Part shown: positions 1-39,976 of the stretch, piece by piece
Layout of the letters: the number at the start of each line of letters is the position of its first letter
How positions within the stretch are numbered: the stretch's first letter is position 1
NCBI GenBank assembly: GCA_950073265.1
Contig: CATMPJ010000006.1
Location: 1-39,976, forward strand
Origin: an uncultured bacterium
GTDB lineage: Bacteria > Patescibacteriota > Minisyncoccia > Phycocordibacterales > UBA918
Length of the DNA: 39,976 nt
Direction of reading: 5' to 3'
Notes under the pieces: generated by a model
Told to the model about the DNA's origin: nothing
Databases searched by the model: none
Seen by the model: only the letters and a program-made list of their open reading frames with translations
Position numbers and translations under genes: made by a program

Positions 1-175
1 CCCCCGCCGCTTTACATTTTCCGAAACAGGAGTATTATGCTGAGTAAGTAGCCCCGGGAGGGGTTTTAAAATTGAGCAAAACAAGGAGACGCGAAACGTC
101 GACTATGGCTTTGCTTACACAGGCGCTTAATCAGATTCGACCTACCAAGGGAGAATATGATTGCAGCGAGCTGTG
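1..175 (+). ncRNA. Possible tmRNA-like (ssrA) fragment, tag-bearing part; 5' portion would lie outside the window
   Basis: The sequence ATGCTGAG...GGGAGGGGTTTTAAAATTGAGCAAAACAAGGAGACGCGAAACGTCGACTATGGCTTTGCTTACACAGGCGCTTAA resembles a tmRNA pre-tag/tag region; one frame reads NVDYGFAYTGA-stop. No 3' acceptor/T-arm follows before secE. Confidence 0.25.
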
Positions 176-206
176 AGGAAGTACGAATTATCACAAAATT
201 TTTAAC

Positions 207-395
207 ATGACCAAACTTACCAAATACATTAAAGCTACCTTACGGGAGCTCAAACAAGTACACTGGCCAACTCGACGCCAAGCAATGAATTACACTATTC
301 TTGTGATTCTCATTTCTGGAATTGTAGCAGCGTATGTGGGTGCTTTTGACTTCGTTTTCTCACAACTTATTAGCGCACTAATTTCAATTGTTTAA
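207..395 (+). CDS. secE: Preprotein translocase subunit SecE
   Basis: 62 aa, one TM helix, motif ELKQVHWPTRRQAMNYT typical of SecE; directly upstream of nusG. Confidence 0.93.
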   Translation: MTKLTKYIKATLRELKQVHWPTRRQAMNYTILVILISGIVAAYVGAFDFVFSQLISALISIV

Positions 396-397
396 TT

Positions 398-943
398 ATG
401 GCTAAGCAGCAAAGTACTGGGGAGCGGAATTGGTACGCGATTCACACCTACTCAGGATATGAAAATGCCGTACAACGCAACCTTCGCCAGCGTATAGATT
501 CGCTTGGCATGAATGACAAGATTTTTGATGTGGTAGTACCGACTGAAAAAAAGATTCGAGTGAAAGGAGGAAAGCGAATAACGGAAGAGGAACGTATTTA
601 CCCAGGATACGTCTTGGTTGAGATGGTGGTGGATGATGAGTCATGGTTCGTAGTTCGAAACACTCCACGGGTGACGGGTTTTGTCGGTAGTGGTACGCAA
701 CCAGTTCCACTTACCAAAGAGGAGTATGATTCGCTGATGAACCGCATGAGTTCTGACGAAGTAAAACACAAAGTAGATCTTTCAATTGGTGATTTTGTCA
801 CCATTGTTGATGGTCCATTTAAGGAACTTGAAGGAAAAGTCGGTGAAGTAGATGAGAAGAGCGGCAAGGTGAAGGTAATGGTGAATATGTTTGGACGGGA
901 GACGCCGGTTGAGCTGGACTTCCTCCAGGTCAAAAGGGTATAA
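398..943 (+). CDS. nusG: Transcription termination/antitermination protein NusG
   Basis: WYAIHTYSGYENAVQRNL N-terminus, KOW region VTIVDGPFKELEGKVGEVDEKSGKVKVMVNMFGRETPVELDF. Confidence 0.97.
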   Translation: MAKQQSTGERNWYAIHTYSGYENAVQRNLRQRIDSLGMNDKIFDVVVPTEKKIRVKGGKRITEEERIYPGYVLVEMVVDDESWFVVRNTPRVTGFVGSGTQPVPLTKEEYDSLMNRMSSDEVKHKVDLSIGDFVTIVDGPFKELEGKVGEVDEKSGKVKVMVNMFGRETPVELDFLQVKRV

Positions 944-1056
944 ATTGGCGAACTCCTTGTGTTTCGGAAAAATTTTTTGTCACGGTATGTCCATATACCG
1001 CTCACTCAAAATTTTTCCTGCACACGTCGGATTTCATCCAATTTTTAACCTTTTAG

Positions 1057-1085
1057 AAAAAGACTCGTATGGGTCTTTTTCTTTT
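1057..1085 (+). terminator. Intrinsic terminator after nusG
   Basis: AAAAAGACtcgtatgGGTCTTTTTCTTTT. Confidence 0.7.
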
Positions 1086-1102
1086 GCGCGCTTTGTTATC
1101 TT

Positions 1103-1219
1103 GACTATGCATACATAATTACGTACTATAGCGCTGCTTCTACCGAACAGACGTGGCTATGGACACGGCAGTTCTGACCGGGGTTATCGGTCATTAAAAT
1201 CAACTAACCAAACAACACA
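1103..1219 (+). promoter_or_regulatory. Promoter and structured leader of rplK
   Basis: TTGACT-17 nt-TACTAT, then an ~85 nt leader with GACCGgggttatCGGTC hairpin before rplK ATG. Confidence 0.5.
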
Positions 1220-1645
1220 ATGGCAAAGAAAGTAGTTAAACAAGTTAAAGTACAGGCAGTGGGTGGAAAAGCAACGCCAGCCCCACCACTTGGTCCAGTA
1301 TTGGGTCAGGCGGGTGTCGCTATCGGTGAATTCGTAAACCAATTCAACGAACAAACTCGCGACCGAATGGGTCAAATCGTGCCAACCATCATCACGGTGT
1401 ACGACGACCGAAGTTTTACTTTTGTTACAAAAGTATCTCCAATGTCACGCCTCATCCTCAAAAAGATTGGCAAAGACAAAGGGTCTGGAAAGAACCGAGT
1501 GTCTAAAGGAGGTGAAATCACTCGGGCTCAGCTACGAGAAGTAGCCGAAGAAAAGATGCCAGACCTCAACACCAAAGATATTGAGGCAGCAATGAAAATT
1601 GCCGAAGGATCTTGCTACTCAATGGGAGTGAAAGTAATCGATTAA
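1220..1645 (+). CDS. rplK: 50S ribosomal protein L11
   Basis: KQVKVQAVGGKATPAPPLGPVLGQAGVAIGEFVNQFNEQT... Confidence 0.97.
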   Translation: MAKKVVKQVKVQAVGGKATPAPPLGPVLGQAGVAIGEFVNQFNEQTRDRMGQIVPTIITVYDDRSFTFVTKVSPMSRLILKKIGKDKGSGKNRVSKGGEITRAQLREVAEEKMPDLNTKDIEAAMKIAEGSCYSMGVKVID

Positions 1646-1660
1646 TCAGCACCTCGTAAC

Positions 1661-1687
1661 AAAAAAGCGCCGTATCGGCGCTTTTTT
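1661..1687 (+). terminator. Intrinsic terminator after rplK
   Basis: AAAAAAGCGCCgtatCGGCGCTTTTTT. Confidence 0.85.
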
Positions 1688-1755
1688 GTAAGAAAAACCC
1701 ATTTCGTACGTATTATAAGGTGGAATCAGAACCATTTACTTGAAAAGGGGCAGAC

Positions 1756-2211
1756 ATGTCACATCCAACTATTGTTAATGCCATCGCCGCACTAACGGCA
1801 ATAAGTGTCTCTTGGCCGGTTGTGGCCTCGAAACTTAAAAATTTCGGCCGCGGCGAGAAATACAATCGTATCTTGCTGGTCGTTTATCACGACCCGAAGA
1901 CGAAAGAAGATTTCGCCTTGCTTCACCAAGACCCAGAGAAATTTTTCATGCGGTCTGGCGAAAGGGCTGATGCCGTTGCTGGTCGTTTATTGCAGGAACA
2001 TCTGCCAACGTTATGTTCGGCAGATGTCCACTACGACTATCATCATTATCGTCACAAGTTCGTACACGAAAGTGTCGAATATCGGGTGGTGGTGTTTGAT
2101 ACGACATTTGGTGTCACACCAGGAAAAGGAGATTGCGTTTTGCTCAAGAACGGCTTCCTCTTTGTTCCAGTCGAGGCACATCCGCTTTACGACTGTTTCA
2201 AGGAGTCATGA
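1756..2211 (+). CDS. Hypothetical protein, possibly Nudix-fold-like without an intact Nudix box
   Basis: 151 aa ORF with GGGG-type SD upstream and its own terminator; LLVVYHDPKTKEDFALLHQDP strand pattern. Confidence 0.6.
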   Translation: MSHPTIVNAIAALTAISVSWPVVASKLKNFGRGEKYNRILLVVYHDPKTKEDFALLHQDPEKFFMRSGERADAVAGRLLQEHLPTLCSADVHYDYHHYRHKFVHESVEYRVVVFDTTFGVTPGKGDCVLLKNGFLFVPVEAHPLYDCFKES

Positions 2212-2217
2212 TAAAGG

Positions 2218-2244
2218 GCCGGTGCGATTTTCGTACCGGCTTTT
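2218..2244 (+). terminator. Intrinsic terminator
   Basis: GCCGGTgCGattttCGtACCGGCTTTT. Confidence 0.75.
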
Positions 2245-2306
2245 ATGATTGTGGTTCACAAATTTGTTTGGTATAAGAATAGATGGACGTAGTAATGGAG
2301 GTATAC

Positions 2307-2873
2307 ATGCGCATCAAAGATGAAGTTTTGGATGGCAAGTTGTTTGTTGCACCGCTTCATCGAAAGCGGATCAGCGCAATTATGTTCTTCCGAGATTCGG
2401 CTGGAGAAGTTTCTCTCCTTTTGCATGAAGCGAAAGAAGGTAAGCCTGAAAGAGCCTGGAAAGAAGGTGAAACCAGACCGTTGCCTAAGACACCACAGTC
2501 ATGGATTGCACCAACGGCCAAAATGTACAGGACCGAAGACGCCTTCGAGACGATTACCGATTTGGCTCGGAAGAAATATGGGTTATCCCATCATGATCTT
2601 GAGCAGATTAAAATCCTGTTCCCGAGACCGCTTATTTATATGGAAAGGAGTCACTACTGGCTCTTGATTAGGGTTCGCAACAACAACTTGCCATCCAAGA
2701 ATCATGAATCAGTGAATGCGGTGGAATGGTTTTCTGAGTCGTCTATTCAAACAGCCTTGACTGCAATGTCTGAAGCGTGGCGCACTCAGCTTCAGGAAGT
2801 TCTTAAGGAGTGTGCGAATTTCGATGAAGCTTTTTCGCCGCTACATCAAGCCATTCGAGCATCAATCAAATAA
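2307..2873 (+). CDS. Hypothetical protein, degenerate Nudix-like
   Basis: ORF listed from 2283; ATG at 2307 is preceded by GGAGG. ISAIMFFRDSAGEVSLLLHE ... AFETITDLARKKYGL ... VNAVEWFSESSI resembles Nudix layout. Confidence 0.6.
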   Translation: MRIKDEVLDGKLFVAPLHRKRISAIMFFRDSAGEVSLLLHEAKEGKPERAWKEGETRPLPKTPQSWIAPTAKMYRTEDAFETITDLARKKYGLSHHDLEQIKILFPRPLIYMERSHYWLLIRVRNNNLPSKNHESVNAVEWFSESSIQTALTAMSEAWRTQLQEVLKECANFDEAFSPLHQAIRASIK

Positions 2874-2883
2874 AGCTCGGAGG

Positions 2884-2911
2884 AATGGGGCACCTTACGC
2901 CCCATTTTTCT
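2884..2911 (+). terminator. Intrinsic terminator
   Basis: ATGGGGCaccttacGCCCCATTTTTCTTTTT. Confidence 0.8.
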
Positions 2912-2939
2912 TTTTATGTAAAAACAGTATAGTGTCCTC

Positions 2940-3662
2940 ATGCAATTAATTCCTATCCATACTCGAGTATTGCAGCCACCGAAAGACGATTTGTTTGCAG
3001 TAATTGAAGACAGCGTGCCGACTCTGTGTGAAGGTGATATTCTCGTCATCTCTTCAAAAATAGTTGCTATTGGAGAAGGTAACTGTGTCCCGATTGGAAT
3101 AGTTGAAAAAACTACCTTGGTAAAGCAAGAGGCAGACATACTCATACCGCGTGATTATTGGTCGAGTCCACTTACGGTAAAGTGCAATGCCTTTATTGGC
3201 ACGGCGGGCATCGATGAAAGTAATGCCGATGGACATTATGTGCTTTTACCTAAAGACCCATTTCTAAGTGCTAAGAAAATCTATGATTTCGTAAAGCAAA
3301 AACACCTGTTAACTAACGTGGGGGTAATTATTAGCGACAGTCATTCTTCGCCGCTACGGCGTGGCGCGACAGGGATTTCTATCGGTTACTGGGGCTTTGC
3401 ACCAACTATCAATCATGTCGGAGAAAAAGACTTATTCGGACGAGAACTTAAAATAGAAGTCAGCAATGTCGTTGATGGAATTGCCGCCGCAGCAAATCTT
3501 GTCATGGGCGAGACGGATGAATGTCAGCCGATTGTGATTGTCCGAGATATCCCCGCAGTTACTTTTACCGATGAAGATAAAAGAACTGACCATCTTGTAG
3601 CGCCTGCAGACGACACGTTTAGAGTTTTGTACGAAAGATTTTTAGAGTCAGAAAGTACATAA
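2940..3662 (+). CDS. CofE-family (COG1478-like) gamma-glutamyl ligase
   Basis: SDSHSSPLRRGATGISIGYWGFAPTINHVGEKDLFGRELKIEVSNVVDGIAAAANLVMGE matches CofE signature layout. Confidence 0.85.
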   Translation: MQLIPIHTRVLQPPKDDLFAVIEDSVPTLCEGDILVISSKIVAIGEGNCVPIGIVEKTTLVKQEADILIPRDYWSSPLTVKCNAFIGTAGIDESNADGHYVLLPKDPFLSAKKIYDFVKQKHLLTNVGVIISDSHSSPLRRGATGISIGYWGFAPTINHVGEKDLFGRELKIEVSNVVDGIAAAANLVMGETDECQPIVIVRDIPAVTFTDEDKRTDHLVAPADDTFRVLYERFLESEST

Positions 3663-3668
3663 AACGGC

Positions 3669-3685
3669 CGCCAGCTTTGCTGGCG
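3669..3685. terminator. Hairpin between convergent cofE-like gene and folA
   Basis: CGCCAGCtttGCTGGCG. Confidence 0.5.
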
Positions 3686-3697
3686 ACCAAAGACCCA

Positions 3698-4204
3698 TTA
3701 TTTTCTGACGTAATCAATCCACTGATAGCGAAGTCCTTCGTGTTCACGCGGTTCATGTGTTTCGTGAATTGCGAAATCATCCTCAAAAGCAGGGAAGAAC
3801 GTATCAGCTTCTTTAGTGTCATCAATCCACGTGACGTAGAGTCGACTGACTAGTGGCAGACTTTGCTTATAGAGTTGAGCACCGCCACCAATATGTATCT
3901 CAGACGGATTTTCTTTTTGAGCAACAACAATTGCTGTCTCTAGAGAATGGGCGACTATGGCACCATCATGCTGGTAGGTAATGTCTCTAGTTACTACGAT
4001 ATTAGTCCGACCAGGTAAAGGCTTCCCGAGAATGTTCAAAATAGACTCAAAGGTCATGCGACCCATGATAATGGGATGTCCGGTGGTCAAGCTCTTAAAT
4101 CGCTTTAGGTCATCAGGAATGTGCCAGAGCAGGCCATTGTTGTGCCCAATCGCTCGATTGTTTCGAGACATTGCTGCCACGATTACGATATTTGGTTTTT
4201 TCAT
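3698..4204 (-). CDS. folA: Dihydrofolate reductase
   Basis: IVIVAAMSRNNRAIGHNNGLLWHIPDDLKRFKSLTTGHPIIMGRMTFESI; start revised to 4204, with GAGGAAG upstream. Confidence 0.95.
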   Translation of the reverse strand: MKKPNIVIVAAMSRNNRAIGHNNGLLWHIPDDLKRFKSLTTGHPIIMGRMTFESILNILGKPLPGRTNIVVTRDITYQHDGAIVAHSLETAIVVAQKENPSEIHIGGGAQLYKQSLPLVSRLYVTWIDDTKEADTFFPAFEDDFAIHETHEPREHEGLRYQWIDYVRK

Positions 4205-4314
4205 AAAGAACTTCCTCAAATAATGAAGCATGAGAGTATTATGCCATATCTGGCCAGACAGGTGATGTTTTGGCAACGCTTACAGTCTAGGTAAAGCAGG
4301 GTACAATAGAATGC

Positions 4315-4860
4315 ATGTTTTTATCTGACAACGATATAAAAGCCGCTGTTAAATCAGGCGCAATTATTATTGAACCATTTAGTGAAGAAAAGCTTAGTGT
4401 GGCCAGTTATGACGTCACTCTTGGAAATGAGTTTGAAATTGTAGATCGACATCAAATCGAGGCTTCTGATCCAGCCAATGGGGTATTTCCTAAAACCCGT
4501 AAGATTACTATTGCTGACGGTGAAGAATTTGTGCTTCATCCAGGCGAAAACGTATTGGGAAAGCAAAAAGAGTTTATCGGTACTGATCTTGAACATCTTA
4601 TCTTGCTGTCTGGGAAAAGTAGTTTGGCGCGAATTGGTCTGGTGGTGCACAATACCGCGATGTTGTTTAATCCTGGCCACAAGTTTTATCCAACTTTTGA
4701 GCTTGTTAACAGCAGTAACATTCCAATCATACTGCGTCCAGGTATGGAAATTGCGCAGCTTATCTTTGCCAAACTTCTTTCGCCTGCAGGAAAGAGTTAT
4801 GAGGACGCAGGTCGTTACGATAGTGAAAACTCCAATCATTTTTCAGAGCCAAAGAAATGA
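4315..4860 (+). CDS. dcd: dCTP deaminase (possibly the bifunctional type)
   Basis: SVASYDVTLGNEF ... LSGKSSLARIGLVVHNTAMLFNPGHKFYPTFELVNSSNIPIILRPGMEIAQLIF. Confidence 0.92.
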   Translation: MFLSDNDIKAAVKSGAIIIEPFSEEKLSVASYDVTLGNEFEIVDRHQIEASDPANGVFPKTRKITIADGEEFVLHPGENVLGKQKEFIGTDLEHLILLSGKSSLARIGLVVHNTAMLFNPGHKFYPTFELVNSSNIPIILRPGMEIAQLIFAKLLSPAGKSYEDAGRYDSENSNHFSEPKK

Positions 4861-4898
4861 CATAAAACAGTCCATACGGACTGTTTTATGTCATTTCT
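4853..4898. terminator. Bidirectional terminator, 21-bp perfect inverted repeat
   Basis: AGAAATGACATAAAACAGTCC-atac-GGACTGTTTTATGTCATTTCT between convergent dcd and thyA. Confidence 0.85.
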
Positions 4899-5715
4899 AC
4901 ACTGCCATTTTGGCTTTGATTGTATCTTGAGGTTGGTAGTCTTCTAGTCGAAAGTCTTCCGGTTTAAAATCAAATACATTTTTCACTTCAGGATTTAGCC
5001 ACAGTCTCGGTAGTTTGTCTGGGGTTCGGCTGAGCTGAGTCTCAACTGCTTCAAAGTGGTCATGATATATGTGAGCATCCCCAAGTGTGAGAACGCATTC
5101 GTGGGCAGTAAGTCCGGTCTCGCGAGCTACCATTGCGAGCAAGAGAGCGTATGACGCTATGTTGAATGGGACTCCAAGGAACATATCACAACTTCGCTGG
5201 TACATGTGGAGTGAAATTTTTCCATCAGCTACAAAAAACTGAAACATCATGTGACACGGCGGTAATGCCATCTCTTCCAGTTCGCCTGGATTCCAGGCTG
5301 ACACGATTAAGCGACGATCATTAGGGTCTGTTTTGATACGCTCAATGATGTCACTTAGCTGATCGACCTCTGTGCCATCCGGTCGACGCCAGTGTCGCCA
5401 TTGCACGCCGTACACTCGACCTAGATCACCTGGAAATGCTGCTTTGGGTTTCCAATAATCGGCCTCTGCATTGGCGTCCCATATGTGACAACCCATCTCG
5501 TTCAGTTCGTTGTTATCAGAAGAGCCTTTGATAAACCAGAGAAGTTCTGCAACTACTTGCTTAAAAGCTAAGCGCTTCGTGGTGGTGGCGGGAAATCCAT
5601 CTTCGAGATTGAATCGCAACTGCTTAGCAAAGAGCTTTCTGGTCTTTCCGTTGCGGCCTTCGACATCGACACCGTTCTTGTAAATGTCTTCTAATACATC
5701 AAGATATTGCTTCAT
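4897..5715 (-). CDS. thyA: Thymidylate synthase (ThyA type)
   Basis: MKQYLDVLEDIYKNG...GDLGRVYGVQWRHW...LPPCHMMFQFFV...QRSCDMFLGVPFNIASYALL. Confidence 0.97.
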   Translation of the reverse strand: MKQYLDVLEDIYKNGVDVEGRNGKTRKLFAKQLRFNLEDGFPATTTKRLAFKQVVAELLWFIKGSSDNNELNEMGCHIWDANAEADYWKPKAAFPGDLGRVYGVQWRHWRRPDGTEVDQLSDIIERIKTDPNDRRLIVSAWNPGELEEMALPPCHMMFQFFVADGKISLHMYQRSCDMFLGVPFNIASYALLLAMVARETGLTAHECVLTLGDAHIYHDHFEAVETQLSRTPDKLPRLWLNPEVKNVFDFKPEDFRLEDYQPQDTIKAKMAV

Positions 5716-5838
5716 GGTGGGGTATTAACTACTATATAGCGCATAATAGCATTTGTAGTACTCAATTGACTTCTTGACGCTTTTCACGCTCCGTCGTTTG
5801 ACGCAGCACAGTAAAGTCGATGGTGGTATGATGTCACT

Positions 5839-6513
5839 ATGTCAGGAAAAATTATTGTTATTGATGGTGGCGATGGCGCTGGAAAAGCCACGCAAGTACA
5901 GCTTTTGGCTAAGCGACTAGAGCGCGAAGGAGTGATAGTAGAGACGTTAGATTTCCCTAATTATGACCAAAACACGTTCGGGAAATTGATTCGTGAATGC
6001 TTGGATGGCAAGCGTGGCGACTTTATGGCAGTTGACCCACGAATTGCCTCCACGCTGTATGCTGCAGATAGGTTTGAGTCAAAGCCAAAAATTGAGCGCT
6101 GGCTCGCAGAAGGTAAAACAGTAATCTTAGACCGATATGTAAGTGCCAACATGATGCATCAAGGTGCAAAGATTGCTGACCAAGAATCCCTCGAAGCGTT
6201 CCTGGGTTGGCTAGATCACATGGAGCATGAAGTTTTTGGACTGCCGAGGCCAGACATGATTATTTATCTTGCTGTGCCACATGAAGTGCGCAGTCGGTTG
6301 AAGACTCAGGCAGTAACCGAACAAAAACACAAAGTTGGTAAAGATTTGGCAGAAATTAATACCGAGCATCAGGAAAATACAGAAGCGAGAGCGCGCAAAA
6401 TTATCAAACTACGTAATAACTGGCATCAAGTCACCTGTACCGAAGGAGATGAAATGCGCAGTCGTGAATCGATTCACGAAGAGATCTATAAATTAGTAGC
6501 AGGTAAGGAATAG
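5839..6513 (+). CDS. tmk: Thymidylate kinase (COG0125-like)
   Basis: IDGGDGAGKATQVQLLAKRL P-loop, LDRYVSANMMHQGAKI DRY motif. Confidence 0.85.
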   Translation: MSGKIIVIDGGDGAGKATQVQLLAKRLEREGVIVETLDFPNYDQNTFGKLIRECLDGKRGDFMAVDPRIASTLYAADRFESKPKIERWLAEGKTVILDRYVSANMMHQGAKIADQESLEAFLGWLDHMEHEVFGLPRPDMIIYLAVPHEVRSRLKTQAVTEQKHKVGKDLAEINTEHQENTEARARKIIKLRNNWHQVTCTEGDEMRSRESIHEEIYKLVAGKE

Positions 6514-6520
6514 GCGCAGT

Positions 6521-6943
6521 ATGGAAATGCAAATAAAAAAATTAACTGAAACTGCAGCAATACCATCTTTTGCTCACGACACTGACGCAGGTATGGATTT
6601 ATATACTGATGAAAGAATCATCATTATGCCTGGTGCGCGAGAGGTCGTTCGCACCGGAATCGCTATGGCGATTCCGGAAGGATATGTCGGTCTCATCTGG
6701 GACAAAAGTGGCGTCGCCGCCAAGCGAGGCTTGAAAACATTTGCTGGTGTCATTGATGCTGGATATCGCGGGGAAGTGATGGTGTGTCTCTATAATGCGG
6801 GTGCCGAAGAACAGCGTTTTGAACAAGGTGATAAAATCGCCCAAATGCTCATTCAAAAAGTCGAACAACCGACACTGCAAGTAGTCGATGACCTAGACGA
6901 AACTTTGCGTGGGGAAGGCGGATTTGGCAGTACAGGTAAATAA
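6521..6943 (+). CDS. dut: dUTP diphosphatase
   Basis: AGMDLYTDE, DKSGVAAKRGLKTFAGVIDAGYRGE, GDKIAQMLI, C-terminal GEGGFGSTGK arm. Confidence 0.96.
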   Translation: MEMQIKKLTETAAIPSFAHDTDAGMDLYTDERIIIMPGAREVVRTGIAMAIPEGYVGLIWDKSGVAAKRGLKTFAGVIDAGYRGEVMVCLYNAGAEEQRFEQGDKIAQMLIQKVEQPTLQVVDDLDETLRGEGGFGSTGK

Positions 6944-6956
6944 TCATTTTACATTC

Positions 6957-7352
6957 ATGAGTTTTTTTGAAAGGATTGTAAACTGGAACGAAGAAAGAGG
7001 ATTGATTGAGCCAGGCTATGATTATTTAAAAGAAACCTCTTTTATTATTGAAGAACTTTTGGAGAGTACAGGAAAGTACGATTCTTGGATTGCAAGAGAC
7101 AAGGCGCTGGCCTATGCAAAGGAAATTATTGAAAATTCTGAGCCCAGTGACGAGAATGTGCTTGATGCTTGGTCTGACATAATTATTTTTGCAATAGGCG
7201 CAATTGCTAAAAAGGGTTACAACCCAGAAAAGGTGCTTGAGGAGGTATATAAAGAAATAGATTCCCGTACCGGTAAGCGTATTAATGGCAAATTTGTAAG
7301 AGATAAGGACGCCCTTATTTATCAGGCGAACTTTGATTCATGTAAAAGGTGA
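6957..7352 (+). CDS. MazG-like/all-alpha NTP pyrophosphohydrolase
   Basis: EELLES...DAWSDIIIFAIGAIAKKGYNPEKVLEEVYKEIDSRTGK; internal ATG at 6957 is the likely start. Confidence 0.6.
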   Translation: MSFFERIVNWNEERGLIEPGYDYLKETSFIIEELLESTGKYDSWIARDKALAYAKEIIENSEPSDENVLDAWSDIIIFAIGAIAKKGYNPEKVLEEVYKEIDSRTGKRINGKFVRDKDALIYQANFDSCKR

Positions 7353-7353
7353 T

Positions 7354-8628
7354 ATGAGCAAGAACGAATATAACTACATCAAGAAACAAGACGAAGAGGT
7401 CTACAACGCCATCGTAGGCGAGGAAGAACGAGAGCGCGTGGGGATCGAATTAATCCCCAGCGAAAATTATGTGTCACAAGCTGTGCTGGAAGCTAACGGT
7501 TCTGTATTTACTAATAAATACGCAGAAGGATACCCTGGGCGACGATACTACGGCGGTCAAGAGTTTACCGACGAAATTGAGCGAATTGCGATAGAACGCG
7601 CCTGTCGGTTGTTTAAGGCCAAATATGCAAATGTGCAGCCACTCTCGGGTGCTCCAGCAAACGTTGCTATGTATTTTGCCTTGATGGAGCCAGGCGATAC
7701 CGTTTTGGGTATGGACCTATCGCATGGTGGGCATTTAACCCATGGCCATCCAACTACCGCCATCAATAAAGTGTTTAATTTCGTGCGTTACAAAATGAAA
7801 GATGCCGAAACTGGAGAGATTGACTATGAACACTTACGACAGATGGCACTTGAGCATAAGCCAAAAATAATTCTGGCTGGTTTCTCGGCGTACTCACGAG
7901 AGCTCGATTACGCGAAGTTTAAGGCAGTCGCAGATGAGGTGGGTGCTTATACGGTGGCTGACGTTGCACACATTACGGGCTTGATAGCAGCTGGTGTACT
8001 GAAAAACCCATTTGATTACGGATTCGATGTTATGACAATGACGACACACAAATCACTGCGCGGACCGCGCGGCGGCATGATTGTGGTACGTGAAGATAAG
8101 GAAATTGCTAAGAAGATTAATAAAGCAGTGTTTCCGGGTATGCAAGGTGGTCCACATATGGCCAGCGTTGCAGCTAAAGCAGTTGCGTTTGGCGAAGCAC
8201 TAACGCCGGAGTTTAAGGAGTATGCAGAGCAGGTAGTTAAAAACGCCAAAGCGATGGAAGAAGTTTTTAAGCGAGAAGGAGTAAGATTGCTGTGTGGAGG
8301 AACTGACAATCACTTACTTTTAGCCGACGTATTTGGTTCAATCGGTATTACCGGGCAAGAGGCTGAGACGGTGCTGGATGAGGTTGGTATCACACTCAAC
8401 AAAAATATGATTGCTGACGAACCGCGTACGGCACTTGATCCATCAGGGATTCGTTTCGGTACTCCAGCCATGACTACGCGCGGTATGAAAGAAACAGAAG
8501 CGACGCGTTTGGCAGAGTTGATGATTGAAACCATGCGGAACAAAGATGATGCAGATAAAAAAGAGGCCATAAAAGCTGAGGTCCGCTCAATGTGTGAAGC
8601 GTTTCCGATTCCGGATACTTTTATTTAA
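7354..8628 (+). CDS. glyA: Serine hydroxymethyltransferase
   Basis: IPSENYVSQAVLEANGSVFTNKYAEGYPGRRYYGG ... TMTTHKSLRGPRGG; ATG at 7354 follows AAAGGTGAT. Confidence 0.98.
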   Translation: MSKNEYNYIKKQDEEVYNAIVGEEERERVGIELIPSENYVSQAVLEANGSVFTNKYAEGYPGRRYYGGQEFTDEIERIAIERACRLFKAKYANVQPLSGAPANVAMYFALMEPGDTVLGMDLSHGGHLTHGHPTTAINKVFNFVRYKMKDAETGEIDYEHLRQMALEHKPKIILAGFSAYSRELDYAKFKAVADEVGAYTVADVAHITGLIAAGVLKNPFDYGFDVMTMTTHKSLRGPRGGMIVVREDKEIAKKINKAVFPGMQGGPHMASVAAKAVAFGEALTPEFKEYAEQVVKNAKAMEEVFKREGVRLLCGGTDNHLLLADVFGSIGITGQEAETVLDEVGITLNKNMIADEPRTALDPSGIRFGTPAMTTRGMKETEATRLAELMIETMRNKDDADKKEAIKAEVRSMCEAFPIPDTFI

Positions 8629-8660
8629 AATAGCGCGGCCCCTTTGAGGCCGCGCTATTT
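8628..8660 (+). terminator. Intrinsic terminator after glyA
   Basis: AAATAGCGCGGCC-cctttga-GGCCGCGCTATTT. Confidence 0.8.
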
Positions 8661-8676
8661 GCTATGATATAGCTAC

Positions 8677-9759
8677 ATGGAAGATTCTGGTTTCGCTAAA
8701 ATAAAGAAAATAGTCAAACATCACTGGTTGACGGTTTCGTTCATCTTAGGTTTTTGTACTGACGTTATACTCCTCAACCAAATCGATAATGTTGTCGATA
8801 ATCTGATTCTTCTGTTTTACGCACTACTTGCGAGTTTCTCACTCATATTTTTTTATGTAGGCGTAGCTCAAAAGGCTCCACCAAAAAGTAGTTCATTTTT
8901 CATACGGTACATGCCGATGTTAATGCAGTATTCCTTTGGCGGTTTGCTCTCAGGAATGCTTATTTTCTATGGCCGTAGTGGTGATTGGCTCAACAGTGCT
9001 CCGTATCTTTTACTGATTCTCGCGGTTATTTTTGGGAACGAGCTTGTACACAAACGATCCGACAAATTAGTCTTTCATCTCGCCCTGTACTTCATCGGCC
9101 TTTTCTCGTACGTCGTATTGGTCATGCCAGTGATTTTTGGTGTGATGGGTGATGTTATTTTCTTCTTGAGCGGGGTGATCGCGCTAATATTGGTAACTCT
9201 TTTAATTCAGCTACTATATCGGATTATCCCAGTGTTCATGCGACAAAGCACGCAACGAATAATTTTAGTCATTGGATTTATCTATGTTGGCTTGAACACC
9301 TTGTACTTCAGTAATGTCATCCCGCCCATTCCGTTGTCGCTGACTGAACTTGAAATTGCCCAATCAGTAGCCAAACAGCAAAACGGTTCATATCGAGTGG
9401 TCGAGGAGGTGCAGCCGTGGTATCGGAAGTTGCCGTTTATCACCACAACGATTCATCCGACAGACGGGACGATATCTTGTTTTGCCCGAGTATATGCACC
9501 CACCAGACTCTCAACCGATATATATCATCGCTGGGAATATAAAGATGAAAATGGAAATTGGCAGCAGCACTATCGTGATAGTTATCGGATTGCTGGAACC
9601 AATCAGGGCGGTTATCGAGGATACACCACAGTTACCGCCTTTCGTCCTGGGGAATGGCGTTGCAAAGTTGAAACTGCGAGAGGTCAGGTATTAGGACACC
9701 GCACTGTATTGGTGCAGAATACTGGCGCGGCACCCGAATTGGTGACAACCTTTAAATAA
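8677..9759 (+). CDS. Multi-TM membrane protein with C-terminal DUF2914-like domain
   Basis: Several hydrophobic helices, then YHRWEYKDENGNWQQHYRDSYRIAGTNQGGYRGYTTVTAFRPGEWRCKVETARGQVLG. Confidence 0.75.
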   Translation: MEDSGFAKIKKIVKHHWLTVSFILGFCTDVILLNQIDNVVDNLILLFYALLASFSLIFFYVGVAQKAPPKSSSFFIRYMPMLMQYSFGGLLSGMLIFYGRSGDWLNSAPYLLLILAVIFGNELVHKRSDKLVFHLALYFIGLFSYVVLVMPVIFGVMGDVIFFLSGVIALILVTLLIQLLYRIIPVFMRQSTQRIILVIGFIYVGLNTLYFSNVIPPIPLSLTELEIAQSVAKQQNGSYRVVEEVQPWYRKLPFITTTIHPTDGTISCFARVYAPTRLSTDIYHRWEYKDENGNWQQHYRDSYRIAGTNQGGYRGYTTVTAFRPGEWRCKVETARGQVLGHRTVLVQNTGAAPELVTTFK

Positions 9760-9777
9760 TTAGGTATCGTACGAAGC

Positions 9778-11463
9778 ATGGAAAAAGTGATTAAACAGGC
9801 AATCGAGACCGCTCTAGAAACACTCAAGATTGAGGGGGTGCATTTTGTTGTTGAACATCCAACCGATAAGAACACTGAGGCTGATTATTTTTCCAATGTA
9901 GCGTTGGCAGCCGCTAAGCTAGTAGGTAAGCCGCCACGAGAGGTCGCTGAACAAATTTTGGATGTAATGGGAGCGGTAAGTCAGGTTGAAAAGATGGAAG
10001 TGGCGGGACCAGGGTTTTTAAACTTTTACCTGAGCCGCAATTTTTTCACAGAAAAAATTGCGGCCGCAGCAGAAGCCGGTCCAGAATGGGGAAAAAGTGC
10101 TACCTGGTCTGGTAAAGAAGTGGTGGTTGAGTACACTGACCCGAATCCATTTAAGGAATTCCATATCGGACATCTTTTCACTAATGCTGTTGGAGAAAGT
10201 ATTGCCAGATTATTCATGTTCAGTGGTGCTGACACAAAAAGAGTCAACTATCAGGGAGATGTTGGCTTACATGTGGCGCACGCGCTTTGGGGTATACGCA
10301 AGCTAGAATCTATTACCGGAGAAAGTAAATCACTCACACTCACACCCGAGGTGCTGGGTAAAGCCTATGCTTTAGGAGCAACAGCTTATAAAAATGAAGA
10401 AGAGAGTGCGGTAGAAGAAATCCGCGCTATTAATAAGGCGGTGTATGAGCGTAGTGACGAAGCGATAAACCAGCTTTACGATTTAGGTCGAAAAGTATCA
10501 CTTGAATATTTTGAAACTATCTACGAGATGGTGGACACTCAGTTTGATGAGTACTTCTTTGAAAGTGAGGCAGGACCACGAGGGAAGGAATTAGTTGAAA
10601 GCCATTCTAATGTCTTTCCAGAAAGTGATGGTGCGCGAGTCTTTAAAGGTGAGGAGTACGGTTTGCACACCCGAGTATTTCTAAATAAAGAAGGGCTACC
10701 AACGTACGAAGCAAAAGAACTGGCCCTAGCAAAAATGAAAGAAGAACGACTCGGTGCTTATGATCACTCAGTTATCTCTACCGCTAACGAAATCACCGAG
10801 TATTTCAAAGTGTTAAAAAAAGCCATGAGTTTCGTATACCCAGAACTGGCTGCTAAGACTGAGCATATTGGGCACGGCATGGTGCGACTCAGTTCAGGTA
10901 AGATGTCGTCTCGCACGGGTGATGTGATTGCGGCTAAAGACTTTGTTGCTGAAGTAGCGCAAGCTGCAGAGCAAAAGCTTTCAGAGCCAAACCAGCAACT
11001 AGCGACAGATATTGCTATTGCTGCTATTAAGTACGCAACCCTAAAGGGAAGTATTCTACAAGACTCAGTATTTGATAAAGAAAAGGCACTCTCTTTTGAT
11101 GGGGACTCTGGACCATACCTGCAATACACCTATGCGCGTATTTGCTCTGTGCTCACCAAAGCGGCAGAAGCAGGAATTGGCGCATCGACTGAGAACGCGC
11201 CAATAGAAGCATACGCGATAGAAAAACTAGTGTATCAATTCCCAGAAGTGGTGGAAGCGGCGCTCGCGGAGCGAGCGCCGCACAAGGTGACTCACTACCT
11301 CACCGAATTGGCCGGAGCATTTAATTCTTTCTACGCACAAGAAAAAATTGCTGATAGCACTGATGAATATGCGCCATACAAAGCAGCTATCGCTGGTGCG
11401 GTGCGTCAGACTCTCAAAAATGGTTTATGGATTCTCGGCATCAAAGCACCCGAGCGAATGTAA
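9778..11463 (+). CDS. argS: Arginine--tRNA ligase
   Basis: DPNPFKEFHIGHLFTNAVGESIARLF ... NYQGDVGLHVAHALWG; DALR-type C-terminus. Confidence 0.96.
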   Translation: MEKVIKQAIETALETLKIEGVHFVVEHPTDKNTEADYFSNVALAAAKLVGKPPREVAEQILDVMGAVSQVEKMEVAGPGFLNFYLSRNFFTEKIAAAAEAGPEWGKSATWSGKEVVVEYTDPNPFKEFHIGHLFTNAVGESIARLFMFSGADTKRVNYQGDVGLHVAHALWGIRKLESITGESKSLTLTPEVLGKAYALGATAYKNEEESAVEEIRAINKAVYERSDEAINQLYDLGRKVSLEYFETIYEMVDTQFDEYFFESEAGPRGKELVESHSNVFPESDGARVFKGEEYGLHTRVFLNKEGLPTYEAKELALAKMKEERLGAYDHSVISTANEITEYFKVLKKAMSFVYPELAAKTEHIGHGMVRLSSGKMSSRTGDVIAAKDFVAEVAQAAEQKLSEPNQQLATDIAIAAIKYATLKGSILQDSVFDKEKALSFDGDSGPYLQYTYARICSVLTKAAEAGIGASTENAPIEAYAIEKLVYQFPEVVEAALAERAPHKVTHYLTELAGAFNSFYAQEKIADSTDEYAPYKAAIAGAVRQTLKNGLWILGIKAPERM

Positions 11464-11512
11464 TTTGTAAAAAAGTAAACCTTTGCTATGCTGCTGTGCA
11501 GGGAGGTGTTCA

Positions 11513-11728
11513 ATGCTTGCACATAAAAAGGCTCTGGTCTGGGCGTTCGTTTTCTACGTAATCATGTTGGTGCTACTGTGTGCACCGTTCTTGTTTGAAA
11601 TTGATGATGACGATCCAGACCCAGCTGACGAACGTGAAGGCGGCCAAGAAAACGGTCGCCTTTTCATTTATATAAACCGTGCTACTATCACATTGTGGCC
11701 TGATACGTCATACATTACCAATGCCTGA
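11513..11728 (+). CDS. Small single-TM protein with acidic juxtamembrane segment
   Basis: ATG 11513 after GGGAGG; MLAHKKALVWAFVFYVIMLVLLCAPFLFEIDDDDPDPADE. Confidence 0.5.
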   Translation: MLAHKKALVWAFVFYVIMLVLLCAPFLFEIDDDDPDPADEREGGQENGRLFIYINRATITLWPDTSYITNA

Positions 11729-11752
11729 TACGCATTAAAGAAAGTAATAACT

Positions 11753-14700
11753 ATGAATACCAAGATGCATGGACGGGAGAACGATTCCGTCGAAGTGGTG
11801 CCTGAAGCACCCAAGAGTGATGTCGCTAAGCGAGAAGAGGAAATACTAGCCTTTTGGCGTGAAAATAATATATTTGAAAAATCTGTAGTAACTCCAGCTG
11901 GCACTGAGCCAGAAGGAGATTTTGTTTTTTATGATGGACCACCGTTTGCTACCGGTTTGCCTCACTATGGCCATATTTTAGCTGGCACCATGAAAGACGC
12001 GATTCCTCGTTTTTGGACGATGAACGGAAAGCGAGTGAAGCGTGTCTGGGGTTGGGACTGCCACGGCTTGCCACTTGAAAACCTAATCGAGAAAGAGCTA
12101 GGTTTGGCAACTAAGCGCGATATTGAAGAGTACGGCGTAAAGAATTTTAACGAGAAAGCGCGCGGTGCCGTGATGCGCTACGCTGACGATTGGGCGCGAG
12201 TTGTGCCGCGTATGGGCCGCTTCATAGATATGGAGCACGATTACAAAACCATGGATAGTAGCTACACCGAAAGTGTGTGGTGGGTGTTCAAACAACTCCA
12301 TGAAAAAGGTTTGGTGTATGAAGGTTTTAAAAGTATGCACTTGTGTCCACGATGTGGTACCACACTTTCTAACTTTGAGGTGAACCAAGGCTACAAAGAT
12401 ATCAAAGATATTGCCGTGACAGTGAAGCTTCCGCTTCTAGATGAGAAAGGGGAAGTCACTGATACCAGCTTATTGGTGTGGACGACCACACCATGGACAC
12501 TGCCGGGAAACACTGCTGCGGCAATAAATGAAGAAATCACTTACGTAAAGGTGAAAGTCGAGAATGAGAATTATATTCTTGCCAAAGGTCGCCTTACGCA
12601 GCTTGGCGACCAGGCGTACGAAGTTGTAGAAGAGTTCACAGGTGCGCAGCTGGTGGGTAAAAGATACCAGCCACCATACCCATGGTTAGGGGAGCAAGAC
12701 TTTGAGGGCAAAGAAAACGCCTGGACCATTTATCATGCCGATTATGTAGAGGAAGGTGAAGAAGGTACTGGGGCCGTGCATATCGCTCCTGCCTACGGTG
12801 AGGACGATATGAACCTTGCGAAGGGGCACGGGGTGCCAATCGTTCACCATGTCGATACTGAAGGGCGCTTCAAAGAATTTGTAAAAGATTTTGCTGGCCA
12901 GCTCGTAAAACCAAAAGACGATGATGAGGCAAACGTTACGCATCTCGATGCCGATATTTTGGTGACTCGTAGTCTTAACGAGCTTGGTGTCTTGTTCAAA
13001 AAAGAAAACATCACCCACAGCTACCCGCACTGTTGGCGTTGTGATACACCACTCCTAAACTATGGCACCACCTCTTGGTTTGTTGAAGTAACTAAAATGC
13101 GTGATGATTTGGTGAAGATAAATGAAGGGATCAAATGGGTTCCAGAACACGTTGGAAGTAATCGATTTGGTCGATGGCTGGAGGGCGCTCGGGATTGGGC
13201 AGTCAGCCGTCAGCGCTATTGGGGTGCACCACTGCCGATATGGAAAAATCCACAGACAGGTGAATATAAAGTGTTTGGCTCACTTGCAGACATGCAGGAG
13301 TACGTGCCCAAGAGTGGTAATACGTACTACACAATGCGCCACGGGGAGAGCACTAAAAACGTCATTGAGGTAGTGACTGACGACCCAAATGCTCCATATC
13401 CGCTTACCGAAAAAGGCACACAAGACGTTATTCAAGCAGCAAAACAGCTTGGGGACATAGGCGTGATTATTAGCTCACCAGTTGTTCGAGCTAAAGAGAC
13501 TGCCGACTTAATGGCTGCAGAATTAAAATTGGCGGCAGAGGCGGTGATTATTGATGATCGTATTCAAGAATTGAATCACGGTGTATGGGAAGGGAAGTCA
13601 CTTGAAGAATTTTATGCTGCCTATCCAAGCGATACTAATCGTTTCGAAGCAGCGCCAGAAGAGGGTGAGAGCTGGTCACAGGTTCGCACACGGATGATGG
13701 AGGTGCTATTTGATCTTGAGGAAAAGTACACAGGAAAGAAAATCCTCATTATTTCTCATGGTGATCCTTTACTACAAATGCGAGCCGGTGCCGCTGCGTT
13801 AGATAGAGAGTCAACAGTGCGACTGCGTGAAGTCGAATTTCCACAAAAGGGAGTCGCTACAGAACTCTCCTTTACACCATTCCCGCACAACCAAGAGTAC
13901 GAGCTCGATTTTCATCGACCGTATATTGATGAGTTTGAACTTTATGAAGATGGAGTAAAACTGGAGCGGGTGCCGGATGTATTTGACTGTTGGTTTGAGA
14001 GTGGTTCGATGCCGTATGGCCAGCATCATTATCCATTTGAGAATGAAAAGCAGTTTCTAAAAGAAGATTTCCCAGCACAGTTTATCGCTGAGGGACTTGA
14101 TCAGACACGAGGCTGGTTTTATTCAATGCTTGTACTAGGTGTTGCACTCTTTGGCAAAAGTCCGTATGAGAACGTAATCGTAAACGGCTTGGTGCTAGCT
14201 GAGGATGGTAAGAAGATGAGTAAGTCACTGCAAAATTATCCAGACCCGATGGAACTTGCCGATCGAACTGGTGTTGATGCGATGCGTTTCTATTTACTCT
14301 CATCACCAGTCATTAAAGGGGAGGATCTTAATTTCTCAGAGAAAGAAGTACAGGAGCTGCAACGAAAGAACATTGGACGTTTACATAACGTACTGGCCAT
14401 GTACGAAATGTACGCTGATGCAACCAAGGCTACAGCTGATTCCTCACACGTGCTCGATCGCTGGATTGTGAATAGGCTGAATCAAGTTATTCAAGAAACA
14501 ACAGCCGGATACAAAAATTACGAGCTCGATAAAGCCACCCGACCAATCACTGAATTCATTGATGATTTATCTGTGTGGTATTTGCGTCGTTCACGCGATC
14601 GTCTTAAGAACGAAGACGCAGCTGATAAGGAAAAAGCACTGGCGACATTGCGCTACACACTGCGTACTCTTGCGCTTGTGATGGCTCCTGTTATGCCATT

Positions 14701-15268
14701 CTATGCCGAATATTTATGGCAGGCTGTTAAACAGGATGTAGATGCAGAAAGCGTGCACTTGGCAGCGTGGCCAAAAGCTGGAGATATTGATCTAGATAAT
14801 CTCAAAGCCATGGAGGAAACCCGAGAGGTAGTAACCGCAGCGCTTGAGGCGCGTACGAAGGCTGGGATCAAAGTGCGGCAGCCACTAGGATCACTCATGA
14901 CTAACCGAGCATTAACGCCAGAGTACACAAATATCATCGCCGATGAGGTTAATGTGCGAGTAGCGTCAACTGATGGAACAGATGTGGCGGTACTCGATCT
15001 TACGCTAACTGATGAACTTCTTGCTGAAGGTGCAGTGCGAGAGCTCATGCGGGCCGTGCAGGGGCGGCGCAAGACCGAAGGTCTTGCGCCAAGTGATGAG
15101 ATTGTGCTCACGGTGCAATCTGCCACGGTCGGACGCCAAGCTATAGAAACCCATCAGACACTCTTATCCAATACAGTCGGTGCGCGTGAAGTGGTTTTTG
15201 CAGATACTGATGGCGAAGTAGTTGCAACAGAGGTTGATCAGTTTGTCTTTACTATCAAAAAAGTCTGA
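11753..15268 (+). CDS. ileS: Isoleucine--tRNA ligase with internal histidine-phosphatase domain
   Basis: HYGHILAGT (HIGH), editing-domain TTTPWTLPGN, DWAVSRQRYWGAPLPIW, HRPYIDE, DCWFESGSMPYGQ, KMSKS; internal RHG...ISHG domain about 13319-13890. Confidence 0.97.
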   Translation: MNTKMHGRENDSVEVVPEAPKSDVAKREEEILAFWRENNIFEKSVVTPAGTEPEGDFVFYDGPPFATGLPHYGHILAGTMKDAIPRFWTMNGKRVKRVWGWDCHGLPLENLIEKELGLATKRDIEEYGVKNFNEKARGAVMRYADDWARVVPRMGRFIDMEHDYKTMDSSYTESVWWVFKQLHEKGLVYEGFKSMHLCPRCGTTLSNFEVNQGYKDIKDIAVTVKLPLLDEKGEVTDTSLLVWTTTPWTLPGNTAAAINEEITYVKVKVENENYILAKGRLTQLGDQAYEVVEEFTGAQLVGKRYQPPYPWLGEQDFEGKENAWTIYHADYVEEGEEGTGAVHIAPAYGEDDMNLAKGHGVPIVHHVDTEGRFKEFVKDFAGQLVKPKDDDEANVTHLDADILVTRSLNELGVLFKKENITHSYPHCWRCDTPLLNYGTTSWFVEVTKMRDDLVKINEGIKWVPEHVGSNRFGRWLEGARDWAVSRQRYWGAPLPIWKNPQTGEYKVFGSLADMQEYVPKSGNTYYTMRHGESTKNVIEVVTDDPNAPYPLTEKGTQDVIQAAKQLGDIGVIISSPVVRAKETADLMAAELKLAAEAVIIDDRIQELNHGVWEGKSLEEFYAAYPSDTNRFEAAPEEGESWSQVRTRMMEVLFDLEEKYTGKKILIISHGDPLLQMRAGAAALDRESTVRLREVEFPQKGVATELSFTPFPHNQEYELDFHRPYIDEFELYEDGVKLERVPDVFDCWFESGSMPYGQHHYPFENEKQFLKEDFPAQFIAEGLDQTRGWFYSMLVLGVALFGKSPYENVIVNGLVLAEDGKKMSKSLQNYPDPMELADRTGVDAMRFYLLSSPVIKGEDLNFSEKEVQELQRKNIGRLHNVLAMYEMYADATKATADSSHVLDRWIVNRLNQVIQETTAGYKNYELDKATRPITEFIDDLSVWYLRRSRDRLKNEDAADKEKALATLRYTLRTLALVMAPVMPFYAEYLWQAVKQDVDAESVHLAAWPKAGDIDLDNLKAMEETREVVTAALEARTKAGIKVRQPLGSLMTNRALTPEYTNIIADEVNVRVASTDGTDVAVLDLTLTDELLAEGAVRELMRAVQGRRKTEGLAPSDEIVLTVQSATVGRQAIETHQTLLSNTVGAREVVFADTDGEVVATEVDQFVFTIKKV

Positions 15269-15843
15269 TGAGTTATCAGACATATACAACCGAGGCGTTG
15301 GTGTGTGGGACGTGGAATAAAAACACGTCTGATAAATCCTATTTATTATTCACCAAAGACGCAGGTATGTTATATGCCGATGCCAGAAGTGTGCGTGAAG
15401 AAAAATCTAAGCAGCGCTACAGCTTACAGGATTTTTCTCATGTAAAAATATCACTGGTAAAAGGAAAAGCTGGTTGGAAGATTGGTAGTGTTGAATCACA
15501 GTGCAATCATTATGCTGTAGCGTATGATAAAGCCGCTCGGGGAAGTGTGGTGAATGTATATCGTTTTGTACGTCGTTTCTATAAGGGAGAGGAAGCGTCG
15601 CCCGATCTTTTTTTATATCTTAAAGACACCCTCAACACTTTAGTGGGTGATGTGAAAGATAGGGATTTTAAAGAACTTTTGGTACAACTCAAAGTTCTGG
15701 CTGTTTTAGGCTACGTAGACACGGCGCGGGTCGCGACGGAGTTTTTGCCTGAGGATATTAGGATGGCGAAACGACCGAATGATGCAATTCTTAAAAAGCT
15801 AGAAGCCTTGATAAAACATGCTACTGACAGCAGTCAACTATAG
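15268..15843 (+). CDS. recO: RecO-like DNA repair protein
   Basis: N-terminal OB-like YTTEALVCGTWNKNTSDKSYLLFTKDAGMLYADARSVREEKSKQRYSLQDFSH; overlaps ileS stop. Confidence 0.6.
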   Translation: MSYQTYTTEALVCGTWNKNTSDKSYLLFTKDAGMLYADARSVREEKSKQRYSLQDFSHVKISLVKGKAGWKIGSVESQCNHYAVAYDKAARGSVVNVYRFVRRFYKGEEASPDLFLYLKDTLNTLVGDVKDRDFKELLVQLKVLAVLGYVDTARVATEFLPEDIRMAKRPNDAILKKLEALIKHATDSSQL

Positions 15844-15867
15844 AGTCGGTGCTATAATGGTCGAGCA

Positions 15868-17742
15868 ATGAACCAGCTTGATGAGCAGAAAAAAGTTGAA
15901 GCATTACGCCAGCGACTATATTCGCGCGGGGAAAAATTTGACGATATTGAAAGGCGCGATATTGGTGATGTAGCAGTAGATGTATCCCGTAATTGGAACC
16001 TGCCTCAGCCTAAGACAGAAGATGTTGCAGACTATCGACACTCAAGACGGTATCGTTGGTTTGTGCTCATCGGCAGCTTTCTTTTTCTATTATTAACGGC
16101 GGTTGCTACCGGTTTCTACATGTTTTCAGGAGGCAACCAAATTTCTAGCGCGAATATTGGTTTCAACATCGAGGCTCCCACTACACTTGGCGGTGGCGAA
16201 CGCTTTGATGCGCAGATTGGCGTTACCAATCAAAACGCTGTGGCGATTGAATCAGTCACTTTAATCGTAACGTACCCAGAAGATTCGCAAACGGTATCAG
16301 AACCGACTGAAAACCTGTACGAAGAGCGAATTTGGATAGATCGACTTGAGCCAGGTGAGTCAAAAAATATTTCACTCAGTGCTGTCGTGTATGGTGAAGA
16401 GGGTGAAGAACGACAACTCCGGGCACAGCTGGAATATCGCATTGTTGACTCTGATAGCATGTTCTACAAGGATGCTGAGCCGCATACTTTTAGAATTACA
16501 AGCTCACCCGTAACCCTGCAGGTTCAATCAGTACGACAAGTATCAGCTGGGCAAGAAGTAGAGGTCGAATTGAAAGTAACCTCAAACACAAATAGCGAAT
16601 ACAACAATCTACTTGTAACTGCTAATTACCCGAGAGGTTTTGCGTATAAAAATGCCGAACCTAGTCCGTCATACAATCAAAACGTCTGGCGAATTGAAAG
16701 CCTGAAACCTGAGGAAACAAAAACCATAAAAGTGCGCGGTACGGTTACCGGTCTGGCCAATGAGGCGTTGCGGCTCAGTGTAAGCGTTGGTCCCTCTGAC
16801 CCGGGTAATCAGTTTATCGCCGGCTCAAGTCTGACTAATTCATATACTGAATTTATAATCGAACGTCCGTTCATAAATGTTTTGATGTCGATAAACGATC
16901 AGCGACAGAGCCCGGTTGTCTTGCAGTCTCAAGAAAGTGCCAAAGTCGATATTGAAGTTACGAACACACTCGATGAATCCGTGTATGACATGGTGGTTGA
17001 GGTGGTGCCAAGTGGTAGTGCAATCTCTGGTGCACGAATTACCAGCGGATCTGGTTTTTATGATTCAAACCGAAATGTGGTTCGGTTTGAACCGAGTACA
17101 GTTAGTGGCTTCTCGCAGTTTTTAGCTGGTGAGACTGAATCTCTTGATCTCACAATTGAACCGCAGACTAACGCCAGCACGGCAACCTTTTCAGTAACCG
17201 TAAACGTATACGGAAGGCGAGTAAACAATCCTGGTGCTCAAGAACAACTATTTGGCACCACTAAAATCGAGGCCCGATATGCCTCCACTATAAGTTTAGG
17301 TAGTGCCGTTCGTCACACGTCGGGTCCGCTTCCTCCAGTGGTGGGGCAAGATACGCAGTACCAAGTCACTTTGACTGCGCGCGCTGGCTCAAATGAGATT
17401 ACCGGGGGAGTACTACGAACTACTCTCCCGCAATACGTGACTTGGCAAAACAGCTATCAAGCAGATGGGGCAGTTGAATACAATCCAGTAACACGAGAGC
17501 TTACTTGGCAAGTGGAAGATATCAGTGGTGGACAGAGTAAAGACTTGCGTTTTGCAGTGTCGCTCTTGCCAAGTTCCAGTCAAGTTGGTACAAAACCTGT
17601 ATTGGTGGGTGGTCAAACCTTCACTGCCAAGGATAGATTTACCAATACTGAATTACAAACATCACAACAAAGCATATCAACCGAAATCGGTAGTGTGGGT
17701 AATTTTGATGAGGGGAGTGGTACGGTACAAGCTAGTCAGTAA
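15868..17742 (+). CDS. Single-TM protein with tandem Ig-like/DUF11-type extracytoplasmic repeats
   Basis: N-terminal cytoplasmic segment, TM RWFVLIGSFLFLLLTAVATGFYMF, then ~4 beta-rich repeats. Confidence 0.6.
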   Translation: MNQLDEQKKVEALRQRLYSRGEKFDDIERRDIGDVAVDVSRNWNLPQPKTEDVADYRHSRRYRWFVLIGSFLFLLLTAVATGFYMFSGGNQISSANIGFNIEAPTTLGGGERFDAQIGVTNQNAVAIESVTLIVTYPEDSQTVSEPTENLYEERIWIDRLEPGESKNISLSAVVYGEEGEERQLRAQLEYRIVDSDSMFYKDAEPHTFRITSSPVTLQVQSVRQVSAGQEVEVELKVTSNTNSEYNNLLVTANYPRGFAYKNAEPSPSYNQNVWRIESLKPEETKTIKVRGTVTGLANEALRLSVSVGPSDPGNQFIAGSSLTNSYTEFIIERPFINVLMSINDQRQSPVVLQSQESAKVDIEVTNTLDESVYDMVVEVVPSGSAISGARITSGSGFYDSNRNVVRFEPSTVSGFSQFLAGETESLDLTIEPQTNASTATFSVTVNVYGRRVNNPGAQEQLFGTTKIEARYASTISLGSAVRHTSGPLPPVVGQDTQYQVTLTARAGSNEITGGVLRTTLPQYVTWQNSYQADGAVEYNPVTRELTWQVEDISGGQSKDLRFAVSLLPSSSQVGTKPVLVGGQTFTAKDRFTNTELQTSQQSISTEIGSVGNFDEGSGTVQASQ

Positions 17743-17747
17743 AATAT

Positions 17748-19064
17748 ATGTCAGAAAAAGATAATAAGATGGAGAAAATAGTTTCGCTCTGTAAGCGACG
17801 CGGCTTTGTATTTCAGGGGAGTGAAATTTACGGTGGACTAAAAGGTACCTGGGACTTAGGGCCGCTTGGGGTGGCTCTGAATAACAATATCAAGCGCGAA
17901 TGGTGGAACATGTTTGTTGAGCAGCGTGAAGACATGTACGGACTCGACGCAGCTATTTTGATGAACGAAAAAGTTTGGGAAGCGAGTGGTCACACTGGCG
18001 CCGGTTTTTCTGATCCAGTCGTGGAGTGTAAAAAGGAAGGTCACCGCTTCAGAGCTGATCACCTTGAAAACTTAGATTCTTGTCCAACATGTGGAAGTAT
18101 CTTTGGCGAAGTAAAAAACTTCAACTTGATGTTTGAAACGCAGGTTGGGCCGGAGGGCGATGTGAAATCCTATCTGCGTCCTGAAACCGCCCAAGGTATT
18201 TTCGTAAACTTCAAAAATATAGTCGACTCGATGTCGCCGAAACTACCCTTTGGTATCGCCCAGATTGGTAAGGCGTTTCGCAACGAGATTGCTCCACGAG
18301 AATTTCTTTTTCGTGTGCGTGAGTTTGAGCAAATGGAAATTGAGTATTTTGTAAGCGAAGCTGAGTGGAAAGAAGAGTTTGAAAAACTTCGCCTTGAGAT
18401 TCAAAAATGGCACGCCCATCTTGGCTTGTCTGAGGAAAATATTCGTGAATACGAAGTACCAGAAAATGACCTAGCTCACTACAGCAAGCGCACGATTGAT
18501 TTTGAGTACAACTATCCAGGCAAAGGCTTCGATGAGTTGGCAGGTTTTGCATACCGAACCGACCACGATCTTAAAAGTCACGAGGAAGCAAGTGGTGTAA
18601 AAATGCGTTATACACCGGCTGAGGGAGCACCATTTATTCCGCACGTGCTCGAACCATCTTTTGGGCTTGGTCGTGTGATGACTGCCGTGTTAGTAGAAGC
18701 GTATACGGAAGATGAAATGAACGGGGAAGTGCGTTCGTATCTAAAATTACCCGCACACCTCGCTCCATATCGAGTAGCAGTATCACCCCTGCTTAAGAAC
18801 AAACCACAGCTGGTAGAGAAGGCGCGTGAGGTGTTTGGGATGTTGAAAAAAGAATTTGGGAATGTCGCGTGGGACGACAACGGGAATGTAGGCAAGCGCT
18901 ATCGCCGACAAGATGAGATCGGTACACCATATTGCGTGGTCATCGATTTTGATACCTTGGGTGAGGAGCAGGCTGAACTAAAAGATACGGTAACAGTTCG
19001 TCATCGCGACACTGGCGAGCAGGAGCGAATCGCTATTGCAGAACTAAAAGAATACATAAAATAA
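17748..19064 (+). CDS. glyS: Glycine--tRNA ligase (single-chain alpha2 type)
   Basis: CKRRGFVFQGSEIYGGLKGTWDLGPLGVALNNNIKREWW ... RPETAQGIFVNFKN ... FRNEIAPREFLFRVREFEQMEIEYF. Confidence 0.97.
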   Translation: MSEKDNKMEKIVSLCKRRGFVFQGSEIYGGLKGTWDLGPLGVALNNNIKREWWNMFVEQREDMYGLDAAILMNEKVWEASGHTGAGFSDPVVECKKEGHRFRADHLENLDSCPTCGSIFGEVKNFNLMFETQVGPEGDVKSYLRPETAQGIFVNFKNIVDSMSPKLPFGIAQIGKAFRNEIAPREFLFRVREFEQMEIEYFVSEAEWKEEFEKLRLEIQKWHAHLGLSEENIREYEVPENDLAHYSKRTIDFEYNYPGKGFDELAGFAYRTDHDLKSHEEASGVKMRYTPAEGAPFIPHVLEPSFGLGRVMTAVLVEAYTEDEMNGEVRSYLKLPAHLAPYRVAVSPLLKNKPQLVEKAREVFGMLKKEFGNVAWDDNGNVGKRYRRQDEIGTPYCVVIDFDTLGEEQAELKDTVTVRHRDTGEQERIAIAELKEYIK

Positions 19065-19070
19065 AAATAT

Positions 19071-19098
19071 CCCCCGCCAGTTTCCCGGCGGGGGTTTT
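19071..19098. terminator. Bidirectional terminator hairpin
   Basis: CCCCCGCCagtttcccGGCGGGGGTTTTG; T-rich on both sides. Confidence 0.8.
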
Positions 19099-19119
19099 GT
19101 GACATCGCACTTGCCTGTG

Positions 19120-19287
19120 CTATCGGCCGTCGCGCGCGTCGTTCGCGGAAACGCAATCGGAATATTGCTGTCTCGCAAGGTTCGGATCGCAGGATTGCTC
19201 GCTTGTCTTCGAGAAGGCAAGAATGGCAGTAGCTGCAATGAGTGCCGCAACCGCTATCCACGGGGCGACGGATTTAATGATCTTCAT
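19120..19287 (-). CDS. Small exported or membrane protein
   Basis: MKIIKSVAPWIAVAALIAATAILAFSKTSEQSCDPNLARQQYSDCVSANDARDGR; GGGAGA upstream of start. Confidence 0.5.
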   Translation of the reverse strand: MKIIKSVAPWIAVAALIAATAILAFSKTSEQSCDPNLARQQYSDCVSANDARDGR

Positions 19288-19314
19288 GTATAGTCTCCCG
19301 AAAGTCGAACTATA

Positions 19315-19337
19315 AATATAGTATGACATACTATATT
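19315..19337. promoter_or_regulatory. Palindromic operator overlapping minus-strand promoter
   Basis: AATATAGTATG-A-CATACTATATT (11-bp arms); minus-strand TTGACT just upstream. Confidence 0.5.
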
Positions 19338-19393
19338 CGAATAGTCAATGTATAGTTTTTATGACGATTTTCATTCTCTTAATTTAAAAAATT

Positions 19394-19414
19394 CCCGCCA
19401 GTTTCCCGGCGGGG
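19394..19414. repeat. Second copy of the 21-nt hairpin CCCGCCAGTTTCCCGGCGGGG
   Basis: Identical to 19073-19093; on the minus strand followed by AATTTTTTAAATT. Confidence 0.7.
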
Positions 19415-19627
19415 TATATTGAGATTGCCTTTCTAATATCTAGAAAGGCAGCGGAAGAGTTGTGAAGGTTCCGAGCAACAGATAGCCCAAAACCAGCATT
19501 CCGCTTCACATAACAAATCGATGTCCTTTCATCACATTTCTCCCTGAGATTGTACCTAAAGATACTGACGCCCACTCAAGACTTTTCTTACCAACTTGGC
19601 CTTTAATATGCTACATTTAAGCAATAT

Positions 19628-21055
19628 ATGACTGAAAAGAAGGCTAAATACATAACCACCACCCTGCCGTATGTGAACGACGAGCCCCATATTGGCCATG
19701 CTCTTGAATTTATACAGGCTGATACATTGGCGCGCTATTGGCGTTTGATGGGTCATGAGGTTTTTTTCAATACAGGCACTGACGAACACGGCCAGAAAAT
19801 TGCTCAAAAAGCTGACGCGGAAGGAACTGATCGACAGGCCTACGTAGATTTTTTTGCGGAACGCTTCAAGACGCTGAAAGATACACTCAGTCTTTCAAAC
19901 GACGCATTCATCCGTACATCTAGCGATGCTCACAAAAAAGCCGCACAGGAGTTGTGGAAACGCTGCGATGCAAAAGGGGATATTTATAAAAAGTCATACA
20001 CCGGTTGGTACTGTGTTGGCTGTGAGCTTTTTTACACCGAGAAAGAGCTAGATGAAAACAAATGTTGCCTCATACATAAAAAGCCAGCCGAACAGGTAGA
20101 AGAAGAAAACTATTTTTTCAAACTATCTAAATATGCCGATGCGCTCGTAGAGTATTACCGTAAAGAAAATTCTATCGTGCCTGAGTGGCAGCAGCGGTGG
20201 GCGATTGATTTCGTGCAGGGTGGTCTAGAGGACCTCAGTATTTCAAGACAAAAGAGCCGAATGGACTGGGGTGTGCCAGTGCCGGGTGATGATGAGCATG
20301 TCATGTATGTCTGGTTTGATGCACTCACTAACTACATCTCCACGCTTGGTTGGCCAAACGAAGGAGGAAACTTTGAAAAATTCTGGGCAGAAGGAGAGAC
20401 GCTACAGCTAGGTGGAAAAGATCAGGTTCGTTTCCAGTCAATTATCTGGCAAGCCATGCTTATGTCTGCGAACATAAAGCCAACCGATAGTGTGTATTAT
20501 CATGGTTTCATTAATAGCGGTGGTCAAAAGATGAGCAAAAGTCTAGGTAACGTTATTTCTCCGTACGCACTGGTTGAAAAATACGGTACTGAAGCGACTC
20601 GCTACATCTTGTTGCGCCATGTACATCCGTTTGATGATTCTGACCTCACGTGGGAAAAGATGGATGAGTGGTACACTGCAAACTTGGTGAATGGACTGGG
20701 TAACGTAACGGCTCGAATTATGAAAATGTCGGAAACGCATTTGGAGCCAGAAGATTTTCCTCTCCTTGATCCGGCAACCCTTGATGTGCCAGACATGATT
20801 TCATTTCAGCCAGCGATGGATCATGTTTGGTCACTCATTCAACGACTCGATGAGCGCATAACACAAACTGAACCATTCAAGCTTATCAAGACTGATGAAG
20901 CGGCGGCGAAACTGATTATTGGTGAGTTGCGCCTGGAACTACTACATATTGGTCGACTGTTGCTACCAAGCATGCCGGAGACAAGTGCTATCATTCGCGC
21001 CGCGGTGCGTGCCAATAAAAAGCCTGAAAATTTATTTAGTCGGCTGGAAAAATAA
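19628..21055 (+). CDS. metG: Methionine--tRNA ligase
   Basis: TTTLPYVNDEPHIGHALEFIQADTLARYWRLMGHEVFFNTGTDEHGQKI ... KMSKSLGN. Confidence 0.97.
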   Translation: MTEKKAKYITTTLPYVNDEPHIGHALEFIQADTLARYWRLMGHEVFFNTGTDEHGQKIAQKADAEGTDRQAYVDFFAERFKTLKDTLSLSNDAFIRTSSDAHKKAAQELWKRCDAKGDIYKKSYTGWYCVGCELFYTEKELDENKCCLIHKKPAEQVEEENYFFKLSKYADALVEYYRKENSIVPEWQQRWAIDFVQGGLEDLSISRQKSRMDWGVPVPGDDEHVMYVWFDALTNYISTLGWPNEGGNFEKFWAEGETLQLGGKDQVRFQSIIWQAMLMSANIKPTDSVYYHGFINSGGQKMSKSLGNVISPYALVEKYGTEATRYILLRHVHPFDDSDLTWEKMDEWYTANLVNGLGNVTARIMKMSETHLEPEDFPLLDPATLDVPDMISFQPAMDHVWSLIQRLDERITQTEPFKLIKTDEAAAKLIIGELRLELLHIGRLLLPSMPETSAIIRAAVRANKKPENLFSRLEK

Positions 21056-21056
21056 C

Positions 21057-21449
21057 ATGACCTCTTTTGCTGAAATTTTAGATTTGGCCCGGAAAAACAT
21101 AGCGATAAATCCAATTTTTTCAGGTCTTAATAATGAAGAGTCAGTGGAGCGGTACATCAGTGAGCTCGAATCAGAACTTAAAGAGGTTCGTGATGAGTTG
21201 CGCCCCAGTAATGCAGTGTATCTTACTGATGAATTGTCTGATGTGATTTGGGATTACACCGTACTACTGGCCTTGTTAGAAAAACAGCAATTAATCACCA
21301 GTGTTGAAGAGGTCTTTAAACATAGTATGCACAAATACCAAGAGAGATCTTTAGCTTTTACTGCAGAAAATAACGAGCTATGGGACAGTATTAAAAGTAA
21401 ACAGAAGACTCGATTGACTCAGAGGCATCAGGAAAAATATGGAAATTAA
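21057..21449 (+). CDS. MazG-like NTP pyrophosphohydrolase
   Basis: SELESELKEVRDELRP...LTDELSDVIWDYTVLLALLEKQ; ATG at 21057 follows metG stop. Confidence 0.65.
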   Translation: MTSFAEILDLARKNIAINPIFSGLNNEESVERYISELESELKEVRDELRPSNAVYLTDELSDVIWDYTVLLALLEKQQLITSVEEVFKHSMHKYQERSLAFTAENNELWDSIKSKQKTRLTQRHQEKYGN

Positions 21450-22290
21450 GTATATAGATACCCATGCTCATCTAAACCTCGCTGCATTTACCGAAGACAT
21501 CATCGCGGTAACTACTACCTGTAGGGAGCGAAGTGTGACAGTTTTTAATGTCGGCACTAAGGAGAGCACAAGCAAAAAAGCAGTTGAGTTAGCGCAAGAG
21601 TATGATAATTGCTACGCTATTATTGGACTACATCCAATTCAGACGGTACCTGGTTTCCACGATGAGGAAGAGACCGGAGAGGGTAATAAACCATTTCAAA
21701 GTAAAGGCGAGGAGTTTAATCCAGAGTTCTATGAGTCTCTGGTCACACAGAAAAAGGTGATTGGTGTCGGTGAATGTGGTTTTGACTACTGGCACTGTCC
21801 GCCGGAAACGTACGAAACACAAGAGCGAAATTTCATTGCGCAAATTGAATTCGCCAACAAACATAATTTGCCGCTAATGATTCATACTCGCGGACCCAAG
21901 CCAGGCGAGGAAAGCCCAACGGGCCGTAGCGTGTATCTCGATGTGTATGATGTGTTACAGCAATACGCAAAAGTACCTTTTAATGTGCATTTTTATGCTG
22001 GCACAGTGGCTGAAGCCGAGAAGTTTTTTGAACTAGGCGGCACCATCTCTTTCACTGGTGTCATTACTTTTGCTAAAGAGTATGCTGAGGTGGTACGGGC
22101 GGTGCCATTAGAAAAAATCCATGGGGAAACTGACTGTCCCTATGTCGCACCGGTACCGCACCGTGGCAAGCGAGCAGAACCATGGATGGTACAGGAAGTG
22201 TATAAGAAAATTGCCGAGATACGTGACGAGGATGAAGAGTTCGTTCGCCAGCAGCTACTTACAAACGCGCGAGCTTTTTATCCTCTCTAG
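21439..22290 (+). CDS. tatD: TatD-family hydrolase
   Basis: YIDTHAHLNLAAF ... VIGVGECGFDYW ... LPLMIHTRG ... IHGETDCPYVAP. Confidence 0.93.
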   Translation: MEIKYIDTHAHLNLAAFTEDIIAVTTTCRERSVTVFNVGTKESTSKKAVELAQEYDNCYAIIGLHPIQTVPGFHDEEETGEGNKPFQSKGEEFNPEFYESLVTQKKVIGVGECGFDYWHCPPETYETQERNFIAQIEFANKHNLPLMIHTRGPKPGEESPTGRSVYLDVYDVLQQYAKVPFNVHFYAGTVAEAEKFFELGGTISFTGVITFAKEYAEVVRAVPLEKIHGETDCPYVAPVPHRGKRAEPWMVQEVYKKIAEIRDEDEEFVRQQLLTNARAFYPL

Positions 22291-22291
22291 T

Positions 22292-22440
22292 AAAAAGCCG
22301 TTGCCACTTGAATGTGTAGCAACGGATTCTGAGGTGGCCGCCTCTCCAAGGCAACAGGGGGCGAAGAGCCTAGAGAGGCGGCCGGGGGTGTCGGCCGCAT
22401 TTTAGCGGGAGGGGTGTCTGCGACCGACAAGAACAATACA
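22292..22440 (-). ncRNA. Candidate independently transcribed C-rich structured sRNA
   Basis: Minus-strand TTGACG-16 nt-TACGAT promoter, three hairpins, terminator CCGTTGC...GCAACGG-CTTTTT. Confidence 0.45.
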
Positions 22441-22475
22441 CTTACTATCGTACGTATATATTAACCCTCGTCAAG

Positions 22476-23405
22476 TTAGTCAAAGATGTTTACCAAGTAG
22501 CCATCGATTTTTCGTTGCTCCCAATCGTAAAAAGTAGCGCCGTCTTTCTTTAGGTCGCGAGCCAATTTTTCACCGACGAAACGCCAGTGCCACGGTTCGT
22601 ATTCGTAGTACGAATTGCCTTGTGGGTAAGAGAGAGTGAAGCCGTATTTATGCGCGTTTTCTTGCAGCCAGGTAAATGCTGGCGTGTTACCAAACCCATC
22701 GAGACCACCACCGAGCCCATTAGTCGTAAAGTCGATCGTTGTGCCAAGTTGGTGTTCAGAGTAGCCTTGATCAGCAGAAAAGGCATTGGCACCCGAACCG
22801 TAGGTAATGAGGTATTGTCCTTTCAAGGTGGCTTGATCGTAGTAGGAACGATAGGCAGACACAACCCACAAATTTATACCGTCCTCCTTAGCAGCTTTGA
22901 CCATCTGCGTAAAAGAGGGAACAACCTTGCTGTGCAGCTTGAGTGTCTTAGTCTCCGTGTACTTCCATTCATTATCAATTTCTCGTAATGATTCAGGAAT
23001 GTAATGTTCATTTAAAAAATAGACTTTTGAATACTTTTGCAGTAGCTCCTTATCGGTTTTTGACAGTTTGTCGAGCACACCTACTGTTTTGCCCAGATCT
23101 TTTAATTGATCTTCGAACTCTTCATTCTTATTGCGTTCATCCTTGTAATCGTCCTCTAAATCCTCAAAATTCTCACCCAGCTCAGACAGACGGGTTTCCA
23201 TGGCTACTATGGTGCTACTTGCTTGATTTAGCTCTTCTAGTAGGGTGGTCTTCTCTGACTGCAGATTCGACTCTGTCTCTGACAAAGAGGCGATTTGCTG
23301 TTTTTGTGCAAACACATAGAAGCTTGCGCCAACCAGAGCGGCCATCAGTACCGCAATGATAATTCGTTCAATGGCAATTACATTAAGCAGATTTGCTTTA
23401 CTCAT
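22476..23405 (-). CDS. VanY-type D-alanyl-D-alanine carboxypeptidase, membrane anchored with coiled coil
   Basis: VVSAYRSYYDQATL ... GYSEHQLGTTIDFT ... WLQENAHKYGFTLSYP ... YEYEPWHWRFVG; N-terminal TM. Confidence 0.9.
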   Translation of the reverse strand: MSKANLLNVIAIERIIIAVLMAALVGASFYVFAQKQQIASLSETESNLQSEKTTLLEELNQASSTIVAMETRLSELGENFEDLEDDYKDERNKNEEFEDQLKDLGKTVGVLDKLSKTDKELLQKYSKVYFLNEHYIPESLREIDNEWKYTETKTLKLHSKVVPSFTQMVKAAKEDGINLWVVSAYRSYYDQATLKGQYLITYGSGANAFSADQGYSEHQLGTTIDFTTNGLGGGLDGFGNTPAFTWLQENAHKYGFTLSYPQGNSYYEYEPWHWRFVGEKLARDLKKDGATFYDWEQRKIDGYLVNIFD

Positions 23406-23492
23406 GAGGGTAATTGTAGCATGTCGTTTTTTCTTGAATAGGTAGGGCATCTATGGTACTCTTTCGCCGCATTATTAGTAAGTTCTTAATAT

Positions 23493-24014
23493 ATGAATAC
23501 AGAACAAATGCCAGCAGCTGAAGCGCAGGCCGAGGGTAACACCTACGAACTCGCTTTCCACGTACTTCCAACAGTTGCTGAAGGGGAAGTTGCTAGTGTG
23601 GTTGATACAATCAAATCACACATCACTACTGCCGGCGGTACCATCACCGGTGAAGAAGCGCCAGCTCGTTTTGAGCTTGCGTACGAAATTGTTAAGCACC
23701 TTGAAGGTCGTAATCGGAAGTTTACCAGCGCATGCTTTGGCTGGATCCGCTTTACTATGACCGGAGAAGCGGTTGAAGAACTCAGCGCAGAAATCGAAGG
23801 TATGAAAGAAATCCTTCGTTCACTCGTGATTAAGCTCACCAAAGTTGAGGAAGCAAACCCTTTCATGTTCCATGAATCAATCTCGCAACAAAAAGTCGAA
23901 ACCGTAGAAATCGACGAAGCAGATGATTCTGACGATGAAGACGAATCGGATGATGACAGTGAAGAAACTGCAGCAGACGCTGAAGACGCTGTCGATGGTG
24001 AAGACGAGGATTAA
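23493..24014 (+). CDS. rpsF: 30S ribosomal protein S6 with acidic C-terminal tail
   Basis: YELAFHVLPTVAEGEVASVVDTIKSHIT ... ARFELAYEIVKHLEGRNRKFTSACFGWIRFTMTGEAVEELS; followed by ssb and rpsR. Confidence 0.85.
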   Translation: MNTEQMPAAEAQAEGNTYELAFHVLPTVAEGEVASVVDTIKSHITTAGGTITGEEAPARFELAYEIVKHLEGRNRKFTSACFGWIRFTMTGEAVEELSAEIEGMKEILRSLVIKLTKVEEANPFMFHESISQQKVETVEIDEADDSDDEDESDDDSEETAADAEDAVDGEDED

Positions 24015-24059
24015 GCAGTATAATAGCTAGACTTATTCTCTAATTCAGAAATACCTTCT

Positions 24060-24500
24060 ATGTACTTAAACAAAGCCATGATTTACGGGAATCTAACCCG
24101 AGATCCAGAAAAACGAGCCTTACCAAATGGTAACTCAGTCTGTTCGTTTTCGGTTGCTACTAATCGTACGTACAACGATAAAGACGGCAAGAAACAAGAA
24201 CAGACGGACTATCATAATGTGGTAGCGTTCGGAAAATTGGCAGATATTATGGGGCAGTACCTCCAAAAAGGTCGTCCGGTATACATTGAAGGACGTCTCA
24301 CTACTCGTTCTTGGGAAAAGGATGGCCAAAAGCAGTATCGTACAGAAATAGTGGCTGATAACTTCCAATTCGGCGCATCAGCAGCCGGTGCAGGTGTCTC
24401 CGCAGGAGGTGGAAACACTGGTCCAGCAGATGACGATAAGGCGCCAGCGATGCCTGATTATCCGGAAGAGGATATTAATCCAGAGGACATCCCTTTCTAA
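24060..24500 (+). CDS. ssb: Single-stranded DNA-binding protein
   Basis: LNKAMIYGNLTRDPEKRALPNGNSVCSFSVATNRTY...; C-terminal EEDINPEDIPF. Confidence 0.97.
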   Translation: MYLNKAMIYGNLTRDPEKRALPNGNSVCSFSVATNRTYNDKDGKKQEQTDYHNVVAFGKLADIMGQYLQKGRPVYIEGRLTTRSWEKDGQKQYRTEIVADNFQFGASAAGAGVSAGGGNTGPADDDKAPAMPDYPEEDINPEDIPF

Positions 24501-24679
24501 ACGTTGAATATATACAATCTGCTTTGTTGCAGTTCGGTAAAATAGTTTTCACTGGACGTCAGTCCCGTTCAAACTATTTTCCTCCTGCGCCTCGCACCTT
24601 GTATATCTCAACGCTTAGAAAATTGAACACAAAGCTTGTGTAAAATAGAAAGAAATTTTATCAACATAATAAAAACATC

Positions 24680-24880
24680 ATGACTGAAACTACTCAAAAG
24701 TCTACCGTCAACAACCACATTGACTACAAAGACATCACTCGCTTGCAAGCACACGTGAATCCACACGCTCGTATGATGAACCGACGTCGTACTCGCATGA
24801 CTGCAAAAGGGCAGCGGAACTTTGCCAAAGCAGTAAAGCGAGCGCGCTTTATGGCTCTGATGCCATACATCAAGCACTAA
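24680..24880 (+). CDS. rpsR: 30S ribosomal protein S18
   Basis: IDYKDITRLQAHVNPHARMMNRRRTRMTAKGQRNFAKAVKRARFMALMPYIKH. Confidence 0.93.
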   Translation: MTETTQKSTVNNHIDYKDITRLQAHVNPHARMMNRRRTRMTAKGQRNFAKAVKRARFMALMPYIKH

Positions 24881-24901
24881 TTTTCGATGCTCCGCTAAAT
24901 G

Positions 24902-24944
24902 AGCAGCAAAAGACCGGTCGCACAGCGACCGGTCTTTTGCTGCT
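24902..24944. terminator. Intrinsic terminator after rpsR (20-bp perfect arms)
   Basis: AGCAGCAAAAGACCGGTCGC-aca-GCGACCGGTCTTTTGCTGCT. Confidence 0.85.
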
Positions 24945-25010
24945 ATGTACTCCACGTTTCTTGCAAAAATAAAAAAGTTGTTGTATGGTAAAAATTGGAA
25001 GGAGAACCTT

Positions 25011-25196
25011 ATGGAGGACCCGTATCAAAGGGAAAACAGTTTTTCCGCTGACAGAAAACCACAGCTCGAGCGTCTCGATCCAAGATTTGTTCTGATCTGG
25101 TGTGCGTTGCTGGTGTTTTGTCCGCTCGCTTTTGCGATCGTGTCGAACGAAGCTCCCGACATAGCTCAAGCACTCGGCTTGTGGCTATCGCGGTGA
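25011..25196 (+). CDS. Small single-TM hypothetical protein
   Basis: GAAGGAGAACCTT-ATG; MEDPYQREN...FVLIWCALLVFCPLAFAIV; own terminator. Confidence 0.5.
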   Translation: MEDPYQRENSFSADRKPQLERLDPRFVLIWCALLVFCPLAFAIVSNEAPDIAQALGLWLSR

Positions 25197-25208
25197 GCGA
25201 AACTCCTT

Positions 25209-25238
25209 AAAACGCCCCGGATGTATTCGGGGCGTTTT
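25209..25238 (+). terminator. Intrinsic terminator
   Basis: AAAACGCCCC-ggatgtattc-GGGGCGTTTT. Confidence 0.85.
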
Positions 25239-25293
25239 CACTTTTAAATATGTGGCAATACGTGTTACTGTAATCAAGGGAAAGGAGAAGCAT

Positions 25294-25437
25294 ATGAGAA
25301 GGACTATACTTCCACCTGCGGAAATAATACAGATAGAGCATGATGAAAGGGAAAGGGACCACCATCGTCTAGGGATCTTTGGCTGGTGTCTCACTTTTGC
25401 CATTGCATCTGTGGCGATAGGGGTCTACTTTTTCTGA
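25294..25437 (+). CDS. 47-aa single-TM hypothetical protein
   Basis: AAAGGAGAAGCAT-ATG; MRRTILPPAEIIQIEHDERERDHHRLGIFGWCLTFAIASVAIGVYFF. Confidence 0.5.
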   Translation: MRRTILPPAEIIQIEHDERERDHHRLGIFGWCLTFAIASVAIGVYFF

Positions 25438-25457
25438 TTGCTTTCATTTCAAAACCC

Positions 25458-25484
25458 AAGGCTCGCGATTTTTCGCGGGCCTTA
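25458..25484. terminator. Bidirectional hairpin overlapping the efp stop codon region
   Basis: AAGGCTCGCGAtttttCGCGGGCCTT. Confidence 0.6.
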
Positions 25485-26057
25485 TGCTTTTTCAACACGT
25501 TCGGAGTAGTCTCCAGTTTCTGTGTTAATCGAAATAATATCACCAGCATTGATAAACATTGGCACCATGAGCGTTGCTCCGGTTTCGACCGTCACTTCTT
25601 TAAGGGCGCCGCTTGAGGTGTTTCCCTTAACCGCTTCCATTGCTTCGGTCACTTTCAGATCCATTTTGATTGGGAACTTAAGGGCAATTACTTCGTCATC
25701 AAAGACAACCGCATCAATATCTGATCGTTCCTTTAAAAATCTACCTTGTTCGCCGACAAGATCTTCTGGTAAGAAGAAGCGCTCAGCTGGCTTACCGGCG
25801 ATATGGAACCAGTATTCTCCAGGTTTCTTGAAGATATACGTAATCGTTCTCGTCTCAAGTTCAGCTTCCTCAGCGGTTTCGTTCTGGTGGAAGGTGACTT
25901 CAAGAAGCCGTCCAGACTTCAAATTTTTAAGCTTTGTGTTGTTTACTGGCTTACGCATTTGTTTTCGGAACACATGAGACGCAATAACCAAACAAGGATC
26001 ACCTTCATGAATGATAACTTTTTTAAGCGTGATTTCGTTGTATGATAAGACGGCCAC
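25482..26057 (-). CDS. efp: Elongation factor P
   Basis: YNEITLKKVIIHEGDPCLVIASHVFRKQMRKPVNNTKLKNLKSG...; three OB-like domains. Confidence 0.92.
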   Translation of the reverse strand: MAVLSYNEITLKKVIIHEGDPCLVIASHVFRKQMRKPVNNTKLKNLKSGRLLEVTFHQNETAEEAELETRTITYIFKKPGEYWFHIAGKPAERFFLPEDLVGEQGRFLKERSDIDAVVFDDEVIALKFPIKMDLKVTEAMEAVKGNTSSGALKEVTVETGATLMVPMFINAGDIISINTETGDYSERVEKA

Positions 26058-26124
26058 AGATAGGGGGTTTAATTTATTAAGCGCCCAATTTATACCAAAT
26101 TTACCGGTAAAGGTAAATAATTAT

Positions 26125-26153
26125 AAAAGCGGCGGCCACAGGCCGCCGCTTTT
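26125..26153 (-). terminator. recA terminator
   Basis: AAAAGCGGCGGCC-aca-GGCCGCCGCTTTT. Confidence 0.8.
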
Positions 26154-26222
26154 CAAAACCTTTATTTTTCTTTTGCTTCTTCTTTTGAATGAGACAACAA
26201 GTAGTGGAGCTGCCAAGCAATT

Positions 26223-27308
26223 CTAGTTTTTTGCGGCCGCCTCTTCCTTCAAAGCCTTACGAATGTTTTTCAGGAGCTCATTTTGTAGCTTTTTGTCTTC
26301 ACGTAATGAGGTTCGGGCTGCGTCGTAGCCACGGCCAAGTTTTACCACCGCTGACTCATCTCCACCAGGAGGGAGGTATGAGTATGAGGCACCAGCTTTA
26401 TTGACCATTTTGTACTTTTCACCCAGTGCAAGCAATTCGCCTTCACGTGATATTCCCTCACCATAAATAAGATCAAATTCGGTGGTTCGGAAAGGGGCAG
26501 CGACTTTGTTTTTCACCACCTTCACTCGGTGTCGACCGCCGACCACTTCATCACCTTTTTTGATTTGTGCTATGCGGCGAATGTCGAGTCGTACTGACGT
26601 ATAGAACTTAAGTGCTTTACCACCCGGCGTTGTTTCTGGGTTACCAAACATCACACCTACTTGCATACGGATTTGGTTGATAAAGATAACTACCGTTTTA
26701 CTCTTTGAAACGATACCGGTGAGCTTACGTAACGCTTGGCTCATGAGGCGCGCTTGCTTACCGACATGGTGCGCTCCCATTTCACCTTCAATCTCATCGC
26801 GAGGGGTAAGTGCGGCTACTGAGTCAATAACAATCACATCAAGTTTGCCCGAGCGCACCAGAGACTCGACAATCTCAAGCGCTTGTTCACCGTTGTCTGG
26901 TTGCGAGATGAGAAGTTCGTCAAGCTTTACACCAAGTGCTTTGGCATACTCTGGGTCCATGGCGTGCTCTGCATCAATGAAGGCACAGATACCACCTTCT
27001 TTCTGCGCTTCAGCGACAGCATGAAGGGAAAGGGTAGTTTTGCCCGATGATTCAGGACCATAGATTTCGATGATGCGACCCCGTGGATATCCGCCGATTC
27101 CCAGCGCATCATCAAGCCCAATCGAGCCAGTAGATACTGACGCAATATCGACTTTCTTGGTTTCATCAAGGGTCATGATGGCTTCGTCGCCAAATTTTGT
27201 CTTGATACTGCGCAGAGTTTCTGCAATATCGCTCGCGTCCTTCTTTACTTCAAGATCCGGCTTAGGGACGGCTTTTTTAGTTGTGGTTTTCTTTTTTGCT
27301 GCTGGCAT
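26223..27308 (-). CDS. recA: Recombinase RecA
   Basis: [51 protein letters not shown]. Confidence 0.99.
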
Positions 27309-27334
27309 AGGTAATTTTTTTATGCTGAATAAAT

Positions 27335-27709
27335 TTAATTAATGACCGAAGCTGGTACGTACGTTAGTGGTTGTTCAATCGCGGTGGTTCGACCATACCG
27401 ATCTTCTGCTCGTATTGTCACCATAGTATAGCCGTTTTCTAAAATTACTGCCTCTTTAAACATTCCGGTTTGGTCAGTATATATTTGACGGCCGTTAAGC
27501 CAGAGGCGTGAGATGTTGCGAGCGTTGCCGGCAATCGTTATTTGGCGCTCATTTTGTACCACTGAAGATACCGGTTCTATGTAGAGTTGGGGACCAAGCA
27601 GTAGGTAGCGGGCCTGAAATATGACAAACGCAGCAATCAGTAACGCGAATACTGTCCCGAGGCTAAACATAACGACGGTTCGAAAAGGGATGGCGGTAAG
27701 CTGCTGCAT
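27335..27709 (-). CDS. Membrane-anchored protein with one Ig-like domain
   Basis: N-terminal TM, then [54 protein letters not shown]. Confidence 0.6.
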
Positions 27710-27712
27710 AAC

Positions 27713-29920
27713 TTAAAAGCGGTCGTCAGTTTCTTCGTTCTCGTTATCGTCGTCAGAGCTCGGTCCACCCGCTAAGACTTCACGAGGTTTTGAACCATCT
27801 TGTGGTCCAATGATGCCGTTTTCCTCCAGAATATCCATCAGGCGAGCGGCTCGTGAATAGCCAATCCGTAGCTTCCGCTGCAAGTAAGAGGTAGAAGCTT
27901 TTCCGGCTTCACGCACCGCCTGCACAGCGTCCTCGTACAATTCATCTTCCTCGTCGCCTCCGCCGCCAATCATGGCATTAAAGACGGAGTCGTTACTGCT
28001 GGTGTCAGCACTGTCAAAATCAATCGTATCGAGCATGTCAGCATCTTGCTTCTTAAGGTAGTTGACCACCTTTTTAATCTCTTCCTCAGAAACGTACGCA
28101 GATTGTAGACGTACCGGTCGTGGACTGTCGGAAGATAGGTACAACATGTCACCAGCCCCCAGTAGTTTTTCAGCTCCCACGGTGTCGAGAATGGTGCGTG
28201 AGTCAATCTGTGAGGCTACCGCCAACGCAACGCGAGTCGGGATGTTGGCTTTAATCGTACCGGTAATAACGTTTACAGACGGCCGTTGGGTCGCCAAGAT
28301 GATATGAATACCAACTGCTCGAGACATCTGCGCAAGTCGTACGATGCATGCTTCAATTTCTCGTGGGTACGCTTGCATCAGGTCGTTAAGCTCATCAAGA
28401 ATGATGACAATGTAGGGAAGGGCTTCCGGCACTTCAGCCTTTTCTTCTTCAGAGCTGCCGGCCGCCTCCCACGCTTCTTTAGCTGGTTGATAGATGTTTT
28501 CGTGGTACGACTTGATGTTTTGTACTTTATTTTGCTCCAAGATGTCGTACCGGCGTTCCATCTCCTTGACTGCCCATGAGAGCGCTTTAAGCGCTTTCTT
28601 GGCCTGCGTAATAACCGGCGTTAAGAGGTGCGGGATGTTGTTGTACAGTGTAAGCTCGACTCGCTTCGGGTCCACCAGGATAAACCGTAGTTGATCCGGT
28701 GAGTTGCGATAGAGAAGAGAGATGATGAGGTTGTGGATGGCTACTGACTTACCAGCACCAGTGGTACCAGCGATTAGTCCGTGCGGCATGCGTGCAATGT
28801 TTGAATAGTGCACGTTTCCGGTCACATCCTTACCAAGCGCCACCATGAGTGGATTTGGTGAATCGGTATATTCTGGTGTCGCTAGAAGAGAGGCAAGGGA
28901 GACAGTCGCCCGTGCTTGGTTTGGCACTTCGATACCCACGAGCGACTTCCCAGGAATCGGTGCTTCGATGCGGATTGACGGTGCTTTAAGTGCCAACTGT
29001 AATTCTTGTTGCAAACCAGCAATGCGTGCAATCCGAACTCCTTGCGCTGGCTTAAGCGCGTAGCGGGTGATTGTCGGTCCGCTTTCAACAGCGTCCATCT
29101 CTACGCTAATACCAAATTCTCGCAAGGTTCGCTTAATGGTATTTGCGTTAGCTTTCACATCACCAATTTGTGCCTTGCCCTTGTCTTTGTTGAGCAGAGA
29201 TAGAGAGGGAGGGATGTAGGTACCGCTGAAATTTTTAATCACGATGTCAGAGGTTTTTGTCTTGCTCACTGAAGCCATTGCTTGCTTTGCTTTGGCTAGG
29301 GCGCCAGTGCTCGCTGGCTCTTCCTCGTCTTCCTCATCTTCGTCAGTGTCTGCTTGCGCTTGAGCGGTGTCGGCTTGCGTTGGGAGCATGAAATCAAAAT
29401 CCTCATCCTCTTCTTCAGTAGCATCTTTTTTATTGAAGAGTCGCGGAAATACGAAGCCGGTGTTAAAGGTCAAAAAGACCGCCACCAAAAAAGTTCCAAA
29501 GATAATAATGCCGGCGACGGTGGCACCAATCAGATACTGGAGTGGCCAGGCCAGCGCCAAGCCAGTGATACCGCCAAGATTTTCTTGATAGAGCTCAAGG
29601 GCAGCGAGTGCACTCACGAAGAGAAGAGCTGCCCCAATAACTTTGGAGGTGCTGATGGTCTGATCCTCAAGTGGATTGAGAAGTACGTATATATATAAGA
29701 GACACGCGACCGGCGCTAACCAAGCGCCACTACCAAACAAAAAGTTGAGTGATACGTTTGTGTATGACCCGAGTGGACCAGCTCCATCGAAGAGGGCAAA
29801 CGTAAAAAAGATTGCCAGGGTACCGATAAGTACGGCAGCTATCGCCTGCTTGGCATGTGGACTGAGATCGCTGAACATTGGCTTTCGTTCAACTTTTTTC
29901 TTTGCTTTCTTTTTCGCCAT
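27713..29920 (-). CDS. ftsK: DNA translocase FtsK
   Basis: TM N-terminus; PHGLIAGTTGAGKSVAIHNLI; LIILDELNDLM-like Walker B; C-terminal gamma wHTH YLQRKLRIGYSRAARLMDILEENGIIGP. Confidence 0.97.
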   Translation of the reverse strand: MAKKKAKKKVERKPMFSDLSPHAKQAIAAVLIGTLAIFFTFALFDGAGPLGSYTNVSLNFLFGSGAWLAPVACLLYIYVLLNPLEDQTISTSKVIGAALLFVSALAALELYQENLGGITGLALAWPLQYLIGATVAGIIIFGTFLVAVFLTFNTGFVFPRLFNKKDATEEEDEDFDFMLPTQADTAQAQADTDEDEEDEEEPASTGALAKAKQAMASVSKTKTSDIVIKNFSGTYIPPSLSLLNKDKGKAQIGDVKANANTIKRTLREFGISVEMDAVESGPTITRYALKPAQGVRIARIAGLQQELQLALKAPSIRIEAPIPGKSLVGIEVPNQARATVSLASLLATPEYTDSPNPLMVALGKDVTGNVHYSNIARMPHGLIAGTTGAGKSVAIHNLIISLLYRNSPDQLRFILVDPKRVELTLYNNIPHLLTPVITQAKKALKALSWAVKEMERRYDILEQNKVQNIKSYHENIYQPAKEAWEAAGSSEEEKAEVPEALPYIVIILDELNDLMQAYPREIEACIVRLAQMSRAVGIHIILATQRPSVNVITGTIKANIPTRVALAVASQIDSRTILDTVGAEKLLGAGDMLYLSSDSPRPVRLQSAYVSEEEIKKVVNYLKKQDADMLDTIDFDSADTSSNDSVFNAMIGGGGDEEDELYEDAVQAVREAGKASTSYLQRKLRIGYSRAARLMDILEENGIIGPQDGSKPREVLAGGPSSDDDNENEETDDRF

Positions 29921-30090
29921 GTGGTGTCTGTTCTTGCTATGAATAAGGTCACTAAATATGGGTACATGATACCACGCTGCTGTTTGAAAATATGGCCTAA
30001 GATAAGCGCAGAAAATGTATCGGACACTTGCATTTTCTATAAAAGTCTCTATAGTGGAAGTAAAGGACCACTGTCTGTCTGAGACAAGCT

Positions 30091-30840
30091 ATGAACGAAA
30101 AAGACACATTTGTATCTATTAAAAGACTCTCATCTGACGAAGGGTACTACGCTAGTGTCTTTAAGAAAATAGAGAAGATAACTAGTGTTTTATCTTATAT
30201 CGTGTCTCATATAAATAAGACACAAAAAGACAGTGTGCATGCAAAACGAGTCCAAGACAAATCACTGATCGTACACGACACCGCGCTTGAGTCTTTAACG
30301 CTTACGCATGAAGACGCCGGCACTGGACTGGTAGAGTTGCAGCACCGATTAGTTTCACTCGAGAGTACGCTGCGTGTCGCGCAGGCAGCCGGTGTGATGT
30401 CTGACGACGTGCTGCAATTGGTTGTCGAACAAATTGATAGCGTCCAGCGCTATATCAATAACCACTACACCAAGAACAATGGGTATTCGCTAGACATCGC
30501 TGCTACTGCACTGCCACCAGTCTCTGGCGGAAGTAATCCAAGTGGGCAGTCGAACAGTACAAAAAAAACGACCCCAGCAGCTCGCCGCAAACGGGTACAG
30601 ATTCCCGCCGGCGACATCAGCTCAGATGCCTATCTGGTTTATAGTCAAATGACCGATAGAGCCGAGCGCATAAAGACAGTCCTTGAAGCCAAACCACAAG
30701 CAACAATAAAAGACATTGCTGAAGTTATAACGGACGTAAGTGAAAAGACTATTCAGAGAGAACTAAACAGTCTCATAGAAAAAGGACAAGTAGTACGAGA
30801 AGGAGAGCGGCGTTGGTCTAAGTACAGTATAAAAAAGTAA
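30091..30840 (+). CDS. Hypothetical protein with C-terminal wHTH-like domain, putative regulator
   Basis: RAERIKTVLEAKPQATIKDIAEVITDVSEKTIQRELNSLIEKGQVVREGERRWSKYSI. Confidence 0.65.
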   Translation: MNEKDTFVSIKRLSSDEGYYASVFKKIEKITSVLSYIVSHINKTQKDSVHAKRVQDKSLIVHDTALESLTLTHEDAGTGLVELQHRLVSLESTLRVAQAAGVMSDDVLQLVVEQIDSVQRYINNHYTKNNGYSLDIAATALPPVSGGSNPSGQSNSTKKTTPAARRKRVQIPAGDISSDAYLVYSQMTDRAERIKTVLEAKPQATIKDIAEVITDVSEKTIQRELNSLIEKGQVVREGERRWSKYSIKK

Positions 30841-30846
30841 GCACGC

Positions 30847-30913
30847 GTGTCTTTTGAAAACTAACTTGTCTGTCTTTTAAAAAAGGTAGACAAGTACACT
30901 CTTCAAAAGACAC
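30847..30913. repeat. Nested inverted repeat
   Basis: GTGTCTTTTGAA (30847-30858)/TTCAAAAGACAC (30902-30913); inner ACTTGTCT (30864-30871)/AGACAAGT (30888-30895). Confidence 0.8.
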
Positions 30914-31159
30914 TCACAACTTCTCTTACGTAGGCGTAGGCTAGTGTGCTCAAATAAGAGCCACCACTGCGTGCCACGCATTTCTTGCGTAACCAAAAAA
31001 AATGTTACGTAATAAGTCAGCCAGTAAGAGGCAAGAAGCAAGGTCGTCTTAATAGGGAGACAGACAAGAAGTATTTCTTTTGTTCATTGCAGTACGTACG
31101 CATACATATATGTATTATCTTTTATAAAAGATTCCGCATATATCCACACGTTAAAAAGT

Positions 31160-31709
31160 GCTGACAAATTGCAAAAGATGGTATACTCTCTTGTGTGCGC
31201 CATAGCGCTTTTTCTAAATTGTGTACCGGTGACTGTGCGTCACTCCGTACCGATTAAGAAAACACCAGCGCTCGCATTGTTCATTGCCAGACATCTCCAG
31301 GAGGTGGTGTAGGAACAGGGTTTCTACATTTCATATTTCGTTTCGAATTTCGCTCATATGTATATTACATACCCCTGTGAGCACGTACGAATTAATTTTA
31401 GTACTGAACGACTTGTTCCGAGCGGTTGCACTTTATTCGCAACCAATGACTGTACGCCTGACATACAGACCGAATCTCACAGCTAATCTTTTCCGTCAGC
31501 TCACTGCTCAACACGCGCTAATATTTTTTAGCTAGCGTCTGCGCGGTGAGCTGACTGAAAAGTTAGTGATATTACGTAAGTGGCATGATAAACCGCTTAC
31601 TAATATGAATTAATTCATATTATTAGTTCTTATCAAATTATAGTCTTGGCTTCGGCTAAGGCGACGGGGCGTAATCCCGCTAAAAAATACAACAAACAAA
31701 ATTATAGTT
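31160..31709 (+). promoter_or_regulatory. Promoter and ~515-nt structured 5' UTR of the S-layer-like gene
   Basis: Extended -10 TGGTATACT at 31179-31187; hairpins 31204-31272 and 31488-31562; 20-bp palindrome 31602-31621. Confidence 0.5.
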
Positions 31710-33572
31710 ATGACTATTGCAAAAGATTTTGCTGCGAAGCTTTCAGTAGCTATCGTAGCAGTTGCTATGGTTTTCTCAGCGTTCGCTTCATCTGCAAGCG
31801 CACAAACTGCTGAAGAACTACAAGCAATGATCAATGATTTGCTCGCGCAAATCGCCAAGCTTGAAGCGACTACAAGCGTTTCAGCTGGTACTGGCTCATG
31901 TGTTTCAATCATGGCCCCTCTTACAATTGGTTCTACTGGTGCTGATGTTACAGCGCTTCAGAACCGCCTTATCGCTTGGGGTGAAGTTATCCCAGCGGGT
32001 GCTACTGGATACTTCGGTACACAGACACAATCTGCTCTTGCTTCATGGCAAGGAAAGAACGCTGTGTCTCCAGCTGTAGGTTACTACGGTCCAATCACTA
32101 AGGCTGCTATGGACGCTAAGTGTTCAGACATGGACGATTCAGATGACGACATGAGCCTTTCAGGTGAAGGTACTCTAGATACTGTAGAAGTTGATGATTC
32201 TGAAGACCCAGAAGAAGGTGAGTCAGACGTAGAAGTTATGGTTGTTACGCTTGAAGCTGACGACGGTGACATCGAAGTTGACCGCATGACCTTCACTGCT
32301 TCTTCAACCGCTGGTTCTGAAACAGATCCGTGGGATGTATTCGAAACTATCTCTCTATGGGTTGATGGCGACATGATCGCTGAATTCGACGCAGAAGACG
32401 AAGACGAATACCTTGACGAAGATACTGGTGAATTCCGATTCAACGATCTTGAACTTATCCTTGAAGAAGGTGAAGAAGTAGAAGTATCTGTTGCTGTATC
32501 TGTACAAAACGGTGTTGATGACGCTGGAACTGCGGCTTGGGATCTTACCCTTGACGAAATCCGCTACTTCGACGCTGATGGTGTAGCTACTGATGAAGAC
32601 GGTCCACTTGGAGAGATTGGTGATGCTATCAACTTCACTATCGAAACAGAAGGTGAAGGTGATGACTTTGACCTTTCAAGTTCATCTGAAGACCCAGACG
32701 CAATGACTATCGCTGTTGAAGAAGATGAAGAAGAAGCTGTAGGCATCTTCGCATTCTCACTTGACGCTGATGGTTCAGATGATGACATCGAAGTAAATGA
32801 ACTTACTCTCGAAGTTACTACTAACATCGACGCTGATGACTTCGTTAACGACTTCTACCTAGAAATCGATGGTGAAGAATTCGACGCCGAGTCTTACACA
32901 GGTGGTACAACTACTACTCTAGTGTTCGATATCGACGGTGACATCACTGTTGATGCAGACGATGAGCTTACAGCAATGCTGTACGCTGAAATCGAAGTTG
33001 ATGAAAACTTCAACACCGCTACTATCCAAGCTGCAACTGTTAGCTACGAAGCAGAAGGTGCTGATGACATTGACGCAAATGACACTGTAACTGGTGAAGA
33101 ACACACAGTTATCTCAACAGGTATCGTTGTTCCACAAGAAGGAGTTTCATTCGATACTTCAACATCTAACGATGGAAACGGTAACGTTATTGGTACTTTC
33201 GACATCGAGTTTGAAGTTACTGCTTTCGAAGGTGACTTCTACATTCGTGACCTAGCTTCAACTACTGCAAACGCTACTACTGAAGGTGTAGAATTCGCAG
33301 TTCTTGACTCACAAGGTAACGAAGTTACAACTGGTGTAACCGCTGTACTATCTACAGACGGTGACGAAGAAAACGGATTCTTCTATGTTGAAGAAGGCGA
33401 AACTGATACATTGACTCTCTCTGTAACAGTAGATCCTTCTGCAACTGGACAGTTCCGTGTAGTACTTGAAGAAGTATGGTACGACGAAGACAAGACTCTT
33501 GGCAGCGCCGATGGTCGAACTCTGACTCCAGCATCAGATTACCGAACTGGTTACGTAACCATCCAAGGTTAA
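31710..33572 (+). CDS. Secreted acidic S-layer-like protein with peptidoglycan-binding domain
   Basis: Signal peptide ending ASSASA; PG_binding_1-like IGSTGADVTALQNRLIAWGEV...GYFGTQTQSALASWQ; long Asp/Glu-rich body. Confidence 0.75.
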   Translation: MTIAKDFAAKLSVAIVAVAMVFSAFASSASAQTAEELQAMINDLLAQIAKLEATTSVSAGTGSCVSIMAPLTIGSTGADVTALQNRLIAWGEVIPAGATGYFGTQTQSALASWQGKNAVSPAVGYYGPITKAAMDAKCSDMDDSDDDMSLSGEGTLDTVEVDDSEDPEEGESDVEVMVVTLEADDGDIEVDRMTFTASSTAGSETDPWDVFETISLWVDGDMIAEFDAEDEDEYLDEDTGEFRFNDLELILEEGEEVEVSVAVSVQNGVDDAGTAAWDLTLDEIRYFDADGVATDEDGPLGEIGDAINFTIETEGEGDDFDLSSSSEDPDAMTIAVEEDEEEAVGIFAFSLDADGSDDDIEVNELTLEVTTNIDADDFVNDFYLEIDGEEFDAESYTGGTTTTLVFDIDGDITVDADDELTAMLYAEIEVDENFNTATIQAATVSYEAEGADDIDANDTVTGEEHTVISTGIVVPQEGVSFDTSTSNDGNGNVIGTFDIEFEVTAFEGDFYIRDLASTTANATTEGVEFAVLDSQGNEVTTGVTAVLSTDGDEENGFFYVEEGETDTLTLSVTVDPSATGQFRVVLEEVWYDEDKTLGSADGRTLTPASDYRTGYVTIQG

Positions 33573-33623
33573 TAATCCTAACGGATTAAAACTCTTGATG
33601 GTTTGAACCTAGTTCAAGTCTAG

Positions 33624-33651
33624 AAAAACCCCGCCTTTTGGCGGGGTTTTT
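33624..33651 (+). terminator. Intrinsic terminator
   Basis: AAAAACCCCGCC-tttt-GGCGGGGTTTTT. Confidence 0.9.
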
Positions 33652-33749
33652 CGTATATAGAGAAAAAAGGGCAGGAAAAAAACCCAAAAGTTCAAATCCT
33701 CAAATTCTCCCTAGGCCTTGCCTAGGCAAGAAAGAGGTATGAAGAAAAG

Positions 33750-33787
33750 AAAAGCGGGGCGGCCGACAGGCCGCCGCGCTTTTTTTG
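33750..33787 (+). terminator. Second terminator-like hairpin
   Basis: AAAGCGGGGCGGCC-gaca-GGCCGCCGCGCTTTTTTT. Confidence 0.65.
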
Positions 33788-33854
33788 TTGCTGCTTGAGG
33801 GCTGTAACATATCCCCAGATTTCAAAGACACAGGTCTGATATACTAACAGCACT

Positions 33855-33950
33855 ATGAATAAGACATTTTATAAATTCCTTTTTAGTTTTGCTGCGGTGG
33901 TCGTTAGTGTGTTAGCAGTTATTCTCGTTCTCGGTGTTAGTGCAGCGTAA
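33855..33950 (+). CDS. 31-aa single-TM peptide
   Basis: MNKTFYKFLFSFAAVVVSVLAVILVLGVSAA, immediately upstream of the next ORF. Confidence 0.35.
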   Translation: MNKTFYKFLFSFAAVVVSVLAVILVLGVSAA

Positions 33951-33953
33951 AAT

Positions 33954-34430
33954 ATGAAAAACACTGACCAGTACCTTTGGAATGTCATCTTTTCACTATT
34001 CTTTGTTGGTGCAGTAGTAGGGGCGGCAATTATCTTGCGTACCGAGTCACGGATGCCCCTAAGCGCGCTGACGTTCACTGATTATATCCTCATCACCCTC
34101 GCATCTTGGCGTGTTACTCGTCTGTTTGTCTATGACGCCATTACGAAGGTTGTCCGTGAACAATTTTACGATGTTGTACAAACCGATCGCGGTCCGGTAC
34201 TGCAGAAGGCCGCCTCTGGTCCACGGCGAACCTTGGCTGACCTGTTTTCTTGCCCGTGGTGCTTTGGTATGTGGGCAGCGGCTGCCGTAATATTCTTGTA
34301 TCTACTGAGTGATTGGATGATTTATCCAACGATTCTCTTGGCACTTTCCGCAGTTGCGACCTTCTTGCAACTCCTCTCAAATTTCGTTGGACACAAAGCC
34401 GAACAACTCAAAATCCAAAACGACGGCTAA
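33954..34430 (+). CDS. DUF1360-like membrane protein
   Basis: TDYILITLASWRVTRLFVYDAITKVVREQF ... FSCPWCFGMWAAAAVIFLY. Confidence 0.75.
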   Translation: MKNTDQYLWNVIFSLFFVGAVVGAAIILRTESRMPLSALTFTDYILITLASWRVTRLFVYDAITKVVREQFYDVVQTDRGPVLQKAASGPRRTLADLFSCPWCFGMWAAAAVIFLYLLSDWMIYPTILLALSAVATFLQLLSNFVGHKAEQLKIQNDG

Positions 34431-34452
34431 GGGAATCGGTAACCAAGTTGAC

Positions 34453-34480
34453 AAAAGTGTACACTTAAGTGTACACTTTT
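34453..34480. promoter_or_regulatory. 28-bp perfect palindromic operator overlapping the toxin-antitoxin promoter
   Basis: AAAAGTGTACACTTAAGTGTACACTTTT; TTGACA at 34448-34453, TACACT at 34472-34477. Confidence 0.8.
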
Positions 34481-34483
34481 TCT

Positions 34484-34729
34484 ATGAATACAAAATTTAT
34501 TGGTATCAAAGACTTCCGGCAAAATATTGCAGAGTACGCCAAAAAGGCGCAGTCTAGAAAGACGCGGTTTGTTGTCATGAACCGAAATCGTCCTTTGTTT
34601 GAAATTTCGCCATTCGCTGAAGAGGAGAGCCTGGATTCCTTATATGAGACAGTAACTAAAGCAAGAGCAGAAGCCGCGACAGGCAAGGTGTACTCCCACA
34701 AAGAAGTGGGCGAGAGATTGGGTTTATGA
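34484..34729 (+). CDS. Phd/YefM-family antitoxin
   Basis: MNTKFIGIKDFRQNIAEYAKKAQSRKTRFVVMNRNRPLFEISPF. Confidence 0.85.
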   Translation: MNTKFIGIKDFRQNIAEYAKKAQSRKTRFVVMNRNRPLFEISPFAEEESLDSLYETVTKARAEAATGKVYSHKEVGERLGL

Positions 34730-35001
34730 GGCACTTTGAGGTCAGGTACGTAGAACAAGCAATTAAAGATCTCGAGAAGCTTGAAAGAAAAGTAGCCCAA
34801 AGAATTTATAAAAAGATTGATTCCTATGTTTCCTCACCAGACCCTCTAGCCCACGCCAAGTCCTTGTCAGGTAAATTGAAGGGTTTGTACCGATTTAGGG
34901 TCGGAGATTATAGAGTCATTTTTGAGGTTGCTGAAGACGGTTCAATTTCTATACTCACTATATTAGTGGTGGCTCACCGTAAGGATATTTATAAGAAGTA
35001 A
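34726..35001 (+). CDS. RelE/ParE-family toxin
   Basis: VRYVEQAIKDLEKLERKVAQRIYKKI ... SLSGKLKGLYRFRVGDYRVIFEV; ATGA overlap with antitoxin. Confidence 0.9.
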   Translation: MRHFEVRYVEQAIKDLEKLERKVAQRIYKKIDSYVSSPDPLAHAKSLSGKLKGLYRFRVGDYRVIFEVAEDGSISILTILVVAHRKDIYKK

Positions 35002-35034
35002 TTTACTTTTGCATAGAGTCTGCTATAGTATCTC

Positions 35035-35204
35035 GCATCAGGCTCATGACAGTTGGTCTGGCTACGCAAAGGTAGTCGGTCAAAGTCCGGTTTCGGACGC
35101 CAGCCGAGGTCCATATCTCTTTTTGATATTGGAATGGTCGAGCCCGTCATTGGGTATTTTTTATACCCGAAGCGGCCTGAAATTATTTGTAATTCCAATC
35201 AAAT
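35035..35204 (+). ncRNA. L10-type ribosomal protein leader
   Basis: TTTACT-TATAGT promoter upstream; ...GGTAGTCGGTCAAAGTCCGGTTTCGGACGCCAGCCGAGGTCC... before rplJ. Confidence 0.55.
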
Positions 35205-35690
35205 ATGGCAATTACCAAACAAAAAAAGGAAACAATCATCGAAAAACTCAATGGAGCAAAAGACAGCTCTGAATCAATTGTGTTCGTAAACTTCAACGGC
35301 TTAAACGTTGGTGATACGACGGCAATGCGTGAGTCTCTCAAGGAAAACGGCGTCCAGTACTTCGTAGCTAAGAAGACTCTCATCAAGCGAGCTTTTGATG
35401 GAGCGTTCCAAGGCGACATGCCTGAACTAGAAGGGGAAATCGCAGTAGCGTACAGCGCAGACGCGATTCTTCCAGCACAGCAGATCAAAGAGTTTGCTGG
35501 TAAGCACAAGGAAAAGATTTTTATCGTCGGTGGTGTATTCCAAGGCGTATACAAGAGTCAGTCAGAAATGACCGAAATCGCATCTATTCCACCACTACCA
35601 GTACTCCGCGGTATGTTTGTAAACGTTATCAACTCACCAATCCAGGGCCTTGTCCTTGGCCTAAACGCCATCGCCGAGAAGAAAGCATAA
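35205..35690 (+). CDS. rplJ: 50S ribosomal protein L10
   Basis: KKETIIEKLNGAKDSSESIVFVNFNGLNVGDTTAMRESLKENGVQYFVAKKTLIKRAF. Confidence 0.95.
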   Translation: MAITKQKKETIIEKLNGAKDSSESIVFVNFNGLNVGDTTAMRESLKENGVQYFVAKKTLIKRAFDGAFQGDMPELEGEIAVAYSADAILPAQQIKEFAGKHKEKIFIVGGVFQGVYKSQSEMTEIASIPPLPVLRGMFVNVINSPIQGLVLGLNAIAEKKA

Positions 35691-35713
35691 TTTTAATTCA
35701 TTTGCGGTGTTGC

Positions 35714-35783
35714 GTTGCTAAAAAATTCATTCAATGTACTGAACAAGTACACCTCATGGATTTTTCAGTCCGCGCCTAGCAAC
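35714..35783 (+). repeat. Long hairpin in rplJ-rplL spacer
   Basis: GTTGCTA.../...TAGCAAC, AAAAAT/ATTTTT, inner TGTACT-gaaca-AGTACA. Confidence 0.65.
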
Positions 35784-35884
35784 TAAATCAAAATTAGACT
35801 TTCCCTAGAATTGGAAAATCAAAACACTAATGTCAGAAGATAAATGAAGAAAGGAGGGTAACCGACTATTCTGAATTTAGTTTC

Positions 35885-35912
35885 GAATTTGCTCCTTACC
35901 TAGAGCAAATTC
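35885..35912 (+). repeat. Second hairpin in rplJ-rplL spacer
   Basis: GAATTTGCTC-cttaccta-GAGCAAATTC. Confidence 0.7.
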
Positions 35913-35954
35913 CTGGAACAGTCTGTGAGACATGTATAACTCAAAATAAAAAAT

Positions 35955-36446
35955 ATGAGCGAAGAAAAAGACACAACTGTAGCGGCTGAAGAAACTGCTA
36001 CCGAAGAAACCACTGCTCCTGCAGCAGAAGAAACAAAGACTGAAGACACTAACGGTGTTGACGAATCAGTCGAAGTACCAGAACAATTCAAGAAACTTGT
36101 TGAACAAGTTGAAGCAATGTCAGTACTAGAACTGCACGAACTCGTGAAGGTACTTGAAAAGCGATTTGGTGTATCAGCCGCTGCAGTAGCAGTTGCTGGT
36201 CCAGCAGCTGGCGGTGACGCTGGTGGCGATGAGCAATCAGAGTTCGCTGTTGAGCTAACCGACGCTGGTGCACAAAAAATTGCTGTTATTAAGGCAGTTA
36301 AGGAAGCACTCGGTCTTGGTCTTAAGGAAGCAAAGGAAGCTGTAGATGGCGCTCCTGCAGTTCTTAAGGAAGGCATGAAGAAGGAAGACGCTGAAGCTCT
36401 CAAGGCAAAATTAGAGGAAGCAGGTGCAAAAGTTACACTTAAGTAA
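35955..36446 (+). CDS. rplL: 50S ribosomal protein L7/L12 with N-terminal acidic extension
   Basis: [35 protein letters not shown] ... [56 protein letters not shown]. Confidence 0.97.
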
Positions 36447-36469
36447 CACATCACATCTAATCTAAAGAT

Positions 36470-36497
36470 AAAAAGCGAAGGATTACCTTCGCTTTTT
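36470..36497 (+). terminator. Intrinsic terminator after rplL
   Basis: AAAAAGCGAAGG-atta-CCTTCGCTTTTT. Confidence 0.85.
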
Positions 36498-36662
36498 ATT
36501 TGTCTTAAAATTGGCAATACTAAATTCTGTCTAGATTTTTGTAACAACATTCCCATGTAGAGCAACTACACATCCTTTGACTTAGCTTATTTATGTACCC
36601 TGTATTTAATTTTGTCATATTTTTATGTCATAATAGAAGTATTAGCAGTGTAAGTAAAAAAT

Positions 36663-37412
36663 ATGGAAAGAAACTTTTATAACACTCGGGGCGATGGATA
36701 TGATATGGCTATGCAGGTGCAGCACTCTATTCAGACATTGTTCAATGAACTGATGGCATTTCTGCCAGAATTGGTGGCAGCATTACTAATTATCGTGCTG
36801 GGCTTCTTTATTGGAGGAGCTCTAGGAAAACTAGTGCAAAGATTATTCAAATCGACGCATCTTGATGTTGCGCTTGATAAGGCGGGGGTTGACGATCTAA
36901 CTCGTCGCGCGGGCTATGCATTTCGTCCAGCTAAATTTGCTGGTGATTTGGTTAAGTGGTTTATCATCCTAGCGTTTACTATCGTAGCGCTCAATGTGCT
37001 TGGACTCACTGCCGTGACAGCCTTTATGGGAGAAGTGCTGGCGTACTTGCCGAATGTCTTTGCTGCAGCATTGATACTGTTTATCGGGCTGATTGCTGCG
37101 AATGCAGCACGCGGTATTTCGGAAGCCACTATCCGTAGCGCCGAAACAATTAGTTCTGATAAGGCGCCAATGATTGGTAAAGCCGCGTACTACGCAGTAG
37201 TCGTGTTTGCTATTCTTGCAGCTCTTAATCAAATGCAGATTGCACCAGAACTAATCCAGATTCTCTTCACTGGTATCGTTGCCGGGCTATCCTTGGCCTT
37301 TGGTCTGGCGTTTGGATTGGGTGGACGAACCACCGCCAGTCGATATCTTGAAAAGACAGTGCACGTAGCGGAAAAAGAATCACACAGTCACTCAGAGCAT
37401 AAACATCACTAA
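36663..37412 (+). CDS. Conserved TM-helix (CTMH/MscS-like) membrane protein
   Basis: LPELVAALLIIVLGFFIGGALGKLVQRLF ... LPNVFAAALILFIGLIAANAARG ... GLSLAFGLAFGLGGRTTASRYLEK. Confidence 0.8.
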   Translation: MERNFYNTRGDGYDMAMQVQHSIQTLFNELMAFLPELVAALLIIVLGFFIGGALGKLVQRLFKSTHLDVALDKAGVDDLTRRAGYAFRPAKFAGDLVKWFIILAFTIVALNVLGLTAVTAFMGEVLAYLPNVFAAALILFIGLIAANAARGISEATIRSAETISSDKAPMIGKAAYYAVVVFAILAALNQMQIAPELIQILFTGIVAGLSLAFGLAFGLGGRTTASRYLEKTVHVAEKESHSHSEHKHH

Positions 37413-37424
37413 GATTAATGATTC

Positions 37425-37455
37425 AAAAACCGGTCCACGTAGTGGACCGGTTTTT
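37425..37455 (+). terminator. Intrinsic terminator
   Basis: AAAAACCGGTCCAC-gta-GTGGACCGGTTTTT. Confidence 0.9.
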
Positions 37456-37533
37456 GATTGAAATAGGAAATAGGGCAGCAGGCCTGTCCAGACCTGTGGA
37501 TTATTTTAAAATGCTATACTCTCACTACTGATT

Positions 37534-38172
37534 ATGGCAGCTGACCCACTTGCAATTCTGTTTGGAAGCACTTCCCGCGTCAAACTCCTCCGATTCTTTT
37601 TATTTAATCCGTCTAGTGAGTTCACCTTTGATGATTTAAGCAAGCGAGCACGTTTAGTGCGGCGCACTGCTCGTACCGAGTTAAATGCGCTCTTGAAAGC
37701 AGGAGTCATTCGCCAAAAGAATATCTATATCAGCACCCCAGGGAAGACTAAAAAAATGAAGGCGTTAGCATACACGCTTGATAAAAGTTTCCCCGAACTA
37801 CAGGCGCTTCAGACGTTTCTGTTTGAGACTGCGCCACTTGATAATAAAAATCTATTGCGACATTTACGACAAGCTGGTCAGCTCGATTTTGTCGGCATCT
37901 CAGGTGTATTTGTGCGAGACTTCGAACAGCGACTTGATGTACTTATTGCGATGAAGAAATTTTCACAGTCAAAAGTAGAAAAAGCAATTCGTTCGCTTGA
38001 AGCTGAGCTCGGCATTGAGGTGCGCTTTGCCGCGATGAGCGCTGAGGACTTGATGTATCGAGTTGGCATGTATGACAAACTAACTCGTGACTTTTTTGAT
38101 TACACACATCAAGTACTAGTAGATCGAATTGGGGTGAAAGACGAGGTAACGAGCAATAGTTACCGAATGTAG
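37534..38172 (+). CDS. HTH protein with possible degenerate nucleotidyltransferase-like C-terminal domain
   Basis: LFGSTSRVKLLRFFLFNPSSEFTFDDLSKRARLVRRTARTELNALLKAGVIRQ ... FVGISGVFVRDFEQRLDVLIAMKK. Confidence 0.6.
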   Translation: MAADPLAILFGSTSRVKLLRFFLFNPSSEFTFDDLSKRARLVRRTARTELNALLKAGVIRQKNIYISTPGKTKKMKALAYTLDKSFPELQALQTFLFETAPLDNKNLLRHLRQAGQLDFVGISGVFVRDFEQRLDVLIAMKKFSQSKVEKAIRSLEAELGIEVRFAAMSAEDLMYRVGMYDKLTRDFFDYTHQVLVDRIGVKDEVTSNSYRM

Positions 38173-38201
38173 TAGGGCAGAAGGGTAAACATCATTCTTC
38201 C

Positions 38202-38783
38202 TTAAGGATTTAAATAGCAACCTGCGCCAGTGAAATCTCCAGTGCCGGGATCACGGTCTCCACTATACCTACCACCACTACTTCCGGCACAATATATCTC
38301 ACTCCAGTCTGTACTATATCTTGCTACTATTGAGTAGTGGTTTCCGTAAGGTGCTAAGTTTCTAAACCAGCGTAGTAATAAAAACTGACTACCAACACGG
38401 TCAGTATTATCTCGCATAGAGATACAAATTTCTCGGATTTTTGCTTCGTTTTCAGGTGTTAAACCAGTCAGTATTACTTCCTCGCAGGAGGCGTTTCCGG
38501 TGAATTGATCTGATCTGATCCAGCGCGATGTGTCGGCAGTTGTATAGGTGCTGCCGCCAGTTTGCACTGCGTTAAGCTCTAGTACTTTCGCCATCGAGTC
38601 AACTTGCTGTTTCATTGCGACCTTTCGAGCGGAATCTCGCGCGTCGTTTAGGGCAGCTAGCACAGTGGCTGCTAGAATCCCAATGATTGCAATCACTACT
38701 AAAAGCTCTATTAACGTAAAGCCTGACTCTGGACGGTGGTGGACATCATTTCGGTTTGCCGAGCTTAAGCTTAAGAGGGTCAT
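38202..38783 (-). CDS. Type IV pilin/pseudopilin-like protein
   Basis: SGFTLIELLVVIAIIGILAATVLAALNDARDSARKVAMKQQV prepilin motif. Confidence 0.9.
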   Translation of the reverse strand: MTLLSLSSANRNDVHHRPESGFTLIELLVVIAIIGILAATVLAALNDARDSARKVAMKQQVDSMAKVLELNAVQTGGSTYTTADTSRWIRSDQFTGNASCEEVILTGLTPENEAKIREICISMRDNTDRVGSQFLLLRWFRNLAPYGNHYSIVARYSTDWSEIYCAGSSGGRYSGDRDPGTGDFTGAGCYLNP

Positions 38784-38897
38784 TAATTTCAGTGTACCAC
38801 CGGTGTCAGAATGACTTTGGTGCCTCAGTGATAACTGTTGATAGCATGATTTGAAGATTGTTGAGCATAAACGATGACGGTTAAGGCGTCGCTTATG

Positions 38898-39410
38898 TTA
38901 CGGATTGGCGTAGCAACCTGGCGATTGCCAGCTGCCACCAATGTGTGGATTGCCTTGGCTGGTTCGGCCACTACTGCCCTGACAGTACCATTCAGAACCG
39001 CTATTCAGCACGGTCATGATTGAGTACTCTTGACCAGCACTGGCTGTGCCAACCCAGAGTGCATTAATGGTGTCGAAGGGAATTTGATTGACGATTCCTT
39101 GGCACAGAGCTCGAAAGTCTTCTGCGAAAGTGCCGGTGTAGGTTTCAGTGGCGCAGCTAGGGTTGGTGCCGGCGTTACTAATCCAACCAGTTTGGTGATT
39201 TAAAAACCTGCCGTTTTGTGCTCGTTCTAACTCAAGCGTGGTCGCGTAGTTTCTTACCTGTTGCTTTATAGCGGCGTCTCTAGCGCCGCCCCGCGCGTCA
39301 CTAAGGCTCGCTAATACTACCGCGGACAGGATACCGATAATAGCAATTACGACCAACAACTCAATAAGCGTAAAGCCGGCAGAAGATTGATATGAGAAGC
39401 GGGATTTCAT
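38898..39410 (-). CDS. Type IV pilin/pseudopilin-like protein (paralogue)
   Basis: SAGFTLIELLVVIAIIGILSAVVLASLSDARGGARDAAIKQQV. Confidence 0.9.
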   Translation of the reverse strand: MKSRFSYQSSAGFTLIELLVVIAIIGILSAVVLASLSDARGGARDAAIKQQVRNYATTLELERAQNGRFLNHQTGWISNAGTNPSCATETYTGTFAEDFRALCQGIVNQIPFDTINALWVGTASAGQEYSIMTVLNSGSEWYCQGSSGRTSQGNPHIGGSWQSPGCYANP

Positions 39411-39417
39411 AAGGAGT

Positions 39418-39633
39418 TTAATTCATTGAGCGCATGCTATTTAGATGAACTGGATCAACTTCCTCGACCTGGGTTGCAGAAAAAGTATTGGAGTAAATCC
39501 AAACAGTGAGCCCTAAAAGTAATACTGAAGTTGTAAGTACAATCATAAGCGCGTGGGCTTCGTTTGTAACACCTAAACGAGCCAGTAATTTTATGTACCA
39601 TGGTTTCGGTTGACGAGGATCGTAATAGGTCAT
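39418..39633 (-). CDS. Small single-TM hypothetical protein
   Basis: MTYYDPRQPKPWYIKLLARLGVTNEAHALMIVLTTSVLLLGLTVWIYSNTF; adjacent to pilin gene. Confidence 0.5.
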   Translation of the reverse strand: MTYYDPRQPKPWYIKLLARLGVTNEAHALMIVLTTSVLLLGLTVWIYSNTFSATQVEEVDPVHLNSMRSMN

Positions 39634-39734
39634 TAATTCTATTGTACCTGTCAGCAAATTGAGACAGAAATACTATGTGGAAATAGTGTTGATAGCATGG
39701 GGGAAAAGAAGTAAAAAATAGCCCCAGAAAACGC

Positions 39735-39865
39735 TTGACTTTATTTTCGTTTCCTATACTATAGCCACCACGTATTTATATGAGTTTTAAGAAATTGCCT
39801 AGTCGTCGCACATAGAGTCCGCCTTGAGCTGATTTTGTGCCGCGACGTATCGCGGCTTTTTCTTT
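39735..39865 (+). promoter_or_regulatory. Promoter, 11-codon leader ORF and intrinsic terminator (attenuator-like)
   Basis: TTGACT/TACTAT; ATG 39780 MSFKKLPSRRT-stop; GCCGCGAcgtaTCGCGGC-TTTTTCTTT at 39839-39865. Confidence 0.45.
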
Positions 39866-39976
39866 CAAAACCATACTGGGAGTACGCGTTGTTTGACAAT
39901 TGCATATTCAGGAAGCAGTTGATAAGACTGCTTCCGCAAAGTCCTCTTGGGAATCGACGCCCGAGAGGCAGTTCGC

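Follow-up and report, generated by a model that had tools for sequence, protein, structure and literature searches.

A winged-helix protein conserved in an order of uncultured bacteria, and a DNA word found on its own gene and beside DnaA boxes and parS

Our analysis indicates that a winged-helix protein and an asymmetric DNA word, TAAARGACA, have been kept together across an order of uncultured bacteria. The word is densest on the gene of the protein itself and recurs elsewhere in the chromosome beside the signals of DnaA and parS. This pattern suggests that the protein may be a regulator of chromosome replication or segregation that has so far escaped notice. The window, i.e. the whole stretch of 39,976 nt that was analysed, is one contig (C6) of a genome of 703,588 bp in 30 contigs, whose close relatives are labelled Kaiserbacteria/Paceibacterota. 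Its relevant features are given in Table 1.

Table 1. Features of the window around the winged-helix gene
Feature	Position	Strand	Basis or remark
recA	26223..27308	-	Pfam, synteny
ftsK, divergent neighbour; first of ftsK - small gene - recA	27713..29920	-	Pfam, synteny
AGACA/TGTCT (AARGACA) site field	30072..31066	.	20 sites upstream, in gene and 3'; kept in relatives
Overlapping/inverted pentamers right before ATG, TGTCTGTCTGAGACA	30072..30086	.	Sequence
Gene of winged-helix protein, 249 aa	30091..30840	+	Conserved ORF
N-terminal four-helix bundle, residues 17-125, S23/Avd-like	30139..30465	+	AlphaFold model, Foldseek
C-terminal winged helix, residues 176-247, best-conserved part	30616..30831	+	AlphaFold model, conservation
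Nested inverted repeat after stop, outward and inward sites	30847..30913	.	Sequence
DnaA-box-like ATATCCACA, one mismatch	31140..31148	+	About 300 nt 3' of stop; spot DnaA-box-enriched in relatives
Exported protein with PG-binding domain	31710..33572	+	Pfam, synteny; downstream in 65/66 order loci

The initial annotation had estimated about 20 AGACA/TGTCT pentamers in the field by eye. The exact count is indeed 20 starts, above every one of 2,000 first-order Markov simulations of this interval (3.2 ± 1.7 pentamers, maximum 9). AGACA is the commonest 5-mer of the field, at eight times its rate in the window, where both orientations together average 2.5 per kb. The figure of roughly 6 per kb proposed for neighbouring ftsK was too high: 1-kb bins over this gene hold one or two pentamers and the bin 29001-30000 holds five. 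Furthermore, the inverted repeats that had been named are all found, being TGTCTGAGACA at 30076-30086, GTGTCT...AGACAC at 30202-30223 and a nested repeat 3' of the stop codon. The latter has perfect 12-bp arms (30847-30858 and 30902-30913) separated by 43 nt and carries sites at 30848, 30871 and 30906.

The conserved motif is longer than the pentamer. Its consensus is T-A-A-A-R-G-A-C-A (R = A or G), commonly preceded by TA, and it is not palindromic. Since the motif is asymmetric, many of the seeming palindromes are paired asymmetric sites, so that the inverted pairing first described is present but many of its palindromes are only apparent. Over 66 loci of the order, AARGACA reaches 6.9 per kb in the field versus 0.38 per kb in the flanks, and nearly every locus of the genus is enriched in sites. 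Hence, the field accompanies the gene across the order, as conservation of the pattern in relatives would have it. Across 35 loci, the density is 8-13 per kb at -250..+250 and +500..+750 and 3 per kb at +750..+1000, with a gap at +250..+500 and background values outside the field. The positions of the sites turn over among relatives, and all reading frames are used. When synonymous codons were shuffled within each gene, 116 ± 10 in-gene sites were expected versus 266 observed, AGACA and TGTCT being each increased about 2.3-2.4 fold, with the strands alike. Turnover, use of all frames and a choice of synonymous codons that makes sites on both strands therefore indicate selection acting on the DNA. 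The spacing of neighbouring sites peaks near 12, 24 and 35 nt, which hints at helical phasing, although inherited positions may be partly responsible for these peaks.

A similar density throughout the genome had been put forward as what would refute the field, but the counts do not overturn it: the 8-mer AAAAGACA occurs 65 times in the whole genome (50 for the reversed control), six of these occurrences lying in the 1-kb field. TAAARGACA occurs 22 times versus 15 for its control and is not strongly over-represented genome-wide. Against these controls, neither sequence displays a genome-wide excess of the DUS, Chi or KOPS kind.

The winged-helix gene was detected in 36/38 genomes of the genus, 255/297 of the order and 148/165 sampled genera, all of these genomes being MAGs of which some are incomplete; this makes it look like part of the core gene set of the order. 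Although it had been described as an orphan, it stands in a synteny (ftsK, the gene, the PG-binding-protein gene) that spans the order, ftsK being divergent from it at 62/66 loci. The genus keeps the row recA - small gene - ftsK, then the divergent winged-helix gene and the gene of the exported PG-binding protein, which may be a major surface protein. The gap between these last two genes is unusually long. Farther along the window are a ParE-type toxin gene (34726-35001, Pfam) and two prepilin-like reading frames (38202-39410) with the N-terminal motif GFTLIELLVV. The winged-helix protein is unmatched by the named families of Pfam or NCBIfam, no curated family covers it, and its single sub-threshold Pfam match is to bAvd. 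A phage or plasmid origin was rejected, no homologue being found in plasmid or phage collections.

Two independent predictions of the protein agree on a four-helix bundle at the N terminus and a winged helix at the C terminus, joined by a disordered linker. The bundle can be superposed on 2gsc and 4dwl as an S23/Avd four-helix bundle; it matches the S23-family structures 2gsc and 2rld and the phage Avd 4dwl with target-normalised TM of 0.70-0.85. This likeness is only at the level of the fold, since the Foldseek E-values are just 0.002-0.1. Whereas the N-terminal fold is shared with these proteins, here the bundle is fused to a winged helix, and no diversity-generating retroelement context was seen. 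Avd is a pentamer, and the structure 2gsc lists chains A-E; we propose with moderate confidence that the winged-helix protein oligomerises. The winged helix itself resembles domains of the ArsR, MecI and AspA types (Foldseek).

Away from the gene, TAAARGACA sites (W sites) were counted as pairs when two lay within 32 nt. There are 24 pairs versus one for the reversed control in the genus, and 727 versus 11 (control summed from the table) over the 297 genomes of the order. They cluster at a small number of loci, namely the cca-exoIII gap, the vicinity of yraN, the interior of umuC and of cca, the region upstream of a tRNA-synthetase gene and the field. In the cca-exoIII gap, where the two genes converge, many families have two W sites in the same orientation 11-12 nt apart, a DnaA box after about 11 nt and a W site in the opposite orientation. 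Allowing one mismatch, a DnaA box (exact in 11 cases) lies within 40 nt of 21/35 tight pairs versus 1.9% of random segments. A non-coding RNA was considered for the cca-exoIII gap and rejected, as neither Rfam families nor tRNAs were found in it. Tandem DnaA boxes adjoin the W sites upstream of yraN, and parS is beside or inside yraN. For instance, in the window genome, C1:47165-47340 holds three W sites with parS-like sites, directly followed by TTATCCCCATATCCACAAGTTTTCCACA, three tandem near-boxes. Thus, at both the cca-exoIII and yraN modules, DnaA boxes and partner sites occur in a fixed arrangement outside dnaA. Moreover, 45 exact DnaA boxes lie 0-400 nt 3' of the winged-helix gene over the 66 order loci, and none inside it.

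Other clusters recur at definite places. Three or four tandem W sites occupy a recurring place in the coding sequence of cca across families (L308:4271-4307, L311:2930-3003, L305:3912-3958, L317:4136-4177). W pairs lie 150-190 nt inside umuC, which encodes a Y-family polymerase, in L204, L206, L211, L212 and L213; in the window genome the pair is at C2:47519-47572, in the gene row umuD - 400-aa gene - umuC. In some families, about four W sites are found in the divergent gap upstream of the tRNA-synthetase gene (L301:3427-3534, L303:2732-2834, L315:2377-2487, L254, L274).

The stretch with yraN, cca and exoIII is probably an origin/centromere region. For the complete genome G039, the sign of the GC skew switches at about 84-100 kb, i.e. 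at the locus of yraN, parS and the DnaA boxes, dnaA being at 51 kb. In G272, the skew minimum is at dnaA and not at yraN; in G008, the skew gives an ambiguous signal from 92 to 139 kb, with its cumulative minimum near dnaA. The DnaA-box modules may consequently not be oriC, and the region may be oriC proper or a datA-like satellite. In the literature searched, there was no account of the origins of these bacteria beyond the position of dnaA. As for the field, which had been suspected to sit near the replication origin or terminus, GC skew in G039 and G142 places it at neither. It lies about 94-181 kb from parS (G008, G211, G272, G039), some 14-18% of rounded genome lengths, a steady distance that general synteny could explain. 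In the complete relative G142, contig C1 reads N at about 200-256 kb, where GC skew changes sign, and dnaA was not found in its readable sequence.

It is very probable that the winged-helix protein binds the TAAARGACA word, judging from the distribution and conservation of the two. Two families in which the gene is absent from all 14 sampled genomes (f25 and f86) have one W pair versus a mean of 2.7 in gene-bearing genomes (overall association of gene and pair across genomes, Fisher p = 4e-4, kinship ignored). These families being nearly devoid of pairs, the winged helix being better conserved than the rest of the protein and the word being conserved along with it, the protein is the likely binder. 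However, a W pair is present in 25 of the 42 genomes in which the gene was scored as absent; these are incomplete MAGs or contain missed homologues. The idea that the encoded protein binds a self-regulating operator array or a parS/centromere-like cluster is therefore partly supported: the field is kept with the gene, selection acts on the DNA and pairs are missing in families without the protein, but the origin/centromere-like cluster is another locus, near DnaA boxes and parS, and self-regulation is deduced indirectly.

We slightly favour the view that the protein is an oligomeric DNA-binding protein of the origin/centromere region that would work with DnaA, its self-array serving for autoregulation and possibly titration. 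Our confidence in the components differs: a role in replication or segregation and autorepression by the self-array are each proposed with moderate confidence, titration by the self-array with weak confidence. The asymmetric word would be read by the C-terminal winged helix, while the S23/Avd-like bundle would assemble several winged-helix heads on flexible linkers and so hold many irregularly spaced sites together; the irregular spacing of the field would be tolerated by such a multivalent binder with flexible arms. At the yraN-upstream and cca-exoIII modules, the protein would sit among DnaA boxes, near parS, and probably modulate how DnaA acts or how the origin region is organised, the strict spacing of the modules suggesting a defined complex with DnaA. 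On its own gene, the densely packed sites, most of them weaker, would repress synthesis and soak up surplus protein, forming a sink about 90-180 kb from the region of parS and the DnaA boxes. Since sites lie over the promoter region, repression may concern the gene itself and perhaps also the divergent ftsK-recA operon, and the many sites inside the gene and past its end point to titration or bridging. A more specific form of this proposal is doubtful: the Avd-like/winged-helix oligomer would gate DnaA at bipartite origin modules (yraN and cca-exoIII) as an order-wide replication control, with its own gene as a titration sink whose duplication by the fork resets initiation. A purely origin-linked role does not account for the clusters in umuC, in cca and before the tRNA-synthetase gene.

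Possible, although rather unlikely, is a second centromere or nucleoid-organising system, in which the protein would bridge the gene array, the parS region and the other clusters and condense or position the chromosome without DnaA, in the manner of RacA or pSK1 Par. The multivalent architecture, the clusters near parS, the divergent ftsK and the plasmid centromere binder AspA among the fold matches of the winged helix are all consistent with it; the fixed distances between W sites and DnaA boxes at cca-exoIII and the ParB and parS that these genomes already have are not. We regard as improbable an ordinary autorepressor that would also act on the ftsK-recA operon, have an operator of unusual size and find minor targets in the other clusters: its sites do cover the gene together with the divergent promoter region, but others lie past the stop codon, deep in the gene or between convergent gene ends that are promoter-free.

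A DNA-damage regulator of the SOS type, replacing or complementing LexA, is very improbable. The neighbouring recA and ftsK and the sites near exoIII, yraN and umuC first suggest a repair regulon, a reading that was dropped because the exoIII sites are 3' sites shared with cca, located among DnaA boxes where the ends of the two genes converge, while those of umuC fall within the gene; neither has the promoter position of LexA-like operators at repair genes. In addition, the protein lacks a sensor domain and has no match to the LexA S24 autoprotease domain. LexA as the binder is unlikely too, since the field persists in genomes without convincing S24 proteins, such as G048. Finally, a coding or compositional artefact or a motif acting at the RNA level is scarcely conceivable: some sites coincide with conserved TIKDI codons, and sites in the gene and upstream of it are biased to the coding strand, but the synonymous shuffles and reversed-pattern controls rule out the former, the nearly equal enrichment in both orientations rules out the latter, and clusters also occur in non-coding DNA.

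The winged-helix protein and its word are distinct from datA/DARS2, Rok-DnaA and ParB/parS. Single-protein plasmid partition systems such as pSK1 Par, and RacA, combine an HTH with a helical part, repeats beside their own gene and autoregulation, whereas here an apparent chromosomal core gene encodes an N-terminal S23/Avd-like bundle. Like ParB/parS and Noc, the system has site clusters near the origin, but ParB_N (PF02195) is absent from the protein, the word differs from the TGTTNCACGTGNAACA of parS, and the same genomes have a separate ParB and a separate parS. In Escherichia coli, datA and DARS, with IHF and Fis, interleave DnaA boxes with partner-protein sites outside the origin (PMC4585315, PMC4245941). 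The partner sites described here similarly lie among DnaA boxes at a roughly constant distance from the origin; unlike those of datA/DARS, they would serve a winged-helix protein, consist of one specific word and form their largest array on its own gene. A datA/DARS-like locus would also change the nucleotide state of DnaA; the likeness described here is one of arrangement. In Bacillus subtilis, Rok binds over long stretches of A+T-rich DNA, and DnaA in Rok-DnaA complexes is not itself bound to DNA (PMC6936261). Rok also joins a winged-helix DNA binder to an oligomerisation part and has a link with DnaA, but instead of wide A+T-rich binding we find a specific asymmetric word in few clusters and real DnaA boxes. 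Its domain order is reversed relative to that of the winged-helix protein.

Replication control is little studied in these mostly uncultured, streamlined bacteria. One protein and one word, kept in 148/165 genera and located near DnaA boxes and parS, provide a handle on where the origin lies and how initiation is set. If the proposed reset by a self-sink is true, it would be a natural version of the autorepressor/titration model, and the self-array can be viewed as a natural test case for this long-debated titration model.
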